Shown here one piece after another: positions 1 through 64,000 of a DNA stretch of 64,000 bases. Location of the stretch: positions 62,001-126,000 of IMG/VR virus record IMGVR_UViG_3300049846_001037; one strand, 5' to 3'. Within the stretch, counting starts at the first letter, position 1. The number at the start of each line of letters is the position of its first letter. A program made the position numbers and the translations under genes. The stretch comes from a virus. The notes under the pieces are model-generated. The model searched no databases. It was not told the DNA's origin and saw only the letters and a list, made by a program, of their open reading frames with translations.

Positions 1-309
1 CATATATTCATTCCTAACCCTTCTAGAGAAGTCATCAAAGGTCTCATCTTCTTCGGAATATATATCTGCCCATAGACCGTTGCCACCGATGGCCTCTTCA
101 ATCCTTTTTACTATTTTATCAGTAATCTCCGTAGCAGAAGCAGGCACCTTTATGTGAACATTGGTAACAGCATAGTACCTGCCATTCTTTCTACCATGAG
201 CATTTCCATTGTGTTCTGTTGGAAAAAGGATGGTGAAGTCCACGTCCACTGGTGGCACAATGGATTTCTGCAGTGAAGGTAGAAGGTCTGCCTGCCTAAA
301 AGATATCAT
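1..309 (-). CDS. Hypothetical protein, C-terminus cut by window edge
   Basis: An open frame reads from ATG at 309 to the window edge without a stop (103 codons visible). It begins MISFRQADLLPSLQK and continues with a mixed alpha/beta-looking sequence containing HNGNAHGRKNGRYYAVTN. I do not recognise the family. The ATG overlaps the stop of the upstream 59-aa gene as ATGA, which indicates translational coupling. It lies directly downstream of the capsid block, so a virion or assembly role is possible but unproven. Confidence 0.75.
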   Translation of the reverse strand, partial: MISFRQADLLPSLQKSIVPPVDVDFTILFPTEHNGNAHGRKNGRYYAVTNVHIKVPASATEITDKIVKRIEEAIGGNGLWADIYSEEDETFDDFSRRVRNEYM

Positions 310-485
310 TTCAAGATGTTGTCGATGAATGTATCTGGCTGAGTATATCTGATGTTTGTCTTTATAGATGGTCTCTCTGAGCCATCAACGCCACCAACGA
401 CATGATCAAGTCTTCCGCTCTTGTCGGATGTGACAGCTTGGTTTAGTTCATCTGCTTTGAAATCGGGTGCATTCTCAGTGCTCAT
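306..485 (-). CDS. Small hypothetical protein (59 aa)
   Basis: The frame runs from ATG (485) to TGA (308-306), starting MSTENAPDFKADELNQ and ending FIDNILK. A GAGGAG-type ribosome site sits about 6 nt upstream. The protein is hydrophilic with no cysteines or membrane segment. It is the first gene after the terminator/promoter element at 511-562, so it probably opens a new transcript that continues into the coupled gene at 1-309. No family was recognised. Confidence 0.75.
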   Translation of the reverse strand: MSTENAPDFKADELNQAVTSDKSGRLDHVVGGVDGSERPSIKTNIRYTQPDTFIDNILK

Positions 486-510
486 TTTTATCTCCTCAGG
501 GCAATAGCCT

Positions 511-534
511 CTGTGCTATTACTTTATTATAAAA
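511..534 (-). promoter_or_regulatory. Putative phage promoter motif, copy A
   Basis: On the minus strand this reads TTTTATA, six bases, then TAATA, the spacing found in five other places in the window. It lies about 30 nt upstream of the 59-aa gene. Its T-tract is shared with the U-tract of the terminator at 531-562. Assignment as a promoter is inferred from recurrence and position. Confidence 0.5.
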
Positions 535-562
535 AAAGACCCCAGGTTTTACCCTGGGGTCT
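531..562 (-). terminator. Rho-independent terminator after the capsid gene
   Basis: Minus-strand stem AGACCCCAGG / CCTGGGGTCT (10 bp), loop GTAAAA, followed by seven T. It lies just downstream of the major capsid gene stop, so it would end that highly expressed transcript. Confidence 0.85.
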
Positions 563-587
563 CTTCACTCAATCTAATCAGTTAAGA

Positions 588-1574
588 TTAGGCAGAGGCG
601 AGAGTGTACTTGGCAACGCCACGAGCGTTAGCAACGGCGATACCAATGATCTCGTTAACAACCCAGCCCAACTTCAACTGCTTGGGCTCGTCGGCTGGTA
701 GAACTTCGATGTCCTGACGGATTGGCATTGGGCCAACGAAGTCAGCATCGGCAACAGCGTAAATCGTACGAGCAGGAACAACCTTCGATACGATTACGTC
801 TGCGGTCCACAAACGGCCGAACAAGCCCGTCTGGAGGACTTCACGCTGAGTAACTGGATCGAACGAGGTCTGATCGAAGGTACGGAAGCCAGCGAAGGTA
901 CGGATGTTCATGAAGATTCTGGCTGTGATCAAATCCCACTGGTCAACTTCAGAGTACAAGTCGGCCAACTTGTTCTTCTCAAGAACGGTGCCGGTCGTTG
1001 GGGTTCCGGTGACGGCTACGTTCTCCAAGGTCGAAGCGAATTCCAAAGCGGCGAAGATGTTGGCATCTTCCTGAGCCTGGATTTCCTGACGAGCCTTCTG
1101 CTGAGCACGGTCAATGACGTTGAACCTGCGTCTCTTGACTTCTGAGATACGGACGGTTGGGTTTGAAACAACCTCGAACTCAGGAACCGAGATACGGTCG
1201 CCCTTGATTCTGCTCTCTGGTACTGCGCCATTGCTTGAGACAACGATGGCGTTTACGTCGATATCCTTGTCGTAAACGGCCAAAGCGCCCTGAGGAAGTG
1301 GGTCAACACGGAGAGCCTTACGGCCAACTCCCTGGTAGTCCAAGTTCCTACGGATTGGGTTTGCCATTGCCTGAGCGAGAGCGATCTTGCCACGCTCGTT
1401 GGAAAGAGCCTTGATCAAAAGGGCTTCTTTCTCGGCATCTGTTGGCTGAACTTCAGGGTTTGCTTTGCCAGCTTCTGGGTTAGCAAGGGCCTGAGCGTAA
1501 GCCAATAGCTGTTCCAATGAGTCTTTCTTTGTGTAGGCGTTCATTACTCCGCCATTGTTAAACATTGTTGCCAT
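588..1574 (-). CDS. Major capsid protein (HK97-fold type)
   Basis: This 328-aa protein is the best candidate for the major head subunit. It has an N-terminal helical, Ala/Glu-rich stretch (about residues 15-75), then a mixed beta region with SRIKGDRISVPEF, a long helix RAQQKARQEIQAQEDAN near 160 (the spine-helix position of HK97-type subunits) and a C-terminal P-domain-like part. GGAG lies 9 nt before the ATG. It is flanked downstream by a strong terminator and upstream by head-decoration, scaffold-like and protease genes, the usual order of a head module. Some N-terminal sequence may be removed by the prohead protease. The call rests on length, layout and helix pattern, not on a database match. 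Confidence 0.75.
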   Translation of the reverse strand: MATMFNNGGVMNAYTKKDSLEQLLAYAQALANPEAGKANPEVQPTDAEKEALLIKALSNERGKIALAQAMANPIRRNLDYQGVGRKALRVDPLPQGALAVYDKDIDVNAIVVSSNGAVPESRIKGDRISVPEFEVVSNPTVRISEVKRRRFNVIDRAQQKARQEIQAQEDANIFAALEFASTLENVAVTGTPTTGTVLEKNKLADLYSEVDQWDLITARIFMNIRTFAGFRTFDQTSFDPVTQREVLQTGLFGRLWTADVIVSKVVPARTIYAVADADFVGPMPIRQDIEVLPADEPKQLKLGWVVNEIIGIAVANARGVAKYTLASA

Positions 1575-1588
1575 TGATTTGTTTCTCC

Positions 1589-1783
1589 TTATTTAATTTT
1601 TTTGACGTAGTTCAATCTAAGCGTCAATGGATTTGTGCAAATAACTTTTGCTTTCTTTTTCTTGATAAGAATACGTGCTTTCCCTGGTCTTACCGGAGTC
1701 AGCTCAATCATATTGCCGTTAAAAACGGGAATAGATTTTTGTTCACTTGCAGGAAAGAAATTAGGCATCTCAGCCAACCTCAT
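1589..1783 (-). CDS. Small basic protein in the capsid block (64 aa)
   Basis: Reads MRLAEMPNFFPASEQKS and ends in a Lys-rich segment (ILIKKKKAK, then LRLNYVKKIK). It lies between the capsid gene and the decoration candidate with little spacing. The site upstream of the first ATG is weak; a second ATG five codons in is possible. It could be a small head or head-completion protein; nothing diagnostic is visible. Confidence 0.55.
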   Translation of the reverse strand: MRLAEMPNFFPASEQKSIPVFNGNMIELTPVRPGKARILIKKKKAKVICTNPLTLRLNYVKKIK

Positions 1784-1810
1784 CGAACTTTATCTAGATG
1801 GTTATAGCAA

Positions 1811-2494
1811 TTAAGCTACTCTGTATGGGTCGTTCTTTAGGTAGAAATGCAAGAACGGATTGCCAGCCGAAGGTGACTTTGTTACGTAACCAACGACCGT
1901 GAGGCCTGAAGTGCTGGCAGGTGCACCAGCGACTGAAGCCGTCAACTTCGAGTTTGCAGAGCAATACAACGGAGCGCCAACTGTGTAAGCCTGAGCGCCC
2001 GAAGAAGGTGTAGCAACCTCGTAGACATCCGTAGCATATTCGCCCTCTTGTAGCCACAACGTGCACTTGCCAGAAGCAAGGGTTGTGTCGTCACCAGCCT
2101 TACCAGGGATGACGTAAGAGTAAGACACGTTTCCAGCAGTTGTGACGCTGACAACACCATTGGTAGCGCTTGTCAATACGGCGTTTGCTGAGTTCGTTGT
2201 GCCTGATGCGAATGTTCCAGCAACAATGTTGGCATTGTTGAGGTTCACCGAAGCGCCAGTTGGAACGGCTTCGTTAACAACAGTAGCAATGAACTGCGTG
2301 GTCTTATTCTCGTCGATCACACCGATTAGGTTGCTGCCTGAGCTAGCAAGAATTACCTGGGGGAGTCCTGTTGGGGATCCCGAAGATGTTCCCTGCAAAG
2401 TTCCAAGCATACCGGCTTCAGCGACAAGGGTTGGGGATACCAAGAAGTCACCCTGTGCGCCTCTTTCCGTGGTGTAGAGCAATTTGAATGCCAT
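1811..2494 (-). CDS. Candidate head decoration protein
   Basis: The 227-aa product is rich in Gly, Ser, Thr, Ala and Val, with the alternating pattern of beta-sheet proteins and few charged residues (for example VSVTTAGNVSYSYVIPG near 115-130 and LTVVGYVTKSPSAG near 195). AGGAAAG precedes the ATG closely. Its place directly upstream of the major capsid gene and its composition match capsid-decorating proteins of several phages. The function is inferred from position and composition; a tail or fibre component is the main alternative. Confidence 0.5.
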   Translation of the reverse strand: MAFKLLYTTERGAQGDFLVSPTLVAEAGMLGTLQGTSSGSPTGLPQVILASSGSNLIGVIDENKTTQFIATVVNEAVPTGASVNLNNANIVAGTFASGTTNSANAVLTSATNGVVSVTTAGNVSYSYVIPGKAGDDTTLASGKCTLWLQEGEYATDVYEVATPSSGAQAYTVGAPLYCSANSKLTASVAGAPASTSGLTVVGYVTKSPSAGNPFLHFYLKNDPYRVA

Positions 2495-2584
2495 TTTTCT
2501 TTCCTCCTTTTTTCAGCGTTAATCCCCGCTATGGGGGAGAAAGCTGTTTCGATCATTTTGTAGAACTTTTTGTATTAAGGTTTA

Positions 2585-4648
2585 TTACTTCCAGTTCAAC
2601 TTTGACAATCTTGAAGCTAGGTCGTCGATCTCAACTGCTGAGTCGTCCTTCAAACCAACCTTTGGAAGCTTGCTGGTTGGGATGTTAGCCGAAGCAACAG
2701 CCACACGAGCGTCAGACTTTCTTGGAGCAGCCTCGACCAAGTTCTTGAAGGAAACAAAGGCCTCATCATTGAAAGCCAAAACTTCCTTGACAAACTTGCT
2801 CTTAGCCTCAGCCGTTCTCTCGCAGAAGCCCTTATCGATGGCCTCATCGACCAACTCGTAGGCTCTGATGACCTTGGCCTGACCCTCTTCGACGGCAGCG
2901 GCAGTAGCCTTGCCAGTCTCGTTTCCGCCAGGAACAAAGTCCTTGGTTAGATCTCTTCCGAACTCTTTGCCCTTCTCGTCAGACTGGCCCCAGAGCAACT
3001 TGCCCCAGAACTCTTTGGTAGCGCTGTCAGCCGAAGAAGACTTGATCAACTCGGATAGCTTGTTCAAGCGTGGGTCTGAGGAAGCAACCGCAACTGGCTT
3101 GCCGCTCAACTCGCCCGTAGGCATCTTGTCAGCAACCTTGAGGTCGTGGTCCTGAGCCTCAGTGACGGTCTCAACACGGCCGCCATTGTTCTCTGGCTTG
3201 CCACCAGCGGTTAGGTCAGGAACCTGAGTGCCGCCCTGTGGGTGAGCTCTGTTGATTTCGTCCTTGCCGTCCTTAGGAGCGCCTTCTGGCTTTACACCGT
3301 ACTTGCCCTGCTCGTAGGACTTGTCAGCGCCCATCTCAGCCTTCTTGCGAAGGTCTGCACGGCTCTTGAGGAACTTGGTAACGAAGTCCTTAGCCTTGTT
3401 TCCGCTAAGAGCAGCTTCAATGCTCAAGGTCTCGGTAGCAACTGGGGCCTCGCCGCCCATATCGGCAGCAGGAGCCTCAACGGCCATTTCCTCGTGAACT
3501 TCTTCGCCAGCAGGAGCAGCGGCAGCATCGCCACCAGCAACTTCTGTAGCGGCTGAGATAGCGGCGTCAGCCTGCTCAACAGCCTGCTCTGCCTTCTCAA
3601 CTGCTGAATCAGCGGAGCCCAACGTGTCGATAGCCTCTTCCTGAGCCTCAGCGGCCAACTTGATCAACTTGATCTTCTGAGCAGCAGAAATCTTCTTGTT
3701 GCGGAGTGAGCGGGAAGCCAAAGCCAACTCTTCCTTGGCCTCGTCAACCATCTTCTCTGCGTCCTGCAACTGACGGAAGACATCAGCGGTAGCCTCTGGA
3801 GCAGTCTGCTCGACCAAGTTGGTCTGAGCGGTCTCTAGCTCCTCGTGCTTCTGCTCTAGCAACTCAACCGTTACATCGGCCTCACCGGCGGTCTCTTCGG
3901 CCTCTGCGTCGATAGCAGCGCCCAAGTCATCGCCCATTGGAGCCTCAGCGGCAGGAGCCATCTCGGCAGGAGCGCCGTCTAGTTCCTGAGCCTTAACAAT
4001 CTTGCCAGCAGCGGTGGCCCTCTTTAGGAAGCCATCGTGTCCGGTCATGAGGTAAGCAACTGCTGAGAAGCCCATGTTCGTGTCCTTGATGGACTTGAAC
4101 ACGTTGTTGATGTACTCCTGTGAGGAAGTCTTTGCAACAACGGCGTCAGCAACTTCTTTGTTCGTCCAGATCTCTTTGTCAGCGTGCTGGGGAATGCCCA
4201 ACTCGTTGGCAACCTTCTTGGAGAGCTTGTTGCCCCATAGGTCAACATACGAAGCCTTCAAGATAGGGGTCTTGGTTCCGTCCTGGTTCTTGATATAAAG
4301 GGTCCAGAATGAATCCTTGACGTTTGCTTTGCGAGTCAATCCAGCAACCAACTTAGCGTTGGCGACCTTAGCATCTTCGGGGATTCTGAGCCAATGTTTC
4401 TTGAGGTCGAACTCCTCACCAGAAGGACCAAGGTTCTTTTTCGTTTCGGCAGCAGCGCCCTCAAAGGCCTTCTGCTCGTAATCTCTTACATCACCAACAG
4501 GTGGGTTTAATTCGGTGTGGCTGTACTCAACCCCACTCTTGGAACCGTAACCAAGCTTGTTGGGATCATTAGAAGTAATGTTCCCCTCAACAGAAGCCTG
4601 GTCAGCTCCCTGAAAATAAGCCTTTCTCTGAGTCCTTCTATTGCTCAT
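2585..4648 (-). CDS. Large acidic coiled-coil head protein (scaffold/internal protein candidate)
   Basis: 687 aa. Residues 1-85 carry a module (QGADQASVEGNITSN ... ELNPPVGDVRDYEQKAFEG ... LGPSGEE) that recurs at the C-terminus of the 13296-14300 product and, shortened, in the prohead protease. Residues 220-420 are extremely Ala/Glu rich with heptad-like runs, typical of a coiled-coil scaffold. The rest is mixed helical. It sits between protease and capsid genes, where scaffolding or cleaved internal proteins are usually encoded. An AT-rich promoter motif lies upstream. Scaffold function is inferred; an internal head protein packed with the DNA is an equal possibility. Confidence 0.6.
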   Translation of the reverse strand: MSNRRTQRKAYFQGADQASVEGNITSNDPNKLGYGSKSGVEYSHTELNPPVGDVRDYEQKAFEGAAAETKKNLGPSGEEFDLKKHWLRIPEDAKVANAKLVAGLTRKANVKDSFWTLYIKNQDGTKTPILKASYVDLWGNKLSKKVANELGIPQHADKEIWTNKEVADAVVAKTSSQEYINNVFKSIKDTNMGFSAVAYLMTGHDGFLKRATAAGKIVKAQELDGAPAEMAPAAEAPMGDDLGAAIDAEAEETAGEADVTVELLEQKHEELETAQTNLVEQTAPEATADVFRQLQDAEKMVDEAKEELALASRSLRNKKISAAQKIKLIKLAAEAQEEAIDTLGSADSAVEKAEQAVEQADAAISAATEVAGGDAAAAPAGEEVHEEMAVEAPAADMGGEAPVATETLSIEAALSGNKAKDFVTKFLKSRADLRKKAEMGADKSYEQGKYGVKPEGAPKDGKDEINRAHPQGGTQVPDLTAGGKPENNGGRVETVTEAQDHDLKVADKMPTGELSGKPVAVASSDPRLNKLSELIKSSSADSATKEFWGKLLWGQSDEKGKEFGRDLTKDFVPGGNETGKATAAAVEEGQAKVIRAYELVDEAIDKGFCERTAEAKSKFVKEVLAFNDEAFVSFKNLVEAAPRKSDARVAVASANIPTSKLPKVGLKDDSAVEIDDLASRLSKLNWK

Positions 4649-4712
4649 TTCAATATCCTCCTAGGATGGATGTTTCGTGTAAGTGTTATTTTTAAGATCG
4701 TGAGATTGCTCG

Positions 4713-4736
4713 CTAATATATTATTTTTCTATAAAA
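4713..4736 (-). promoter_or_regulatory. Putative phage promoter motif, copy B
   Basis: Minus strand TTTTATA-N6-TAATA followed by TATTAG, 65-90 nt upstream of the scaffold-like gene. The motif sits inside an imperfect inverted repeat whose ends are CGCT and AGCG (4711-4744). Promoter activity is inferred from recurrence. Confidence 0.55.
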
Positions 4737-4757
4737 TATGAGCGTTTTTTTACATTC

Positions 4758-6347
4758 TTATTTTTGGGCTTTTTTGGCTAAAAAGTTCAAATAAGCCCTT
4801 TTCATTTCCTCTTTTAAAGCTAGCTCATCGTGATTTAGGGTTTTATCTTTATCTGGCAGGCTTTTTCCGATAGCTCCAGAAGGCCCCTCGGCGGCTGTTT
4901 CTTCAAAAGCTTTTTGCTCAACATCTCTTACATCGCCTACGCCTGGAACCTCTAAATCCTTGTTGTCGTACACTCTTTTATCAGACTCACCCTTCTCCAA
5001 CATCTTATCAATTCTTTTTCCGTTCATGAGGGGATCGTCTGTAAAATTCTGAGCCCAGCCCATTTTCTTTAGCTTGATGTCGCTGTTAGCAACAATGAGT
5101 TCAGATGAATCAATGTTCTTCTGAATCAACTGCTGGATAGCTTCGACAATCTGCGTCTGACCCTTAGCAGAAACTAGGTTTGACAAATCTCTATCGAGTG
5201 AAATGATCCATGTGTTCTTGTCTTGCGAAGAACCCCACCACTCGTAGTCTTTGCCATCAAGGATAACCTTGCCATCAGCGCCGAAATCTTTTGGTACTCT
5301 GCGGAACTCGCTGCGCTCGTTGGTAATGGTGATCCTTCTCATCTCACTAGCTGTCTTGATCTCTGAGTTCATGGCATCTCCCTGTTTCTTCTTCCTGATG
5401 TCGAAGTTGCACTCATCAGCTCTGCAAGCAGCAGCTTCAACAACAGAATTCATTGCTCCCGGTACTCCAATCTCAGCAAGCTTCTCGGCAGCAGCATTTT
5501 CCATTGCCTCTGTGGCCTCAGCAGCCAACTCAAGTCTGGCAGCAGCAAAAGCCATGATGGCCTTCTCGTCTTCGCTCAACTCTTCTCTGTCTGCATAGAC
5601 TGGCTTGATGCCATTGTCAAATGCGTTCTTGACTGAGGCGATCTTCTCTAGAACGTGAGCGTCAGCAAATGCAGGAACAGCAACCCAAGAAAGCTCAATG
5701 AATTCAAGGTCGTGGTTGACTTCGTGAACTGGCCAGCTTCCATGTCTGTGGTTCTGGTTGTTGGTCAAGAAGCCAATCTTCATGCCCTTGTAATTCTGAA
5801 TGTGTGAGCAGTAGTCACGCTCGGTGCGGGCTTTGTTCGTGCAAACTGAGCATAGGGACCAGCCAACTCTCGTTCCCATTGAAACGGAATTGACGGTGCC
5901 GGTCTCGATGTCTCTGACTAGTTGTGGGTGTGATTTCTTGTCAACAGCGATCAAGCACTCAACGCACTGATCATCGTTGTTCAAGTAGGCGTCAATGACA
6001 AGACCACGAATCTTCGTGATGTCATCCGACTTGTGATCAATGAAGTTGCCTTTGCCAACGAATGTCCTGTATGACTTGGCCAACTCCTTCATTGGGAAGC
6101 CATCGCCGTTCATGTTTGGTCCCCACTTCTCTAGGGAACCAATGGCTCTTGTCCTTACATACAAGAAGTCTGCAGACCTCTTGATAGGACCGCTTGCAAT
6201 AGCATTTTTGGCAGCAGTGACAGTTCTTCTAAACTGCTCTCCTGCTCTCTTGGCATCAGGGCTGTTTGGATTGTATGAGGACTGCTCAACATCCGTAAAT
6301 GAATCAACGACAGCCTGGTAAGAGTATCCGAATTTCAGCATTCCCAT
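4758..6347 (-). CDS. Prohead maturation protease with C-terminal extension
   Basis: Residues 60-220 show the hallmarks of the phage prohead serine protease fold: NFIDHKSDD with catalytic-type His105, and GTVNSVSMGT with the serine (154/156) followed by Gly, in the usual order and spacing. It would cleave scaffold and head precursors inside the procapsid. An inserted CxxC...C segment (166-180) may bind metal. The family is usually about 200-250 aa; here about 300 extra residues follow, including Ala/Glu-rich helices and, near 460-500, a short copy of the GDVRDVEQKAF module seen in two other head proteins. That tail may target it to, or tether it in, the prohead. The assignment is strong; which Ser is catalytic is not certain. 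Confidence 0.85.
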   Translation of the reverse strand: MGMLKFGYSYQAVVDSFTDVEQSSYNPNSPDAKRAGEQFRRTVTAAKNAIASGPIKRSADFLYVRTRAIGSLEKWGPNMNGDGFPMKELAKSYRTFVGKGNFIDHKSDDITKIRGLVIDAYLNNDDQCVECLIAVDKKSHPQLVRDIETGTVNSVSMGTRVGWSLCSVCTNKARTERDYCSHIQNYKGMKIGFLTNNQNHRHGSWPVHEVNHDLEFIELSWVAVPAFADAHVLEKIASVKNAFDNGIKPVYADREELSEDEKAIMAFAAARLELAAEATEAMENAAAEKLAEIGVPGAMNSVVEAAACRADECNFDIRKKKQGDAMNSEIKTASEMRRITITNERSEFRRVPKDFGADGKVILDGKDYEWWGSSQDKNTWIISLDRDLSNLVSAKGQTQIVEAIQQLIQKNIDSSELIVANSDIKLKKMGWAQNFTDDPLMNGKRIDKMLEKGESDKRVYDNKDLEVPGVGDVRDVEQKAFEETAAEGPSGAIGKSLPDKDKTLNHDELALKEEMKRAYLNFLAKKAQK

Positions 6348-6373
6348 AGATGACCACCTTGTTAGTATGATTT

Positions 6374-6397
6374 CTATATTATTAAAACTTTATAAAA
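6374..6397 (-). promoter_or_regulatory. Putative phage promoter motif, copy C
   Basis: Minus strand TTTTATA-N6-TAATA-ATATAG begins immediately after the stop of the upstream gene and ends 26 nt before the protease ATG. Same spacing as the other copies. Confidence 0.5.
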
Positions 6398-7162
6398 TTA
6401 GACGCTTTTAAAGGCTTTCATACGGGACATACGGCGCATCGTGATGTCTCGCATACGAGCGGCCAACGGCATCTCGTCTGGGTTTACCTTGCCAACTGGC
6501 TGGGGAGCAGGAACGTCTTTGGACTTGTCGGGGAATTGAACTGTATTGTCGGCAGGAGTCTCGGTCTCAACTTCTTCCTTCTCAATTCGCTGATCTTCGC
6601 CTTGGTCTGATTCCTCAGCCTTTTGTCTTAGCTCTTCCTTGACGTTCTCATTCTCAACTGCTGGAAGCTCATCAATATCAGTCAAAAGTTTCTCTTTCCA
6701 ATCAGGAGAAAAGCCCTCTGGAGAAAGGGTTTTGATGAACGCAAAGTCCTCACCCAAGTCTTCCTTAGTGCCGTAGCCGCCAATGTATCTCTTGTTTACA
6801 ACGCCTTCGAGACGCTTGTTCTCTGGGGAGAAGTAAATATAATAACTTTTGGCCTTGGCTTTTGCGGGTGGCAATCCAAGAGTCTCTTCGAGCAACTTGG
6901 AGTAGTGAGGGTCAAAGATGATGCCAAAACTGTCCCATGGAATGAGTTGCTTGATAGCGTTCATCTCATCCATGTCTGTGTCTAGATTGGGCAACTCTTT
7001 GTTTTCTTCGGCAAGAGGATCACCAGCAGTCGCAGACTCCTCAGGAGCCTGATTGACAGAATCATCCATTGCTCCGCCAAACTCCTTGGCTTCATCAGCC
7101 GTTAAGTCAGTCTGAGCAATTCGCCTTAGAAATTCGCCTTCAATCTCTAGCTCATCATTCAT
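6398..7162 (-). CDS. Hypothetical head-operon protein (254 aa)
   Basis: I chose the ATG at 7162 (MNDELEIEGEF): GGAG lies 8 nt upstream and the start overlaps the stop of the zinc-ribbon gene by 8 nt. A start at 7216 would overlap that gene by 62 nt. N- and C-terminal parts are acidic and probably disordered; the centre (about 80-150) looks folded, with LIPWDSFGIIFDPHYSKLL and a YIYFSPENKR strand. It lies next to the protease. Function not recognised. Confidence 0.7.
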   Translation of the reverse strand: MNDELEIEGEFLRRIAQTDLTADEAKEFGGAMDDSVNQAPEESATAGDPLAEENKELPNLDTDMDEMNAIKQLIPWDSFGIIFDPHYSKLLEETLGLPPAKAKAKSYYIYFSPENKRLEGVVNKRYIGGYGTKEDLGEDFAFIKTLSPEGFSPDWKEKLLTDIDELPAVENENVKEELRQKAEESDQGEDQRIEKEEVETETPADNTVQFPDKSKDVPAPQPVGKVNPDEMPLAARMRDITMRRMSRMKAFKSV

Positions 7163-7340
7163 TTGGTGACTCCATATCTTGTACCTGATTTTGATGTCCG
7201 CATTTCCTGCAGACAACGATGCCCTTTGTTGATGTCATCATATTGATGGCATTGCCACAGCTTTCACACTTGGCATCAACACCATCAACCGTTTCAACTA
7301 CTGAGTTTTGGAAGGATATGCCCCTCTTTACCATTGCCAT
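7155..7340 (-). CDS. Small zinc-ribbon protein (61 aa)
   Basis: Two CxxC knuckles, CESCG and CRKCG, separated by about 15 residues form a classic zinc ribbon. AGGAG precedes the ATG by 5 nt. The pairing of tiny zinc ribbons with structural genes recurs in this operon (see 8495-8884, 22785-23418). It may bind nucleic acid or stabilise a partner; role unknown. Confidence 0.75.
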   Translation of the reverse strand: MAMVKRGISFQNSVVETVDGVDAKCESCGNAINMMTSTKGIVVCRKCGHQNQVQDMESPNE

Positions 7341-7349
7341 AAAAGCTCC

Positions 7350-7373
7350 TTTAAATATTACTTTTTAATAAAA
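7350..7373 (-). promoter_or_regulatory. Weak match to the phage promoter motif, copy D
   Basis: Minus strand TTTTATT-N6-TAATA shows the spacing of the other copies but has one mismatch and overlaps the last codons of the upstream gene, so it may be coincidence. Confidence 0.25.
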
Positions 7374-8494
7374 TTAGCAGCGTTTTCTAGAATTTGGTTG
7401 ATATCCTTGATGATTGGCTGGACATCCTTGGCTTCTTCAAGCCTGATCTGCTGGTCGCTAAGCTGCTCTTTTAGGTCAAAGTAATATTGCCTGATCGCAG
7501 AAATTTTGCCTTCGTCCTTCTCTGTCTTCATTCTTTGTTCAAACAACGACTCTATCTGGTAGATGTTCTTTTTTACCCTAGATAGCATGATGGTCTTTCT
7601 GTAGTCCTTAATTGGTTCCGACGAAGGCATGACTGGGAACTCAATTGGCGCTGCCAAAAGATCTGACTTTGTTATCGTCTCGCCATCTTGCATCTTTTGT
7701 ATCAACTGATTGACGTGAGATATCAGTCTCTTTTTCTCAGGGCTGTTATCTGGTAAGTCTTTAGACTTCTCATTGTAGAAGTCTAGAATGTCCTTCTGGG
7801 ACAAATGACCAGTATCTATTCTCTCAAACTCTCCAGACCCGTCTTGGTCAACATTGTCTTTCAATAGTTCTTTGAATCCAGAGATAGGAGCGCCGATTTG
7901 CTCCTCAGCCAAGTCGATGAAGAAACTTCTAACGTCATCCAAATTATGAAGCTCATATACTTCATCGGCCATTTGGAATGGTATAGCAAAAATGCCAAGC
8001 GGAACCTGCTTCTGATTCTTGGACCCGTAGATAGCATATACGAAGTCTGGTAGATAGCCCTGCGGCAAAACCTGGCTAGGGTCATCTGGAACTTCCTGTC
8101 CCTGATTTGATGACAGACTACGTGCAATCTCTGGAGCCTGCGATGGGTCTATTTTTACGACCTTAAATCCATAGCCCAAGTCAAGGTTGTCTATGAGTCC
8201 CAACTTTGTGTCAGACAGATCTTCGTTCTGTATTTGAGTGATCGCAAAATCTCTCAACAACAGATACCTCAATCTCTTAACGAACCTTTCTTTCAAGGAC
8301 GGGAAATTGTTGAAGTCATAGTCTATCTCAAAAGACCTCTTAACCCTTTCGTCAACATTGAGATCAACACGACCAGACTCTTCTGATGTCTTAGTGAAAT
8401 CCAACTTGAAACGGTCACGATTGATGATAGGGACTGTCTCACCTATCTCCATGCCATCAAAGTAACTCGGTTGTCTGCCAGCTAGTTTGATCAT
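7358..8494 (-). CDS. Hypothetical virion-operon protein (378 aa)
   Basis: Starts MIKLAGRQPSYFDGMEIGE. The first 200 residues look alpha/beta with many aromatic and acidic residues; the last 90 are strongly helical (heptad-like, KTEKDEGKISAIRQYYF). The start is fused to the previous stop as TAAATG, so translation is coupled to the upstream zinc-ribbon gene. Placed between portal and protease genes; it could be a portal-associated, internal or head-completion protein. No family recognised. Confidence 0.7.
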   Translation of the reverse strand: MIKLAGRQPSYFDGMEIGETVPIINRDRFKLDFTKTSEESGRVDLNVDERVKRSFEIDYDFNNFPSLKERFVKRLRYLLLRDFAITQIQNEDLSDTKLGLIDNLDLGYGFKVVKIDPSQAPEIARSLSSNQGQEVPDDPSQVLPQGYLPDFVYAIYGSKNQKQVPLGIFAIPFQMADEVYELHNLDDVRSFFIDLAEEQIGAPISGFKELLKDNVDQDGSGEFERIDTGHLSQKDILDFYNEKSKDLPDNSPEKKRLISHVNQLIQKMQDGETITKSDLLAAPIEFPVMPSSEPIKDYRKTIMLSRVKKNIYQIESLFEQRMKTEKDEGKISAIRQYYFDLKEQLSDQQIRLEEAKDVQPIIKDINQILENAANFIKK

Positions 8495-8884
8495 TTATTT
8501 ACCCAAATTACTTGAGAATGTGTCCTGATTAGAGTTTGCACCAGGATGATAGCCGTAACCAGGCATATCAGAGTTGCTGCCCATTCCAACATTCAACGTA
8601 CCTGGAGTCTCGCCGTAGCTGCTCCATGATTTGTCGGTGACTGGATAAGAGAAGCGGGCATTGCAATTGGGGCAGGACAAATTGAATACGTTGCCGTTCT
8701 GTGGCTTCTCATTCTGGTTCAACTTGATTGGCTTCTGACAATTCTTGCAAGTAACAGTATTTGGCATACCCTCGTATTTAACGGGGTCTGAGTTGCCTGG
8801 TGTCAGCCAATTGGCTGGATAGGGAGCAGGCTCATGATATTGAACGCCTATGTAAGCATTGATTTGTCTTGCACTGATAATCAC
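8495..8884 (-). CDS. Zinc-ribbon protein (129 aa)
   Basis: A ribbon with CKNCQ near 48 and CPNCN near 74 is followed by a Gly/Ser/Asn-rich, probably disordered tail. The N-terminus contains a Pro/Tyr-rich stretch (YHEPAPYPANW). Directly downstream of the portal gene in the transcript and coupled to the next gene. Function unknown. Confidence 0.7.
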   Translation of the reverse strand: MIISARQINAYIGVQYHEPAPYPANWLTPGNSDPVKYEGMPNTVTCKNCQKPIKLNQNEKPQNGNVFNLSCPNCNARFSYPVTDKSWSSYGETPGTLNVGMGSNSDMPGYGYHPGANSNQDTFSSNLGK

Positions 8885-8935
8885 CTGAGCTCCGGTCGTG
8901 CTGTGAATTTGTTCTAGATTTTCAAAGATCTATAC

Positions 8936-10639
8936 TTACGCTGGCGCTCCGCCTGGTGCTGGAGCCGGTGCTGCGCCACCACCTGCGTCTGGGGCTCCAC
9001 CAGGAGCTCCGCCGCCGAGGTCTGCGCCTGGGGTCTCAGCCCCACCCAACGCTCCACCAAAGTCGGCTCCGCCGAGGTCTCCGCCTCCACCCATGTCGCC
9101 ACCGCCCATATCTCCACCACCCATACCACCACCGCCACCGCCGCCGCCCTCTGGGCCGCCGGTCATGTCAGGCAACTCTTCGTCGTCTGGTGTGGCAACG
9201 TTGATATTCTCTTTGCCAAGGTATGGAGTCTGTAGCTTGTAAGCGATCTCTTTCTGGTCTTCGACTTCCAACTTGATGTTGGTGATTTCCTGATTGTAGT
9301 CGAGGTCCAAGGCTTCGTAGAGCGAATGCATGGATACCTTGTTCTCTCTTGCCAAGCCATCGAGAGCGCTCTGGTACTCACGGTTGTTCTTGAGGCTGAT
9401 CTTGTTCCAGTTGACCTTAGGAATGATGAGTTCCTTGACGCCATTCCTGTACTGGGCAAAGTCCTGAATGCGGCAGATAGGAGCAAAGACCTTACGCTCC
9501 AACCAACGCTCAATGATGTTTCTGAAGGAAACATAACGCTGCTGCAAGACCTCTAGGGCAACAGAAGCGTTAGAATAGGTCGGTCCCTCACCGTGGGTGA
9601 AGGCCTTTGAGATGTAGAGACCAGTCAAGATGCGGTCTTCGATTCTGTCGAACTCACCGTCCAACGGAAGAATCTGACCAGTGGCTCCGACATACTTAAC
9701 ATCAAAGCCCTGGTGGGCAACGATGGTGAAGTTGGTGTCGTAGGTTGCTTGCTCAAGCATGTCTCTGACCTGCATGAGATCTTCGCTGCCTGGCCTGTAG
9801 GTGTCGCCCTGATTGCCAACCGTAGCGATACGCAATGGCGTAACGTGGTTCTGGGCAACCGTGAACTGGGCTTCACGCAAAATGTCACGATACATCAAGT
9901 CTTTAAAGACTCTTGTTAGTATCGATGTTCCCCTTACATCGTAAGGAGAAGTCTTTCTAGCAATGTGTCCGATGAGCTGGTTGTCAAGAGGAATGCTCTT
10001 GCCAGCCATGACGTAGGAAATGATCTCTGGGTCCAACTGCTGACGAAGCGAGATGTCGTCAGGGTTTGTGGACGTGATGATTCTCTGCAACTCAGCATCA
10101 GGACGGAGCGAGATTACGGGGGTCGTCAAGGAGTGTTTACGGACCTCAACGTAGTCTGGGTTCTGCAGGATGATCTCAGCCCACTTGCCTGTATTCTCGT
10201 CCAACTGGCAATAGGGGAAGACTTCACCGATGATCATGTATTCTCTTGCTACGTCATAAATAAGCGAACTGAAATTAAGTTCATCAAGCATCTTATCGAA
10301 GAACTGCTTGATTTCTTTGTACTCACACTTCACGCCAAAGGAGGAGAGCGGATAGGTTGAGTGCAAATCAATGGCATTGCCAATGAGAGGGTCGGTGTTG
10401 TAGTAGTGACGGCACCAAGCATTGTTTTCTTCTCTCTGCCTTGGCAGATTGAGGTTTGACTCCTCGTAGAAGGGAGAGAATGGTCTTGGAGCCATTCTGT
10501 CAACCGTTGCGGCCGAAGCCACAGCGGCGATATTCCTATCTAGGGTCTGCCTCAAATATTCGAGCGACGGCTGCTTTACAAGTTCAGCCCTCTTTACAAT
10601 GCTCTCGTTCAGTCTGTTGAAAGTTGTTCTTCTAAACAC
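8936..10639 (-). CDS. Portal protein
   Basis: 567 aa. Portal-like features are NNAWCRHYYNTDPLIGNAID near 75, a long beta/alpha wing, a conserved-looking segment GLYISKAFTHGEGPTYSNAS (about 335-355, the region where portals carry a tunnel-loop and stem), and the helix LEVLQQRYVSFRNIIERWL. It would form the 12-mer ring at the capsid vertex and bind the terminase, whose gene lies close upstream. The last ~85 residues are a Gly/Asp/Met then Ala/Pro low-complexity tail (repeats of GGGDMGGGD), unusual for a portal and probably disordered. The assignment rests on sequence pattern and gene order. Confidence 0.8.
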   Translation of the reverse strand: MFRRTTFNRLNESIVKRAELVKQPSLEYLRQTLDRNIAAVASAATVDRMAPRPFSPFYEESNLNLPRQREENNAWCRHYYNTDPLIGNAIDLHSTYPLSSFGVKCEYKEIKQFFDKMLDELNFSSLIYDVAREYMIIGEVFPYCQLDENTGKWAEIILQNPDYVEVRKHSLTTPVISLRPDAELQRIITSTNPDDISLRQQLDPEIISYVMAGKSIPLDNQLIGHIARKTSPYDVRGTSILTRVFKDLMYRDILREAQFTVAQNHVTPLRIATVGNQGDTYRPGSEDLMQVRDMLEQATYDTNFTIVAHQGFDVKYVGATGQILPLDGEFDRIEDRILTGLYISKAFTHGEGPTYSNASVALEVLQQRYVSFRNIIERWLERKVFAPICRIQDFAQYRNGVKELIIPKVNWNKISLKNNREYQSALDGLARENKVSMHSLYEALDLDYNQEITNIKLEVEDQKEIAYKLQTPYLGKENINVATPDDEELPDMTGGPEGGGGGGGGMGGGDMGGGDMGGGGDLGGADFGGALGGAETPGADLGGGAPGGAPDAGGGAAPAPAPGGAPA

Positions 10640-10653
10640 CTTGGCCTCTCAAG

Positions 10654-11517
10654 TTAGATGATGTCCCTGGTAATTGCATCCTTTCTTAGTTCCTCTACCA
10701 CGCCAGATTTGATATCCTCGCTGATGAGGGGTAGGACGCTGGCTATTCTTGCCTTCAAGGATGCCCTGTCGGCTAACTTGTATTCCTTGAAGCTCTTGAA
10801 TAGGTTAACGTAGTAGCTGACTTTCTTGTTCTTTTCCTCGGTTGCCTTGGAGTCCGCAGCCGCTTGACGTTGCATTCTGATCTGGTTTAGTTCGCCCTCT
10901 AAGACGCTAAGAGGGTAGGCTATCTTGATATTTGCAGACTTCAACATGGAGTTGAAGCCGTCTAAGTGATCTGTGTTTAGTTTGGCGCAAATCTTCTCGT
11001 AGTCGAAGAATGAGATCTGGCTCTTCTCTGCGATTGACTTTGCAATGCGAAAAGCCTGATCTGAGTTGATACGGTCAGCATAGCTGGCAATTGATGAGTC
11101 GGCATAGTTGAAGATGCTGTTGATGTCGTTGCTGAGAACAGAGGCAATCTCCTCAATGTTCTTTTCAGCCAAGTGAGCATACTTGCCACCACACAAGGTT
11201 CCCAAGGTAGCACTTACAAACTTGTCCTTGTTGTTTAGGCTAGTGAATGTCACAGTCATCTCTCGCTGTATCCACTCCTGCTCTCTCTTGTCTTTCGGCT
11301 TCTTGTCCAACTTCATCTCAATAGAGAAGTCTTCGCCAGTAAGAGGATCAGCGCTCTGCATCTCAAAAGACTCTTGAGCTGTGTCCTTGCCGTTCTGGGC
11401 GTTTTGGTTGGTCGTGTTGTTGTAGTCTCTCACCAACTGCTTCTGGTCTCTAGGAAGATAGCTAGAGTTGTCAGAGTACTGGCCGAAAGCCATGATGAAA
11501 TCATCAATCCACTGCAT
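10654..11517 (-). CDS. Hypothetical protein between portal and terminase (287 aa)
   Basis: Residues 1-80 are polar and Gln/Asn rich; 90-287 are mainly helical, with NLFKSFKEYKLADRASLKAR near 240. Located between large terminase and portal, 10-15 nt from each. A packaging or head-neck accessory role fits the position, but no motif supports it. Confidence 0.65.
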   Translation of the reverse strand: MQWIDDFIMAFGQYSDNSSYLPRDQKQLVRDYNNTTNQNAQNGKDTAQESFEMQSADPLTGEDFSIEMKLDKKPKDKREQEWIQREMTVTFTSLNNKDKFVSATLGTLCGGKYAHLAEKNIEEIASVLSNDINSIFNYADSSIASYADRINSDQAFRIAKSIAEKSQISFFDYEKICAKLNTDHLDGFNSMLKSANIKIAYPLSVLEGELNQIRMQRQAAADSKATEEKNKKVSYYVNLFKSFKEYKLADRASLKARIASVLPLISEDIKSGVVEELRKDAITRDII

Positions 11518-11526
11518 GGTAGCCTA

Positions 11527-13296
11527 TTATCTCCTGTGTGAGCTTCTGGTGATGGTAGGAAGGCTTCCGAAGACCTTCATGCCTGCTGGGCGTCCATTAA
11601 AGCTGGCTCCTATCATCTTAGGTAAGTCCTGCTGGTACTGAGAGGTGATGGCACTTCTACCAAACACGTTTTCTCCCAAGTGAACAATGGAAGCGATGTA
11701 AGCATAGTTGAGGCTGTGAAGACCGTCATTAGGCTTACTCTTGTTTAGCTTCTCAAACTTTCTCTTGTAGTTACCAGTTCTTGTGTAAGTCTGAACCTCA
11801 GTGTTACACAAGTGTCTGATGAACCAGTCGGCCTTGTTCGGTTCTTTCCAGGGAATAATAAGGTTTCCTTTTGTGATTATATCAATAATCTCTTCGAGGA
11901 ATCCGTCTCTGTCCACGGAAAGCATCCAAATATCATCTTTATAGCTAAGTTTTTTCTGCAGATTGGCAGCATAGTAACAAGACTTAACTTTATCACCATG
12001 CTCATTCTGCAGCATTTGACACTGAACCTGACCAGCTCCAATGTCAGCCACAACAGAAACACAATTGTATAACTTGATTAGATCACTAATATACCTGACC
12101 TGCTTGCCATAGTCAGGATAAGTTATCCTTTCAACTCTCTCGATCTTATATTGGTCGCCTTGCTTAGAGATGATGGTGGCAACCGTAAAGGCACCCTTGT
12201 CGTTGATATCACTTCTTCCGCCCCAGTCGATTCCCATGAATGTTTCTTTGGGAGGAACGACCATGTGAGGCATGCTGAGTTCTTTGTAGGGAGTGCAGCA
12301 CCTGTCGATGATTTCTTTTTCCGTCAAGGGCAATGCTGCGCCCGTATAGAACTCACCCATGACCTCGTTCTTGAAACGAGCTTCTGAGTATTCCTTCTGC
12401 TTACGGGTGATATCTTCTCTGGTGATGTTTGGGTGGATCAGCTGAGAGATGTGGAAACCAACACGACCATCTTTACCGACAGCCTTTGTTGGAATCCACT
12501 TTCCCTCAACATTTGACTTTCTCTTGTCATTCTCTTTGTGGCATTTGGGGCAACGAACCATGTAACCATGAACAAAGTTCTCAAGGGTTATCATGAAGTA
12601 GTTGCTGCAGCCACTGCACTTGGTATGGAAGTACCTCTGATCGGTAAAGTCCCAAAGTTTGTCAAACGGCGTACCGGCATACTTGGGAGTTCCAAAGGAG
12701 AACTCGATCTGGTACTTGGAAACTGATAGAGACGAGTCAGTGTTGGCAATAGCATCGTCTGACCAATCCTGGAACTCGTCTCTAAGAAGAGCATCGGCAG
12801 AGATACCACGAAGAGCATCTGCTTCTGCCCATGCTGAATACAGGTAGTAGAAGTTCGAGTTTTTGAACTCAACTGATGAAACAGTATTGGCAGCGTTGGC
12901 ATGATCAGCCAAGAATCGCAAAAGCATCGGGGTGTTGTTCGCATCCTTTTTGCTATCACGAATGGCTCCCTGTAAACGCTCTCTTGAGAAACGAGAGACC
13001 TGAGCATTACGAGGGAAGGCATGCAAAACCCTGAAATACTTGTAGTTGCACAAGAAATATAAGCCGATATTGAGGGCCGCTTCGGTCATCTCAACCTGAC
13101 GACCCTTCAATATGACTACACGCTTCTTGTCCCTGAGCATTCCTACACAACAGTACCTATACAACTCTTTGAGGTAGTCTCTTCCTTCTCCCTCAATAAC
13201 AAACGGGTCGCCTAGAACTGTTCTGTATTTTTGAATGAAATACACAGGGTCCAGGTCCATCGGACTCTGGAACAAATCCATCAGTTGCTTTGACAT
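11527..13296 (-). CDS. Terminase large subunit (ATPase-nuclease)
   Basis: 589 aa. It is the packaging motor that pumps DNA through the portal and cuts it. The ATPase half has a Walker A-like LKGRQVEMTE (63-72) and Walker B LLRDEFQDW (170-178, with the Asp-Glu pair). A zinc ribbon is inserted at about 227-252 (CSGC and CPKC), as in GpA-type terminases. The nuclease half begins with GIDWGGRSD (Asp357), with further acidic residues at VADIGAG (about 412) and NDGLHSLNYAY near 520. Its TAA overlaps the ATG of the next gene upstream as TAATG. Full length and intact. Confidence 0.9.
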   Translation of the reverse strand: MSKQLMDLFQSPMDLDPVYFIQKYRTVLGDPFVIEGEGRDYLKELYRYCCVGMLRDKKRVVILKGRQVEMTEAALNIGLYFLCNYKYFRVLHAFPRNAQVSRFSRERLQGAIRDSKKDANNTPMLLRFLADHANAANTVSSVEFKNSNFYYLYSAWAEADALRGISADALLRDEFQDWSDDAIANTDSSLSVSKYQIEFSFGTPKYAGTPFDKLWDFTDQRYFHTKCSGCSNYFMITLENFVHGYMVRCPKCHKENDKRKSNVEGKWIPTKAVGKDGRVGFHISQLIHPNITREDITRKQKEYSEARFKNEVMGEFYTGAALPLTEKEIIDRCCTPYKELSMPHMVVPPKETFMGIDWGGRSDINDKGAFTVATIISKQGDQYKIERVERITYPDYGKQVRYISDLIKLYNCVSVVADIGAGQVQCQMLQNEHGDKVKSCYYAANLQKKLSYKDDIWMLSVDRDGFLEEIIDIITKGNLIIPWKEPNKADWFIRHLCNTEVQTYTRTGNYKRKFEKLNKSKPNDGLHSLNYAYIASIVHLGENVFGRSAITSQYQQDLPKMIGASFNGRPAGMKVFGSLPTITRSSHRR

Positions 13297-14300
13297 TATT
13301 TAGCTTTTGCAGCCCTTCTGACATGAGCCATGTAACGGGCTCTCTGCCACATCTTCTTTAGTTCGAGCTCTTCGCCCGAAGGTCCAAGAACCTTAGCGGT
13401 CTCGGCAGCAGCGCCTTCGAACTCCTTCTGCTCGTATTGTCTTACGTCGCCAACAGGTGGGTTCAACTCTGTGTGGCTGTATTCAACCTCTTTTGGATAG
13501 CCGAGGGTGTCAGGGTTGTTAGAGGTGATCTTGCCTTCCTTGGAGGCCTCATCGGCACCCTGGAACCAAGACTGCTTGCTGAGGAAGTTGGCCCACTTGC
13601 TGGCCTGAGCCTCAGCCTTCTTCTCATCAGTCTCTTCCTCTTTCTTTTCCTCTGACTTGCCTTCGCCGCCCTTCTTCTTCTCTAGGTAGTTCTTGAGACC
13701 TTCGGGCATGCCCTTGGCAACGGTCTGAAGAGCCTCGGTGGCAGAAACGCCATCAGCCATAAGAGCCTTCAACTGGTCAGCCTCTTTCGTCAACTCGACG
13801 GCGGCCTCAGCCTTCTTCTCTTCGGTCTCGTGCATCTCTTCCTCGTGCTCTTTAACCTCGTCCTCGCACTTGTCGTACATCTCAGCCAAAGCCTCTAGTC
13901 CGACAAAGTTGACAGCCTTGGAAGCAACCGAAGACATTTTCTCGGTGCACTCGCAAGGAGCCTTCTCACACTTATCGCAAACCTCAGTGGCTAGCTTGAG
14001 CAAGTCGCCCAACTGGGACTTGGAAAGCTTCTTGATGTTGTCAACGGCAATGAAGACGGCAGGATCAGTAGAGGCCAAAACTCTCCTCTTGATGTCTGAT
14101 GTCTCAGAGGCCGTTAGGTTTACACGGGTCTTCAACTCGGCAATAGCATCGTCCAAGCTGTTAAAGTCTTTCTCTTCTACTGCCTGAATGATGTCCTCTG
14201 CATAGCGTGAAGTCAAATCATTGGCTAGACGAGGGCTGCTTAGGAACTCATCCATCCATGCTTTCTTATTCCAACTGTCAACGTGTTCGTTCTGTATCAT
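13296..14300 (-). CDS. Head-associated protein sharing a module with scaffold and protease
   Basis: 334 aa. The N-terminal half is helical; near 120 there is a Cys cluster, CDKCEKAPCECTEK; 150-230 is very acidic/Lys rich coiled coil. Residues about 240-310 repeat the module FQGADEASKEGKITSN ... NPPVGDVRQYEQKEFEGAA ... LGPSGEE found at the N-terminus of the 2585-4648 product and in part in the protease. The shared module suggests a common destination (prohead interior) or common proteolytic processing. The gene is coupled to the terminase gene. Confidence 0.65.
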   Translation of the reverse strand: MIQNEHVDSWNKKAWMDEFLSSPRLANDLTSRYAEDIIQAVEEKDFNSLDDAIAELKTRVNLTASETSDIKRRVLASTDPAVFIAVDNIKKLSKSQLGDLLKLATEVCDKCEKAPCECTEKMSSVASKAVNFVGLEALAEMYDKCEDEVKEHEEEMHETEEKKAEAAVELTKEADQLKALMADGVSATEALQTVAKGMPEGLKNYLEKKKGGEGKSEEKKEEETDEKKAEAQASKWANFLSKQSWFQGADEASKEGKITSNNPDTLGYPKEVEYSHTELNPPVGDVRQYEQKEFEGAAAETAKVLGPSGEELELKKMWQRARYMAHVRRAAKAK

Positions 14301-14314
14301 TGTAATCTCCTTTG

Positions 14315-14749
14315 TTATTTAATTTCTTTTGAAGCTGTAACGGCGCTTGGAGCCGGTGATGTTCTGCCCATTAAGACATCGAAGATGTCCTCTTTCTGTT
14401 GCGGTGGTTCAAGTTCTTCCTTCAACTCTGGTGTGTAATCTGTTACGCCCATCTCTTCCCTTAGTTGCTTGTAAATGGCTGGTGAAAGAAGACCCTGATT
14501 CTTTGCCATCATCAAGAGAAGAAAAACCGTCCTTCTCCTGCGTGGTCCCTCTAGCGATGTCTTTCTGATGAGGTCGGCCACTCCTTGCTCAATAGCCTGA
14601 GGATTTCCTGCGTTTCTTTCTGCTACCTCAGTCAACATCTTCTGCACCCTTTTCTTGGTGAAATCACTAAAGGCATTCCATAGCAAGTGTGGGTCAAGAG
14701 AGGTTTGAGCAATGCATATCTTCTTTAGAGCTAAATAATCAATTTTCAT
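14315..14749 (-). CDS. Hypothetical protein (144 aa)
   Basis: A helical, basic protein: RRRRTVFLLLMMAKNQGLL near 75-93 looks like an amphipathic helix, followed by a Pro/Glu-rich tail. It overlaps the end of the upstream 897-aa gene by 11 nt. Position before the terminase operon would allow a small-terminase or adaptor role, but no helix-turn-helix is clear. Confidence 0.6.
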   Translation of the reverse strand: MKIDYLALKKICIAQTSLDPHLLWNAFSDFTKKRVQKMLTEVAERNAGNPQAIEQGVADLIRKTSLEGPRRRRTVFLLLMMAKNQGLLSPAIYKQLREEMGVTDYTPELKEELEPPQQKEDIFDVLMGRTSPAPSAVTASKEIK

Positions 14750-17432
14750 AGACCAACCTCACGAATTCTGGAGCATAGATGTTCTCAAGATAACTCTTGA
14801 GATGTGGATACTTGTCTAGGTTTGCACGAGCAATATCCTTGTACTTCTGACGCATTGGAGAATACTTGAGAAGTGACATAGCCGCATCACGGGTCTTCTT
14901 GGATGGGTTTGAATCAGATATCGAAAGATCCAAAAGATCACTTTCTAGTTTCTCAATACCAACGTTGGTATCTCTATATGAGGAGAAGTCTCCCCTCTCA
15001 ACAAGGACTTTTGTTATCTTATCAATTTCCTGCTTGATTTTGGCGTCGTTATCGGCTGAGACCTTGCCGCTGTCAAGTTGGTCCTGCAATTGATCAAGTC
15101 TCTTCAATAGGGCGTTTTGCTCATATGTTGGAAGCTTTTTCATCACAGACTCAGTTTGCTCTAGTAATGAGTGTGACTTTTCCAAGTCGGAGACATCAAG
15201 ATTCTTAATATCATTAATGTTATCTGATACTATTTTCTCCAACTCCAAGAATCTCTTTTCCTCTTGAGGGCTCCTGTTTTCCTTATCCAAAAGAGCGTTG
15301 AATTCGTTATAGATATTTAACAACTCTTCTTCTGAAAGACCCTTGCTTTGTGTAACTGGAGATTGGGCTGGAGCGGTTTGGGCTGCAGGGGCTGGTGCTG
15401 CCTCTGGAGCAGGAGCAGACATCATCAATTGAGACAGGAAGTTCAAGTAGTAAGACGTTATCTTGCTTGACATCTCCCTTCTCTGTCCCTCAGATAGATT
15501 GCCAGCGTTGCTATATTTCTTGGTGTCAAAGTCATAGACGCCAGTCTTGTTGTGAATGGCATTGATGATCCTGCTGGCTGTGGCCTTGTCACCCGAAGCA
15601 TAGTCAACCCTGCTCACCCTAAAGGTTGAGTCAGACAACTTGCTAAACTCAATGAAAAGGTGAACACCGCCATACATGGCTGAGATAGTAAACTTTGAAA
15701 GTGGCTCATCGGCATAGGATGGCTGACCCTTTCCGGTGAATCCAGACGCAGTAACAATCTTCCACATGTCCAACTGGCTCATAGTGTATTTCTTTGACTC
15801 CTCATCAATGTCATGGACGGTCTGAGCAAAATACTTGCTGTCCCTATAGGCTGACTGAGATGGGTCTTTTACTCGACCACTGTTGATCTCATTTCTGACC
15901 TGAATGTTGATGAGTTTCTTGTAAACGTCCTGTAGAGCCTCTGACTTATTCGTAAGCATCTTTTTGATGATGGCGTTTGAGTAGCCCCTGTGAGAGATGT
16001 TGTCCAACGAAAACCTCTTGGGTGGCTGGGAACCATAGTAGAGAACGACATAGTACTCACCGTTGGACTCATATATCTGAATGGAGGCGTTCTGGTCAAC
16101 TTGCATCCTCTCATTCTCATTGGTCTCAATGGCTGGAGCAAACATCTCCGTAGTCTTGATGATGTTCTTGAATAGGTTGACGAACTCTGTGCCGGTGAAT
16201 AGATTGTCTATCTCGGCAAAGACATCCTTCAAAGATAGCTTTTTGAGCGATGGTAGCATCTGCATGAATCTGATACAGATGTACTTATTCAACACAGCGC
16301 CCATGTCGTCTCTTTGTTCAAGTGACTCAAAATACTTGAAGATCTTCTCCGTGACGCCTATCTTTGGTAGGGTTCTAAGAAACTCTTCGTATTTGGAATC
16401 AATCTCTTCTTTTGTGACTTCCTTGCCGTCAATGATGAAGTTCCCACCGACTTTTTCCTTGATGCTGAACTTGCCCATCTTGCCGACAAACTCACCCTGT
16501 TTCTTGACAACATTTGCCATCTCTTTGAATGCTGCCTTTGGCAACTCATCAAGAGCAAGCATGCGCTCCAAGATATCAGCACCACCATTGGGCTCTGAGG
16601 CTGTGTCAATGTTGTGCATTTCAGATGTTGATTTGAATGTCTTTGCAATAGTCTTGAAGGCATCGGTCCTGCCAACTTCACTAATCAACTTCTCTTGATC
16701 CATGATGCCAGCTATCTCGATATACATTCTCTCCATCTTAGATCTTGAGTCTGTTTCCTTGGGAACAACCACCCTTCTATAGATTTCTCCCAGGGTCTCT
16801 CCACGATAATCGCCAAGGTTTGTAAGAGCTCTCTCAGTGTCGGAAAGCATTATCTCAATCTGCTTCTTGGATATCTCCCTGAACTTGTCGATCATTTCAA
16901 CCAACTTCTCAAGAGTACCCCTGAGGTTGAATGACTTGCTCGTAGAAGATGATGGAGACGGTGTTTGCTTTCTTACTGGCTCTTTGGCTACCTGCTCTGC
17001 CTTTTCCTCAATCTCAGCCAACAAAGCAGCAGCATCATCGTCAGACATGGCATCTGGACGCTTTTCAACCTTAGGCTTGGAGGGAGCATCAATCTTTCCA
17101 GACTCGGCCTGCTTCAATAGGGCCTTGGCTGCTGCAGAGGCTTCCTGCATTTGTTTGCCAGCCTTGGTCTTGTCAAAGTTCTGATTGATTTCCTTTCTGT
17201 ATTTTAGGATCTTGTCCAAGATAGCCTTACGGGCATCGTCATCGTAAAGAAATCTGTTTGAAAAGATCAAGCCACTATCCTCATCCAAGATCTGCGATGT
17301 TTCGTTTTCATCGGCTCTATCTGGACGAGGACGTGCAGCAGCCTCAGTGACAATTGAGTTGTCAAGAGGCTTGCCGAAACTGTTGTTTATAACCAACCAA
17401 AAATCATTTGGTGAAAATATTTTCATCGTCAA
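14739..17432 (-). CDS. Large hypothetical protein (897 aa)
   Basis: Mostly helical and charged, with Ala/Pro-rich linkers (about 125-165 and 650-680) separating segments; long coiled-coil runs at 170-330 and 690-800. The central part (430-640) looks globular, with aromatic residues and MYGGVHLFIEFSKLSD. No enzyme motif is visible. Size and linkers suggest a multi-domain virion protein, possibly ejected or internal. Family not recognised. Confidence 0.65.
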   Translation of the reverse strand: MTMKIFSPNDFWLVINNSFGKPLDNSIVTEAAARPRPDRADENETSQILDEDSGLIFSNRFLYDDDARKAILDKILKYRKEINQNFDKTKAGKQMQEASAAAKALLKQAESGKIDAPSKPKVEKRPDAMSDDDAAALLAEIEEKAEQVAKEPVRKQTPSPSSSTSKSFNLRGTLEKLVEMIDKFREISKKQIEIMLSDTERALTNLGDYRGETLGEIYRRVVVPKETDSRSKMERMYIEIAGIMDQEKLISEVGRTDAFKTIAKTFKSTSEMHNIDTASEPNGGADILERMLALDELPKAAFKEMANVVKKQGEFVGKMGKFSIKEKVGGNFIIDGKEVTKEEIDSKYEEFLRTLPKIGVTEKIFKYFESLEQRDDMGAVLNKYICIRFMQMLPSLKKLSLKDVFAEIDNLFTGTEFVNLFKNIIKTTEMFAPAIETNENERMQVDQNASIQIYESNGEYYVVLYYGSQPPKRFSLDNISHRGYSNAIIKKMLTNKSEALQDVYKKLINIQVRNEINSGRVKDPSQSAYRDSKYFAQTVHDIDEESKKYTMSQLDMWKIVTASGFTGKGQPSYADEPLSKFTISAMYGGVHLFIEFSKLSDSTFRVSRVDYASGDKATASRIINAIHNKTGVYDFDTKKYSNAGNLSEGQRREMSSKITSYYLNFLSQLMMSAPAPEAAPAPAAQTAPAQSPVTQSKGLSEEELLNIYNEFNALLDKENRSPQEEKRFLELEKIVSDNINDIKNLDVSDLEKSHSLLEQTESVMKKLPTYEQNALLKRLDQLQDQLDSGKVSADNDAKIKQEIDKITKVLVERGDFSSYRDTNVGIEKLESDLLDLSISDSNPSKKTRDAAMSLLKYSPMRQKYKDIARANLDKYPHLKSYLENIYAPEFVRLVYEN

Positions 17433-17446
17433 ATCCTATGTTTGGA

Positions 17447-17704
17447 TTATTCGCCAGCTTTTTGAATTTGCTTGATCTGCTCCAATTGCTCAGGGGCAGG
17501 TGTAGTCAAAGCCTGCTCGACGGGATGGGTTGACTTTGCGCTCTCCACGTCTCCTGCGATATCCAAAGCTTGTTCAATCAAGGCTCTTGCCTTATCACAA
17601 CCACCAGGATTGTTGGCGTTGGCTAGGGTTTCAACAACCAGCTTGCCTTTTACAAATTTGATTTTGACCCTAATGTTCTGCGAAGCGTCTTGTGCGGTGA
17701 TCAT
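17447..17704 (-). CDS. DUF2997-like small protein
   Basis: 85 aa. The core VKIKFVKGKLVVETLANANN followed by GCDKARALIEQALDIAG matches the pattern of the short DUF2997 family: a two-strand start, then a Cys within a helix ending in Leu-Gly-like residues. A Pro/Gln-rich tail follows. It lies just downstream of a DUF1257-like gene, the partner with which such proteins occur in other phages and in cyanobacteria. Molecular role unknown. The assignment is by eye. Confidence 0.5.
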   Translation of the reverse strand: MITAQDASQNIRVKIKFVKGKLVVETLANANNPGGCDKARALIEQALDIAGDVESAKSTHPVEQALTTPAPEQLEQIKQIQKAGE

Positions 17705-17713
17705 TGCTCCCCC

Positions 17714-18226
17714 TTATTTGCCTAGCTTGCCAAGGATATTTTTGAGTTGTTCGGGTGTAAACTCACCCTCTATTGTCCACTCTTCTTCGCCATTCTTGGT
17801 GACTTTCATGTTCTTCATTTTGTCTTTGAGGTTGGTCACGGTCTTGTTGAGTGTGTCGCCAGCCTCGATCATCCTCTCAATCTTCTCTCTAACGGCTTTT
17901 GTCTTCTTCTCAGCATCGCTGCCGTATTGGAAGTCATAGATGATCTTGATGTCGCCAGTCTGTTTATCTCTTGCAATGGCAAAACCTCTTTCGTAGAAAC
18001 CACCGTCCCGCTTGAACATCTTGGGGTCTGCAGACTTGTCTCTAACGGTGAAAATGACCTCATCGTTGCCGGTCTCTCTGAAAAGACCAGTGTTGAATCC
18101 TGGCTCGCCCTTAGCAACAACCTCAACGTCCTCTCCAAGAGCGCCCTGAGCAGCGAGGCCGTCGAGGACTTTCTTCAAAGAGTTAAGGCTCTTGTACTTA
18201 GTTTTGTATGTGATAGACTGGGACAT
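17714..18226 (-). CDS. DUF1257/Ycf35-like protein
   Basis: 170 aa. The start MSQSITYKTKYKSLNSLKKV matches the DUF1257/Ycf35 pattern (a beta strand, then a helix containing Leu-Lys-Lys). The middle has DFQYGSDAEKKTKAV, and the C-terminus TIEGEFTPEQLKNILG. Ycf35-type proteins are conserved in plastids, cyanobacteria and phages with no settled function. Adjacent to the DUF2997-like gene. Confidence 0.55.
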   Translation of the reverse strand: MSQSITYKTKYKSLNSLKKVLDGLAAQGALGEDVEVVAKGEPGFNTGLFRETGNDEVIFTVRDKSADPKMFKRDGGFYERGFAIARDKQTGDIKIIYDFQYGSDAEKKTKAVREKIERMIEAGDTLNKTVTNLKDKMKNMKVTKNGEEEWTIEGEFTPEQLKNILGKLGK

Positions 18227-18237
18227 TTCCTATCTCC

Positions 18238-19590
18238 TTATTGTTTTGTTTTCAAAATCTTTAGAAGGTTGATGTTCTTGGGGTTGACTGCTGCTTCGCC
18301 CTTCTCTTCAATGAGCCTGTCGAGTTCGGCCAAGGAGAAGGGGAGGTTTCTCTTGAGTCTTGCAACATAAGCCTCTAACTCGTTGAGGTACTTGAGGATG
18401 TTCTTCTTAACGCCCTTAGCCTGATAGGGGCTTGGTAGGTTATCGTCAAAGTCAACCTTGTATTCACGGTTGTTTTGATACAGATCCTCAATTTCCCTCA
18501 ATAGCTCTTTGATCCTCTTGCTGTTCCTTTCGAACAAGGTTTCTTTGGTTGCATCCTCGTGGAAAATAGTGTTTCCGTAGGTGAGGTTGGTGCCAGCGCT
18601 TAGTTCCTTGCCATCGAGACCATTCTTTAGGTAGTCATAGATGTTGTTGAATATCTCGTAAGGCATGTTCTTTGGTATGTTGCTAAAAGCTACCGTTACG
18701 TCACCTGGCTTTGCTTCATTGCCGACAGCCGCATAGTTCAAACCCCTCTCGGTATCAACAACGTTTTCTCCAGTAGCAAAGTCTGGGAACTTAAAGATGA
18801 AGTTGATGCCTGGGTCTGTTGCCTTATTGAATGGTGTCTGCCTTGATTGCGTTGGATCTTTGTATCCAAACAAGATGGCTGCAGAAGATGGCTTGTAGAG
18901 TGGGTAGTTGTTCTTCACAAAATCCATCACGTTTTCTTTGGTCTGCTTCTTATTGCCAGCACCGTATTGGCTATCGTAATCTGTTGCGCCACCCTTACCA
19001 CCAGACCTCAGGTGATCAATGATCTTCTTGTCTTCGTCTAGGGACGACTGAACATCTGGGTAATCATTGTCTGTGACCCTGACATCGAAGTTTCTGAGCT
19101 CAAGAACGTCTTCACCAATAGCATGCGTGACGTATCTGGTGAAAACTGCATTGTAGAAGAATTTGCCTTGCAACTTCTGAGCATCGGTAACTGGGGTTAT
19201 TCCGTCTTTGGTGAATACAACCAAGACGTATTCTCCGTCCTTAATAACCCAACCACCATACAACTGTAAGTCAACCTCTTCTGAGGTGAACTCCTGCTTC
19301 TTGTTTTTGATCTGAATAGACGATGAGAATGTAACATCCTCCATCGTGTAGATGTATTCGCCCTTCGGAGCAGCATTTTGATCAGCAAGAATGATGGACG
19401 AGGAGTAGATGTTAGCCTTGAACTCATCAAGATCAGGAACCTTGAAGCCACGGCCGTTCTCATCTATCTTGCCTCTTGTTCTCTTGGCAAGAACCTCATT
19501 GATGGCCTGACCCAAGATCTCTGCGTCTTTTATCTTGACGTGAAACCTTAGATTGCGGACCTCTTTAGCTGGTTGAGCCACTTTAATCAT
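18238..19590 (-). CDS. Hypothetical protein (450 aa)
   Basis: Alpha/beta protein with many short beta strands (GEYIYTMEDVTFSSS, LQLYGGWVIKDGEYVLVVF) in residues 60-170 and a helical C-terminus. The start overlaps the stop of the 58-aa upstream gene as ATGA. In the same operon as other unknown virion-region genes. No motif recognised. Confidence 0.7.
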   Translation of the reverse strand: MIKVAQPAKEVRNLRFHVKIKDAEILGQAINEVLAKRTRGKIDENGRGFKVPDLDEFKANIYSSSIILADQNAAPKGEYIYTMEDVTFSSSIQIKNKKQEFTSEEVDLQLYGGWVIKDGEYVLVVFTKDGITPVTDAQKLQGKFFYNAVFTRYVTHAIGEDVLELRNFDVRVTDNDYPDVQSSLDEDKKIIDHLRSGGKGGATDYDSQYGAGNKKQTKENVMDFVKNNYPLYKPSSAAILFGYKDPTQSRQTPFNKATDPGINFIFKFPDFATGENVVDTERGLNYAAVGNEAKPGDVTVAFSNIPKNMPYEIFNNIYDYLKNGLDGKELSAGTNLTYGNTIFHEDATKETLFERNSKRIKELLREIEDLYQNNREYKVDFDDNLPSPYQAKGVKKNILKYLNELEAYVARLKRNLPFSLAELDRLIEEKGEAAVNPKNINLLKILKTKQ

Positions 19591-19763
19591 TTATGTTCCT
19601 CTTCGGGGAGATGCTGCAAGAGTTTGTGATACGACTCATTGATGTTTTTGTAGACCTCATACTTAATCAGGGTCTTTTCTCTCTGAGAAAGATCATCGTT
19701 GATTACTTCAACAAACCTATTTCCATGTTTGTTCTTTGTTATGATGACCTTTGTCTCGCTCAT
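19587..19763 (-). CDS. Small hypothetical protein (58 aa)
   Basis: ATG at 19763 to TGA at 19587, starting MSETKVIITKNKHGNRF and ending LPEEEHK. It overlaps both neighbours by the ATGA pattern (upstream stop at 19760, downstream start at 19590), strong evidence that it is translated. Charged, one domain; no family recognised. Confidence 0.8.
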   Translation of the reverse strand: MSETKVIITKNKHGNRFVEVINDDLSQREKTLIKYEVYKNINESYHKLLQHLPEEEHK

Positions 19764-20848
19764 TTTCCTGCTGGAGCAGGAGCCTCTAGTCCGGGCTCAG
19801 GTGTGGGCTCAAAGCCCTCTTCCTCAGCGATCAAGGATTCAGTTGGCTGCTCACCTTGGGCTTCTGGACCTGGAGCCTGAAACTCCTCTTCGATGTCGTC
19901 TTTCTTCTCTTCCAGTTTCTTTGTCTCTTTCTGAGCATCATCAATCTTGTTGACCTGCTCCTCAATGGCTGCACGGGCCTCGTCATATTGCTTCATGAGA
20001 TCTTCTCCCATGCTGATCTTGTCATTCAAAACAACCTCTTCCATTTCTTTCTTAAGGTTGTCGTAGTAGGCCTTGGCTTTCTCAATCGAAAGGATGCTGT
20101 CAACAGACCACTTGGGAGCCTTGCTCAACTTCTCCTGTAGTTCCTCTGGGCTTGGGGAGATGGTTACTGTGGCTCCACCTGTTGGTTCTTCGCCACCAAC
20201 CTCGTCCTCAAAAACAGTCTCGTCTTCGCTAGGACCGGCCTGAGGTGTCTCCTCAACCATCTCTTCTGCTGGAGCCTCTTCGGCTGGAGCAGGAGCGGGA
20301 GCCTCTTCACCCTGTAGAGCTTCGTTGATGTTTTCTGGGGTTGGCTTCTCAACGTCAAGAGCCTGAGCCATTCTGTGTGAAATCAAACCAGCGGCCATCT
20401 GCATGGGCTCTTGCTGATTCATCACATCAACATACTTGCTCTGGTAGTGATCGACGATTGATATGATGTCCTCTAGTTCTGGGTTGATGTCTAGAATCTG
20501 ATCGCTGGTAAAGCCAGCCTCTTTCCACTGATGAATGGCCTCAAACAACTTGGCCGTTTTGTCGGCTTTCTTGGTTGCGTAAACAACGTAGCCCTGCTCG
20601 GCGTTAGGGAAATCCTTACCCATGTCGCCAGAGGTGTAGAAGTAATCTTTGGGCTCGCCATTGTAAACAAGACCATAGTCGGCAAGAGTCATGCAAAGGT
20701 GAAGCGTCTCCTTCTTGTCGAGGTCTGCTATGTTGATTGCCTCTTTGATTGCATCTTCCATGCTCATGCCATCCGTAGCAATACGGGTGATGACCTTAGC
20801 GGCTAGCTTGTCAATCAAAGAATGATAGAAAGGATATACTCCTGCCAT
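19760..20848 (-). CDS. Acidic hypothetical protein (362 aa)
   Basis: Residues 1-165 look folded (YPFYHSLIDKLAAKVITRIA, then GYVVYATKKADKTAKLFEAI). Residues 175-240 are an Ala/Pro/Glu-rich linker, 240-330 coiled coil, and the end is acidic and Pro rich. Preceded by a short site GGAG. The linker-plus-coiled-coil organisation resembles the scaffold-like products of this operon. Function unknown. Confidence 0.65.
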   Translation of the reverse strand: MAGVYPFYHSLIDKLAAKVITRIATDGMSMEDAIKEAINIADLDKKETLHLCMTLADYGLVYNGEPKDYFYTSGDMGKDFPNAEQGYVVYATKKADKTAKLFEAIHQWKEAGFTSDQILDINPELEDIISIVDHYQSKYVDVMNQQEPMQMAAGLISHRMAQALDVEKPTPENINEALQGEEAPAPAPAEEAPAEEMVEETPQAGPSEDETVFEDEVGGEEPTGGATVTISPSPEELQEKLSKAPKWSVDSILSIEKAKAYYDNLKKEMEEVVLNDKISMGEDLMKQYDEARAAIEEQVNKIDDAQKETKKLEEKKDDIEEEFQAPGPEAQGEQPTESLIAEEEGFEPTPEPGLEAPAPAGK

Positions 20849-20859
20849 TGTATTACTCC

Positions 20860-21897
20860 TTATTTTGGTGTGTTCGGTACGTAGTTTTCCATGTTATCAA
20901 ATAAAGACTCGTAGATCTTTCTTGCAGTGAAGTCTTTGATCTTATACTTATCAGCCATATACGGAACCAACTTAGACATCACTCTTCTTTTGTAGTAATT
21001 GCTAGGTCTGGACTCTATCTCTTGAATGGCTGCTCTCTTCTCGTCTGGAGTCATGGTTTCGTCAAGCCTGACGTGTTGCATGTCAATATTCTTGAACTTG
21101 TGAACCAAGTAAACCATTTGTTCGGTATGGGCAAAGACTTCTGCTGGCTGCAGGAAGTAGTTCTCTTGCTTGATCTTCTGGATCTCGTGTGGGTCTAGTC
21201 CCATCTGTCTCCAGTCCTGCATCTCTTTCTCGGCCTTCTCTATCTGTCCAGCCTCATCCATTTCCTCATCGGTAATGCCTAGCTGAATGGATGGGTCTTT
21301 TAGTTCTTGAGCCAGCTTTTGTGAATAGAAGGACAAGATGTGTGAGAACTCGTGAGCCACGATCTCATCGATTGGGAAATGGGCTTTGGCGTTAACGAAC
21401 ACCACACCGGCGTCTTGACCCCATTTTGAAACAAAGCCCTCAGCATTCATATCGCTGAGAAATTCACCAACAACAATCTTGGGGTTGATAGCTGGTATGT
21501 AATCTTCCCCTTCTTTTGTTACCATCTTGTCCGAGAAAATCTTCCTAATCCTTTGTCCGAAATACTTGAACAACTGAGGATTAAGGTCTCTGAGCGTTGT
21601 CACCTGCTCCACTTTGATGGGCATCATGCCCCTTGTGTCTTGTGGGTCAGAGGTGGTAGAGACCATCTTGATCTTCTCAAGGTTATTGAGATGAACCCAT
21701 CCCGTCTTGCTTCTGTTGAACTTTTTGACGAAGACGAAATCACCAACAACCTTTTCAGCTTGAACTACTTCTCTTTCTCTGAAATTCTTCTCTGGATAGT
21801 CCAGTACGATAGCGTAGTCACCCTCTTTGATGGGAGTGTACTGATTAAAGCCCCTCAACTGGGACTTGATGATTTTTCTGTAATCAGTAATCTTCAA
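20860..21897 (-). CDS. Putative zinc metalloprotease (HEFSH motif)
   Basis: 345 aa. VAHEFSHILSF (181-191) is an HExxH zinc-protease signature with His182, Glu183 and His186. Downstream, FLQPAEVFAHTEQM (about 254) supplies a Glu in the position of a third gluzincin ligand. The N-terminal 80 residues form an SH3-like beta part (GDYAIVLDYPEKNF). Such virion-operon metalloproteases may process virion proteins or act on the cell envelope. The active-site motif is clear; the substrate is unknown. Confidence 0.65.
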   Translation of the reverse strand: MKITDYRKIIKSQLRGFNQYTPIKEGDYAIVLDYPEKNFREREVVQAEKVVGDFVFVKKFNRSKTGWVHLNNLEKIKMVSTTSDPQDTRGMMPIKVEQVTTLRDLNPQLFKYFGQRIRKIFSDKMVTKEGEDYIPAINPKIVVGEFLSDMNAEGFVSKWGQDAGVVFVNAKAHFPIDEIVAHEFSHILSFYSQKLAQELKDPSIQLGITDEEMDEAGQIEKAEKEMQDWRQMGLDPHEIQKIKQENYFLQPAEVFAHTEQMVYLVHKFKNIDMQHVRLDETMTPDEKRAAIQEIESRPSNYYKRRVMSKLVPYMADKYKIKDFTARKIYESLFDNMENYVPNTPK

Positions 21898-21900
21898 AAC

Positions 21901-22773
21901 TCACTCCGGTAAGGGAGGAGTCTCTGTGACCTCTTCATCGTCAAGGTCTATATACTCATCCCTGTTTTGCGGTGCTGGATTCTGGGTTATGTTTATAGAC
22001 GGAGAAGAGTCTCCATCGTTGCCATTCGTAACTATCTTGACTTTTGTATCACTATTGTTTATGGAGATGTTGACCTTGCTTTGTTCTCCTAAGCCCTGTT
22101 CAGCCATCAGCTTGGCTCTTTCTTCATTGAAGATGAGGTAGAACTCATTGAGCAAGGATGGATCTATCTTGGTCATCGTTCTCTGCATGACATTCTTGAA
22201 CAACTCTGAATACTTGTTCATCTCGTTCATGGTGATCTGTATTTCTGTAGATCCACCAGCGGGCTCGTTCTTCTTGTTCAAATACTCCTGCATCTTAACG
22301 AAGGAGTTGGTCATGCTTTCAAGTCGTGTCAAATAGCCCTGAATGATTTCTTCATTTCTGGCCTTGTAGATGGGTTTTCCATCTGCGTCTCTGGTTTCTC
22401 TTTCGATGAGATTGAGGCGGTCTTTAACCTTATCCTGAATCTCACGGAAGTTCTCTAGGGCATTGATGAGTTCGGCTGATGCCTTCTCTTTTGCCTCAAT
22501 GAAACCCTGTGCAGCGGAAAAGGAGTCAAGAACGTGGGTGTCTTTTACATTGCCGCTGCTGACCAGTTCTTTCCTTCTTTTTGCTATCTCTTCTTTCTCT
22601 AGCTTCAAGAAGTTGTTGCGGTAGTATTGAAGCGTGATAGCAGAGAGGTGATACATGATGTGCTTATGCTTCTGCTTAAGCCATCTGCAGACCTCATCGG
22701 TGGTGTATCCTTCGTTTAGCATCCTTGTGATTTCTTCTCTATCTGGATGCTTTAGAACCTGTTGTCCTTTCAT
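21901..22773 (-). CDS. DNA-binding-like protein, possible small terminase
   Basis: 290 aa. The N-terminus HPDREEITRMLNEGYTTDEV followed by CRWLKQKH looks like a helix-turn-helix of the kind found at the start of small terminase subunits. Residues 60-210 are long helices suited to ring oligomerisation, and the C-terminus is acidic and Pro rich. A small terminase would recognise phage DNA and load the motor. The HTH reading is by eye; another DNA-binding head protein is possible. Confidence 0.45.
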   Translation of the reverse strand: MKGQQVLKHPDREEITRMLNEGYTTDEVCRWLKQKHKHIMYHLSAITLQYYRNNFLKLEKEEIAKRRKELVSSGNVKDTHVLDSFSAAQGFIEAKEKASAELINALENFREIQDKVKDRLNLIERETRDADGKPIYKARNEEIIQGYLTRLESMTNSFVKMQEYLNKKNEPAGGSTEIQITMNEMNKYSELFKNVMQRTMTKIDPSLLNEFYLIFNEERAKLMAEQGLGEQSKVNISINNSDTKVKIVTNGNDGDSSPSINITQNPAPQNRDEYIDLDDEEVTETPPLPE

Positions 22774-22784
22774 TAGTCAGTCCC

Positions 22785-23102
22785 TTAGACCTTTCCTGGT
22801 CTTGGCATTACTCCCGGTCCCTTTAGAACAAGTCCTAGATAATAGTTGTCTCTGTTCGTTTGATTGTTTATTGAACCTTTGGGAGCGTACTGTTCGCCGC
22901 CCTTTGGGCATACAAACATTTCATCATTTACTCTATTGAGTCTTACGCCAGCATGTCTTGGGCAATTTCCGCTGATAACATCAACGCCCTGCCATGGCAC
23001 TATCAAAGAAAGAGCTGGATCAATTCTTTGCTGGGAAGGGCTTATCTTGAAGGCAGCAACCTTATTTGTCCCAGAGCAAGCTCGCCAGCTTATTGGCAGC
23101 AT
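22785..23102 (-). CDS. Small Cys-rich protein, paralogue of its neighbour (105 aa)
   Basis: Contains CPRHAGVRLNRV ... FVCPKGGEQYAPKGS ... NQT, the same ordered pattern as the upstream 23062-23418 product, so the two arose by duplication. The CP...CP pairs could bind zinc. The ATG at 23102 (AGAGG 6-8 nt upstream) lies 41 nt inside the upstream gene; no other start is visible in frame. Confidence 0.65.
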   Translation of the reverse strand: MLPISWRACSGTNKVAAFKISPSQQRIDPALSLIVPWQGVDVISGNCPRHAGVRLNRVNDEMFVCPKGGEQYAPKGSINNQTNRDNYYLGLVLKGPGVMPRPGKV

Positions 23103-23418
23103 CGGTGGCCTCTTTTTGGAGCGGAGTTTCGTTAGTTGGCTCTACAGACGAAGTGTTGTTGAAGGCTGAGAATCCATCAGTCTGTTCGGCAACGCTTCCT
23201 TCGGCTGCATAAATCTTGTCGTCAACTGGGCACTTCCAGAGCAAGTCGGTTTGGGAATAGCCCTCAGCCTCAGCCTCGTCCATGCCAACACGGAGCCTTC
23301 TGACGCCAGGATGATCTGGGCAGGTTGGGCTATAGTGTGTCCAATCCTCGTCAATGGAATAGATTTCCTCTATCCTCTTTTTGCGCTTCTCAGACATCTT
23401 GATGAATTTTTCGTTCAT
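23062..23418 (-). CDS. Small Cys-rich protein, paralogue of its neighbour (118 aa)
   Basis: Contains CPDHPGVRRLRV ... LLWKCPVDDKIYAAEGS ... EQT, matching the downstream gene. Two CP motifs about 27 residues apart may form a metal knuckle. The start overlaps the previous stop (ATGA). Unknown function in the virion operon. Confidence 0.7.
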   Translation of the reverse strand: MNEKFIKMSEKRKKRIEEIYSIDEDWTHYSPTCPDHPGVRRLRVGMDEAEAEGYSQTDLLWKCPVDDKIYAAEGSVAEQTDGFSAFNNTSSVEPTNETPLQKEATDAANKLASLLWDK

Positions 23419-23963
23419 ATCTTTTCTCCATCGGATACTTCTCTTGTCAGATCCAAAATCTCTTCAATCTGATCTTCGTTAGTATCCACTCTATGCTTCA
23501 GCTTGTATGACTTGTCTTTGTCTGTCATTGGAGCCCAGTTTGGTCTTACGTTTTCTTCTTTCCTAATTGCTTCCCCCGCACCCATGTATGGAGCGCCCCA
23601 ACCTTCGCTGGGATCCTTCATACCAGGCACTGTAAGAGATGAATCCCACAATGCCACTTTCAGTCTGTATAATCTGCTTGCCATCACCGGAAGATAGCCG
23701 CCCTGATCGTTGAACCCAAAACCTAATCCTGGTTGGTCGTCACCAGTTTGGAGTGTCGGCTCTCCGCCCTGCTTAAAAGGGTTTGTCTTGTTCTGGTTCT
23801 TCTTCTGTGGGTCTAGAGAAATCTGTCTGTCAGAAATAGGTATCTGTTTGGTTGCAGGGATTAGATTGTGAACGAACTCATCTGTCGCCTGCTCTATGTT
23901 GCCTGTTTCCCACTGTGCTTCTCGTTTCATTTGAGATACCTGCTTTTCGAATTTGTTCAGCAA
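23415..23963 (-). CDS. Hypothetical protein (182 aa)
   Basis: Polar, Gly/Pro/Asn-rich protein with LPVMASRLYRLKVALWDSSL near 90-110 and an acidic end. The first ATG gives an 86-nt overlap with the upstream gene; an internal ATG (MKREAQW, 11 codons in) would still overlap. Function not recognised. Confidence 0.6.
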   Translation of the reverse strand: MLNKFEKQVSQMKREAQWETGNIEQATDEFVHNLIPATKQIPISDRQISLDPQKKNQNKTNPFKQGGEPTLQTGDDQPGLGFGFNDQGGYLPVMASRLYRLKVALWDSSLTVPGMKDPSEGWGAPYMGAGEAIRKEENVRPNWAPMTDKDKSYKLKHRVDTNEDQIEEILDLTREVSDGEKI

Positions 23964-24303
23964 TAGCTTTTTTTATCAAAGAACCAGAAGACTTACCGCT
24001 GTCAACAAAATCATTGGCGCTCTTGATCATTTTGGTTGACGGAGAATTGATGGTTCCCAAAGCCTGCTTAAACTTGGCTTGCGAGTCTTCCTCAATCCTT
24101 GCTTCTGCTGCCTTCTCTAGAATCTTCAGGTCTTGCCTTGCGATACGCTCAAGATTGGCCAGAGCCATACGAGCATGATTCAGGTTCTTTGCAGACTGCC
24201 TATCCTTAGGGTTTACAGAGATGTTGCTTACAAAGTAGTTGACGTTTGATATCTCTCTCTGTATTTCCTGTAGCTTGTTTTTGAGAGCCTTATCGTCTTT
24301 CAT
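23878..24303 (-). CDS. Helical hypothetical protein (141 aa)
   Basis: Highly helical and charged (KNKLQEIQREISNVNYFVSN, then MALANLERIARQDLKILEKA). Start coupled to the upstream gene by ATGA. The last ~28 codons overlap the next gene in another frame. Unknown function. Confidence 0.6.
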   Translation of the reverse strand: MKDDKALKNKLQEIQREISNVNYFVSNISVNPKDRQSAKNLNHARMALANLERIARQDLKILEKAAEARIEEDSQAKFKQALGTINSPSTKMIKSANDFVDSGKSSGSLIKKAIAEQIRKAGISNETRSTVGNRQHRAGDR

Positions 24304-24602
24304 CTTATTCCCTGAGTTGAAGTCTGCTTTTTACTGGTGTTGCTTGATTCTAGCGGGACAAATTCACAACGGCAGTTGACATGGGAAGTTCTAAACAGAG
24401 GGGCATCATAGGTTAACAGCGTATCGATGTCGTAAACATTGCCGTTCAGATAACTGCAATCAGGATCGGCGGCCAGGTTGGCTTTGAAGTAAACCTGCGT
24501 GTAGCCCATCCCTTTCCAGCGGGAAAGTTCACCGGCACTGATATCTGGTCTAACGGCTATAGCCACAACTTGCCTGTGACTAATTATATTAAAAGAGCTC
24601 AT
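24300..24602 (-). CDS. Mini MuF-like head protein domain (100 aa)
   Basis: DPDCSYLNGNVYDID followed about 15 residues later by SHVNCRCEFVP matches the end of phage Mu gpF / SPP1 gp7 minor head proteins (Cys...Leu-Gly...Tyr, then HxNCRC). Only this C-terminal signature is present; the family is normally 250 aa or more. Such domains also appear as carriers of toxins or peptidases in virions. The ATGA overlap with the next gene supports it being a genuine short gene rather than a fragment. Confidence 0.55.
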   Translation of the reverse strand: MSSFNIISHRQVVAIAVRPDISAGELSRWKGMGYTQVYFKANLAADPDCSYLNGNVYDIDTLLTYDAPLFRTSHVNCRCEFVPLESSNTSKKQTSTQGIR

Positions 24603-25045
24603 TTTTTTACGAGAGAAGATAGCTTTTTAAAGACCCATCCTAAGAATGCTGCACCTGAAGTAGCGGCAAAACCCTTGAAGATTTCACCCCAAGAGCCGCC
24701 AAGATCCGAAGTTCCAGCAGTTCCTATTAAAAGCAAAAGAGCCAGAAGATATGACCAATCCCCGGCTACATTGAGACGATGCTTTAGTTGTGAAGGTCTT
24801 TGATCTTCTGTTCCCTGTTGGCGGTTAGCAGCCCAACCAGAGTCGCCAACAGCAGCCGATCTCTGGGCTCTGCTCAAGTTCTGAAGAGTCTCTTTTACCG
24901 TCTTTATGGTAGCAAGAAGACCATGAGATTCAACGAATCCCCTGATGAACTCTTCTCTTTGAGTGTCAGACATGCCATCAACTTGGGACATCGCAGACTC
25001 AAGTGATGCAGTCTTGACTATCTGAACCTGTCTGTGTGAAATCAT
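24599..25045 (-). CDS. Small membrane protein (148 aa)
   Basis: Soluble helical N-terminus (about 1-90), then a hydrophobic segment WSYLLALLLLIGTAG near 98-112 and a weaker one near 125-140 ending KKLSSLVKK, i.e. two possible membrane helices. It begins MISHRQVQIV, very like the ISHRQVVAIA at the start of the next gene. A holin-like or virion-membrane role is possible; nothing decisive. Confidence 0.6.
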   Translation of the reverse strand: MISHRQVQIVKTASLESAMSQVDGMSDTQREEFIRGFVESHGLLATIKTVKETLQNLSRAQRSAAVGDSGWAANRQQGTEDQRPSQLKHRLNVAGDWSYLLALLLLIGTAGTSDLGGSWGEIFKGFAATSGAAFLGWVFKKLSSLVKK

Positions 25046-25048
25046 GGA

Positions 25049-26497
25049 TTAGTTCAGGATGATGCTTGAGGATTTGATGGAGCCATCATACTGGTCGTTC
25101 ATCTCAGTGTGCCAGTCGGCTTTCTTTGGCTCAAGACCATTTCTCTTGACGTGTGCATCCTTGACATACTCAAGGTAGTCAGCCATAGCATTCTTTAGGG
25201 TCTCATCGTCGAAACGATTAGAGATAGCCTTGATGCAGGCATTGGCTCTCTTGAGGTTGCCATTGTAGATGGAGTCCTTCATCTCTCTTGTTAGTTCCGT
25301 GTAGGAAGCAACAGAGGCTAGGAAGGCATCTCCAAAGGCTTCAACATCAGCAGGATCCTGCTCTTCACCAGCAGCGGCAAAGAAGCTGTTGATGCTGTCG
25401 GCATTGAGCTCGTAAGTTGTGTTGCTCTGGTCAACAAAGGTCTCGGCTGTTCTGACGTTACCCTTGACCTCAACAGGAATGGTGATGGTCTTGGTGCCGA
25501 ACTTGCCCTTGTGTGTAGCATTGAAAGCAACAACGCCATTGAAGTTCTTGGCGTCATTGGGCATGTCTTCAAAGCGAATCGAGCCAGCATAGGTGATCTG
25601 GAGGTTCGAATTGATCTTGTTGCCCCTGGCGTCCTTAGAGACTTTCTCCAAAGCAGCCTGACGAGCAGCGGCAATAGCCTCAACAGTTGACTGCTCGGTT
25701 TCTTCCAACTTGGCCGTCAAGGTCTCGTCAATAGGTGTGAAGTCAGAGGCAATAGAGACCGTCAAAGGCTCTCTGCTGTCAACTTCATCAACAATCTGGC
25801 TGAGTGGAATGAAGGCCATATCGCCCAAGTAATCCAATCCAGACTGACCACCGGCAACCCTACGGTCTCCCAAGTAGTTGCGGGCAAAGGACTTGACTCC
25901 ATCGGGAGTGAACTCGTGTTTGCCATCGACGGCATTGAAGGCCTTGGGGGCGTGGGCCGCATCGTCAGTGATGATGACTGGCACAGCAATCTCAGCAACT
26001 CCATGACCTGTCTCAAAAGCAACCTTCCAGTTAGCAAAGCCACCAACGTTAGCAACTTTGGTGTAGCCCTGGTAGGAGAATTGTGGTCTGTCAACTACGC
26101 CAGCAATGACGCTCTTGATCTCATTGAGGGAGGCATCCTTGACCTGCTGCTCGAAGCTCTGTGTGACTTCGATGGCGGTTGGTCTGTAGTCATCAGACAA
26201 GGTGTTGTCTCTTGAGAAGACTAGTCCGTTCTCAGGAGCCTGCTCACTTGCGGTGACAGGGCTCTGGAAAACGTCCTCAAAGTAATCTCTGAAACGAGAC
26301 TGGCTATCCATTCCAGCAAAGGTGCTGTAAACGTTGAGCAAGTCCTGTGAGCTAACAACGCTATCAGGACTCTTCTGCATCTTGTCCTCGAAGATAGCAT
26401 GGACATTTCTTACGACCTGATCGTAGCGGTTCTCTGCAGAAGCCTGCGAAAGACGGCCGACCAACTCTGAAATGGAAAATAGTTTTAACTGAGCCAT
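25049..26497 (-). CDS. Putative structural protein (482 aa)
   Basis: Mixed alpha/beta. Residues 110-330 contain many beta strands (VAEIAVPVIITDDA, IRFEDMPNDAKNFNGVVAFN, KTITIPVEVKG) consistent with repeated beta-sandwich modules; a helical C-terminus follows. Second gene of the operon driven from the motif at 26882. A virion role is inferred from the operon and composition only. Confidence 0.65.
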   Translation of the reverse strand: MAQLKLFSISELVGRLSQASAENRYDQVVRNVHAIFEDKMQKSPDSVVSSQDLLNVYSTFAGMDSQSRFRDYFEDVFQSPVTASEQAPENGLVFSRDNTLSDDYRPTAIEVTQSFEQQVKDASLNEIKSVIAGVVDRPQFSYQGYTKVANVGGFANWKVAFETGHGVAEIAVPVIITDDAAHAPKAFNAVDGKHEFTPDGVKSFARNYLGDRRVAGGQSGLDYLGDMAFIPLSQIVDEVDSREPLTVSIASDFTPIDETLTAKLEETEQSTVEAIAAARQAALEKVSKDARGNKINSNLQITYAGSIRFEDMPNDAKNFNGVVAFNATHKGKFGTKTITIPVEVKGNVRTAETFVDQSNTTYELNADSINSFFAAAGEEQDPADVEAFGDAFLASVASYTELTREMKDSIYNGNLKRANACIKAISNRFDDETLKNAMADYLEYVKDAHVKRNGLEPKKADWHTEMNDQYDGSIKSSSIILN

Positions 26498-26515
26498 GGG
26501 ATTTTTTGCCTCCGA

Positions 26516-26836
26516 TTATTTTGTATCGCCTTGAATGTTAGATTCTTTTCTGATAATGAACTCTTCGCCAGTCGTGGCATCCTTCTCGATCTTCCACTGA
26601 CCAGCAGCCACACCCTCTACTGGAGAATAGATGTCCCAGAAAGCTCTGCGAAGACCAAAGGACTCAGCATCACTCTTGGCAACCTTCACGGGTCTTTCAC
26701 CTGTAGCTTTGTATTTAGCAATGGCGTATGTGCGATCGTCCATGCTCTCAATCTCAGCGAGCTCCAAATCATTTTTGAGCTCTGTGAAATCGAGTGCGTT
26801 GTAGTTTTGCTGGTTTCCGCTAAATCTGTAAGACAT
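26516..26836 (-). CDS. Hypothetical protein (106 aa)
   Basis: Starts MSYRFSGNQQNYNALDF, with a helical N-terminal half and a beta C-terminus (GQWKIEKDATTGEEFIIRKE). AAGGAG lies 6 nt upstream of the ATG. First gene after the promoter motif at 26882, so probably the leader of the long structural transcript. No family recognised. Confidence 0.7.
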   Translation of the reverse strand: MSYRFSGNQQNYNALDFTELKNDLELAEIESMDDRTYAIAKYKATGERPVKVAKSDAESFGLRRAFWDIYSPVEGVAAGQWKIEKDATTGEEFIIRKESNIQGDTK

Positions 26837-26881
26837 TTCTTTCTCCTTTTTTGTTATACTTATCGGGTGGAATAATAAGGT

Positions 26882-26905
26882 CTAATGTATTAGTTTATTA
26901 TAAAA
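26882..26905 (-). promoter_or_regulatory. Putative phage promoter motif, copy E
   Basis: Minus strand TTTTATA-N6-TAATA-CATTAG, 45-70 nt upstream of the first gene of the structural operon and just past a terminator. Nearly identical in its downstream part to copy B. Confidence 0.55.
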
Positions 26906-26933
26906 AAACATCTTTTTTATTAGTTTCACAAAC

Positions 26934-26962
26934 AAAAAAGCCCCAGGGTTTCCCCTGGAGCT
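26934..26962 (-). terminator. Rho-independent terminator
   Basis: Minus-strand stem AGCTCCAGGG / CCCTGGGGCT (10 bp with one G.T) closing a GAAA tetraloop, followed by TTTTTT. It ends the transcript carrying the sigma-like gene at 26969 and separates it from the structural operon. Confidence 0.85.
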
Positions 26963-26968
26963 ATTATA

Positions 26969-27364
26969 TCAACTACGCAGATCGGCCAAGATTTGTTGTA
27001 TTTCTTTATCCTTCTTACACTCTAATTTCAGCCTTTCTATACCCAGCCTGATCCTAACGTTAGCTGCTTCTTGGGTCACTCCCAAGATGGTTCCCATATG
27101 CTCCTGCTTCTTTTGCATCAAAAAGAGCCTTAGGGCATCCTGTTGCCTTGAAGTCAGTTTCCGCTTTATTTTCTGTAGGATCAGCTCCCATAACCTCTCT
27201 TTTAGTTCTTGTCTACGCTGCTTTTCTTCCTCGTCATCCTCGTCGGGAACCTCGAATTTCTTTTGATCTATGACCGATTGGAGGATGTGGGGGTCGATGA
27301 GGTTATGCCGCCACCTGAACTGTTGCTGCTCGTATTCCGAGTCGGACATGTATCTTTTGGCCAT
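26969..27364 (-). CDS. Sigma-70 region-4-like transcription factor
   Basis: 131 aa. RKLTSRQQDALRLFLMQ, then MGTILGVTQEAANVRIRLGI (about 75-115) is the helix-turn-helix pattern of sigma region 4 (LT-RQ ... LGVTQ). Region 2 is absent and the N-terminus is acidic. It could act as a stand-alone region-4 protein that redirects polymerase, with or without the full sigma factor encoded at 28759. Last gene before a terminator. Confidence 0.6.
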   Translation of the reverse strand: MAKRYMSDSEYEQQQFRWRHNLIDPHILQSVIDQKKFEVPDEDDEEEKQRRQELKERLWELILQKIKRKLTSRQQDALRLFLMQKKQEHMGTILGVTQEAANVRIRLGIERLKLECKKDKEIQQILADLRS

Positions 27365-27370
27365 GCATCG

Positions 27371-28189
27371 TTACCGTCCTTTGTCTTTTTTGTCTTTTTT
27401 GACGAGCCTTAGTTTTCTCTGTAAATCATCGTTTTTCGAGATTTCATCCATCAAACGGACAAACTCTGCAGCCCCCTTGGCCTTTATGAAGTCATCCAAG
27501 TCTTTGAAGAAGCCACCAGAATAGCCATTGAATGTCCCTATCTTTACCTGGATACCCTTAAACCCGCTATCTATTCTCTTGTCATTGAAGGCACCTAATG
27601 CGTTCTTGCCTCCGGTATCATTGTCAAATATCAGGATGATCTTGTCGGCATAAGCGGCCAACTTCCTAATGTGTGACCTTCTGAATGCTGTTCCCATGAA
27701 GCCTACTGTGTTCGTGACCCCGGCCTGATGGGCGGTTACAACGTCAGCATTACCTTCACAAACATAGACAATGCCAGTCTCTCTGATCTTCTTTATGGCC
27801 CTGTCTAGCCCATAGAGAATCTTGCCCTTCTCAAATTCAGTGTTGTAGTACTTGGGCTCAACACCCTTAATGACAGTTCGACCCGTAATAGCTATGAGAT
27901 TGCCGAACTCGTCTTTGATGGGGAAAATGATGCGATCATAGAAACGAGACGAAAACCCCCTTGTGCCATAGTTTGAAAGAACATGTAGGTCTTCCAGGTC
28001 GTCTATGGATAGTTTGTAGGCTTTTACTTTGATCTTGAGTTCTAGTAATTTTTGGTTTGGGAAAAACCCTATCTGCCAGTCGTCGATTGTTTGCTTTGAC
28101 CAAAGCCTGACGTTTGAAACATAGTCATCAAAGACTTTGTTTCGCTGCTCTAAACAATACTCTGTGACAACATCAAAAACATTAGACAT
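27371..28189 (-). CDS. DnaG-type DNA primase, TOPRIM core
   Basis: 272 aa from ATG at 28189 (a TTG at 28201 is possible). RIIFPIKDEFGNLIAITGR and PKYYNTEFEKGKILYGLDRA are the conserved DnaG core motifs. The TOPRIM metal site is visible as VYVCEGNADVVTAHQAG (Glu) and IILIFDNDTGGKNA (Asp-x-Asp). It would make RNA primers for phage replication. The N-terminal zinc domain and C-terminal helicase-binding domain of bacterial DnaG are missing, so only the catalytic core is encoded here. Overlaps the kptA-like gene by 8 nt. Confidence 0.8.
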   Translation of the reverse strand: MSNVFDVVTEYCLEQRNKVFDDYVSNVRLWSKQTIDDWQIGFFPNQKLLELKIKVKAYKLSIDDLEDLHVLSNYGTRGFSSRFYDRIIFPIKDEFGNLIAITGRTVIKGVEPKYYNTEFEKGKILYGLDRAIKKIRETGIVYVCEGNADVVTAHQAGVTNTVGFMGTAFRRSHIRKLAAYADKIILIFDNDTGGKNALGAFNDKRIDSGFKGIQVKIGTFNGYSGGFFKDLDDFIKAKGAAEFVRLMDEISKNDDLQRKLRLVKKDKKDKGR

Positions 28190-28739
28190 GTACAGAAACA
28201 AACTTGGAAGGTAGGTGGTGAGTGAAGTACAGGTCTTGCTCTTTGTGATAGTAGAACTTGACTAGGGCGGCCCTGGCTTTTCCTGTTGAAACCGTAACCT
28301 CTGTTTTGCCTACGGGAGTCGGAGCCGACCTACTGATCATGTAGGTGTCTTTGCCAGACAATGTGATGCCGCCCTCGGTGACTATCTTTGAAATCTCACT
28401 CTTGTCGATGTAGAAGTAAAGAAGGCTTGGAACATCTGTGGTCTCTACAAAGTCCTCTGGCACCTTCATGTTATAGATGACGGTATGACCAGTCCTAGCC
28501 TTGACCTTGTTATCTTGTAGAAGGAATATGCCACCAGAGAACTTCTTAATGATGTCTATGAGCTGTTCTTTTGTTATGTCAAGTTTCTTGTTCTTGCGAA
28601 CAGCAACCAAAACAGAATCAAGGCTGGCAAAACCATCGTCATCCAGCTTGATTCTATAGAAATAGGGCTTATGCCTCAAAACAAAGGCCATAAAGCTCTT
28701 GATGTCATAGATTTGTTCTTTGGTCAGTTCTATAGGCAT
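28182..28739 (-). CDS. kptA: RNA 2'-phosphotransferase (KptA/Tpt1 family)
   Basis: 185 aa. FMAFVLRHKPYFYRIKLDDDG near 15-35 is the LRH-x-P...LD-x-G signature, and KVKARTGHTVIYNM (about 80-93) gives the Arg...GH catalytic pair. The enzyme family removes a 2'-phosphate from RNA using NAD+. The second-lobe HGT motif of the family is replaced by LLYFYIDKS, so NAD binding may be altered. Part of an apparent RNA-repair set with the kinase at 30592 and the ligase at 47381. Confidence 0.75.
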   Translation of the reverse strand: MPIELTKEQIYDIKSFMAFVLRHKPYFYRIKLDDDGFASLDSVLVAVRKNKKLDITKEQLIDIIKKFSGGIFLLQDNKVKARTGHTVIYNMKVPEDFVETTDVPSLLYFYIDKSEISKIVTEGGITLSGKDTYMISRSAPTPVGKTEVTVSTGKARAALVKFYYHKEQDLYFTHHLPSKFVSVHV

Positions 28740-28758
28740 ATTTGTATGTTATCAAAAA

Positions 28759-29508
28759 TTAGAAGTTTTTTCTTATCTTTCTTATGGCCAGCATCTCTAT
28801 CTGACGTATCCTCTCAGTGCTGAGATTCAACTTTTTGCCAACCTCTTGCAAGGTAACATCCTCATCACCCATGTATCTCATCTCAATAATTGATCTTTCC
28901 CTATAATTCAAACACTTTTTCATGATATTAAAAACATCACTTTTGAAGATGCTCTTTTCAAGGTCTTCGGATGTATCCTTAGCAGCTATCAGATCATGAT
29001 AGTTGACATCGGTTTGGGCATCCAAATTGACAAGATTGCCAGTGTTGATGTAGGCTTGGTCTGCTTTGTTATACTTTATCTGTTTACCCTCGACAGCCAA
29101 CCTTCTCTTTCTTAGGGTATCGTTTACCACATTCCTTGGGGTATGGATGAGATTGTCATCGTACAGAACGGCATATATGTTCTTGTCTACCCAAAACTTC
29201 AAGTAGGTCATGAACATGTAGCCCATGCTTGGATCAAACTTCTCTATAGCCTCACAGAAGCCTATGACACCGGCTTGGAACAAGTCCTCGCTGTCTATAT
29301 TGCTGTGGCGATAACGTGCAGCACTCTTGGCTATGAAGCGGGAAATGTTATTGAAAACCTCATCCTTGTATTCTTGCTTCTTAATTGGATTACGAGCCCT
29401 TTGGTATTTTCCAACCAAGTTGGTGATCTCTTGAGAGCTCATATATTCCTGCTTCAAGAGCTTGATGATGGTCTTGTTGCTGACGACGCCCATTCCACGT
29501 TTTTTCAT
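28759..29508 (-). CDS. Sigma-70 family RNA polymerase sigma factor
   Basis: 249 aa. Region 2: IDSEDLFQAGVIGFCEAIEK followed by FDPSMGYMFMTYLKFWVDKN. Region 3-like linker: IHTPRNVVNDTLRKRR. Region 4: DVTLQEVGKKLNLSTERIRQ (helix-turn-helix). A complete, short sigma factor without region 1, able to redirect the host core polymerase, plausibly to the TTTTATA-N6-TAATA elements in front of the structural operons. Confidence 0.85.
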   Translation of the reverse strand: MKKRGMGVVSNKTIIKLLKQEYMSSQEITNLVGKYQRARNPIKKQEYKDEVFNNISRFIAKSAARYRHSNIDSEDLFQAGVIGFCEAIEKFDPSMGYMFMTYLKFWVDKNIYAVLYDDNLIHTPRNVVNDTLRKRRLAVEGKQIKYNKADQAYINTGNLVNLDAQTDVNYHDLIAAKDTSEDLEKSIFKSDVFNIMKKCLNYRERSIIEMRYMGDEDVTLQEVGKKLNLSTERIRQIEMLAIRKIRKNF

Positions 29509-29518
29509 TGAATCTCCG

Positions 29519-30595
29519 TTAGGATATGCGAGCTAGTTGTTTTGCAGCAATGTCCCAAGTGTAGTTGCTCGACATATACTGCTCGGCCCTTTCTCCTATC
29601 TTTTGCGCTTCGTCGTAATGCTCATGAACCCATCGCATCTTCTCGACAAGCGACTCAACCTTTGGAGCATTCCAAGTACCGGCTGCTCCAGATATCGGGA
29701 AGAACAGTGGGTCGTAAATCGGTTCCTCGACCAAATCTCTGATCAAGATTGCGTTGTCATCGTTGGCGTAGGCTGTAATACCAGAGTTGAACGGCGTAAT
29801 GACTGGAAGACCACACGACATAGCCTCAACAATGGGCAAGCCTATTCCCTCTGCCTTAGAAGCAAAGACGGCAGCATGATGGGTGTTGTAAATGTTCACG
29901 ATATCTTCTTCAAAATGCCTGACATCAATGTTGGTCATTGGATACTTTAGGTCCAAGGACTCCTGCAGGCTATGAAGAAACATGTTGGAGTCAAAACTCC
30001 TAAGGTGTGGATTGTCGATGAACAATGACAATCTCACCTTTCTATCTCCCTGAAAGGCTTCATTGAAAGCCTTTATCACAAGGGTTGTTCCCTTTCTATT
30101 CTCTGCCTTGCCGATGTGTATGAATCGAAATCTCTTGCTGTCTAAATTCTTGGTCGATGAATTAAACACCGAATGGTCAACACCGCCAGGGATAACGTGG
30201 AGCGGAACCGTTACTCCATTGTTCTTTAGAACATCCACTCCCCACTGAGAGGCCGTGAAGACCCCATCCAGTCTATTGAGGGCTTCTATGTATTCCTTGG
30301 GGATGATGGTGTATTCAAAGATGAAGTAGCCGTATCTCTTACCGCTTGGATTGATCTCCTTAAATACCCCATCAAAGGTGTTGGGGTACCAGAAAATCAT
30401 GGTGTCAAGAGACGGGTCGGGCTTGACAAAGCGATGGTTGAGCTTTGGCGTAAGACCATAGGGGTCATTGCCAGGCATGATTGGTATCAGGTTTACCTGA
30501 TCCATGTTGTCTATCATGGCATCGGCAAAAGCCCTAGCATGGTTGGGTATGCCCAAGCAGCCGTAGAACTGTCCGACAAAGTTGATCTTTTTCAT
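29519..30595 (-). CDS. Glycosyltransferase, GT-B type (GT4-like)
   Basis: 358 aa. The C-terminal nucleotide-sugar half shows IHIGKAENRKGTTLVIKAF (about 165) and SKAEGIGLPIVEAMSCGLPV (about 245-265), the EGxGLPxxEA(M/L)xxGxPV hallmark. The N-terminal acceptor half begins NFVGQFYGCLGIPNHARAF. It could decorate phage DNA, virion proteins or host surface glycans. Coupled (ATGA) to the kinase gene. Confidence 0.8.
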   Translation of the reverse strand: MKKINFVGQFYGCLGIPNHARAFADAMIDNMDQVNLIPIMPGNDPYGLTPKLNHRFVKPDPSLDTMIFWYPNTFDGVFKEINPSGKRYGYFIFEYTIIPKEYIEALNRLDGVFTASQWGVDVLKNNGVTVPLHVIPGGVDHSVFNSSTKNLDSKRFRFIHIGKAENRKGTTLVIKAFNEAFQGDRKVRLSLFIDNPHLRSFDSNMFLHSLQESLDLKYPMTNIDVRHFEEDIVNIYNTHHAAVFASKAEGIGLPIVEAMSCGLPVITPFNSGITAYANDDNAILIRDLVEEPIYDPLFFPISGAAGTWNAPKVESLVEKMRWVHEHYDEAQKIGERAEQYMSSNYTWDIAAKQLARIS

Positions 30596-31101
30596 GGATT
30601 CTCTATTGGAAAGAGTTCCTGCACGTTGCCATCGTTAGTGTAGATTCTTGCTATCTTCTCTTTTGGGTCCAGAGGGTTGAAGCTTTCTAGGTTCTTGCCC
30701 ATACGCCTCACTGCCCCTCTCAATCCTTCGTTCTCGACATTACAACGGCTCAGGCAGGTCTCAACTGACGTATTGACAAAGAAGCCAACACCACCAAGTC
30801 CACGCCAATGCTCTCTTCGCCAAGCTAGAGTATTGGTCTCATCTATGATGACGTTGGTGCCATTGATAAGAAGAGCTCTGGCCGCAACATCAATGTGACC
30901 AAAGACGGCTGGCTCCGAGTCGTAGTGATAGTCCCTGTCGTAGACGGCAAGCCTAAAGCTATCTTGCGTAAGTATTGTTGCGCTTAGTTCACGGGCTATC
31001 TTCTTGCAAACGGTTGACTTTCCAGATCTTGCATTGCCAACCATGAAGTAGAGATTGCCCCTCTTGTTCTCTTGATACTTCTCGTCAGCGAAGGTCGCCA
31101 T
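30592..31101 (-). CDS. P-loop kinase, polynucleotide-kinase-like
   Basis: 169 aa. Walker A GNARSGKST (22-30) followed by a lid pattern and INGTNVIIDETNTLAWRREH, where the Asp/Glu and Asn-Thr positions match the kinase domain of phage polynucleotide kinases and related P-loop kinases. No phosphatase domain is fused; the HAD protein at 43040 could fill that role. RNA 5'-end phosphorylation is inferred, not shown. Confidence 0.6.
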   Translation of the reverse strand: MATFADEKYQENKRGNLYFMVGNARSGKSTVCKKIARELSATILTQDSFRLAVYDRDYHYDSEPAVFGHIDVAARALLINGTNVIIDETNTLAWRREHWRGLGGVGFFVNTSVETCLSRCNVENEGLRGAVRRMGKNLESFNPLDPKEKIARIYTNDGNVQELFPIENP

Positions 31102-31110
31102 CTAGTTCAC

Positions 31111-31479
31111 CTAAGAGGGAATTTCTTTCCAGACGTTTTCCTTCTTGCCACCTGTATGGTTCGTGAACAAAACCCTATCTACATCCATCTCTTCAAGGAC
31201 TTGCGTGGTCGTAGGCTCAGGCAACTTCTCTTCCTGAGGAGCTGGAACCATCTCTTGAACTGGTTGAAACTGAGTCAGCCTTGGATCGATCTTCCATACA
31301 GACTCGTATCCAGCGTATTCATAATACTGTTCTAGATACCACACGGGGTACTTATGAACGCTTCTTGGGTTGTACCTAAAATCAAAAGTTACCAAGATGG
31401 TGCCATCTGGGTTCTTTCCAAGTATCTTTAGGCAGTAGCTTTTTGATTCCTTGCTTTTCCAAACTTGATTTACATCCAT
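31111..31479 (-). CDS. Hypothetical protein (122 aa)
   Basis: N-terminal beta-like domain (SYCLKILGKNPDGTILVTFD, many Tyr), then a Pro/Glu-rich linker and a short polar end. Good GAGGAG site upstream. A TAAAATGTA element is seen just upstream (about 31505). No family recognised. Confidence 0.65.
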   Translation of the reverse strand: MDVNQVWKSKESKSYCLKILGKNPDGTILVTFDFRYNPRSVHKYPVWYLEQYYEYAGYESVWKIDPRLTQFQPVQEMVPAPQEEKLPEPTTTQVLEEMDVDRVLFTNHTGGKKENVWKEIPS

Positions 31480-31541
31480 TACCTTGCTCCTCTTGTCGTA
31501 TTTGAACTACATTTTACCAGTATTGGTTAGATAGAAAAGAC

Positions 31542-31997
31542 TCATTTTCGTTCCCACGGATAGTTGATCCAGTCATACTCCTTGACCTGCTTGGCAAAGT
31601 AGGTCGGCTTGAAGCATGACGTATGCTTATAGTGAAGAGTTGCTGTGTCGATGTTCTTTCTGGGGCATCCCAGTTTTTCTAGCACAGCAATGGTCTCAAC
31701 CAAACTCTTTCCACTATCCGAGATGTCGTCAACAAGTAATATTTTGGTCTTGGACGACAACTCGCCTATCATGGAAACGTGGTAGTCTATCTTGTGTTTC
31801 TTGGACTTCTTTTTGCCCTGATAGCTTTCAATGGTCGTAACGCCATGCTTTACGTTCATACGATGCGACATGAGGACGCCTGGGATTAGCCCACCCCTGT
31901 TGACGCCAATGATCACATCATATTTTTTGTGGATCTGCTTTACTACAGCATCCACTAAACCATCAACTTGTGACCATTTCAAGTTGATGATCTTCAT
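31542..31997 (-). CDS. Phosphoribosyltransferase
   Basis: 151 aa from the ATG at 31997, which overlaps the previous stop as TAATG. The PRPP-binding loop KILLVDDISDSGKSLVE (86-102) is canonical for type I phosphoribosyltransferases. YDVIIGVNRGGLIPGVLMSH is the PRTase strand and loop after beta-1. The small size resembles xanthine/hypoxanthine-type enzymes of salvage. The base specificity cannot be read. Confidence 0.8.
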   Translation of the reverse strand: MKIINLKWSQVDGLVDAVVKQIHKKYDVIIGVNRGGLIPGVLMSHRMNVKHGVTTIESYQGKKKSKKHKIDYHVSMIGELSSKTKILLVDDISDSGKSLVETIAVLEKLGCPRKNIDTATLHYKHTSCFKPTYFAKQVKEYDWINYPWERK

Positions 31998-32194
31998 TAC
32001 TTCTTGAGAGTAGCCAAGAAGTTGGGATTCTTCACCCAAGAGTCATATTGGTCCTTGGTCTCAAAGCCAAGGTGCTGCCAGATGTCAATGGAGCCGTCTC
32101 CGCCGTCCCATTGAACAATCTCCTCTTCCAGCCACTTGTTGATGTATTTGTCGCTTATCTCACCACTGATGTAGCCTGCTACGATTGTTTTCAT
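31997..32194 (-). CDS. Small hypothetical protein (65 aa)
   Basis: Acidic and Trp rich: MKTIVAGYISGEISDKYINK, then WDGGDGSIDIWQHLGFE. One small folded domain is likely. Coupled to the phosphoribosyltransferase gene. Unknown. Confidence 0.65.
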   Translation of the reverse strand: MKTIVAGYISGEISDKYINKWLEEEIVQWDGGDGSIDIWQHLGFETKDQYDSWVKNPNFLATLKK

Positions 32195-32890
32195 TTACTT
32201 CTCCTGCTGAGGAAGGGTTGTGGCATACCATTTTACTAGAGCCTCGTAGGTGGGAGCCCAAGGATGCTTGAAGGCTTTGGCTCCTTCTGGCGGCCTCTGG
32301 GTCAAAACTTCTTCTAGCGTCTTGCCCATGTACTTCATCATGTAGCCAGCCGTCAAGGCGCTGGTGCGGTCATGCCCGTGTTCGCAGTGATAGTAGATGA
32401 CAGACTTCTGCTCGGTCTTAAGTAGATGATTCAGAAGGTCTACGGCTCCATCAAAGTTGAACTGTGGTGGCTCAACCAGAGCACAGTTGGCATTGTCGGT
32501 GCAGCCCTGAACTGGATACCAGATGATGCTTCCACTCTGACCATTGACAGTGTTTCCATGTTGCTTGGTGATGTCGTAGTGGTTGAAGAATGGTGGCCAT
32601 GCTGCAGGGTATGGGAACAGCGTGGACAAGTCCTGCCCATAAGCAGAGAACTCCATTCCCAGATCGCCACCCTCACTGGCTGGGTTGTTGTCGATGAGGG
32701 AGAAGTCAATGAGTTTATGCTTGGTCAGATCAAAGTTAGGTATGATCTCTTGAAGTTTTGAGTTGATGGCATCGTAGGCAAATGAACCATCCTCGTTCAA
32801 TGGCTCGTTGCCACGCACCAGCACGTTGTCGCCATCCTGGGCAACAACGTAGGTTCTCTTGGGACTATAGACTGCATTAGGTGTTGGCAT
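32195..32890 (-). CDS. PTP-type phosphatase (CX5R)
   Basis: 231 aa. VIYYHCEHGHDRTSALTAGY (about 164-182) is the HCxxxxxR(S/T) P-loop with nucleophile Cys169 and Arg175. An upstream general-acid Asp may lie in the DNAN or FDLT segments. Residues 60-120 are an unusual insertion. Substrates of such phage phosphatases may be proteins, nucleotides or RNA ends; nothing here decides. Follows the small TM gene closely. Confidence 0.75.
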   Translation of the reverse strand: MPTPNAVYSPKRTYVVAQDGDNVLVRGNEPLNEDGSFAYDAINSKLQEIIPNFDLTKHKLIDFSLIDNNPASEGGDLGMEFSAYGQDLSTLFPYPAAWPPFFNHYDITKQHGNTVNGQSGSIIWYPVQGCTDNANCALVEPPQFNFDGAVDLLNHLLKTEQKSVIYYHCEHGHDRTSALTAGYMMKYMGKTLEEVLTQRPPEGAKAFKHPWAPTYEALVKWYATTLPQQEK

Positions 32891-32899
32891 TATTTACCC

Positions 32900-32977
32900 T
32901 CAGAAGATCCAGCCCATAGCCTGAGCTGTCCAAATGGACCCAAAGGCTACGGCAAAGAAGATGATGATGTATTTCAC
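32900..32977 (-). CDS. Very small membrane peptide (25 aa)
   Basis: GTG at 32977 to TGA at 32900. The peptide begins VKYIIIFFAVAFGSIW and is almost entirely one transmembrane helix. GGGAG lies 6-8 nt upstream and the start overlaps the previous stop (GTGA), the coupling style of this phage. Below usual gene-finder length limits. Function unknown; it could be a membrane-acting phage factor. Confidence 0.55.
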   Translation of the reverse strand: MKYIIIFFAVAFGSIWTAQAMGWIF

Positions 32978-33201
32978 TTGTTCTCCCACACACACGTTCC
33001 AAAAGGAAACCTGCTAGATTCAACCACCTCAACCCAGCTATCTGGTTTCATCCCATCAACTGAGTAGCCAACATAAAACCCTTGGCTGCAGTTTTGCTCT
33101 AACAGCTTATAGATAAGTCCATTGTCGTGTTTACTTTTTATCTCGATGATGTTTCCATTGGTTAGCCTATATTGCTGACCGATGGACATCTTCTTGCTCA
33201 T
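32974..33201 (-). CDS. Hypothetical protein (75 aa)
   Basis: A small beta-rich protein: GQQYRLTNGNIIEIKSKHDN, then SWVEVVESSRFPFG. It resembles compact SH3-like modules in its strand pattern. Overlaps the upstream gene by 4 nt. Unknown. Confidence 0.65.
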   Translation of the reverse strand: MSKKMSIGQQYRLTNGNIIEIKSKHDNGLIYKLLEQNCSQGFYVGYSVDGMKPDSWVEVVESSRFPFGTCVWENK

Positions 33202-33476
33202 TTAAGCCTCACAGGATTCATTTCCTCTATGATCTTGCAGTCGTTGAACTTCTCCCACGACACCCGAACATGGTTGGCTGATATGAGTCCTGGGTATTTG
33301 TTGTTCTTAACATCCTGTATTATTTCCAGGGATTCAAGATCAACCCCACTCTCATCGTATCCAATGATCATGAATTGATGTCCACGGGAAAACTTTCCAG
33401 CCATTGTGTAGATGCCTTCTTGGGCCTCTACCTTGTCTCCCTTTTCTGGGAAGTCTTTTCTGGGTATGAAGCTCAT
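33198..33476 (-). CDS. Hypothetical protein (92 aa)
   Basis: Beta-rich (GDKVEAQEGIYTMAGKFSRG, HQFMIIGYDESG). Like its neighbours at 32974, 35480 and 35785 it looks like a small SH3-type barrel. ATGA coupling on both sides. No known family. Confidence 0.65.
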   Translation of the reverse strand: MSFIPRKDFPEKGDKVEAQEGIYTMAGKFSRGHQFMIIGYDESGVDLESLEIIQDVKNNKYPGLISANHVRVSWEKFNDCKIIEEMNPVRLK

Positions 33477-34891
33477 TTTGTCCTCTCGGCTATCTCTTCA
33501 CCCACAACCATGCCACACATGGCTGCTTGGACGATGCCTCGACTGATGCCACAACCATCGCCACCGCAGAACAGGTTTGGAATGTCTGCTTCCAACTTGT
33601 CGCTCAACTCGGCTCTGGCGCTGTACCACTTGATCTCTGGCCCATACATGATGGTTTCTTCGCCATTCATGCCTGGGAACAACTTGTCAAGAATCTCAAG
33701 AGACTTCATGATGGTGTTCCACTGCTTGGCTGGGAAAGCAAAGGAGAGGTCTCCAGGCACTGCATCAGCCAGCGTAGGCTTCATGTAGAGTTCTTGCATC
33801 CTCTTGACGGTGCTTCTGCGACCCAACTTGGCATCCTTGAGCCTCTGGACAATAGCTTTGCCACCGCCAATGAGATTGCATGTCTGGGCTACCGCTCTAC
33901 CATAGGCAATGGGGTCATTGAATGGCTCGGTGAACTCAGCAGACACCAGCAGGGCAAAGTTGCTGTTGGGAGTCTTTAGGGATTCGTCATTGAACGAGTG
34001 TCCGTTGACAGTGAGATAGTCTTTGCCAGAATCATTCACAGACTCGGCAACAACATGTCCGCCATTGTTCCAGCAGAACGTCCTTGATTTTAGACCAGTC
34101 TTGGGGTCGGTGATGACCAGTTTTGGCTCATAGAGAGCATTGCCAATCTCTCTGCCGATGAACTCTGGAAACTCTACCCTCACGCCAATATCTATCTGGT
34201 TGTTGCGTATCTTGAGTCCATGCTCTTTGGCTATCTGACCAAACCAGCGATTGCCAGAACGGCCGGGCATCAAGACTAGGTATTTTGACTCAGTTTTCTG
34301 AGGAGGAAGGTAAACTGTCTGCACCATCTCTCCATCCTCTGGTTTGTACTTATGTTCAATTGCAAAACCATTTTCAGTCTTTGTGAAACCAACCACCTCT
34401 TGTTTAAATCTAATCTCAACCTTGTCCTTTAGGAACTCGTAGATATTCTTCATGATCTGCTCGTTGTTCTCTGTTCCCAAGTGACGAATACGAGCAGTTA
34501 GAAGTGTCATATCATAAACGGCTGCTCGGCTCTTAATTGGAGCTACAACGGATGGATCGTCACCGAAGACCTTCAAATCCTTATTGTCGCTGAACTTCAT
34601 GTGGGTATCGTCAACGGTCTGCATCAATTCAGCAAACTTCTTGAGATCAATGTATTCCTGCAGGTTTCCGCCATAGTTCTCATCCAACGACATACATAGT
34701 TTGCCGTCAGACCAGGAGCCGCAGCCACCAAATCCCTGAGTCAGATCGATGCCCTTGTGGCTTCGCTCATGAACTGGCTTGCCCTTCTCAAGCATGATTA
34801 TCTTGAGGTTCGGGTTTTTCTCAATCAAGGTCAAGGCCGTGAAGATGCCACCAGGACCGGCACCTACAATGCAGACATCGTATTTACTCAT
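33473..34891 (-). CDS. FAD-dependent oxidoreductase
   Basis: 472 aa from ATG at 34891 (ATGA overlap with the upstream stop). YDVCIVGAGPGGIFTALTLI is the GxGxxG dinucleotide fold at the N-terminus, followed by an acidic strand end MLEKGKPV. GGCGSWSDGKLCMS and a C-terminal NLFCGGDGCGISRGIVQAAM complete an FAD-binding two-domain protein like the uncharacterised FAD-dependent dehydrogenases found in bacteria. The substrate is unknown; full-length metabolic enzymes of this kind are uncommon in phages. Confidence 0.75.
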   Translation of the reverse strand: MSKYDVCIVGAGPGGIFTALTLIEKNPNLKIIMLEKGKPVHERSHKGIDLTQGFGGCGSWSDGKLCMSLDENYGGNLQEYIDLKKFAELMQTVDDTHMKFSDNKDLKVFGDDPSVVAPIKSRAAVYDMTLLTARIRHLGTENNEQIMKNIYEFLKDKVEIRFKQEVVGFTKTENGFAIEHKYKPEDGEMVQTVYLPPQKTESKYLVLMPGRSGNRWFGQIAKEHGLKIRNNQIDIGVRVEFPEFIGREIGNALYEPKLVITDPKTGLKSRTFCWNNGGHVVAESVNDSGKDYLTVNGHSFNDESLKTPNSNFALLVSAEFTEPFNDPIAYGRAVAQTCNLIGGGKAIVQRLKDAKLGRRSTVKRMQELYMKPTLADAVPGDLSFAFPAKQWNTIMKSLEILDKLFPGMNGEETIMYGPEIKWYSARAELSDKLEADIPNLFCGGDGCGISRGIVQAAMCGMVVGEEIAERTK

Positions 34892-35478
34892 TTCTTTAGG
34901 CTCTCTCTGAGTTGTTTGATCCATTTATTTCTTGATTCAACCCTTTCGACCTCTTCTGCCCAACCCTTCGTGTGGTATTCGATATCTCTTTTGGCTGAGT
35001 CTAAATGGATTGATTTCCATTCTTTGCCAGAGATCTTCTTTGGTGCATCCATGTACTTCTCGCTGCAATCAAAGTCTATGGACTGGTATATCTGTTCTAG
35101 CATGAAGGTCTTCAATTCCTCATGGTCAGGAGAGGGCGGGGTCCATGACTGGACTTGTTCTAGCATCTTCTGATACTTATCCTTGGTAGCTCTCTTGGCT
35201 GCTAGGTTCTTCTGGTGAGAAGCCAATTCTTTTTCATAGTAGCTCTTGGCCTCTGCGTCGGCTTCCTTGGGGGTCATCTTCTTTATCTTCTCCAACTCCC
35301 TTTTGGCCTCAGCTAGTCTTTCTTGGTGATAGGTACTCGGCTTAAAGCTTTTGGGTATCTGGGCATCCATTGGGTCGTCCCTCATCTCAATGAGGGCACC
35401 AAAGGCTCTAGCGCAGTTGAGGGCAAACTTCTCGAAGCTTATGCCCTTCTCTATATCAGCCGTGTATCCCGTTGGCAT
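34888..35478 (-). CDS. Hypothetical coiled-coil protein (196 aa)
   Basis: ATG at 35478 chosen because AGGAG lies 7 nt upstream; a longer frame to 35544 would overlap the next gene. YTADIEKGISFEKFALNCARA starts the protein, followed by MRDDPMDAQIP and a helical region (EKELASHQKNLAAKRATKDK). The first part resembles conserved small phage proteins with an FEKFALxCARAFGA pattern. Function unknown. Confidence 0.65.
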   Translation of the reverse strand: MPTGYTADIEKGISFEKFALNCARAFGALIEMRDDPMDAQIPKSFKPSTYHQERLAEAKRELEKIKKMTPKEADAEAKSYYEKELASHQKNLAAKRATKDKYQKMLEQVQSWTPPSPDHEELKTFMLEQIYQSIDFDCSEKYMDAPKKISGKEWKSIHLDSAKRDIEYHTKGWAEEVERVESRNKWIKQLRESLKK

Positions 35479-35479
35479 T

Positions 35480-35782
35480 TTAGCTCCTTTTCCTGAAAAC
35501 ATATGCAGGAACTTCCATCTCAAAAGGCAACCCGTCAAATTCAACTACCAGAGAGTAAGTGTAGACCTCTTTGACGGTTCCCTTCATGCCCTTTCTTATG
35601 ACCACGCCGCCTTCAGTATGCTCATCATCTTGGGCTTCGACTTTCGATCCAACAGGGAACATTTTTTGATTCTTCTCGAACTCTTCTTTGTTGCGGTTCT
35701 CTGAGCCCATAGCTAAAATCAGTATGAAAATCAACATACCAAGAACAAAAAAAAGAAGAGCTAGAATGCCAAACAGTTGCAT
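35480..35782 (-). CDS. Membrane-anchored SH3-like protein (100 aa)
   Basis: Residues 3-25 (LFGILALLFFVLGMLIFILI) form one N-terminal membrane helix. The rest is a small beta domain (GGVVIRKGMKGTVKEVYTYS). The topology suggests a membrane anchor with the barrel on one side. Unknown role. Confidence 0.65.
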   Translation of the reverse strand: MQLFGILALLFFVLGMLIFILILAMGSENRNKEEFEKNQKMFPVGSKVEAQDDEHTEGGVVIRKGMKGTVKEVYTYSLVVEFDGLPFEMEVPAYVFRKRS

Positions 35783-35784
35783 TT

Positions 35785-36024
35785 TTACCTCTCAGGAATA
35801 CGTCTTGGTATGTTTGGTGATATGTCTTTAGGAAAAGACTTTGCCTCTTCAACTGTAGCTATCTCGTAATTTCTAATGAATGACTGTCCATTCATGATCT
35901 TGATGATTTCATTTCCAAATACAACATGGACTATGTTAGACGCCACTGGCCGTGGAGGGTCGATCTCTACGATCATCCCAACACGGCCAGTTTTTGTTTC
36001 TCTCCAGAATTGTCCTACTTTCAC
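35785..36024 (-). CDS. Hypothetical SH3-like protein (79 aa)
   Basis: VGQFWRETKTGRVGMIVEID begins a small beta-barrel-like protein with a Pro-rich end. ATGA coupling with the DUF4326-like gene upstream. Unknown. Confidence 0.6.
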   Translation of the reverse strand: MKVGQFWRETKTGRVGMIVEIDPPRPVASNIVHVVFGNEIIKIMNGQSFIRNYEIATVEEAKSFPKDISPNIPRRIPER

Positions 36025-36335
36025 TTCTGAACTTCGAGTTCAAGTGCTTCTGGAAAGTGGCTCTCGCAAAGTCTCTTGAGGACATCGCCATGACAAGCCT
36101 GTGGCTTGCAGTAGCATCCCAGTATCTTCCCCTTCAACTCTGGTAGTTGGTTGAAAAGGGTAGGGTTTGACATGATGTATTCCTCGTACCTTGCAATTGC
36201 CTCTTCCCTTGTTTCTACTCTATGTTCAGCAGTCGTGTTATCAAGGTGGGTAAATGGATTACCCCACTTTGATCCACGTCCGATGTAAACATCGTACGGA
36301 GCCTTCTTTAAGTTGACTACCTTGATTGGTTTCAT
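36021..36335 (-). CDS. DUF4326 family protein
   Basis: 104 aa. The ordered pattern PYDVYIGRGSKWGNPF ... TREEAIARYEEYI ... LKGKILGCYCKPQACHGDVL is that of the DUF4326 family, widespread in phages. Three Cys/His residues near the end could bind metal. Biochemical role not established. Confidence 0.75.
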   Translation of the reverse strand: MKPIKVVNLKKAPYDVYIGRGSKWGNPFTHLDNTTAEHRVETREEAIARYEEYIMSNPTLFNQLPELKGKILGCYCKPQACHGDVLKRLCESHFPEALELEVQK

Positions 36336-36347
36336 GGCCTCTTCTCA

Positions 36348-37340
36348 TTATTCCGACATCTTGGCGGCTACCAGATGAACGGCAGCTCGCAGCCTCTCTG
36401 CATGTTCCATATTGCTCTGGTTGGCTTTCATCATGCCGAGAGATTCCTGCAAAGCTTCCAAGCAGGCATCGTAGTTGTATTCGAAGACGCAAGACGAGAT
36501 GAAGAGTTCCTTCAAGTCAGCAAAGCTAAAGCCCTCGGTGTCAGCCACAGCCTTGGCCAAGTTAAACTTGCGAGTACCGGCGGCCTTGAGCAGATCCTCA
36601 AGGTAGCGCCTGCGAAGGTCGGCGTCTGGGAAGTCCAACTTGATCTTGAGGTCAAACCTGCTGGGCCTCAGGATGCGAGAAGGAATCTTCTCGATGTAGT
36701 TGGAGGTCGCCAAGAACAAGACGCTATCGAAGGTTGTATCAACACCATCAAGCATCTTGAGGATGTCGGTTTCACCACGGCGAACCAACGTGTCCAGGTC
36801 TTCCATGACAACCAAGATCTTGGTGTCTGGCTGGATCTGGCGAATGACACTGATAGCGGCTGAGGTGTTGTCGTAGCCAGTGAACTCAATGGCAACACCA
36901 TTGCGCTTAACGATGTCCCTCATGACGATGGAGATAAGGGACGACTTGCCGCAGCCTGGAGGGCCGTAGAGGAAGATGCCACGCTTGTAGAGAACCTTGA
37001 TGGCTTCGTTGATCTTTCTAAACTTCTTCTCGGACTTCCAGAAAAGGTCAATCTCGTTGACAATTCGCTCCGAGACACCCTTTCCAAAGTCAACCAGACC
37101 GTCCAGAACAACATCAACGCTCTGGAGATGAAGACCCTGCATATCCGAGAATGGATAGTAGTAGCCAGGCTTCAAGTTCTTCTTGAAGTGCATCTTTGGC
37201 ACGGGAGTATAGACGCCACCTGGAGATAGGCTCCACTGGCAATAAACTGGTTCGGCGTCTTCCTGGCTCTCGATGTCCTCTGGTTCAGGACGTGGGTCTC
37301 TCTCCATGTCTCTTTTATCCTTCAATTCAGTGATCTTCAT
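36348..37340 (-). CDS. AAA+ ATPase (BCS1/FtsH-like fold)
   Basis: 330 aa. The frame stays open upstream through the tRNA-Leu gene, but the true start is the ATG at 37340 (MKITELKDKRDMERD) with GGGA upstream. Walker A GPPGCGKSS (126-134), Walker B KILVVMEDLDTLV (about 167-179), sensor 1 LFLATSNYIEK, and the arginine-finger region SRILRPSRFDLKI. A protein-remodelling ATPase; phage targets are unknown. The first gene transcribed after tRNA-Leu(CAA) and its sigma70 promoter. Confidence 0.8.
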   Translation of the reverse strand: MKITELKDKRDMERDPRPEPEDIESQEDAEPVYCQWSLSPGGVYTPVPKMHFKKNLKPGYYYPFSDMQGLHLQSVDVVLDGLVDFGKGVSERIVNEIDLFWKSEKKFRKINEAIKVLYKRGIFLYGPPGCGKSSLISIVMRDIVKRNGVAIEFTGYDNTSAAISVIRQIQPDTKILVVMEDLDTLVRRGETDILKMLDGVDTTFDSVLFLATSNYIEKIPSRILRPSRFDLKIKLDFPDADLRRRYLEDLLKAAGTRKFNLAKAVADTEGFSFADLKELFISSCVFEYNYDACLEALQESLGMMKANQSNMEHAERLRAAVHLVAAKMSE

Positions 37341-37361
37341 TTTCCCATCCCGAATTATAGT

Positions 37362-37448
37362 TGGTGGCCTCGCTCGGAGTCGAACCGAGATGAGCCGAAG
37401 CTCGGCTGATTTTGAGTCAGCTGGGTCTGCCAGTTCCCCCACGAGGCC
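37362..37448 (-). tRNA. tRNA-Leu(CAA)
   Basis: Class II tRNA: acceptor GGCCTCG/CGAGGCC, anticodon stem GCTGA/TCAGC with loop CTCAAAA, long variable arm, T-loop TTCGACT, discriminator A, encoded CCA. Reads UUG. Confidence 0.95.
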
Positions 37449-37463
37449 TTAGTTTGCTCTTTC

Positions 37464-37492
37464 ATTATCCCGTACTTTACTTTGGTTGTCAA
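37464..37492 (-). promoter_or_regulatory. Sigma70 promoter before tRNA-Leu(CAA)
   Basis: TTGACA, 17 bp, GATAAT on the minus strand, ending about 16 nt before the tRNA 5' end. Near-consensus host-type promoter; would also drive the AAA+ gene. Confidence 0.8.
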
Positions 37493-37499
37493 GAGAATT

Positions 37500-37587
37500 T
37501 GGTGGGAAAGGAGGGACTTGAACCCTCACGGACCTTGCGGCCCAACGGATTTTAAGTCCGGTGCGTCTGCCATTCCGCCACTTTCCC
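37500..37587 (-). tRNA. tRNA-Leu(TAA)
   Basis: Acceptor GGGAAAG/CTTTCCC, loop CTTAAAA, long variable arm, discriminator A, encoded CCA. Position 27-43 is mismatched (C.T). Its 5' 62 nt overlap the end of the upstream coding frame. Confidence 0.9.
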
Positions 37588-38329
37588 CCTGCGTTGCCAG
37601 TTTACCCCTCAGTCTTTCAAAAACCTCTTCTGCCGGTATAAGTTCTGCAGTTCCGTCTTCAATGGACTTCATGCGGCGGTCTAACTCTTCGCTGAATTCG
37701 TCACGCTTCTCTGGTCCGCCATAGAAGCTTATTTCCCAAAGGATAGCCCAGATGATGTCGAGAAGGTAAAGTGGCTTTCTTGCCTTGAAGACCTCTTTTT
37801 CTGGATTGCTAGATTCAATTAGCTCTTCTCTGACAACAAACGAATCATCTATCCTTAGTGGTTTGTCGGCCAGAAGATTGATTGGAGTAAGACCAATGGC
37901 ATATCGATTAGAGAGATCGGTAACACCATTTGCCTCGAAATCGGCCCTTATCTGTTCATCTGTTATGGTGTCGTTGCCGCCATAGACATCACAGTATTCG
38001 TTGATCTGTCCCTCGTGGAGCGAAACACTCCTTGCGACCATGATGTATTCGATCTTGTTGACGAAATCATCGGGTTCCGCTGGCTTACGCATTTCCTCGA
38101 TGAACTTGTCGAATCTACAGAGAGCCATTTCTCCAAGTATCATTCCATATGGCTCAATGAGAAGCATGAGGTCACGCAGGGTCCAACTGTCAATAGAGCC
38201 TACGGGTTCGCTAAAAACAACCTGCAGGATATCTTCCTTGGAGACCTCTTTGTTTTCTCTCGAATCCGACATCACCTTTTTGTCGGCAGTCAACGTCAAC
38301 ACAGTGTTCCCTTGATGGATCTTGTCCAT
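37526..38329 (-). CDS. Hypothetical protein whose 3' end runs into a tRNA gene (267 aa)
   Basis: Helical protein with residues 40-240 apparently folded (YGMILGEMALCRFDKFIEEM, KPLYLLDIIWAILWEISFYG). The last ~20 residues (GGMADAPDLKSVGPQGP) are translated tRNA-Leu sequence: the first stop in frame is inside the tRNA. The original stop codon was probably lost when the tRNA arose next to it, or processing separates the two RNAs. No family recognised. Confidence 0.6.
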   Translation of the reverse strand: MDKIHQGNTVLTLTADKKVMSDSRENKEVSKEDILQVVFSEPVGSIDSWTLRDLMLLIEPYGMILGEMALCRFDKFIEEMRKPAEPDDFVNKIEYIMVARSVSLHEGQINEYCDVYGGNDTITDEQIRADFEANGVTDLSNRYAIGLTPINLLADKPLRIDDSFVVREELIESSNPEKEVFKARKPLYLLDIIWAILWEISFYGGPEKRDEFSEELDRRMKSIEDGTAELIPAEEVFERLRGKLATQGESGGMADAPDLKSVGPQGP

Positions 38330-38336
38330 CTAAAAA

Positions 38337-38420
38337 TGGTGGGCTAGGAGGGACTTGAACCCTCACGCCTTTCGGCACTAGATCCTAAGTCTAGCGTGTC
38401 TGCCATTTCACCACCAGCCC
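38337..38420 (-). tRNA. tRNA-Leu(TAG)
   Basis: Acceptor GGGCTGG/CTAGCCC with one G.T, anticodon arm CTAGA-CTTAGGA-TCTAG, class II variable arm, discriminator A, encoded CCA. Confidence 0.95.
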
Positions 38421-38421
38421 G

Positions 38422-38775
38422 TTAGGTATTCCCTTTCTTCTTCTTGTATCTCACGATAGGCTTTCCGTTCTTGTCGAACACCTGCTCTATCGTGACCTTG
38501 CAAAGCCAAACCTTGTTCCAGTTGGAGTCTTTGCCAGCGCCATCGTGCCAGTCCCAGAACCAAGGATGCTCTTTCTGGTCCAAAACAGAACCAGTCATGT
38601 TGGGGTGGATGTGATGTCCTATTCCCCAACCCAAGACCCCATTGTTCCACCGACCCACCCAAGCCTTACCAGTGGTCTTGGTGTATTTTGTGGTCTTGAC
38701 CTTTTTTGGATTAAGCTTTCTTCTTCTTTGAATCCTTACTTTCTTCGGATCCCTCAGGAACTTCTGTCGGTTCAC
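38422..38775 (-). CDS. Hypothetical basic protein (117 aa)
   Basis: GTG start with AGAGG upstream, 65 nt inside the preceding gene in another frame. The N-terminus is very basic (RIQRRRKLNPKKVKTTKYTK); the middle is Trp/His rich (NNGVLGWGIGHHIHPN, HPWFWDWHDG). It may bind nucleic acid. The stop lies 2 nt before tRNA-Leu(TAG). Start uncertain. Confidence 0.5.
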   Translation of the reverse strand: MNRQKFLRDPKKVRIQRRRKLNPKKVKTTKYTKTTGKAWVGRWNNGVLGWGIGHHIHPNMTGSVLDQKEHPWFWDWHDGAGKDSNWNKVWLCKVTIEQVFDKNGKPIVRYKKKKGNT

Positions 38776-39094
38776 AAGCCTCTACCTTTTCAAGCAGCGC
38801 CAAGACCTTTGGCGATACTTGATCTGGAGTTACCTTGATGATTCTTGAGCTAAAGTTCAAGACGCTAGGCCTTGCAAGTTTGGGTGGTTCATTCTTCCAG
38901 TCATCGTCCACGCCTTGAACAAAAATCTTGACCGCCTTCTTATCCGTGTAGGAATAGGAGGTAATGTCTTTACCCGTCCTGAATCCCAACACCTTACCGT
39001 ATCGGATGCCTGGGCAGCGACCCAGAGCATGTCCATAGGCTATGATGTCTCCCACTGCGATCTCTCGCCCAGACTTGTCCTTGAAGACCATCAT
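38711..39094 (-). CDS. Hypothetical SH3-like protein (127 aa)
   Basis: FKDKSGREIAVGDIIAYGHA, GRCPGIRYGKVLGF: a short beta-barrel-like domain, then an acidic/Lys-rich tail. Starts just downstream of tRNA-Arg with GAGGG as the ribosome site. Unknown function. Confidence 0.65.
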   Translation of the reverse strand: MMVFKDKSGREIAVGDIIAYGHALGRCPGIRYGKVLGFRTGKDITSYSYTDKKAVKIFVQGVDDDWKNEPPKLARPSVLNFSSRIIKVTPDQVSPKVLALLEKVEACEPTEVPEGSEESKDSKKKKA

Positions 39095-39105
39095 GCCCTC
39101 TAAAA

Positions 39106-39182
39106 TGGTGGTTCCGAGAGGATTCGAACCCCTGACCTACCGGGTAGAAACCGGACGCTCTATCCAGCTGAGCTACGGAACC
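39106..39182 (-). tRNA. tRNA-Arg(TCT)
   Basis: Acceptor GGTTCCG/CGGAACC, anticodon loop TTTCTAC, T-loop TTCGAAT, discriminator A, encoded CCA. Reads AGA. Confidence 0.95.
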
Positions 39183-39186
39183 ATAG

Positions 39187-39312
39187 TTATTTCTTTTCGT
39201 CTGAATTGACCTCGGCAAGACAGATATCGCAATTGCCCCTATAACTGTCGTAGTCCTCTGTCTTCTCTAGTCCACGTTCTTTCAGACATTTCTCACAAAG
39301 CAATATTCCCAT
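39187..39312 (-). CDS. Tiny zinc-ribbon protein (41 aa)
   Basis: ATG at 39312 to TAA at 39187. MGILLCEKCLKERG and CDICLAEV give two CxxC pairs about 22 residues apart. GAGGTG precedes the ATG. It sits between the 39340 gene and tRNA-Arg. Typical of short phage zinc ribbons; role unknown. Confidence 0.65.
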   Translation of the reverse strand: MGILLCEKCLKERGLEKTEDYDSYRGNCDICLAEVNSDEKK

Positions 39313-39339
39313 TTCACACCTCTTCTGTCAAGCAAAAAC

Positions 39340-39612
39340 CTAAGGCTTGAAGATGAAAAGTGGAGTATGTTCTCCCAAGTAACCACCGGCAACATTGAAA
39401 TCCATGTGCTCTGCGGCGGTCTCATAGTCCATTCCGTCTCTTTTCATCAGTATCTCAACACACTTGTTGTAATCGTAGACAACCTGCTCGTGATATCCAT
39501 TCCCGATGCTTCCGCTGATTATGCCAACAATGGCTTTATCAAACTCATCGAAGAATATGAGTGGTATATCTACGTACTCTTCCTCTATCCTATCTCTCAT
39601 TTTTGAGGCCAT
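39340..39612 (-). CDS. Conserved-looking phage protein (90 aa)
   Basis: ATG at 39612 (MASKMRDRIEEEY) chosen because the longer frame begins inside the groEL terminator. VVYDYNKCVEILMKRDGMDY followed by FNVAGGYLGEHTPLFIF resembles a small protein family seen in many phages, function unknown. Confidence 0.7.
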   Translation of the reverse strand: MASKMRDRIEEEYVDIPLIFFDEFDKAIVGIISGSIGNGYHEQVVYDYNKCVEILMKRDGMDYETAAEHMDFNVAGGYLGEHTPLFIFKP

Positions 39613-39621
39613 TTTTCTCTC

Positions 39622-39659
39622 AAAAAAAGAACCCCATGTCAATTGAGACTATGGGGTTC
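39622..39659 (-). terminator. Rho-independent terminator after groEL
   Basis: Minus-strand stem GAACCCCAT / ATGGGGTTC (9 bp) around a 13-nt loop, then seven T. It lies 24 nt after the groEL stop. Confidence 0.85.
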
Positions 39660-39682
39660 AGTTGCTACGATCTTTCCCCGTC

Positions 39683-41317
39683 TCACATATCCTGATCTTC
39701 GTCTTTCTTGTTCTTTTCATTTGGGCTCTGAACCACTAGGCAGTCAGTTGTTAACATCATGCCAGCGATTGAGGCTGCGTTCTCTAGGGCAGATCTGGTG
39801 ACTCTGGTTGGGTCAATGACACCCGCCTCAATCAAGTCAACATACTGTCCAGTTGCGGCGTTCAAGCCCAAAGCGCCCTTTAGGTTCTCGACCTTCTCAA
39901 TGGCCACTGAGCCATCAATTCCAGCGTTGTCGGCGATCTGACGGAGTGGAGCCTCGATAGAGCGATAGATGATGTCGATGCCAATCTTTTCCTCAGCCGT
40001 CAACTTCGGGTCTTCCTTTAGCTCAACAAGAGCCTTACGAGCCCTGATGAGAGCCACGCCACCACCTGGGACAATGCCCTCGTGGACAGCAGCCCTTGTG
40101 GCATGAAGAGCATCCTCAACACGAGCCTTCTTCTCGTTCATCTCGGTCTCGGTGGCTGCGCCAACGTTGAGGACGGCCACGCCACCCGTCAACTTGGAAA
40201 GCCTCTCTTCCAACTTGCTCTTCTCCCAGTCAGAGGCATCTTCAATGCGCTTCTTGACATGGGCTACACGCTTCTTGACCTCTTCCTTGTCTCCAGCGCC
40301 ATCAATGATGGTGGTGGAAAGCTTGTCAATAGTGACCTTGCGGGCCTGGCCCAAGTCAGCGTTGAGGTCGATATCCTTGAGTCCGTGACCCGTCTCGCTG
40401 GAAAGCATGACAGAGCCAGTAATCGAAGCAATGTCACCCAACAGATCCTTGCGGACATCTCCATAGCCAGGAGCCTTGACGGCAACGACCTTGAAGCCGT
40501 TCTGCAACTTGTTGATGACCAGAATCGAAAGAACTTCCTGCGAGAAGTCATCAGCAACAATGAGCAGAGAAGCATTGGCTTGCTTGATGGCTCTTAGAAC
40601 AGGAACCAGATCCTCGATTGAGTCAATCTTGTCAGCAGAGACCAAGACCTTGAGAGGGGTATTCTGACCCGACTCATAGATGGCTTCCATTGTCTCATGG
40701 TTGGTGAACATGTAGTGAGAGATGTAGCCCTGGTCGAACTGCATGCCGTCTGTGGTCTCAACCGTAGTCTCTGCGGTCTTTGACTCTTCAATGGTGACTA
40801 CACCATCCTTGCCAACCCTCTCCATTGCATCAGCGATCATCTTGCCGATCTCAATGTCGTTGTTGGCTGAGATTGAAGCCACCTGAGCGATCTCGTGGGG
40901 GCTGTCAACCTTCTTGCTCATCTTCTTTAGCTCTGAAACCACAACCGCAACAGCCTTGTCCATGCCACGCTTGATTGGCATTGGGGAGTTGCCAGCAGTG
41001 ATGTTCTTGATGCCTTCCTTGTAGATCTCGTGGGTCAAGACGGTAGCCGTGGTGGTTCCGTCACCTGCTAGGTCATTGGTCTTTCCAGCGACCTCGATGA
41101 CCAATTGAGCGCCCAGATTCTCGTAGGGGTCGTCCAACTGGATTGCCCTAGCGATTGTCACACCATCGTTGATGATGGTGGGCGAACCAAAACTCTTCTC
41201 AAGAACTACGTTGCGGCCTCGTGGACCCATCGTGATTCGAACAGCGCTTGCCAACTTGGTTACGCCGTCCAAGAGTTTGCGGCGGGCCTTCTCATCAAAA
41301 AGCATCATCTTTCCCAT
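39683..41317 (-). CDS. groL: GroEL chaperonin
   Basis: 544 aa, full length. ATP-site motifs [16 protein letters not shown] and [12 protein letters not shown], the hinge region, and [11 protein letters not shown] are all present, so it should be an active 14-mer chaperonin. The C-terminus ends [12 protein letters not shown] rather than the usual GGM repeats. Encoded directly after groES. A phage chaperonin would fold capsid or tail proteins without relying on host GroEL. Confidence 0.95.
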
Positions 41318-41320
41318 GTA

Positions 41321-41605
41321 TTATCTCTCCACAGCAAGAATGTCCTCTTCGGACAAAACAAGATATTCAACCTTCTCATGCTTCAACTTGGTGGCACCAA
41401 ACGGGTTAAAGTAAACCACGTCTCCGACAACGACAAATGGAGCATCGATAGAACCATCTGCCAACTTCTTACCAGGACCAACAGCGACTACCTTTGCCCT
41501 CTCTTGGTTGCTGTTGCTCTTGAGGTTGTCTGGAATCAAGAGCCCATCGTCCTGCTTCTTGATTGCCTCAACAATGATCTTTTTTCCCACAGCCATCAAG
41601 CCCAT
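41321..41605 (-). CDS. groS: GroES co-chaperonin
   Basis: 94 aa. [20 protein letters not shown], then [10 protein letters not shown] and [20 protein letters not shown] match the GroES barrel. The mobile loop (about 18-28) keeps the GL-I hydrophobic contact but is shortened. Three nucleotides separate it from groEL: a genuine groES-groEL operon. Confidence 0.9.
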
Positions 41606-41607
41606 TA

Positions 41608-41916
41608 TTAAATCTCCTCTCCGTGTTTTGCTTTGATGTAAGCATTTGCTTCTTTCAAAGACTTGTTGTAAGCAGAAGACTCGTTGTGATCCTTCACACC
41701 CCTGATGTAAATCTCTCTTTGGATGTGGTCTCGCTCCTGCTCTATCTCTACCAACCGCTCGTAAGTTGCCTTTGCGGCTTCGTAGGCCTTGAACTCGTCT
41801 GACTGCAGTGAGGCAGAAATGTCTTCCTTGTTCTTGGCGTCACTGGTCCGCCATACTTGGGAAGCTTTCCAAAAAGCCTCTTCCGCTTCGATGACTCTCT
41901 GTGAGGTATGTAGCAT
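41608..41916 (-). CDS. Helical hypothetical protein (102 aa)
   Basis: Almost all helix and charged: SQRVIEAEEAFWKASQVWRT, YERLVEIEQERDHIQREIYI. Starts 16 nt after tRNA-Ala and precedes groES, so it may be co-transcribed with the chaperonin. No family recognised. Confidence 0.6.
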   Translation of the reverse strand: MLHTSQRVIEAEEAFWKASQVWRTSDAKNKEDISASLQSDEFKAYEAAKATYERLVEIEQERDHIQREIYIRGVKDHNESSAYNKSLKEANAYIKAKHGEEI

Positions 41917-41931
41917 GCTACCCTCTAAAAA

Positions 41932-42007
41932 TGGTGGAGCTTAGGGGATTCGAACCCCTCACCTCTTCACTGCCAGTGAAGCGCTCTGCCAACTGAGCTA
42001 AAGCCCC
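41932..42007 (-). tRNA. tRNA-Ala(GGC)
   Basis: Acceptor GGGGCTT/AAGCTCC, anticodon arm CTTCA-CTGGCAG-TGAAG, discriminator A, encoded CCA. The D-arm and acceptor are nearly identical to tRNA-Ala(TGC) at 48656. Confidence 0.95.
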
Positions 42008-42008
42008 A

Positions 42009-42566
42009 TTAAGAACGGGAGTCTTTCTTTGACAAACGAGCTATCTGTTTCAGCTTGTTATCTATCAACATTCTTTCAACGGTTGTCAGTCTGTCCACGT
42101 ACATCTTACCATCCAAATGGTCTATCTCATGCTGAATGGCTCTTGCCAACATTCCATCGGCCTCAAAGACTGTCTTGTTGCCTTCAATGTCATAGTTCTC
42201 AACCTTGATCTTCTCAGCCCTCTTGACTGGCAAGGATAGACCAGGAATGGAAAGGCAACCCTCAACAATCTCTATCTCACCAGACGATTCAACTATCTTG
42301 GGGTTGATAAGAAGAAGTTGCTCTGCCTTCTTGTCGTCGCTACCAATGAAATCAACTACAGCAACTCTTTTGTTGATTCCAACTTGGTTAGCAGCAAGCC
42401 CAATGCCACCAGATTCATGCATGACCAAAAGCATTGATGCCATCATGGATCTTACTGTGGGGTCTGGGAAAACAATGTCTTCACAGACCTCACGCAAAAC
42501 TCTGCTTCCATACTTGACGATTGGACTTTTCTGCAAAACAACCTCAGGGTCGTTGAGGGTTTTCAT
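42009..42566 (-). CDS. def: Peptide deformylase
   Basis: 185 aa with all three deformylase motifs: GIGLAANQVG (54-63), EGCLSIPG with metal ligand Cys104, and QHEIDHLDG with His146, Glu147 and His150. It removes the formyl group from new N-termini. Phage deformylases can sustain protein synthesis late in infection. A TTGAAT-17-TAAAAT sequence lies just upstream but so close to the ATG that it would give a nearly leaderless message. Confidence 0.95.
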   Translation of the reverse strand: MKTLNDPEVVLQKSPIVKYGSRVLREVCEDIVFPDPTVRSMMASMLLVMHESGGIGLAANQVGINKRVAVVDFIGSDDKKAEQLLLINPKIVESSGEIEIVEGCLSIPGLSLPVKRAEKIKVENYDIEGNKTVFEADGMLARAIQHEIDHLDGKMYVDRLTTVERMLIDNKLKQIARLSKKDSRS

Positions 42567-42574
42567 ACCCTATT

Positions 42575-42817
42575 TTACTTACTTTGGGCTGATAATTCAA
42601 CTTTATGTTGTCTTTTACTGGGAGTAATTACAACTTTATCTGGCTTAACATTAATGGTTCTAGAGTGTAAATGGCCATTATGGGCATTGAAAAGAATATG
42701 CCAAGCCTCAAGAGCCTTGGGGTCATCAATATTGTAAACAATATGGATAGCCTCCCTGATCTCGCCCAGTAGGTGTAGAATTTCCTTTTCTAGTTCAGCC
42801 TTGGTTTTCTTTTTCAT
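42575..42817 (-). CDS. Hypothetical protein (80 aa)
   Basis: Helical N-terminus (KAELEKEILHLLGEIREAIH), a Trp/His-containing centre, and a Lys-rich end. ATGA coupling with the zinc protein upstream. Unknown. Confidence 0.65.
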   Translation of the reverse strand: MKKKTKAELEKEILHLLGEIREAIHIVYNIDDPKALEAWHILFNAHNGHLHSRTINVKPDKVVITPSKRQHKVELSAQSK

Positions 42818-43050
42818 CTTCCCATCTTCCAGTATTTTGAGGTAGGAGACATCTTACCAAATGTCTCCTTCAAGAATTGTATTACTTTTTTAGAGCATGT
42901 CGGGCAAAGACAGATATGGTCGTGGTCTATGTAGTTGGGCTGCTTCTTGCTGCGCCCATAGTGAATCTCGCCCAGAATCGTTGCCTTCGAGTAGAGGACG
43001 TACTCTTTGCCGCAGCCGGTACATTCCTCTTTGATTTCTTTATTTGCCAT
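42814..43050 (-). CDS. Zinc-binding small protein (78 aa)
   Basis: CTGCGKEY near 10 and CLCPTCSKK near 48 provide four to five Cys ligands; DHDH between them may add His. It overlaps the HAD gene by 11 nt. Unknown role. Confidence 0.65.
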   Translation of the reverse strand: MANKEIKEECTGCGKEYVLYSKATILGEIHYGRSKKQPNYIDHDHICLCPTCSKKVIQFLKETFGKMSPTSKYWKMGR

Positions 43051-43540
43051 TGAAGTACTCGATAACTTGGTCGGCTATTTCCCGTGTCAGACCATCCTCA
43101 TTTCTTGTTTGAAACAGATGATCCATTAGGTGGTCCATGTCGCCGTCATCGTCCAGTATTGCGAACTTCTCAACCACATGGTCATCGAGCCACTTCTGTA
43201 TCTCTTGTCCTCGATGTTCAAAGAGTCTTGGCGTCTTCCCCACGATGCGACTGGGATTGATGCCAAGAAGATTGGAGAGTCGCCGCTTCAAGTCATCGAG
43301 CGAATAGTGCAGTCGCCAAGTTGAACTGACCACAATATTTAGATCTGGAACCTTATCCATGATTCGCTTTAGATGGATGACGAACTCTTGGCCGATGTCT
43401 AAGTCCCACCTAGCATTCTCATAGTCAGCGACAAGTTGCTTCTCATAACGTTTACGAGATGCTTTACGCATCTCGTATGACACCTTGAACCACTTTGCGG
43501 AGTTCAAAACTCCGTCGATGTCGAGGAAGAGAACCTTCAT
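43040..43540 (-). CDS. HAD-superfamily phosphatase (RNA-repair 'SAKR' HAD-like)
   Basis: 166 aa. Motif I VLFLDIDGVLNS (Asp7, Asp9), motif II VVSSTWRLHY (Ser/Thr), and motif IV FAILDDDGDM. The combination DIDGVLN plus SSTWR is typical of HAD domains found in 'Swiss-army-knife' RNA-repair proteins. A 3'/5' phosphatase role in RNA end repair is an inference from the family. Immediately downstream of tRNA-Glu in the transcript. Confidence 0.7.
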   Translation of the reverse strand: MKVLFLDIDGVLNSAKWFKVSYEMRKASRKRYEKQLVADYENARWDLDIGQEFVIHLKRIMDKVPDLNIVVSSTWRLHYSLDDLKRRLSNLLGINPSRIVGKTPRLFEHRGQEIQKWLDDHVVEKFAILDDDGDMDHLMDHLFQTRNEDGLTREIADQVIEYFNGK

Positions 43541-43553
43541 GTCGTCACTGAGT

Positions 43554-43629
43554 TGGCAGCGATAACGGGATTCGAACCCGTGTTTCCTACGTGAAAGGCA
43601 GGCGTCCTAGGCCTCTGGACGATATCGCC
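43554..43629 (-). tRNA. tRNA-Glu(TTC)
   Basis: Acceptor GGCGATA/TATCGCT, anticodon arm CCTGC-CTTTCAC-GTAGG, discriminator G, encoded CCA. Confidence 0.93.
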
Positions 43630-43634
43630 ATAAA

Positions 43635-43711
43635 TGGTAGCCCCTACGGGATTCGAACCCGTGATCTCCTCCTTGAGAGGGAGGCGTCATAGACCGCTAG
43701 ACTAAGAGGCC
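43635..43711 (-). tRNA. tRNA-Glu(CTC)
   Basis: Acceptor GGCCTCT/AGGGGCT with G.T pairs, anticodon arm CCTCC-CTCTCAA-GGAGG, encoded CCA. Discriminator A rather than the G usual for Glu. Confidence 0.9.
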
Positions 43712-43936
43712 GTAAATGCCCGTTTCTTTTAGCTTCAACCCCAAAGCATACCTCAGGAGCTTATCACCGCAAGTATCTCCCTACCTCTGCCTTGCTCTAC
43801 CCACATCTTTTGAGCCCATGATTGCGGCACAGACTCATATCCTATGGGTGAATCTCTGCATGTCTAGAAACGTGACTTGAAAGACCCGCCTTTTTTACTC
43901 CGATACTCCCTGCTAAAAAGGCTAAACATCTGGAGC

Positions 43937-44013
43937 TGGCTTCGGTAGGTGCCGGTCCCTTATCACCATCTATCCCTGCGCTGGGGATTGTCCTACGCTT
44001 AGACGATACCGAA
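43937..44013 (-). ncRNA. Degenerate tRNA-like element A (Gln-like D-arm)
   Basis: Seven-bp acceptor TTCGGTA/TACCGAA, discriminator G and encoded CCA; D-arm TCGTCTAAGCGTAGGAC, which differs from tRNA-Gln(CTG) only in ACGG to AGCG; anticodon-like arm ATCCC-CAGCGCA-GGGAT without U33. No TTCGA T-loop: the 24 nt before the acceptor form at best a weak GGTG/CACC stem. Length 77. Lies in a 500-nt gene-free spacer (43712-44211) whose first 225 nt hold nothing I can identify. It could be a decayed tRNA-Gln copy or a tRNA mimic. Confidence 0.45.
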
Positions 44014-44019
44014 TGGGAA

Positions 44020-44129
44020 CTTTTTCTCTACGCCCTAATGCAGCGCTGCTTGGGGACCAGTCCTACTCGACCCTGTGGATGGAGCGACCACCCTGGCGGG
44101 TTGTTTCAGAGCGTTTCGTAGAGAAAAAG
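44020..44129 (-). ncRNA. Structured spacer RNA closed by a 13-bp helix
   Basis: Perfect inverted repeat CTTTTTCTCTACG ... CGTAGAGAAAAAG encloses 84 nt with internal hairpins (ACCC-GCCA-GGGT; the palindrome GCAGCGCTGC). It sits between tRNA-like elements A and C. The strand is not certain; assigned minus by context. Confidence 0.4.
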
Positions 44130-44130
44130 A

Positions 44131-44204
44131 TGGTAGAGTCGCTGGGTCGTTAGTCCAGATAACAGGCCCCAACGGCCTGTGTCTTACGCTTAAACGACAA
44201 CTCT
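44131..44204 (-). ncRNA. Degenerate tRNA-like element C (Gln-like)
   Basis: Acceptor AGAGTTG/CGACTCT, discriminator A, encoded CCA; D-arm TCGTTTAAGCGTAAGAC, close to tRNA-Gln(TTG) and 15/17 identical to element A. Anticodon-like arm CAGGC-CGTTGGG-GCCTG keeps TTG at 34-36 but has G at 33. The T-arm has canonical length (17 nt, CTGG/CCAG) but its loop CTAACGA is not TTCRA. Total 74 nt, exactly normal. Confidence 0.5.
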
Positions 44205-44211
44205 TTTTAAT

Positions 44212-44288
44212 TGGTGGTCTCGGCTGGGCTCGAACCAGCGACCCCAGAGTTATCAACTCTGTGCTCTAACCAACTGAGCTACGAGACC
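44212..44288 (-). tRNA. tRNA-Ile(GAT)
   Basis: Acceptor GGTCTCG/CGAGACC, anticodon arm CAGAG-TTGATAA-CTCTG, T-loop TTCGAGC, discriminator A, encoded CCA. Reads AUC/AUU. Confidence 0.95.
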
Positions 44289-44294
44289 CTAACT

Positions 44295-44654
44295 TTACTT
44301 GGCAGCGCTTTCGTTCCAGATCTGCCAGATGCTCTTGCCTTCGTTGTTGCAGAAGACGCCTTCCTTGGGGATGTCTGCGCCAGCAGCTCGGAGAAGATCT
44401 TCCGCAGCCAGCATAGGGGCGAAGAGTGCTGCACCTAGAGCCAACTTTGCTGCAGAGCGGCCGGTGGGTGACTTCGACACAAGGTAGCCCGCCAAGACAC
44501 CCACGCCAACAGCGCCAGCTACCAAAGCCAACTTAGGTGCCGCTGCCATGCCTACAGCCGATGCTCCACCCACAGCCAGGTGAGATGAGGTCTGGGCCGC
44601 TGCTACTGATCCTGCCACTGCTGGAATCATTATCAATGCTGCACTCGCCGCCAT
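44295..44654 (-). CDS. Hydrophobic Ala/Gly-rich membrane protein (119 aa)
   Basis: Residues 1-25, 38-60 and 66-85 are Ala/Gly/Val-rich hydrophobic segments (LALVAGAVGVGVLAGYLV), probably membrane helices or a glycine-zipper oligomer. The C-terminal 30 residues are polar with one Cys. It could be a holin-like pore former; only hydrophobicity supports this. Confidence 0.6.
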   Translation of the reverse strand: MAASAALIMIPAVAGSVAAAQTSSHLAVGGASAVGMAAAPKLALVAGAVGVGVLAGYLVSKSPTGRSAAKLALGAALFAPMLAAEDLLRAAGADIPKEGVFCNNEGKSIWQIWNESAAK

Positions 44655-44656
44655 TT

Positions 44657-45397
44657 TTACCTCTTCATGTTTTTGGTCTGATAATCAAAAGCCTTCTTGT
44701 TCTTCTCGAACCCGCAGGCCTTTCTTCCTAGTTCCATAGCCACTTTGGCCGTGGAGAAACTACCCAGAAAGAAGTCGCAGACCAGATCCCCTCTATTACT
44801 ACTATACTCTATCATCTTTGTCAACAGTTTTGTTGGTAACTGGTTCTTATTTTTCACCTTACCAGGCTGGTATTCCCTGTTGATGATCCACACATCCTCA
44901 AGGTCTTTGTAGTTCATTGACCTCTTGTTCTCATCCCTGTCCGTAGCCTTGAAGCGACAGTAGGTGTTGAAAGTCACCGGTCCTCTGGGCTTGACACAGT
45001 AAAGGATGTGGTAGTGCGATGATACGTATTTCTTGCTCGTATAGACACCGAAGTTGTATTTCCAGATGATGTGGTTCACCATCTTCAACTTCGTCTGTTC
45101 TAGAGCATTCAAAATGTCGTTCAGGTGACTGTAGCCAGAGATGATGTATATCGAACCACCCGGCCGCAAGACCCTTTCTGCTTGCTTTATCCAGTCCAAA
45201 CTGAACTGCTTGTATTGCTCTTTCGGCACCTCAACGTAGCCGTCTATGACGTTGCTCTCATCTCTGTTGTAGTGTTTGTCTAGCTTGTCACCCTCAATCG
45301 CATATGGCGGATCGCAGATGATAAGGTCAACAGAGTTGTCCTTGAGATGCTTTTGACTGCCTTCGATGCAGTCTTCGTTCCAAAAGCTCATAGCCAT
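44657..45397 (-). CDS. DNA methyltransferase, amino-MTase (DPPY)
   Basis: 246 aa from ATG at 45397 (TGATG overlap). Catalytic DPPY at 29-32 (VDLIICDPPYAIEG) precedes the SAM-binding motif GDLVCDFFLGSFSTAKVAME near the C-terminus, the beta-class order of N6-adenine/N4-cytosine enzymes. No restriction partner is nearby, so it is an orphan that probably protects phage DNA. The recognition site is unknown. Confidence 0.85.
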   Translation of the reverse strand: MAMSFWNEDCIEGSQKHLKDNSVDLIICDPPYAIEGDKLDKHYNRDESNVIDGYVEVPKEQYKQFSLDWIKQAERVLRPGGSIYIISGYSHLNDILNALEQTKLKMVNHIIWKYNFGVYTSKKYVSSHYHILYCVKPRGPVTFNTYCRFKATDRDENKRSMNYKDLEDVWIINREYQPGKVKNKNQLPTKLLTKMIEYSSNRGDLVCDFFLGSFSTAKVAMELGRKACGFEKNKKAFDYQTKNMKR

Positions 45398-45570
45398 CAC
45401 TTGGTTTTGTTCTTGAGATACCACTCACGTACGTATGTCAAGTATTGCTGGTCTCCACGCTCAACTGCATCTCTTTCAGCTTTGCTTAAATATTCCAGCG
45501 TTCCAGGTCTACGATAATAAGTCGTAGAGCCGCCCAGGTGATATATTGTTACCTCTTGCCATTCCATCAT
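45397..45570 (-). CDS. Small hypothetical protein (57 aa)
   Basis: ATG at 45570 (MMEWQEVTIYHLGG) chosen; a longer frame to 45621 would overlap the upstream peptidase-like gene. Tyr-rich, with SKAERDAVERGDQQYL as a helix. Coupled to the methyltransferase gene. Unknown. Confidence 0.55.
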   Translation of the reverse strand: MMEWQEVTIYHLGGSTTYYRRPGTLEYLSKAERDAVERGDQQYLTYVREWYLKNKTK

Positions 45571-45575
45571 GACAC

Positions 45576-45866
45576 CTATGAGTATATCTCGACTACCTTT
45601 CCGTAGACGCTTTTCGTCCACCCGTTCATGTAGCCCTTGTTGTTTCCTATCAAGAGCCCTCTAACTTCGTTCTTCGCATACACCTTATGGGTGATGTATC
45701 TTCCTCTTACTTTGCAGAACACGATGTCGTCTACCTTGCAGGTGTCCCATGTACAGGACTTCAACTTGTGTTTCTGCTTCGATTTTATGATCGGTAGCAT
45801 TGAGTTTCCTGCTTCCGATGTTACTATCTCGCCTTTTTCTGCGAGCGCTTGCACTTTCAAGTTCAC
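45576..45866 (-). CDS. Minimal S24/S26-like peptidase domain (96 aa)
   Basis: GTG start. EAGNSMLPIIKSKQK (about 18-32) is the Ser-Met-x-Pro signature of signal-peptidase/LexA-type enzymes. KVDDIVFCKVRGRYITHKVY follows with a Lys at the general-base position, and GNNKGYMNGWTKSVYGKVVE matches the end of the fold. No membrane anchor and no DNA-binding domain. It could cleave a phage or host protein; inactive versions also exist. Confidence 0.6.
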   Translation of the reverse strand: MNLKVQALAEKGEIVTSEAGNSMLPIIKSKQKHKLKSCTWDTCKVDDIVFCKVRGRYITHKVYAKNEVRGLLIGNNKGYMNGWTKSVYGKVVEIYS

Positions 45867-45872
45867 TTCTTT

Positions 45873-46112
45873 CTATGCTCCTTCTTTGATTACTTGGTAT
45901 TGCTTCCTTATCCATCGCATCAGTTCTAGGGCTGGGTGTTCTTGGTTGAACGAAGCCTCACCCGTATCTGACACTGGGATTGGGAACTCAAATCCGTCAG
46001 TCGTCTTGTAGTAGAGATTTCCGCTTCTGTAGTACTGGAAAGTGGCGGTCTGTCCCTTTACCAGATCCCCGACTGATAGTTCTTGATTCTTGATCTTCTC
46101 AATGGTGCTCAT
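45873..46112 (-). CDS. Hypothetical protein (79 aa)
   Basis: ATG at 46112 (MSTIEKIKNQELSVGD) lies just after tRNA-Gln; an earlier ATG would be inside the tRNA. Beta-rich centre (FQYYRSGNLYYKTTDGFEF) and helical end. Unknown. Confidence 0.6.
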   Translation of the reverse strand: MSTIEKIKNQELSVGDLVKGQTATFQYYRSGNLYYKTTDGFEFPIPVSDTGEASFNQEHPALELMRWIRKQYQVIKEGA

Positions 46113-46124
46113 TGCTTTTCCTTT

Positions 46125-46198
46125 TGGCTGGGAGGGCTGGAATCGAACCAACATTCACGGAGTCAAAGTCCGTTGTCCTACCGTTGAACGACCTCCCA
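46125..46198 (-). tRNA. tRNA-Gln(TTG)
   Basis: Acceptor TGGGAGG/CCTCCCA, D-arm TCGTTCAACGGTAGGAC, loop CTTTGAC, T-loop TTCGATT, discriminator G, encoded CCA. Confidence 0.95.
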
Positions 46199-46219
46199 AT
46201 AAACCCTCAGCCTTTGAAT

Positions 46220-46293
46220 TGGTAGCCAGGGCTGGAATCGAACCAACATACTGGGTTTCAGAGACCCATGTCCTACCGTTAGACGACCTGGCT
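46220..46293 (-). tRNA. tRNA-Gln(CTG)
   Basis: Acceptor AGCCAGG/CCTGGCT, D-arm TCGTCTAACGGTAGGAC, loop CTCTGAA, discriminator A, encoded CCA. The upstream coding frame ends 15 nt inside it. Confidence 0.95.
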
Positions 46294-46722
46294 GTGATCT
46301 TTTGTGGGCCAAACATATTCCAGATTGCTGGGAATGTCTGGCCAAAGCTTTCCGTAATGCTCTGGCTTCTTTCTTATCAGGTTGCTGCGGTGGGCTGTGT
46401 GAAAGTCTTCGCTGCCCAACCACTTAGGATAAGCCACCTTACCCTTTTTCTTGGAGACAAGCCCCCTGATCTTTTCTTTGCAGGTATCCTTGTAGCCCCT
46501 GCTTGTCCACTCATCGCAGACGGCGTAGGCATACTCCGCTAACGCCAACTCAAAACCCTTCCACATCTTGACGGCTGGATGATTGACCCACCCTTTCTTG
46601 GTCGTGGCATCCATGAGGCAAGACAATATCTGCATTGCCTCTACACGCTGTTTACCCAACCGCTGCCTATCCAAGACCTTGGCAGACAGATTGAAGTTGG
46701 AGTAGGGAAGGAAGGTCTGCAT
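46279..46722 (-). CDS. Pyrimidine-dimer DNA glycosylase-like protein
   Basis: 147 aa from ATG at 46722, two nt from the previous stop. MQTFLPYSNFNLSAKVLDRQ RLGKQRVEAMQIL and WVNHPAVKMWKGFELALAEY are the hallmark N-terminal motifs of the Pyr_excise family related to T4 endonuclease V, which cuts UV-damaged DNA. The C-terminus (about 95-147) is divergent, and the TAA stop lies inside tRNA-Gln(CTG). Confidence 0.75.
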   Translation of the reverse strand: MQTFLPYSNFNLSAKVLDRQRLGKQRVEAMQILSCLMDATTKKGWVNHPAVKMWKGFELALAEYAYAVCDEWTSRGYKDTCKEKIRGLVSKKKGKVAYPKWLGSEDFHTAHRSNLIRKKPEHYGKLWPDIPSNLEYVWPTKDHSQVV

Positions 46723-46723
46723 C

Positions 46724-46909
46724 TCAAGCCTTGAAGATGTGAGTTGCCTTGCAGTGGCTACACTTGATCTTCTGCCCAACATTCATATCGTGAATGTCCC
46801 ACCCGCTTTCCAAGTTGTTCATCTTACACTTTCTGCATATCCATTCAAAACCAATCTGAACATTCTCATACCACAGAATGTTCCTTCGTTTCTTTGTCTT
46901 AGTTGCCAT
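46724..46909 (-). CDS. Zinc-ribbon protein (61 aa)
   Basis: WICRKCKMNN and KIKCSHCKATH give two CxxC pairs 24 residues apart. Basic N-terminus (MATKTKKRRN). Coupled to the glycosylase-like gene. Role unknown. Confidence 0.65.
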   Translation of the reverse strand: MATKTKKRRNILWYENVQIGFEWICRKCKMNNLESGWDIHDMNVGQKIKCSHCKATHIFKA

Positions 46910-47007
46910 TGAAGGCTCCTATTGGTGACATCATTGAGAAGAACCCGACTTCACCGATAAGGAACACATGCTCAAGGCAAGGTTCACATATCTCTGTCGG
47001 ATGCTTC

Positions 47008-47070
47008 TCGATGGTGCCACCAGTGCGCTTCTGTGTGTTTTACCACCCAGACTATCGCACGCACCATCGA
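47008..47070 (-). ncRNA. Structured spacer RNA closed by a 10-bp helix
   Basis: Perfect inverted repeat TCGATGGTGC / GCACCATCGA enclosing 43 nt, within which GTGCG/CGCAC can pair. It lies in the 470-nt gene-free region 46910-47380. I see no coding frame in this stretch. Strand inferred from context. Confidence 0.35.
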
Positions 47071-47158
47071 TCTCCTACAAGACTAAACCATCTTTTTATC
47101 GATAGTCAGTTCACGCTTCCCGTAGCCCACGCCTACTCACTGATTTGCCGACATCTTT

Positions 47159-47225
47159 GATGAAGGGAGGATTCTCACCTCCAACCCCTTATGGGTCCAG
47201 ATTATCTTCTGCTCCAAACTTCATC
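47159..47225 (-). ncRNA. tRNA-like element D with TGAGAAT T-loop
   Basis: Acceptor-like GATGAAG/CTTCATC, then a canonical-size T-arm GGAGG-TGAGAAT-CCTCC directly before the 3' strand. An inner hairpin CAGA-AGATAA-TCTG and a second GACCC-ATAAG-GGGTT follow the 5' strand. No CCA after the acceptor. Shares its T-loop and inner hairpin with element E. Confidence 0.4.
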
Positions 47226-47282
47226 CCTTTCGGGACTCAAAGACCATAAAGCAAAGCAGCCCATCGGTATAGCCACTACTTG

Positions 47283-47360
47283 GTTGAGGAGGGATTCTCA
47301 CCCTCAGTCATAGACCCGGATCATCTTCCGCTCAGTCCTGATGTTACTCAGAACCCCAAC
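47283..47360 (-). ncRNA. tRNA-like element E with TGAGAAT T-loop
   Basis: Acceptor-like GTTGGGG/CCTCAAC; D-arm-like CTGA-GTAACA-TCAG; hairpin CGGA-AGATGA-TCCG, the same as in D but with A-T and T-A pairs changed to G-C and C-G; T-arm AGGG-TGAGAAT-CCCT. The sequence ends CCTCAACCA, so a CCA overlaps the acceptor. 78 nt. Confidence 0.4.
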
Positions 47361-47380
47361 GCCCCGTCTTGTAAAAAAAC

Positions 47381-47992
47381 CTATTCCAAAGACCTGAACA
47401 ACTTCTCGTTGTCGCCGCAGAAGGCTTTGAGCCTCTGCTGCCACCTATCAGACTTTACCTTGAACATGATAGGGTGTCCATACTTATCTGTTTCGTTTGA
47501 CTTGCAAACTACGCCTTCTTCTGTGACGCCTTCCATCTTACTCTGTCGGATCGCCTCTGTAAAGTCCTGATTTGCATTACCCCTGTAAACCAATCGGGGT
47601 AGAGGCAGATGACCGAACATCTTTAGAAAGTCTCCAGGCTTCATGATGCCCTTCTTGAAGGTGTCCACGTCCAAAAGGACTACTTCGTGGGGCTCTGCCT
47701 GATGGCGACCTGCGAATGAGTTTGGTCCGTAAAACTCAAAGAAGCAGGTTACTCTCTCGAACCGTTCACGCTTGAATATCTCATCAAGCGCCTTTCCGTA
47801 TCTCTGCAGGACCAGATCTGGGGCCTCGCCCAAGAACTCGTGAGTCCTGTCTATCATTTGGGTTCGACTCCCAAATTTAGAGAAGCCGGTCTTTTTGCTC
47901 CACTCGGCTCTGATGTTTGAGCCGTCCAGTTTGTCGAATGCAAATACAGGTATGTTCTGTACTTGCCGTGGAATCGAAGGATACTCTTTCAT
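47381..47992 (-). CDS. RNA ligase (Rnl family)
   Basis: 203 aa. Nucleotidyltransferase motif I FDKLDGSNIRAEW with Lys21 as the adenylated residue; GFSKFGSR (motif Ia-like); FFEFYGPNSF (IIIa); EEGVVCKS (IV); MFKVKSDRW (V). It would reseal broken RNAs, for example tRNAs cut by host anticodon nucleases, and stands inside the tRNA cluster. Shorter than T4 Rnl2, lacking its C-terminal domain. Confidence 0.85.
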   Translation of the reverse strand: MKEYPSIPRQVQNIPVFAFDKLDGSNIRAEWSKKTGFSKFGSRTQMIDRTHEFLGEAPDLVLQRYGKALDEIFKRERFERVTCFFEFYGPNSFAGRHQAEPHEVVLLDVDTFKKGIMKPGDFLKMFGHLPLPRLVYRGNANQDFTEAIRQSKMEGVTEEGVVCKSNETDKYGHPIMFKVKSDRWQQRLKAFCGDNEKLFRSLE

Positions 47993-48010
47993 GACCGTTC
48001 TCTTTCAAAG

Positions 48011-48100
48011 TGGCGGAGAGGGAGGGATTCGAACCCCCGGTAGCCTTTCGACTACGCCTGTTTTCAAGACAGGTGCCTTAAACCACTCGGCCACCTCTCC
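48011..48100 (-). tRNA. tRNA-Ser(TGA)
   Basis: Class II, acceptor GGAGAGG/CCTCTCC, anticodon arm CCTGT-CTTGAAA-ACAGG, discriminator G, encoded CCA. Confidence 0.95.
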
Positions 48101-48106
48101 GTAGCA

Positions 48107-48325
48107 TCAAATATCTGATGCTTTTCGCTGATGAGCGTGATCTCGCTCTAGTTCTCTGACGTAATCCTCAGTTAGTCTGCCACCAACCTCGGCAACTGTC
48201 CACTTCTCATGGTTGTCGCTCTTGAGTTCGACCTGAGCTCCAACGATGGCTCCACGCTCCTCGATCCAAGCGTATTGAGTCTGTGTTCCTCTGGTGAACT
48301 TACATTGCCGATACATGGTTGCCAT
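48107..48325 (-). CDS. Small conserved-looking phage protein (72 aa)
   Basis: YAWIEERGAIVGAQVELKSD followed by WTVAEVGGRLTEDYVREL and a RKASDI end. This WI-x-A-x-VG-x-x-V pattern with a terminal RKASDI is familiar from small proteins of several unrelated phages, function unknown. It lies between tRNA-Leu(CAG) and tRNA-Ser(TGA). Confidence 0.7.
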   Translation of the reverse strand: MATMYRQCKFTRGTQTQYAWIEERGAIVGAQVELKSDNHEKWTVAEVGGRLTEDYVRELERDHAHQRKASDI

Positions 48326-48338
48326 GACTTACTCCTTT

Positions 48339-48422
48339 TGGTCGGGTCGGAGGGACTTGAACCCTCACGGGTTTCCCCACTGGATTCTGAGTCCAGCGTG
48401 TCTGCCATTCCACCACGACCCG
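48339..48422 (-). tRNA. tRNA-Leu(CAG)
   Basis: Class II, acceptor CGGGTCG/CGACCCG, loop CTCAGAA, discriminator A, encoded CCA. Confidence 0.95.
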
Positions 48423-48426
48423 ATAT

Positions 48427-48630
48427 TTAGAACGTCCCGTGTTGTCCGTTACCTGGGCTGTTCTTGTTTTTTGCGTTGACGAACTTAGACATCCTGCGAA
48501 GCATCTCTGAGTGGGCATTCAGGTCTTTCATCTGCTTTTCTGCCCACTGCTTGCCATTCGGCATTGTCTTTGACAATTCCTTGATCTTCTTGGCCTCAGC
48601 CTTGAAGTCGAATGGTGATGCGTACTCCAT
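48427..48630 (-). CDS. Small helical protein (67 aa)
   Basis: ATG at 48630 (MEYASPFDFKAEAKK); the frame upstream is translated tRNA-Ala sequence and is not used. Helical and Lys-rich, with an Asn/Gly-rich end. Weak ribosome site. Unknown. Confidence 0.5.
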   Translation of the reverse strand: MEYASPFDFKAEAKKIKELSKTMPNGKQWAEKQMKDLNAHSEMLRRMSKFVNAKNKNSPGNGQHGTF

Positions 48631-48655
48631 TGTGTCTAGTCCGTCCTCTATAAAG

Positions 48656-48731
48656 TGGTGGAGCTTAGGAGATTCGAACTCCTGACCCCCTGCTTGCAAA
48701 GCAGGTGCTCTGCCAACTGAGCTAAAGCCCC
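48656..48731 (-). tRNA. tRNA-Ala(TGC)
   Basis: Acceptor GGGGCTT/AAGCTCC, anticodon arm CCTGC-TTTGCAA-GCAGG, discriminator A, encoded CCA. The cupin gene stop (TAG) lies at its positions 8-10. Confidence 0.95.
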
Positions 48732-49069
48732 GTTCTTCCGAAGTCATCCTCTATTCTGATGATGTCGGACTCTTTGCAGACTCCTTGCTGTAGTTCCAAG
48801 ATCACCAACTGAGTTCTGCCAGTATTGATGATCCTGTGTATCTGTTTCTTCTTCACGAACACGACAGAATCTTTCTCTATGTCAATCGTGTTCTTTCCAA
48901 CTACTGCCTTACCCTTACCTCGTAAAACTATCCAGGTCTCTTCCCTGAGAAGATGCTTTTGCAAGCTCAATCTCTTTCCTGGCTTGACAACTATCTTCTT
49001 GATCTTTGACCTTTTCTCTTCCTTGATGGTCAGGAAGTAGCCCCAAGGTCTATCTTCTCTAGGATACAC
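48722..49069 (-). CDS. Mannose-6-phosphate isomerase-like cupin
   Basis: 115 aa. RPWGYFLTIKE ... KKIVVKPGKRLSLQKHLLRE ETWIVLRGKG is the type II mannose-6-phosphate isomerase / cupin motif, with His and Glu metal ligands. This corresponds to the isolated C-terminal cupin domain of the bifunctional enzyme. It may feed sugar precursors to the glycosyltransferase at 29519. The stop codon overlaps tRNA-Ala by 10 nt. Confidence 0.75.
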   Translation of the reverse strand: MYPREDRPWGYFLTIKEEKRSKIKKIVVKPGKRLSLQKHLLREETWIVLRGKGKAVVGKNTIDIEKDSVVFVKKKQIHRIINTGRTQLVILELQQGVCKESDIIRIEDDFGRTGL

Positions 49070-49083
49070 TGGTCATCCTCATT

Positions 49084-49173
49084 TGGCGGAGAGAGTAGGA
49101 TTTGAACCTACGGACCCCGTGAAGGGTCTCCCGATTTCGAGTCGGGTGCCTTAAGCCACTCAGCCATCTCTCC
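49084..49173 (-). tRNA. tRNA-Ser(CGA)
   Basis: Class II, acceptor GGAGAGA/TCTCTCC, anticodon arm CCCGA-CTCGAAA-TCGGG, discriminator G, encoded CCA. Confidence 0.95.
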
Positions 49174-49185
49174 ATCTTACTTGCC

Positions 49186-49337
49186 TAATCGTGGTCCAGA
49201 TTCCCCACCTGGACTCCTGCACTGGGAGGCACCCTCCCGACTGCTCATCCACCCACCATCCCTACCGCCTATGCGAAGGCTTGAGGGGACAGGAAGATTT
49301 AACCAGCTTCCCACGCATAATGGGACACTCACGATTA
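49186..49337 (-). ncRNA. Multi-hairpin spacer RNA closed by an 8-bp helix
   Basis: TAATCGTG / CACGATTA encloses four hairpins in order: GGAAG/CTTCC, GCCT/AGGC, GGGAGG/CCTCCC and GTCCAG/CTGGAC. The last lies right before the 3' closing strand, as a T-arm would, with loop GTGGGGAAT. The rest of the interior has no gene. Transcribed with the flanking tRNA-Ser genes if real. Confidence 0.35.
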
Positions 49338-49340
49338 AGA

Positions 49341-49430
49341 TGGCGGAGAGGGAGAGATTCGAACTCTCGGAGGCCTTGCGACCTCACAGACTTTCCAGGT
49401 CTGCCGTTTAAGCCACTCACGCACCTCTCC
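49341..49430 (-). tRNA. tRNA-Ser(GGA)
   Basis: Class II, acceptor GGAGAGG/CCTCTCC, anticodon arm CAGAC-CTGGAAA-GTCTG, discriminator G, encoded CCA. Confidence 0.95.
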
Positions 49431-49442
49431 ATAACTCTTTCT

Positions 49443-49471
49443 ATTATAGCACAAGCGGCTGATCTTGTGCC
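49443..49471 (-). promoter_or_regulatory. Extended -10 promoter within the tRNA cluster
   Basis: Minus strand TGCTATAAT, a perfect extended -10; the -35 at 17 bp is poor (GGCACA). It would start RNA just ahead of tRNA-Ser(GGA). Confidence 0.6.
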
Positions 49472-49478
49472 ATCTAAA

Positions 49479-49555
49479 TGGCGGAGCTGGCGGGACTCGA
49501 ACCCGTGACCTCCTACGTGACAGGCAGGCGCTCTAACCAACTGAGCTACAGCTCC
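49479..49555 (-). tRNA. tRNA-Asp(GTC)
   Basis: Acceptor GGAGCTG/CAGCTCC, anticodon arm CCTGC-CTGTCAC-GTAGG, discriminator G, encoded CCA. Confidence 0.95.
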
Positions 49556-49668
49556 GTAAATTGTCTTGCAACCCTGGTGGGGCTTCCTTATCCCTCTTAT
49601 CTAATGGTCTCTGAACGACGCCGGTGTGGGAGGCGGAGATCATGACCAGGGGCGGAAACTTTACAAAG

Positions 49669-49760
49669 TGGCGGAGAGTAGAGGATTTGAACCTCTGGTG
49701 CCTTTTAAGGGGCACGGACGTTTAGCAAACGCCTGGTTTAAGCCACTCACCCAACTCTCC
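49669..49760 (-). tRNA. tRNA-Ser(GCT)
   Basis: Class II, 92 nt, acceptor GGAGAGT/ACTCTCC, loop TTGCTAA, long variable arm, discriminator G, encoded CCA. Confidence 0.95.
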
Positions 49761-49766
49761 ATTAAG

Positions 49767-49850
49767 TGGTCGGCCGGGAGGGACTTGAACCCTCACGCCT
49801 TTCGGCATACGCACCTCAAGCGTACGTGTCTGCCATTTCACCACCGGCCG
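49767..49850 (-). tRNA. tRNA-Leu(GAG)
   Basis: Class II, acceptor CGGCCGG/CCGGCCG, anticodon arm TACGC-TTGAGGT-GCGTA, discriminator A, encoded CCA. Position 37 is G. Confidence 0.95.
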
Positions 49851-49997
49851 TTACTTCTTAATGATGGTGAAGGAACCTACTATCCTATCACCAAACTTCC
49901 AGTTACCGAAGTAGCTTTTTTCGCTCTCTTGGTACTGCAACTCGAATTTCCAGAACTTGATTCGAGTTATGTTTCTAGCCCTGTCTCGACTAATCAT
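49851..49997 (-). CDS. Small basic protein between tRNA genes (48 aa)
   Basis: ATG at 49997 to TAA at 49851, starting MISRDRARNITRIKFWKFEL and ending FTIIKK. The ATG is only 3 nt after the CCA of tRNA-His and the TAA abuts tRNA-Leu(GAG), so after tRNA processing the message would be nearly leaderless. Basic and aromatic. No family recognised; coding status moderately likely. Confidence 0.45.
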   Translation of the reverse strand: MISRDRARNITRIKFWKFELQYQESEKSYFGNWKFGDRIVGSFTIIKK

Positions 49998-50000
49998 ATT

Positions 50001-50078
50001 TGGGGTGGGTGATGGGATTCGAACCCACGGTTGTCGCAGTCACAGTGCGATGCCTTAGGCCTCTTGGCTACACCCACC
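50001..50078 (-). tRNA. tRNA-His(GTG)
   Basis: Acceptor GTGGGTG/CACCCAC with the His-specific extra 5' G (-1) opposite discriminator C; loop CTGTGAC; encoded CCA. Confidence 0.95.
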
Positions 50079-50080
50079 AT

Positions 50081-50563
50081 TCAGTCCGATGCCGAGTGGT
50101 AGTGTTCCCATCTCGTCACTTCCCACTTGATGGCCGAGACCAGATCATCAAGCGAGTTCACCATCGGAACCTTGTATTTCTCGCAAACTATGTCTACGTT
50201 GCCCTTTCTCCAGAATCCCTCTGGGCAGCAAACCAATGCTTTGCCTTTGAACAACCCCAGCTCAAGCAGACTGATAGGGGCTTTGGTGTTGGGGTCGAAG
50301 TAGATGACTACCACATCAGCCATCTCTTGTCCACGCAGTTCCCACTTTACTTGTTCGCTAAAGTAAGGATTGGTCTTTTCCTGCTTCCAAGAGGCATCCC
50401 ACTGAGCCCTTCTTGGATTGAGAAGACATACATCGATGTCTTCTAGTTCTTTGATGATCTTATCTTGCCAACGATCCGCAGTATCTTGCTCGATGGATCC
50501 AGCCAAGAAGACTTTGAATCCGCTGGCCTTGTTCAGATTTTCTGGCGCAGTGATTACCTGCAT
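50081..50563 (-). CDS. Nucleoside 2-deoxyribosyltransferase-like protein
   Basis: 160 aa. KVFLAGSIEQDTADRWQDKI, then CLLNPRRAQWDASWKQE and QVKWELRGQEMADVVVIYFD, SLLELGLFKGKALVCCP match the Nuc_deoxyri_tr2-type fold, with the FLAGSI nucleotide-binding turn and a downstream Glu in LLELG. Family members exchange bases on deoxyribonucleosides or cleave nucleotide N-glycosidic bonds. The phage substrate is unknown. Confidence 0.75.
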   Translation of the reverse strand: MQVITAPENLNKASGFKVFLAGSIEQDTADRWQDKIIKELEDIDVCLLNPRRAQWDASWKQEKTNPYFSEQVKWELRGQEMADVVVIYFDPNTKAPISLLELGLFKGKALVCCPEGFWRKGNVDIVCEKYKVPMVNSLDDLVSAIKWEVTRWEHYHSASD

Positions 50564-50766
50564 GGCTTTTGGGTCGTCTTCTTGACCATCTCCACTTCGA
50601 AAGGATGTGATCCCTTCTTCTTAAAGAATCCAGACTGACCAAACTCCTTGGTCAAAGCCTTGATGACTCTTCGTTGCATTTCCATGCCCTCGTCCCAGTT
50701 TCTCACAATTGCCTCAGCAATCGGATCCACATCTTTTATCACGACCTTAAATTCAACCTTTTGCAC
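50554..50766 (-). CDS. Small hypothetical protein (70 aa)
   Basis: GTG at 50766 with AGAGGA upstream (VQKVEFKVVIKDVDPI); the longer frame upstream is translated tRNA-Cys. IVRNWDEGMEMQRRVIKALT suggests a helix. Overlaps the next gene by 10 nt. Unknown. Confidence 0.55.
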   Translation of the reverse strand: MQKVEFKVVIKDVDPIAEAIVRNWDEGMEMQRRVIKALTKEFGQSGFFKKKGSHPFEVEMVKKTTQKPCR

Positions 50767-50780
50767 GGCTTCCTCTAAGA

Positions 50781-50857
50781 TGGAGCTCGGAGTGGGATTC
50801 GAACCCACGAATGACTCTTTTGCAGAGAGTTCCCTTGGGCCACTTGGGTATCCGAGC
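50781..50857 (-). tRNA. tRNA-Cys(GCA)
   Basis: Acceptor GCTCGGA/TCCGAGC, anticodon arm ACTCT-CTGCAAA-AGAGT, discriminator T (the Cys identity base), encoded CCA. Confidence 0.95.
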
Positions 50858-50864
50858 ATTTAAC

Positions 50865-50940
50865 TGGCAGGGGCGGTAGGTCTCGAACCCACGGCCTTCC
50901 GTTTTGGAGACGGACGCTCTACCAACTGAGCTACGCCCCT
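50865..50940 (-). tRNA. tRNA-Trp(CCA)
   Basis: Acceptor AGGGGCG/CGCCCCT, anticodon arm TCCGT-CTCCAAA-ACGGA, discriminator G, encoded CCA. A 293-nt gene-free spacer follows (50941-51233). Confidence 0.95.
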
Positions 50941-51111
50941 ATGGCTTGCTCCAACGCTCCCAGTGTGCTATCTCTCTCACCTCATCGGTCACAGAGCTTC
51001 GGGCTTGGGTTTCATGGAGCCTTTTCAGGGTAACTGGTTCCGGCAATTACCCAGCGAGTTTTCAAATGGAGCTAACCCTTTTAGGTGTTAGGACTTATGA
51101 TCCCTTTCGGG

Positions 51112-51207
51112 GAGATACCAACCTTGGCGCTCACACGCTGGCAGTTTCAGCCAGTAACCCAAGGTGCCTCAGGCGCAATTGCAATTTACGTCCTGTTACC
51201 GTATCTC
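51112..51207 (-). ncRNA. Structured spacer RNA closed by a 7-bp helix
   Basis: GAGATAC / GTATCTC encloses nested pairings CCTTGG/CCAAGG and a hairpin CTGGC-TGAAACT-GCCAG (5 bp, 7-nt loop). Nearby 51035-51062 holds a further 6-bp hairpin GGGTAA/TTACCC. No coding frame makes sense here. Strand inferred. Confidence 0.35.
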
Positions 51208-51233
51208 TACTCCTCCACTCTTTCTTTTCTAAT

Positions 51234-51308
51234 TGGTCGGGATAGCAGGGTTCGAACCTGCGGCCTCTCGCTCCCAAAGCGAGCGCTCTACCCCTGAGCT
51301 ATATCCCG
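51234..51308 (-). tRNA. tRNA-Pro(TGG)
   Basis: Acceptor CGGGATA/TATCCCG, anticodon arm CTCGC-TTTGGGA-GCGAG (G37), discriminator A, encoded CCA. Confidence 0.95.
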
Positions 51309-51309
51309 T

Positions 51310-51534
51310 TCAGTCTTGCTCTGCTCTTTTCTCTTGTATCGTCTTCTCACCGCTTATGCGTCTGGGGTTTCCGCAGAAGGGGCATCTTGCATGTCCGCAG
51401 TTCGTTGCATGGTGTTTAGCTAGCTTGTTCGGATGCTTCACCACCATACCATTTGCCTTGGCTATTTTCAACTGCTTTCTTATCTTTGTTTCTTTTCTGT
51501 GTAACCTTTCTGCCTTCTTGTTTTTATCCGACAT
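51310..51534 (-). CDS. Small Zn-binding basic phage protein (74 aa)
   Basis: Basic N-terminal half (LHRKETKIRKQLKIAKANG) and a knuckle HHATNCGHARCPFCGNPRR, then GEKTIQEKRAE. AAGG lies 5 nt before the ATG. The Cys/His plus NPRR pattern resembles small conserved proteins in several phages; it may bind nucleic acid. Confidence 0.7.
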   Translation of the reverse strand: MSDKNKKAERLHRKETKIRKQLKIAKANGMVVKHPNKLAKHHATNCGHARCPFCGNPRRISGEKTIQEKRAEQD

Positions 51535-51551
51535 GACCTTCTCTTTTAAGT

Positions 51552-51626
51552 TGGTCGGAGAACTGGGACTCGAACCCAGACCCTACGGCCCCGAACCGTA
51601 TATGATAGCCCTTTCACCATTCTCCG
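51552..51626 (-). tRNA. tRNA-Pro(CGG)
   Basis: Acceptor CGGAGAA/TTCTCCG, anticodon arm TACGG-TTCGGGG-CCGTA (G37), discriminator A, encoded CCA. Confidence 0.93.
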
Positions 51627-51627
51627 A

Positions 51628-51705
51628 TGGTCAGGGCGGTTGGATTCGAACCAACGATCTCCTCACTCCGAATGAGGCGGGTTAAACCTCTGACCCTACG
51701 CCCTG
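51628..51705 (-). tRNA. Second tRNA with anticodon CGG (Pro by codon)
   Basis: Acceptor CAGGGCG/CGCCCTG, D-stem GGGT/ACCC, anticodon arm CCTCA-TTCGGAG-TGAGG, T-loop TTCGAAT, discriminator A, encoded CCA. A37 replaces the G37 usual in tRNA-Pro, and the body differs from the preceding CGG tRNA, so its charging identity is not certain. Confidence 0.85.
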
Positions 51706-51773
51706 AGATATGAAACTCGGTCGTGGGTTTCTAGGTCGGTCTGAGTTGAATGCGAACATGGTCTTGCTCCTTT

Positions 51774-51837
51774 TGGATGAGTGGTGAGGATTCGAACCTC
51801 GGTGTGCGAGCCCGTCCATCGTCGGCTCAACCACTCA
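51774..51837 (-). tRNA. 64-nt truncated tRNA lacking one arm
   Basis: Perfect 7-bp acceptor TGAGTGG/CCACTCA, discriminator T, encoded CCA, and a normal T-arm with loop TTCGAAT. Only one other stem, GAGCC/GGCTC with an 11-nt loop GACGATGGACG, lies between; either the D-arm or the anticodon arm is missing. Its ends are fixed: tRNA-Met lies 7 nt upstream. No anticodon can be assigned. Confidence 0.6.
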
Positions 51838-51844
51838 AGTTGTT

Positions 51845-51921
51845 TGGTAGCGGGGGAGAGGATCGAACTCTCGACCTTCGGTTTATGATACCGACGCTCT
51901 AGCCATCTGAGCTACCCCGCC
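51845..51921 (-). tRNA. tRNA-Met(CAT), elongator or Ile2-type
   Basis: Acceptor GGCGGGG/CCCCGCT, anticodon arm TCGGT-ATCATAA-ACCGA, discriminator A, encoded CCA. If C34 is modified to lysidine it would read AUA as Ile. Confidence 0.9.
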
Positions 51922-52079
51922 GTGGAACCCTTAGGCATTCCCACATGTCTTCGAATACATGTGAGTCAGCCAAAGGGAGGAAGCCGCTCGTTATGCTGCA
52001 GGCAACTGTCGAGCTTCCCATCGCTGTAAGGGTGGCCAACCTTTCGGCAGTGGACTCCTTGAACAGCTTACCCAATTAC

Positions 52080-52169
52080 TTTCTCCACCATCGTATAGGA
52101 AGCCGAAGGATTCCAACCTCCGATTACCCGCTGGACTTCCCAGAGCCTACGACTGGCTCGGTGGAGAAA
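52080..52169 (-). ncRNA. Cloverleaf-like spacer RNA closed by a 10-bp helix
   Basis: TTTCTCCACC / GGTGGAGAAA encloses a hairpin GAGCC-AGTCGTA-GGCTC (5 bp, 7-nt loop) and a longer stem GGAAGTC/GGCTTCC whose tip is CGGAGG-TTGGAAT-CCTTCG, a T-arm-like loop with one base changed from TTCGAAT. The neighbouring 51922-52079 has further hairpins (CACATGT/ACATGTG; GGAAG...CTCG/CGAG...CTTCC) and no gene. Confidence 0.4.
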
Positions 52170-52179
52170 CTTTCAAAGA

Positions 52180-52265
52180 TGGTGGGCAGGGCAGGATTCG
52201 AACCTGCGAAGACCGAAGTCGCCTGATTTACAGTCAGGTGCGTTTAGCCACTTCGCTACCTGCCC
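52180..52265 (-). tRNA. tRNA-Tyr(GTA)
   Basis: Class II, acceptor GGGCAGG/CCTGCCC, anticodon arm CCTGA-CTGTAAA-TCAGG, discriminator A, encoded CCA. Confidence 0.95.
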
Positions 52266-52270
52266 ATTAG

Positions 52271-52347
52271 TGGGTGCGGGGGCTGGATTTGAACCAGCGA
52301 CCTCCAGCTTATGAGGCTGGCGAGCTACCGGGCTGCTCTACCCCGCA
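52271..52347 (-). tRNA. tRNA-Met(CAT), initiator-like
   Basis: Acceptor TGCGGGG/CCCCGCA with a weak first pair T-A, and D-arm GAGCAGCCCGGTAGCTC very like bacterial initiator tRNA. The anticodon arm CCAGC-CTCATAA-GCTGG lacks the three G:C pairs of true initiators. Discriminator C, encoded CCA. First tRNA after the cluster promoter. Confidence 0.85.
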
Positions 52348-52359
52348 TCAAGTGTTGCA

Positions 52360-52388
52360 AGTATATTCTATCATTTCCTTGATGTCAA
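52360..52388 (-). promoter_or_regulatory. Strong sigma70 promoter of the tRNA cluster
   Basis: TTGACA, 17 bp, TATACT on the minus strand, with the start expected 5-7 nt before tRNA-Met. Near-perfect host consensus, so the tRNAs can be made by unmodified host polymerase. Confidence 0.85.
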
Positions 52389-52423
52389 CAAAAAACCCTC
52401 GAACCTTTTCTGGGGTCCGAGGG
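52389..52423 (-). terminator. Rho-independent terminator ending the 52.4-52.6 kb transcript
   Basis: Stem CCCTCGGACC / GGTTCGAGGG (10 bp, one G.T), 8-nt loop, then TTTTTT. It insulates the tRNA promoter from the unit upstream. Confidence 0.85.
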
Positions 52424-52620
52424 CTAAAGGGGTTTTGCCAGGTAGTTCTATCCTTTAACCATCAGACCTCTGTCCTGCTTCCTCACTTGCTAGGGTATAC
52501 CATGAGGCCAAAGCAGGGAGCGACATTCTATCGCATGGGATAGAATGCTGGCTCTGGGATTGAATGGCGCTAAGGATGTTCTGCATGACGTGTTCTCGAC
52601 TTTCTCCTGTGTGTTTCAGT
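52424..52620 (-). ncRNA. Candidate novel small RNA (own promoter and terminator)
   Basis: A ~200-nt stretch flanked upstream by promoter copy F and downstream by a strong terminator, with no convincing gene. It contains a perfect hairpin CATTCTATC-CCATGC-GATAGAATG (52524-52547), whose 5' arm TTCTATCC could instead pair with GGATAGAA at 52446-52453, i.e. two exclusive folds. A 43-codon frame (52455-52586) exists but lacks a ribosome site. Possibly a regulatory RNA or antisense to host RNA. Confidence 0.5.
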
Positions 52621-52627
52621 GATGTAT

Positions 52628-52658
52628 CTATCTTATTAAATTTCTATAAAAAAGTCAA
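52628..52658 (-). promoter_or_regulatory. Phage promoter motif copy F, overlapping a sigma70-like promoter
   Basis: Minus strand TTTTATA-N6-TAATA-AGATAG; also readable as TTGACT-17-TAAGAT. It is the only copy with a good -35, so this unit could be used by both host-type and phage-modified polymerase. Confidence 0.55.
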
Positions 52659-52664
52659 GCTTTT

Positions 52665-53660
52665 TTACAGAAATTTTTCCCCTTGTGTTTCCACCCAAAA
52701 AGCCTTGGCTTTCTTTATAGCTATGTTGAAAAAGGATTCCAACACCTTATCTAGCTTGGAGCGGGTCTCAGGGGTATATACGTTATAGACGTTGGCACCC
52801 TGGATTTGTTCCATTATATATTCGTCACTTACCCTTAGTCCATCAACCATTTTCAGTTTCAGGGCTTCGGCGGCAGTCCAAACCTCACCCGTAGCTATCT
52901 TGCTGACATCAACCGAGGGGCGATTACTCTTCACATGGTTCTTGAAGAGAACATGGATGTCAGCCAATTTCTTTTTGTGTCTCTTTTCGGCTTCGGGAGT
53001 GATCTTGCTGTATTGACCCACGTCCCTCTTGGCTTCCCCAGCCGTGTAAGTCTTCCATTCAACGCCAAACTTGTCAAGCAACTTATTGAAGTTGGGGAAC
53101 TCAGAGACCACACCAACTGACCCGATGTAGGCAAATGGGGCGGCATAGATGTTGTTGGCAACCACCGCCATCATGTAGCCACCAGAAGCAGCCACTTGGT
53201 CGATCAGCACGGTCAACTTAATGCCCCTATCCTTGATTCTCTGCAACTGAGAAGCTGCCAAACCATAGCCAGTGACAGTTCCACCAGGGCTATCCAACTT
53301 CACCACAACTTCATCCACGTTTGGACGAGCCACGGCAAGAACAGCAGTTATCTCCTTGCGCATCTTCTCAACTTCATCGGCAAAGACGCCACCCTTAAAT
53401 GTAAGGATGTAGGTTCTCTTTGACCTCTTCGCATGCTTCCTCTGGTCTTCCTTGATGACCAGCTTCTTGCCGAGCATCTTGGTCTCTTTCTCGGCAATGT
53501 CCTTGTTTAAATCGTAAACGAACTCGTGGAACTTTTCATTCAGGTAAGAGAACTTGATCTTGGGCTGCTTCTTCTCTTTGTTGCCGAAAAAGTTAAAGAG
53601 CAAAAAGACCACGAGCAACAGAAGAAAAACTACGTCTACGATCAAGAACAAAGAAAGCAT
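52665..53660 (-). CDS. S49-family peptidase (SohB/SppA-like)
   Basis: 331 aa. N-terminal membrane helix (about 5-25, LIVDVVFLLLLVVFLLFNFF), then the protease domain: VVVKLDSPGGTVTGYGL, DQVAASGGYMMAVVANNIYA with nucleophile Ser159, and AYIGSVGVV; the Lys base is probably in KTYTAGEAKRD near 210. S49 enzymes degrade signal peptides or, in phages, process capsids. Because a classic prohead protease is already encoded, a membrane role is more likely. Confidence 0.85.
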   Translation of the reverse strand: MLSLFLIVDVVFLLLLVVFLLFNFFGNKEKKQPKIKFSYLNEKFHEFVYDLNKDIAEKETKMLGKKLVIKEDQRKHAKRSKRTYILTFKGGVFADEVEKMRKEITAVLAVARPNVDEVVVKLDSPGGTVTGYGLAASQLQRIKDRGIKLTVLIDQVAASGGYMMAVVANNIYAAPFAYIGSVGVVSEFPNFNKLLDKFGVEWKTYTAGEAKRDVGQYSKITPEAEKRHKKKLADIHVLFKNHVKSNRPSVDVSKIATGEVWTAAEALKLKMVDGLRVSDEYIMEQIQGANVYNVYTPETRSKLDKVLESFFNIAIKKAKAFWVETQGEKFL

Positions 53661-53664
53661 TTAG

Positions 53665-54069
53665 TTACCCCTTGTAACGTTGAATGATTGTTCTTCCTCT
53701 TCCACGATTCAATGACTTGTATGTTTTCGTAAGGGAGTGGCAGTTGGGGCAGATAAGCCTTAGGTTTGATTCACTGTGGTCCTCGCTATTGCCGTTTATG
53801 TGGTCAACCTCTAGTGGAACTGTCTTGCTCCACAGATTCATCTTTGACCAACCGCATTCCGAGCAAGCACCGCCGTACTTATGGTAGAGATAGCGTTTGA
53901 TGTAGGATGAAACAAAACCACCCTTACGTCCACCCGATATCTCTCCACGTTGCCACCGCATAACGTAATCAAGATATTTGTAGTCAGCCTGACACTGCTT
54001 ACTGCAAAATCTCGACGTGCCGTTATTGGAGTAGAACCTTTTTAGACATCTATCGCATACGCTGTTTAT
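53665..54069 (-). CDS. HNH endonuclease with N-terminal Cys motif, start unclear
   Basis: LEVDHINGNSEDHSESNLRLI followed by CPNCHSL is the HNH nuclease core with a zinc knuckle (CSEC ... CPNC). The clear ATG (53961) gives 98 aa, but coding sequence continues upstream without stops to 54072 and encodes CDRCLKRFYSN and RFCSKQCQADYKYLDY, a typical N-terminal Cys4 part of such free-standing homing enzymes. No ATG, GTG or TTG exists in that extension; ATA at 54069 is the only candidate, or a +1 frameshift from the ATG at 54076. Promoter at 54142. Confidence 0.65.
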   Translation of the reverse strand: MNSVCDRCLKRFYSNNGTSRFCSKQCQADYKYLDYVMRWQRGEISGGRKGGFVSSYIKRYLYHKYGGACSECGWSKMNLWSKTVPLEVDHINGNSEDHSESNLRLICPNCHSLTKTYKSLNRGRGRTIIQRYKG

Positions 54070-54141
54070 GACTCATCACCAGTCCTTTTGATGTAACAAC
54101 ATTCTATCAAAAGTTCTGATGGCTTGCCCAAGTCACGTTAC

Positions 54142-54169
54142 ATTTTACTCAAAACGCATGAGATGTCAA
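54142..54169 (-). promoter_or_regulatory. Sigma70-like promoter of the HNH gene
   Basis: TTGACA, 16 bp, TAAAAT on the minus strand, about 75-95 nt upstream of the HNH coding region. The -10 continues as TAAAATGTA, a string also seen near 31505. Confidence 0.65.
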
Positions 54170-54176
54170 CTGAAAT

Positions 54177-54386
54177 CTACTTCTTCTCTTCAGCAAGACT
54201 TTCCAAGGTATCGATCAGCATCTCAACCGGAACACCATAACCATCACAAACCTGCTGAATGGTTTCGAACTCGCTGATGGCGCAGTGAGCGCAGCCGCCA
54301 AGATGAAAACCTGCAAAGACCTCTCTTGCCTTTGGATGCGCTTCCATTGCCTGAGCCACGGTCATTTCTGGGGTAAAGTTAGCCAT
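54177..54386 (-). CDS. DUF1858-type redox disulfide domain protein
   Basis: 69 aa from ATG at 54386, set by a perfect AGGAGG 5 nt upstream (longer frames would cross the recA terminator). MTVAQAMEAHPKAREVFAGF, then GGCAHCAISEFETIQQVCDG is the DUF1858 pattern with a CxHC-type redox pair. The family is usually fused or linked to redox enzymes; a stand-alone phage copy is unusual. Own promoter at 54405. Confidence 0.75.
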   Translation of the reverse strand: MANFTPEMTVAQAMEAHPKAREVFAGFHLGGCAHCAISEFETIQQVCDGYGVPVEMLIDTLESLAEEKK

Positions 54387-54404
54387 GTTGCCTCCTGTGT
54401 TCAT

Positions 54405-54433
54405 ATTGTCACAAAGAGAGTATACGCTGTCAA
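54405..54433 (-). promoter_or_regulatory. Sigma70-like promoter of the DUF1858 gene
   Basis: TTGACA, 17 bp, GACAAT on the minus strand, with the start about 12-15 nt before the AGGAGG ribosome site. Confidence 0.6.
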
Positions 54434-54451
54434 TGTGCATTTTGCTTGTGG

Positions 54452-54487
54452 GTAAAACAAAACAGGGGAGACGAATCTCCCCTGTTT
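54452..54487 (-). terminator. Strong terminator after recA
   Basis: Twelve-bp perfect stem AAACAGGGGAGA / TCTCCCCTGTTT with a TTCG tetraloop, followed by TTGTTTT on the minus strand. Confidence 0.9.
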
Positions 54488-54507
54488 GTATCACTTGTAA
54501 GTATTAC

Positions 54508-55662
54508 TTAGGCTGCAAATTCGTCGTCAAGATCCTTTTCTGAGACAACCTCTTCGATTATCTCACCAGTTCTCTTGTCGATGATCTTGCCGTCCTGCTC
54601 GATGATGTTTGAGTTCTCGACATCATCAGTCTTCTTGGCTAGGGCCTCACGTACCTTTGCCATGAGTTCTGTTGCCAAAGCCTCATCGTTCTTGATGGCA
54701 TTGTCAAAGTCCTCTCTGGATGTCCACTTTAGGTCGCCAAAGACATAGGTTCTGGCATTGGGCTTCTCAACAACACCCTTGGAGATTGCCAGCTCCGAAA
54801 TCTCTGACTTCCTATCGATGCCTGAGTTGTAGTAGATGTCAAACTCGGCATTCCTGAATGGAGCAGCCACCTTGTTCTTGATGACCTGCAGACACATACG
54901 ATGACCGATCTGCTCGTCACCCTTCTTGATGGCTCCCTGCGACTTCTTCCAAGCCTTCAAGCGAACCGAAGAGTAGAACTTGAGGGCTTTGCCGCCAGGG
55001 GTAGTTTCCTTATTGCCGTACATGACGCCCACATTCTCACGGATCTGGTTAATGAAAATGCAGCAGGTCTTGGACTTGGCAACGATTGGGGTCAACTTCT
55101 TTAGAGCAAGCGACATCAACCTAGCAGTCAAAGCCATGTGGTTGGCGTCCATGTCTCCTTCGATTTCCTTCTTGGTCACAAGGGAGGCAACGGAATCCAG
55201 CACAATAACGTCTACGTTCCCGCTCTCGATGAGGAACTTCATGATGCTCAAAGCTCTCTCGCCAGAGTCAGGCTGAGATAGAATCAAGTTATCCCAGTCT
55301 ACACCAATGCTCTTAGCCCAAGTTGGGGTCAGGGCATGCTCAACGTCGATGAAGGCAGCTACGCCACCATTACGCTGACACTCTGCGATAGTGGAAAGAC
55401 TTACGAGGGTCTTTCCAGAAGCCTCAGGACCAGATATCTCAATGATACGTCCCTTTGGCAAGCCACCGCATCCGATAGCATTGTCTAGACTCAAAGATCC
55501 GGTTGACACAGCCTCAACTTGCATTGAAGAAGCGTCACCGCCACGGAACAGAACGTTCTCTCCGCCGAACAACTTATTACCAGTTAGAATTACCTTCTTG
55601 ATCGCATCCAGTCTTGGATCGACCGCTTCCTTTGTTGCTTTAGTTCCACCTTTTGCTGCCAT
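54508..55662 (-). CDS. recA: RecA recombinase
   Basis: 384 aa of bacterial RecA type rather than T4 UvsX type. Walker A GPEASGKT (78-85), AFIDVEHALTPTWAKSIGVD, Walker B VDVIVLDSVASLV, FINQIRENVGVMYGNKETTP with GGKALKFYSSVR (loop L2 and multimer region), and an acidic C-terminus. It would drive strand exchange in replication, repair and recombination, together with the gp32-like SSB. Good GGAGG upstream, and TGTAAA-type repeats in the leader. Confidence 0.95.
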   Translation of the reverse strand: MAAKGGTKATKEAVDPRLDAIKKVILTGNKLFGGENVLFRGGDASSMQVEAVSTGSLSLDNAIGCGGLPKGRIIEISGPEASGKTLVSLSTIAECQRNGGVAAFIDVEHALTPTWAKSIGVDWDNLILSQPDSGERALSIMKFLIESGNVDVIVLDSVASLVTKKEIEGDMDANHMALTARLMSLALKKLTPIVAKSKTCCIFINQIRENVGVMYGNKETTPGGKALKFYSSVRLKAWKKSQGAIKKGDEQIGHRMCLQVIKNKVAAPFRNAEFDIYYNSGIDRKSEISELAISKGVVEKPNARTYVFGDLKWTSREDFDNAIKNDEALATELMAKVREALAKKTDDVENSNIIEQDGKIIDKRTGEIIEEVVSEKDLDDEFAA

Positions 55663-55706
55663 GATTACATGCCTCCACAGTATTTACATTAGTTACATTT
55701 TTTACA
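55663..55706 (-). promoter_or_regulatory. TGTAAA repeats upstream of recA
   Basis: Four (C/A)TGTAA units within about 40 nt just before the recA start (CTGTAAAAAATGTAAC, ATGTAAAT, ATGTAATC). The ssb leader has the same unit four times. It could be a shared operator or a phage middle-type promoter. Confidence 0.4.
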
Positions 55707-56139
55707 GGCTATTGTTGGGACTGCCTGTAATAGTCCCCTTTTCAGATCTTTGCTCTTCTTTGGTTCCCTGCATCTTTTCTCGGATAGCTTGATCCTTGAC
55801 TCCGTTGGTCAGAACCTTGTAGGGTGACTCATAACCTTTGAAGTTGTAATTGATTCGACTGCTCTTACAACCTTCCCAGCGGGCTAGATTCTCTGGTCCA
55901 CTAGCCCATCCTTTTGAAATGCCACACTTGATGCATTCGGCTAGAGTCACCGTTCTTTTTTGTTCTGAACAATAGCCAATGTTGTATCCATGCTTTGCAA
56001 TGTGCTTCAATGCCAAATTAAGCAACTTCTGGTTGAGTTCGTCCTTATCCTTAGTGTTGCTTAGGTTGGCCCAAAGCGCATCATCGATGAATAGCTCGAT
56101 TGGTTGTCTGAGGACTTTATTTGCTATCTTTATTATCAT
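55702..56139 (-). CDS. Hypothetical protein (145 aa)
   Basis: Starts MIIKIANKVLRQPIE at 56139, overlapping the nuclease gene end by 23 nt. A possible zinc segment: CSEQKRTVTLAECIKCGISK, followed by WASGPENLARWEGCKSS. C-terminus polar. Lies between recA and the nuclease, so a DNA-metabolism role is possible. No family recognised. Confidence 0.6.
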   Translation of the reverse strand: MIIKIANKVLRQPIELFIDDALWANLSNTKDKDELNQKLLNLALKHIAKHGYNIGYCSEQKRTVTLAECIKCGISKGWASGPENLARWEGCKSSRINYNFKGYESPYKVLTNGVKDQAIREKMQGTKEEQRSEKGTITGSPNNSL

Positions 56140-57061
56140 CTTTGATACCAAGTATTTTGACTATTTCGGATTCAAGGGATTCGACCCGTGATTCATGGGT
56201 CCACACAATCTCGCCGTCATCGTTCTCAGACAGATTCTTTCCAACCCATCCTTGAACCTTTTCCATGATGCTTGAGACAGTGTTCTTATCCCAATCAAAC
56301 CGCTTACCTTCTTCTAGCCAAAATTGACTATCCTTGATAAACGAGGGATTGTAGGCGTTGTCTTTTCCAGACTCCAACCTTTCCAGTTTTGAGTAGTAAA
56401 TCCTAAGCTGTCTGGTCGTCCAAGAAGCGCTTTCCTTGGTGAACAGATCCTTTAGGGCTTCTACATTCTGGATTGACTTTATTTGCTCTTCAAAGGATGT
56501 AGCCTTGGTCGGAACCTTACATTGCTCTCTTGCCGTAATGAAGTATTCCAGATCCATGGCGTACCATGTCTTGCCTATGAAGTTGACAACGCATATTGTT
56601 AACTGCTTGTCTTCAAGCCACGCCCTCTTGAATCCGAAGCCGCTATCACCCCTGGGGTCTATCGGCTCTGTTTTCACTAGGGAATGACTTACATGTTGAA
56701 GTATCTTGTCTGCCGCTTCCGCAGTCATGAAAGCAAAGTGTTGCTTGCATCTGTTAAAGGAGAAGACTAGAAACTCATCATTGTTGAAATCAATCTTGTC
56801 AAGCCACTCTTTCTGAATAACGATGGTGTCATCTTCGGCACCGTCCTTAGTCTTTTTCTTCTGCATGGTCTTCTTGCATTCTATCTGCAGGAAGATGTTC
56901 AGGTCATCCCGCCATGCTCTGACATCGTGCTTGCCAAGTTCTTCCTCTATCTGATCAGAAGCACCACTTAGGGGGTTGCGCTCTGACTTCCACCCTCTGT
57001 CTACGAACCAGTTGCGAACCCTGTATTCGTATCCTTTACCGATTACGTTAGCGAAAACCAA
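56117..57061 (-). CDS. PD-(D/E)XK nuclease (resolvase-like)
   Basis: 314 aa. GKGYEYRVRNWFVDRGW (1st helix), RNPLSGASDQIEEELGKHDVRAW with the catalytic Asp, and IFLQIECKKT giving the E-x-K pair form a complete PD-(D/E)XK active site like Holliday-junction resolvase or RecB-type nucleases. The C-terminal 200 residues are helical and unfamiliar. Sits between SSB and recA, fitting recombination or DNA processing. Confidence 0.75.
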   Translation of the reverse strand: MVFANVIGKGYEYRVRNWFVDRGWKSERNPLSGASDQIEEELGKHDVRAWRDDLNIFLQIECKKTMQKKKTKDGAEDDTIVIQKEWLDKIDFNNDEFLVFSFNRCKQHFAFMTAEAADKILQHVSHSLVKTEPIDPRGDSGFGFKRAWLEDKQLTICVVNFIGKTWYAMDLEYFITAREQCKVPTKATSFEEQIKSIQNVEALKDLFTKESASWTTRQLRIYYSKLERLESGKDNAYNPSFIKDSQFWLEEGKRFDWDKNTVSSIMEKVQGWVGKNLSENDDGEIVWTHESRVESLESEIVKILGIKDDNKDSK

Positions 57062-57088
57062 AGCGCAATACCCCTTGTGGCGTTATTT

Positions 57089-57841
57089 TTAGTTCAACCA
57101 GCTATCGTCTTCGGAACCGAGAGCCGAAGCTCCCTGAGCCAAAGCCTTGACATCTGGCTTCGATACAGCGGCAGTACCGGCCGAAGGATAGGAAACCTTA
57201 GGCGCTGGAGCTGCGGCAGTTGAGGTCTGAGGGGCTGGGGAGCCCGCTGACTCAATGCCGTAGATCTGGCTGTTGATCCTCTCAACCGACCAAGGCTTTG
57301 TTAGCTCCTTGAGGTCGATGGTATCAGCGGCGATGACCTTTGCATCGGCAGCGACAACGGCTGCTTGGCGTGGGTCATTGGTGATTCTCTCTCTAACCGA
57401 GATGCCATAGAGGGGATTTGCGCCAGGTTCACGACGGCGAACCTCGACATTGTATTCAGTCAACTTGTCGTCTGGGTCAGTCTGGCCAGAAGCAAGACGA
57501 GCCTTGATGTCGTTGACATACTCCTGAATCTGGGTCTTGATCTGAGAGCCGAACTCCCAAACCTTAAGATCGCCAGTCTTCCTGTCGATGATCTTCAAGA
57601 GGTAGCGTGTAGTGGCCTTGTTCTTGCCTTCGATGCAGATTGGGCAACCTGCGCCTGGGCACTTCACGAACTTCTTCTCTCCGGTCTTTGTAGCCATATA
57701 GTGAGACTTGAAGGACTGGCCATTCAAGCTGACGATACGGATTAGATTGATTCCCTTCTCTGGATTGAAGAAGACCTTCTGGAAATCAATTCTCTTCTGC
57801 TGGGTCTGTGCTGGTGTTTCGAAGTCAAATTCTTTTGACAT
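57089..57841 (-). CDS. ssb: Single-stranded DNA-binding protein, T4 gp32-like
   Basis: 250 aa. CPGAGCPICIEGKNKATTRY (61-80) is the zinc element of gp32-type SSBs, followed by YLLKIIDRKTGDLKVWEFGS strands of the OB fold. A Pro/Ala linker leads to an acidic, aromatic tip GSEDDSWLN, the usual partner-binding tail. It coats ssDNA at the phage fork and would work with RecA and polymerase III. Preceded by repeated TGTAAA elements. Confidence 0.9.
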   Translation of the reverse strand: MSKEFDFETPAQTQQKRIDFQKVFFNPEKGINLIRIVSLNGQSFKSHYMATKTGEKKFVKCPGAGCPICIEGKNKATTRYLLKIIDRKTGDLKVWEFGSQIKTQIQEYVNDIKARLASGQTDPDDKLTEYNVEVRRREPGANPLYGISVRERITNDPRQAAVVAADAKVIAADTIDLKELTKPWSVERINSQIYGIESAGSPAPQTSTAAAPAPKVSYPSAGTAAVSKPDVKALAQGASALGSEDDSWLN

Positions 57842-57845
57842 GATA

Positions 57846-57903
57846 TTACTCCTTATACATTGTGTTTACAGTTTGGTTGTTTTACATTTTGTTTTACAGT
57901 TTA
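57846..57903 (-). promoter_or_regulatory. TGTAAA repeats upstream of ssb
   Basis: CTGTAAAAC, ATGTAAAAC, CTGTAAACA and ATGTATAA follow one another in about 50 nt before the ssb start, as two pairs 11-12 nt apart. Same unit as in the recA leader. Confidence 0.4.
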
Positions 57904-58488
57904 GCTATCGAATGAAAAGTCTCCTGTTTTCTCCTGACTTTCGCTACCTCCTCTTGGTGTTAATGTGTCTGCTGAAATTGATCCTAAGCCCCTTGGAGAC
58001 TGATGGGGTTCGTATCCAGACATTTTGCTTTCTTTATTGTTAGCACTCTCCTGACCCTTAGCCCAGTAATGGCCGGTCTCGAAGTTTGTTTTCATGCTAT
58101 CCAAAAACTTTACATAAGCCTCGCCCTTCGCCGCTTTGGCTGCAGCCTTCTGATAGGCTTCGTCAGACTTGGCTCGTTTCTCTGCGTTGGTGGCCGGAGC
58201 GCCTGCATTGACAATCGCCATTGACAGGGCTGACTCTGCTGCGATGTCTTTCAATCTCCACCAGATTGTCGCCTTGGCATGAATAGCCGAGGCCGTCTGG
58301 TGAGCAGCCAAGCAGTAGGAGGCTAGGATGCCTGGGTCTACTTTGGCTATTTCCAATGGGGTTCTAGGAATGAGTCTGGCAACCTGAACAAGAAAGGCTA
58401 TATCTTCCTTTCCTGGATCAAGCGGGTCTGCATCAACCTCATAAACGTCGAAGCCCAGATATTTTTCGAGAGTTATATTGTCTGCCAT
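57901..58488 (-). CDS. Hypothetical replication-region protein (195 aa)
   Basis: Residues 35-125 are Ala-rich helices (YCLAAHQTASAIHAKATIWW, KSDEAYQKAAAKAAKGEAYV); the C-terminus is Ser/Gly rich and ends DFSFDS. Between SSB and polymerase III alpha genes; a recombination-mediator or loader role would fit the position, but no motif supports it. Confidence 0.65.
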   Translation of the reverse strand: MADNITLEKYLGFDVYEVDADPLDPGKEDIAFLVQVARLIPRTPLEIAKVDPGILASYCLAAHQTASAIHAKATIWWRLKDIAAESALSMAIVNAGAPATNAEKRAKSDEAYQKAAAKAAKGEAYVKFLDSMKTNFETGHYWAKGQESANNKESKMSGYEPHQSPRGLGSISADTLTPRGGSESQEKTGDFSFDS

Positions 58489-58527
58489 TTTATGATCTCC
58501 AGCCTATTATACTTGAACAGGCAAAGC

Positions 58528-60945
58528 TTACAAAAGTTTTTCCATTCCATCTAGAATCAGTAGGAAACTCTTCTCTTCCTTGTAATCCCTTTCCCTTCTT
58601 ACCCTGAAAGTAATTACACTCTTGGGTCTCAGCATAGCCTTGAGAGCGTCAACCCTCTCTATCTTATCAATATCATTGGACCAGCAGATGAATCTGCCCA
58701 ACTTTGATCCGTTCTTGACATTGAGGAATCCAACAGAGTTTCCAGTCAATTGGTTCTTCTTAACGAACCATGAGTTGACCACACCAAAGACCCTGATGGT
58801 GGTTCCGACATTCATCTTCTCAAGAGCGCTGAATGGCATGATCTTGTCGTCAATGCTGTACTTGGCGCTGACAGCCTCTTTGTCGATAAGGTCAATGAGC
58901 GAGTTGAATATCTGATCGCCACAATATTCGGACTCTTCGAGAATGGCATCCACAGCCGTTGGGTTCATTGGGTAGTCTAGATCCTTGACCTTTCTCATGG
59001 ACACATACTGCTGAATCAAGTCATATCGGAGGCTCAACTTGTTCTTGTCGCCATTGATATCCAAGAATCTGTCAAAGCATCCAGAGTGTATCAGGGCCAA
59101 CATGGATGACTTATTTACCTCTTTGGTGCTGACCTTAGAAACAAAGTCCCTAAAGTTGTTGAACGGCCTCTTCTTGATGATGGCGTTCATTGCGTCTTCG
59201 CCAAGGTCTTTGATGAAGTTGAAGCCGCTTAGAACGTGGTCGCTCTTAGGCGTGAACCTGATTTCGCTCTCATTGATGTCTGGCGGCAAGACCTTGATCT
59301 TCATCTTCTTGGCTTCAAAGAAGTAGTCCACGAACTTGTTGGACTTATCGTTCTGGTTTACCGCATTGGGTGTGTTGCTGAGGATGCTGGCAACAAACTC
59401 GATAGGGTAGTAATGCTTGAAATACATGCAGTAAACAGCCAACTGCGAGTATTCAACTGCGTGAGCCTTATTGAAGCCGTATTCCGCAAAGGACTTGATC
59501 TGATAGAACAACTCATCAGAGGCTTCTACGGTGCAGGTTATCTTCCTGAATGGAAGACCCTTGTCGTCTACACCCGTCTCAACAGTATTGACATCTTGGG
59601 CAGTTGTTGGGATATCGCTATCGCTGTAGACAATGCGGGTAACTGGAACCCTATCCTTCATGCCACGCTTTCTGCAGCCATCAATGAATCTCTTCTCGTG
59701 TTTGACGAAGGGATTGAAGCCCTTGGCAATGTCGGCTTTGCCACTGCTCATGGCTTTACGGAAGTTGTCGGCTTCGTCAGCAGAGAACCCAGACAATGCC
59801 TGAGCGATTTCCATGACCTGTTCCTGATAGACGATGACGCAGTATGTCTCTTTCAGGAACTTCTCTAGGGACGGATGGATGTAGCTGTAGGGGATGTTTC
59901 CCGTCTTGGTCTTCCAGAGTTTTTCACCCATTTCAATGGGGCCTGGGCGATTGAGAGCATTGAGGGTAACGATGTCCTTGAACTCAATACCCTGCATGCG
60001 ATGGAGCATCATGCGGACCCAATCTCTTTCAAACTGGAAGATGCCTACCGTGTTGCCCTTGGCGAACTCTTCCATCAAAGCCTTGTCGTAGATGTCGATG
60101 TCCCACAGGTCGATATCCTTGCCGTGGTTCTTCTTGACGAATTTGACGGCATCGTGCAGCACCGTAAGGGTGTTGAGTCCAAGGAAGTCCATCTTGACCA
60201 GACCCAACTTGCTCAACTCTTTGCTGCCACCAGCCTCTTCAAAGCAGGTAACGATCTTGTCTTTGGCTTTCTCAAGACCGCAGAAGTTCATGATGTTGCT
60301 TGGAGCAATAACCACACCGGCGGCATGCTGGCTCAGATGTCTTACGTTGCCCTGCAATTTCTTGCAGAGACCAAAGAGATCCATGTATGAATACTTGTCG
60401 AAGAACTTCTTGACACCATCTCTGAGGTTGTAGGCATCCTCTAGGGTGTCTGAGAACTTCATGGCTTTGGTTGCTTCGTTAACCTCTTCGTGGGGAATAC
60501 CCTTCACCCTTGAGATGTCCTTAATAACAGCCTTGGCCTGCATTCTTCCGAAGGCAGCAATGGAGGCAACGTTCTCCTTACCGTATTTCTCAATGACATA
60601 CTCTTTGACAAGATCTCTCTTAGCATCCTCAAAGTCCATGTCAATATCTGGGAACTCTGCGCTCTTAGTCTTTATCGGATCTTTCTTTAGAGCCACTGGG
60701 TCTTGGTCAGTAATGTCGAGTAGGTACGTGACCAGTAAGTTGTTGGTGTTTTCAACCTTCCCGCTCTTCTTAGTCTGTTCGGCTACAGAGTAGAAGTAGT
60801 CCAAGATATTGGTCTTGTAGTCCTCAATCTGAGCCTCGATTATGGCAAGCTCTTCATTGAGTCTCTTGGTATATTCCTTGTTCTCACCAAGACCCTTCTT
60901 GTCTAGGCGGCTAAAGCAGTCTTGTTTGAAGTCAGCGAAAATCAC
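58528..60945 (-). CDS. dnaE: DNA polymerase III alpha, C-terminal (catalytic) half
   Basis: 805 aa. About 95 novel helical residues precede EFPDIDMDFED (98-107), which holds the catalytic Asp residues of the palm. VKMDFLGLNTLTVL (fingers/third Asp region), NTVGIFQFERDWVRMM, LNRPGPIEMG, VYQEQVMEIAQALSGFSADE and SFAEYGFNKAHAVEYS are standard Pol III alpha motifs; an OB-type end (TTIRVFGVVNSWFVKKNQ) closes it. The PHP domain and start of the core are in a separate gene (61372-62895). The two halves must associate to form an active polymerase. Confidence 0.92.
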   Translation of the reverse strand: MIFADFKQDCFSRLDKKGLGENKEYTKRLNEELAIIEAQIEDYKTNILDYFYSVAEQTKKSGKVENTNNLLVTYLLDITDQDPVALKKDPIKTKSAEFPDIDMDFEDAKRDLVKEYVIEKYGKENVASIAAFGRMQAKAVIKDISRVKGIPHEEVNEATKAMKFSDTLEDAYNLRDGVKKFFDKYSYMDLFGLCKKLQGNVRHLSQHAAGVVIAPSNIMNFCGLEKAKDKIVTCFEEAGGSKELSKLGLVKMDFLGLNTLTVLHDAVKFVKKNHGKDIDLWDIDIYDKALMEEFAKGNTVGIFQFERDWVRMMLHRMQGIEFKDIVTLNALNRPGPIEMGEKLWKTKTGNIPYSYIHPSLEKFLKETYCVIVYQEQVMEIAQALSGFSADEADNFRKAMSSGKADIAKGFNPFVKHEKRFIDGCRKRGMKDRVPVTRIVYSDSDIPTTAQDVNTVETGVDDKGLPFRKITCTVEASDELFYQIKSFAEYGFNKAHAVEYSQLAVYCMYFKHYYPIEFVASILSNTPNAVNQNDKSNKFVDYFFEAKKMKIKVLPPDINESEIRFTPKSDHVLSGFNFIKDLGEDAMNAIIKKRPFNNFRDFVSKVSTKEVNKSSMLALIHSGCFDRFLDINGDKNKLSLRYDLIQQYVSMRKVKDLDYPMNPTAVDAILEESEYCGDQIFNSLIDLIDKEAVSAKYSIDDKIMPFSALEKMNVGTTIRVFGVVNSWFVKKNQLTGNSVGFLNVKNGSKLGRFICWSNDIDKIERVDALKAMLRPKSVITFRVRRERDYKEEKSFLLILDGMEKLL

Positions 60946-61139
60946 TTTGACAACTCCTTAATCTTATCCAAAGTCTTACGTTGTTCAACCAAGTCCTTTT
61001 GATCATCTATAGCAAATATGGCCTGATCCAAAATTCCGTCTAATTCATGGTCTCTCCACTTTTCACTGAGACCAATGTCTTTCCTAAGAATGGCCTGCCA
61101 CCGCTCTCTTTGTCCATTAATCTGGTCTTTTGTCCACAT
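60942..61139 (-). CDS. Small helical protein between polymerase halves (65 aa)
   Basis: Charged helical peptide (DQINGQRERWQAILRKDIGL, AIDDQKDLVEQRKTLDKIKE). ATGA overlap with the catalytic half downstream and 1-nt overlap with the membrane gene upstream. Unknown; its place suggests later insertion or a bridging role. Confidence 0.65.
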   Translation of the reverse strand: MWTKDQINGQRERWQAILRKDIGLSEKWRDHELDGILDQAIFAIDDQKDLVEQRKTLDKIKELSK

Positions 61140-61375
61140 TACTTTTTCCTCTTTTCACGAAGGTCTTTCTCAAGAGCGTTCAGTATCTCTTGGTTGTTAA
61201 GGTCTGCTCTCTCTATCTGAATCTTTCGCAAGTCTCTTTTGGCCATGATTGGGATGATGACACCAAAAACAACAAACATCGCACCACCGCCAATCAGTCC
61301 AAGCAACCCAAATTTGATGTAGATTGAGAACAGCAAAAACAGAATGATAGATCCAACTATAATCAACTGCATCAT
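61139..61375 (-). CDS. Small membrane protein between polymerase halves (78 aa)
   Basis: Two membrane helices (LIIVGSIILFLLFSIYIKFG and LIGGGAMFVVFGVIIPIMA), then a basic, helical tail. ATGA overlap with the polymerase N-half. A membrane protein here is unexpected; it might anchor replication to a membrane or be unrelated. Confidence 0.65.
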   Translation of the reverse strand: MMQLIIVGSIILFLLFSIYIKFGLLGLIGGGAMFVVFGVIIPIMAKRDLRKIQIERADLNNQEILNALEKDLREKRKK

Positions 61376-62895
61376 TTCTTCTCCAACTCAAAGCCTTCCA
61401 GATTCAACTTGTACTTGGCGCTTGAGCGGGTCTTGTTGATGAACCTGCTGAACAACAAGCCGTGTTCCAGCGGATCAACGTTTGTGATACCTAGACAGTA
61501 GGCTATCAGCGAACCGCCAACTGAACCACGACCTGGACCAGTCATGATATCGTTCTTCTTACACCAGTCGATCAAGTCCCAGACGATAAGGAAGTATTCT
61601 TCAAACTTGAGGTCGCAGATGATTTTGAACTCATCCCTCAGACGAGCCTCATATTTGGTCTTGGCATCATCGTTGTCCTTGTACTTCGGCTTTAACTTCT
61701 TGGCGGCACCTTCCTTGATGAGTTTTAGGAGGAAGTCCTTGGGGCTCATGTCGCCAGAGTCGAACTTTGGCAGATAGACCTCAGTACTTTCAGCCTTGAT
61801 GTTTTCTACTTTCTCCGAGATGGCTATGGTGTTTCTCAGAGACTCCCTAAAAACTTCCTCAGCCATGTATTGCTTGTGGTGTTCCTGCCAAGACTGGAAC
61901 AACTCGTCATAGGACTTGAAGTAGTATTCTCTGGCGTTGTAGAAGTAGCCATCGCTGTCGTCTTCCTGCTTCTTGTCCTTGATCTTCTCTTCCATTACCT
62001 CTTTGTAGACAAAGCCCATACGTCCACCTATCTTCTTGGCCTTCTTTTCCATGAGGACTGGGCTGGGCAATTCCTCTGACGGCTTCTGGAACAGGTTCTC
62101 CTTTTGGCCGTTCTTTAGCTTGATGACCACCTCATGCAGAAGAACGTCTTCCTTCTCTGTGTAGTGGTGGTCCTGCGTTATGATGGTCTTTACGCCATAC
62201 TTCTTAGCCAGACCCATCAGGGCCTCGTTGACCCTCTTCTGTTCATCGACTGGATGCAACTGTAGTTCGATGTAGAAGTCGTCCTTGAAGATCTTCAAGT
62301 ATTGCTTTAGGTAGTCTTCGGCCTTCTCCATGTTGCCCTTGAGAATGGAAGAGGCAATCTGTCCACCCAAACATGCGGAACTGGCAATAATTCCCTCGTG
62401 ATACTTCTCCAGCAACTTGAGGTCTATTCTTGGCTTGTAGTAATACCCCTCAAGGTAAGCCAGAGAACTCAACTTCATGATGTTGTGGTAGCCAGTCTTG
62501 TTCTTTGCCAGAAGGATGACGTGGTTTGACTTTCTGACCGTTGACTTCAAACCCTTGAGGTTTTCAATCTGGTCCGATGGGTCAGCATCCCAGCCGTCAA
62601 ACAGAGGCATGAAGTTGTCCTTCTTGACCTCTAGTTCCTCTAGCTGCTTTTCGGTCCTAGATATCAGACCGGCGTCATCGCAGATATAGGCTTCGATTCC
62701 AAAGATTGGCTTGATGCCCTTCTTCTGGCAGGCATAGTAAAGTTTGAGCCAACCAGAGATGGTGCCGTGGTCAGTCAGAGCAATGGCCTTCATGCCAAGC
62801 CTGCTGGCCTTGTCCACCAAATCCGATATCTGAGAGATGGCGTCTAGTCTGGAATGATCGCTGTGAACATGGAGCGAAACATAGTTGTCAGACAT
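61372..62895 (-). CDS. dnaE: DNA polymerase III alpha, N-terminal half (PHP domain)
   Basis: 507 aa from ATG at 62895 with GAGGG upstream. The PHP domain opens with SLHVHSDHSRLDAIS, then KAIALTDHGTISGWLKLYYA and GIKPIFGIEAYICDD. The core begins near the end with IMTGPGRGSVGGSLIAYCLG and DPLEHGLLFSRFIN, after which E. coli Pol III alpha would reach PDFDVDF within about 10 residues. Here a 20-residue charged tail and a stop follow; catalysis is encoded in 58528-60945. PHP metal ligands appear retained. No intein motif at the break. Confidence 0.92.
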   Translation of the reverse strand: MSDNYVSLHVHSDHSRLDAISQISDLVDKASRLGMKAIALTDHGTISGWLKLYYACQKKGIKPIFGIEAYICDDAGLISRTEKQLEELEVKKDNFMPLFDGWDADPSDQIENLKGLKSTVRKSNHVILLAKNKTGYHNIMKLSSLAYLEGYYYKPRIDLKLLEKYHEGIIASSACLGGQIASSILKGNMEKAEDYLKQYLKIFKDDFYIELQLHPVDEQKRVNEALMGLAKKYGVKTIITQDHHYTEKEDVLLHEVVIKLKNGQKENLFQKPSEELPSPVLMEKKAKKIGGRMGFVYKEVMEEKIKDKKQEDDSDGYFYNAREYYFKSYDELFQSWQEHHKQYMAEEVFRESLRNTIAISEKVENIKAESTEVYLPKFDSGDMSPKDFLLKLIKEGAAKKLKPKYKDNDDAKTKYEARLRDEFKIICDLKFEEYFLIVWDLIDWCKKNDIMTGPGRGSVGGSLIAYCLGITNVDPLEHGLLFSRFINKTRSSAKYKLNLEGFELEKK

Positions 62896-63463
62896 TAACT
62901 TGACCCTCGACCTCAATGTTGTTCTTTACTATCTCAATCTGCCTCATGATGTCTTTCCTCAAATGAGTCAGATTCTTCCACTTATCCAGAACCGTGTAGT
63001 TGATCTGTGACTGCCTCAATACTGGCAGCAACTCCTTCATCAACTTCTCTTCTTTGGCATTCTTGGCCATGTCCTTCTTCTTGATGACGATGGCTTGATA
63101 GTTCCAATGGTTCCTGCGTGTCTTGAACTCTTTCATGTAGTGCTTGTAGAGTTTCTTGTTGCTAAGACGGCAGTAGACGAGATTGCTTATGTGGCTATTC
63201 TCAAAGATGTGAAGCTTTTCGGTGAACTTGTTCAACTTGTAGTTGAAGTAGAGTTCATCATCTCTCTTGAAGTCCTTCATCATGACCATCTCATTGAGAA
63301 CGCCACACAGGTCGTCATGGTCACACTTTACTCTGAACTTGTTCTCTTTGTAGAAGTCACCCATGACATAGATGCCATGCCTCTCCAAGTATTTGGTTAT
63401 CTCCAACTTGGATGAAGGCAGCAAGTCTATGATCATCAGGTATTCTAGTTTTTCGTCACTCAT
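62888..63463 (-). CDS. Hypothetical protein upstream of polymerase (191 aa)
   Basis: Alpha/beta and basic: MIIDLLPSSKLEITKYLERH, YKHYMKEFKTRRNHWNYQAI. Overlaps the polymerase N-half by 8 nt. Could be a replication accessory; not recognised. Confidence 0.65.
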   Translation of the reverse strand: MSDEKLEYLMIIDLLPSSKLEITKYLERHGIYVMGDFYKENKFRVKCDHDDLCGVLNEMVMMKDFKRDDELYFNYKLNKFTEKLHIFENSHISNLVYCRLSNKKLYKHYMKEFKTRRNHWNYQAIVIKKKDMAKNAKEEKLMKELLPVLRQSQINYTVLDKWKNLTHLRKDIMRQIEIVKNNIEVEGQVNV

Positions 63464-63954
63464 TGCTGCCTCTTGTGAACAACCACTTCAACCCCAGCCT
63501 CACGGAACATCGTAGAGGCTATATCATGATCTTCCTTCCATCTTTCCCTAAGAGTAGCGTCATTGTGTGACTTAGAATCTCCGTCAATGACAACCTTGGC
63601 TATTCCAGACTGTATGATTGCAATTGCACAATTACAGCAAGGGTGCCAATCTACATAAAGCGTACATCCATTCAGTGGAATTCCCACCTTAGCCGCATAG
63701 TAAATGGCGTTAGCCTCTGCATGGGCTGTCCACTTGTACTTTGCGGGTCTTTCGTATCTCTCTGGAACTTCTTCGATGTTGTCGTTGACGCCCCTGGCAA
63801 AGCCATTGAACCCGGCCGTTCTGTGTCCGTGGTCATTGCCGGTGGTCATTGAACCAACTTTGGTTGATGGGTCTTTTGACTTTGAGGCAATGCCAGGGAG
63901 CTGATCGAGGAAGTATTCGTTCCAGTCTTTAGGACTGTTGCTGTTGTTGTTCAC
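63460..63954 (-). CDS. dCMP/cytidine deaminase family enzyme
   Basis: 164 aa, GTG start. Zinc-deaminase motifs: WTAHAEANAIYYAA (His78, Glu80) and WHPCCNCAIAIIQSG (Cys106, Cys109). DPSTKVGSMTTG and FNGFARGVNDN are typical of phage dCMP deaminases, which make dUMP for dTTP synthesis. Overlaps the end of an upstream gene by 26 nt; a start further upstream, outside the window, cannot be excluded. Confidence 0.85.
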   Translation of the reverse strand: MNNNSNSPKDWNEYFLDQLPGIASKSKDPSTKVGSMTTGNDHGHRTAGFNGFARGVNDNIEEVPERYERPAKYKWTAHAEANAIYYAAKVGIPLNGCTLYVDWHPCCNCAIAIIQSGIAKVVIDGDSKSHNDATLRERWKEDHDIASTMFREAGVEVVVHKRQQ

Positions 63955-64000
63955 CCTGCGGAGCCTGAGCTTGGGTTTCAGCGGCTTGAGCGAGAGCGGC
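63929..64000 (-). CDS. C-terminal fragment of an upstream gene
   Basis: An open frame enters from the right edge and ends with TAA at 63931-63929; the last 23 residues are Ala/Gln rich (AALAQAAETQ, then EQQQQQS). Only this low-complexity tail is visible, so neither identity nor coding frame is secure. Confidence 0.4.
   Translation of the reverse strand, partial: AALAQAAETQAQAPQGEQQQQQS

Follow-up and report, generated by a model that had tools for sequence, protein, structure and literature searches.

Stable RNAs without an assigned function have been known from phage tRNA clusters since T4, and the reason why phages carry many tRNAs is debated. Within one such cluster we analyzed two tRNA-like elements, A and C, which raise the question of whether they are dead tRNA genes or look-alikes with another job. 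The stretch of DNA analyzed ("the window") comprises 64,000 nucleotides (bases 62001–126000 of a 205,426-base virus record) of a tailed phage that encodes terminase, portal, DNA polymerase, and GroEL. At 58528–62916 (minus strand), the DNA polymerase is divided between reading frames of 514 and 805 amino acids, which cover successive overlapping parts of phrog_405. An array of 27 tRNAs occupies the minus strand from 37.3 to 52.4 kb of the window and includes a 500-nt spacer, from tRNA-Ile to tRNA-Glu, that holds no convincing gene. Read 5′ to 3′ on the minus strand, this spacer consists of C, a structured RNA (B), A, and another structured stretch (Table 1).

Table 1. Position of A and C in the window and of the features discussed with them
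Feature	Position in window	Strand	Remarks
HAD domain of "Swiss Army Knife" RNA repair proteins (PF18143, HAD_SAK_2)	43040–43540	minus	Pfam E 9.2e-27
tRNA-Glu(ctc)	43635–43711	minus	downstream of A
Structured spacer, A to tRNA-Glu	43712–43875	minus	fold z-score −2.2
Element A	43937–44013	minus	predicted 77-nt tRNA-like RNA (structure-position alignment and strict cloverleaf scan)
Element B, between C and A	44017–44132	minus	structured spacer RNA, closed by CTTTTTCTCTACG/CGTAGAGAAAAAG
Element C	44131–44204	minus	predicted 74-nt tRNA-like RNA (structure-position alignment and strict cloverleaf scan)
tRNA-Ile(gat)	44212–44288	minus	directly upstream of C
tRNA-Gln(ttg)	46125–46198	minus	closest kin, 46.3 bits with the A/C model
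tRNA-Gln(ctg)	46220–46293	minus	closest kin, 43.7 bits with the A/C model
RNA ligase (PF09414/phrog_548)	47381–47992	minus	relatives in huge phages and XacN1
Sigma-70-like promoter, TTGACA-17-TATACT	52360–52388	minus	11/12 consensus matches, just upstream of the tRNA array

Both elements lie where the earlier note had placed them, and the acceptor, discriminator, CCA, D-arm, and anticodon-like arm that it described are all present on the minus strand. The parts follow exact tRNA spacing, with the linker TC, a 4-bp D-stem with a 7-nt loop, one nucleotide, a 5-bp anticodon stem with a 7-nt loop, and a terminal NCCA. Element A is laid out as TTCGGTA, TC, GTCT-AAGCGTA-GGAC, A, ATCCC-CAGCGCA-GGGAT, AGAT, GGTG-12-CACC, TACCGAA, G, and CCA; element C is laid out as AGAGTTG, TC, GTTT-AAGCGTA-AGAC, A, CAGGC-CGTTGGG-GCCTG, TTAT, CTGG-9-CCAG, CGACTCT, A, and CCA. 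The 7-bp acceptors (TTCGGTA/TACCGAA in A and AGAGTTG/CGACTCT in C) are fully paired, with one G-U in C. CCA is encoded in both elements, and the discriminator is G73 in A and A73 in C.

Both elements retain U8, A14, R15, A21, Y32, and Y48 and have lost G18, U33, G53, T54–C56, and A58. The D-loop is AAGCGTA in A and C versus AACGGTA in both Gln tRNAs, a change of CG to GC that keeps the 7-nt length. The exchange of ACGG for AGCG had been read as loss of the whole GG; the exchange is real, but only G18 is gone and one G remains. Position 33 is an adenine in A and a guanine in C, and the anticodon-like loops are CAGCGCA and CGTTGGG, respectively, with a UUG triplet still at positions 34–36 of C. 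As first described, neither element has U33 or a TTCRA T-loop (the T-region loops are ATAAGGGACCGG and ACTAACGAC), but a T-stem-like hairpin is present at the right place in each (GGTG-12 nt-CACC in A and CTGG-9 nt-CCAG in C). The TGG/CCAG of the hairpin in C is the same as in the T-stem of the Gln tRNAs. Without U33, G18, and TTCRA, A and C are not ordinary decoding tRNAs, in line with the initial description. Neither was called by ARAGORN or by Rfam (including RF00005).

The cloverleaf geometry of A and C far exceeds chance. A strict scan, which demands a 7-bp acceptor, a 4-bp D-stem, a 5-bp anticodon stem with a 7-nt loop, NCCA, and tRNA spacing, returned 14 matches in the window, of which 12 are ordinary tRNAs and the other two are A and C; 60 Markov-shuffled windows returned none. 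When the 500-nt spacer was shuffled 20,000 times, 3 of the shuffles had at least one strict match; the real spacer has two. No CCA cloverleaf without a T-loop was found in the other loci compared in the same strict scan. When the CCA requirement was dropped, A and C remained the sole T-loop-less matches in the window, with 0.25 expected by chance per 64 kb.

In the window, a covariance model built from A and C matched these two elements and the two Gln tRNAs, with no other match up to E 10; elsewhere in the record it gave no further match up to E 1. This model (R1) was used for kin ranking only, its MAFFT alignment setting the 3′ acceptor of C one column off, and pairs were counted by structure position instead. 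Matching no tRNAs of the window other than the two for Gln, it bears out the Gln-type character first attributed to A and C. Their D-arms are indeed nearly identical: the D block (linker, D-arm, and A26) agrees at 16 of 18 positions, compared with 11 of 43 (26%) elsewhere (binomial P about 3e-8), indicating that the D-arm was kept or shared as the remaining sequence diverged. The sequences thus support a derivation of A and C from a Gln tRNA.

The main rival to a retained role, which we consider unlikely, is that A and C are recently inactivated tRNA pseudogenes, the loops of which were struck (the T-arm perhaps by one replacement event) while the stems have not decayed. Loss of U33, G18, and the T-loop is what abolishes function, and tRNA arrays are hotspots of gene turnover. 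It also fits this explanation that no homologue turned up when the spacer was searched by blastn in 50,697 phage records and that C misfolds thermodynamically (see below). However, the loss of helix pairing expected of a tRNA pseudogene is absent, with 0 of 16 pairs broken in either copy. In a comparison of within-genome paralogues, which presupposes descent from a Gln tRNA and in which the stems could have differed before the loops were lost, 9 and 11 of the 16 acceptor, D-, and anticodon-stem pairs of A are changed on both sides relative to the Gln tRNAs, as are 8 and 7 of the 16 pairs of C. Between A and C, all 20 pairs including the T-stem are intact, and 12 are changed on both sides; at this base composition, two randomly drawn bases form a standard pair about 36% of the time. 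The conserved D block and the intact CCA in both copies also speak against inactivation.

Changes on both sides of 7–11 of 16 pairs without a single break make plain decay unlikely and argue for maintenance of the helices. To this extent the earlier view that random decay is improbable holds, although a recent loss confined to the loops is possible if the ancestors of A and C were tRNAs with already different stems. That the same three sites were lost twice, each time with other loop sequences, makes such a recent event less likely.

Thermodynamic folding distinguishes the two elements. The cloverleaf of A lies 0.8–1.7 kcal/mol above the minimum (e.g. −19.1 versus an MFE of −20.8 kcal/mol), which is normal for tRNA; compared with shuffles, its fold is no more stable (z −0.2). 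The cloverleaf of C lies 8.4 kcal/mol above the lowest-energy fold, whereas the largest gap among 41 real tRNAs is 7.8. This lowest-energy fold is a rod in which the D strand pairs with the T-loop (GTCGTT/AACGAC), and C may therefore be a rod inside the cell; its acceptor and anticodon stems are firm in folding. By folding energy, the cloverleaf proposed for both elements suits A, which is near its MFE, whereas for C the rod is favored.

Relatives of the phage were sought via RNA ligase, the HAD protein, terminase, GroEL, and UvsX, with terminase also searched in genome contigs; none carrying this region was recovered. Judged by terminase, the closest relatives (81% and 58%) are on contigs 12–39 kb long, in which the spacer found no match. 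Degenerate D-arm scans of IMG/VR returned four contigs. One of them (L003, 2427–2522, plus strand) carries, between two genes, a tRNA-like element that shares the unusual D-arm (GTCTAAGCGTAGGAC) and has a perfect acceptor (GCCGGGG/CCCCGGC) and a normal T-arm; its anticodon region is disordered, with no ordinary anticodon arm. The remaining three have no tRNA-like context and are about as numerous as chance predicts. In genome contigs, the same D-arm pattern gave 0 matches versus about 30 estimated by chance, so no weight was placed on this result. Searches of the A/C region for tmRNA pieces and Rfam families found none. A likeness to tRNA-Pyl, which also has neither GG nor TTC, was discarded because there is no CUA anticodon.

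Quite unlikely is a second alternative, that A and C are processing punctuation, i.e. cleavage marks that release B and the further spacer RNA and have no later role. B fills almost the entire gap from C to A and is highly structured (z −3.4, with 0 of 100 shuffles as stable; z −2.6 in a separate estimate), and several other structured RNAs lie between tRNAs of the array. Structured gaps were found at 49174–49340 (z −3.2), 51922–52035 (z −2.8), and 52400–52664 (z −3.5), to be read against a coding control with a mean of −0.6 and an sd of 1.3, in which one coding stretch reaches −5.6. However, RNase P and RNase Z use the elbow (PMC4810234), which is missing from both A and C, and ordinary tRNAs would serve better as cleavage marks.

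The structured and tRNA-like gap RNAs of the array matched no other Rfam family. On the minus strand, a strongly structured 293-nt gap between tRNA-Trp and tRNA-Pro (50941–51233, z −3.0) is also without an Rfam match. A 64-nt mini tRNA-like element at 51774–51837 (minus) has a 7-bp acceptor (TGAGTGG/CCACTCA), a T-arm (GAGG-TTCGAAT-CCTC), and a TCCA end; ordinary D- and anticodon arms are absent, and neither ARAGORN nor Rfam calls it. A 111-nt tRNA-like element at 51923–52033 (minus, z −2.8) has the acceptor ACCCTTA/TAAGGGT, a TCCA end, and a hairpin with a ATTCGAAG loop. Both thus combine acceptor, CCA, and a TTCGAA loop without a full cloverleaf. In the 112-nt structured RNA at 52068–52179 (minus, z −2.7), the ends pair in a 10-bp stem, the hairpin GGAGG-TTGGAAT-CCTTC resembles a T-arm, and a TCGTA loop may form a pseudoknot with TACGA. 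Two related elements at 47140–47340 (minus) display T-arm-like hairpins around TGAGAAT and D-arm-like CAGAAGATAATCTG and CGGAAGATGATCCG; the downstream one has a perfect end stem (GATGAAG/CTTCATC), and a scan of IMG/VR with their motif gave no match. Elsewhere in the record, at about 204.5 kb (L121, 502–596, minus), a 95-nt element with a TTCGAAT arm and a CCA end lies beside tRNA-Met; it is tRNA-Pro according to ARAGORN, is uncalled by Rfam, and is probably another tRNA-like RNA.

Among known systems, T4 carries small stable RNAs of unassigned role beside its tRNA genes (PMC9697503). Its rnaC and rnaD resemble A and C in being same-strand non-tRNA RNAs in a phage tRNA cluster, but are 139 and 119 nt long, whereas A and C are full cloverleafs of 74–77 nt. 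In addition, rnaC keeps a canonical TTCGAAT T-arm, unlike the T-loop-less A and C, and the search of 50,697 phage records revealed no sequence similarity of the spacer to either RNA. The bacterial Y RNA YrlA is likewise a noncoding tRNA mimic tied to RNA repair and a proposed anticodon-nuclease competitor. However, its tRNA-like domain has conserved D- and T-loops, whereas A and C have an altered D-loop and no T-loop. YrlA partners the Ro60 (TROVE) protein and is associated with Ro60/RtcB operons; the 205-kb record, possibly incomplete, yielded neither a TROVE nor an RtcB gene. GOLLD and ROOL are ornate structured RNAs, of unassigned function and often near phage tRNA islands (PMC12286853); they are hundreds of nucleotides long and unrelated to A and C, and no Rfam match to them occurs here. 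With an ordinary phage tRNA-Gln, A and C share cloverleaf spacing, D-stem, linkers, and encoded CCA, but differ by the absence of U33, G18, and TTCRA and by remodeled acceptor and anticodon stems.

Other tRNA-rich phages do contain strict cloverleafs without TTCRA. The clear tRNAs among them keep U33 and a readable anticodon, the other T-less matches are mostly AT-rich stretches of chance type, and none in this survey showed the joint loss of T-loop and U33 seen in A and C. Some otherwise normal tRNAs of the huge phages LR745208, LR745206, and LR756502 and of Arthrobacter phage Racecar have T-loops that begin with ATC (e.g. ATCGTTA, ATCGTGC, and ATCGAAA), often with A54-T58 in place of T54-A58, and retain U33, the anticodon, and mostly the D-loop GG.

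A and C might also be charged and act off the ribosome, as amino acid carriers for a nonribosomal reaction, a role that we regard as highly improbable. The nonproteinogenic tRNA-Gly of staphylococci is a precedent, and acceptor, discriminator, and CCA are intact, A having U1-A72 and G73 as in tRNA-Gln(ttg) and C having A1-U72 and A73 as in tRNA-Gln(ctg); however, no aminoacyl-tRNA-using enzyme is found among the neighboring proteins tested. That A and C are working tRNAs with an odd elbow, like those of mitochondria or the A54 T-loop tRNAs known from huge phages, is scarcely credible: the latter also combine paired stems with recoded, non-TTCRA T-loops (ATCGT, ATCGA), but keep U33, a readable anticodon, and nearly always the D-loop GG, which A and C do not.

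We therefore tentatively favor the explanation that A and C are stable, non-decoding tRNA-like RNAs, descended from phage tRNA-Gln with an altered D-loop and serving as tRNA mimics. More generally, they are probably look-alike tRNAs with another job and not dead genes. Their position in the array, the encoded CCA, and the promoter-like site suggest that they would be transcribed with the array and then trimmed like its tRNAs; this site sits about 8 kb upstream of A and C, and a single spanning transcript is presumed. We infer that both RNAs would be stable in the cell. Because RNase P normally clamps the elbow, their processing may be poor.

Selection would keep the helices, the inner tertiary positions, and the D-arm sequence, whereas the elbow (G18 with T54-T55-C56-A58) and the U-turn (U33) would have been abandoned. 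U33 and the elbow are needed for decoding. Having given them up, A and C should not work as adaptors on the ribosome or be recognized normally by elbow readers, and decoding by either is very unlikely. Elbow readers, including the reliance of RNase P and RNase Z on the elbow, have been reviewed (PMC4810234). The kept acceptor, D-arm, and CCA would leave room for a synthetase, nuclease, repair, or modification enzyme, and as mimics A and C would occupy or titrate a tRNA-binding protein. The most plausible setting would be a tRNA attack/repair conflict, the array having spare tRNAs, an RNA ligase, and a HAD RNA-repair protein; jumbo phages pair tRNAs with RNA repair versus host attacks on translation (PMC7824862). 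A and C are possibly decoys in such a conflict, the target being conjecture; the regulatory role that was also suggested at first is likewise hypothetical. The lost U33 weakens the case for an anticodon-nuclease decoy in particular, which would be expected to keep it.

It is doubtful that such elbow-less and U33-less cloverleafs constitute a distinct class of phage RNA, derived from tRNA-Gln, unusable by the ribosome, engaging a tRNA-binding protein (a defense nuclease or a host tRNA enzyme), and standing amid several such RNAs of the array. As standard tools call neither element, A and C serve as a warning that such genes escape tRNA finders. If the mimicry explanation is true, they would be small, clean test objects for phage tRNA look-alikes that blunt tRNA-targeting defenses.
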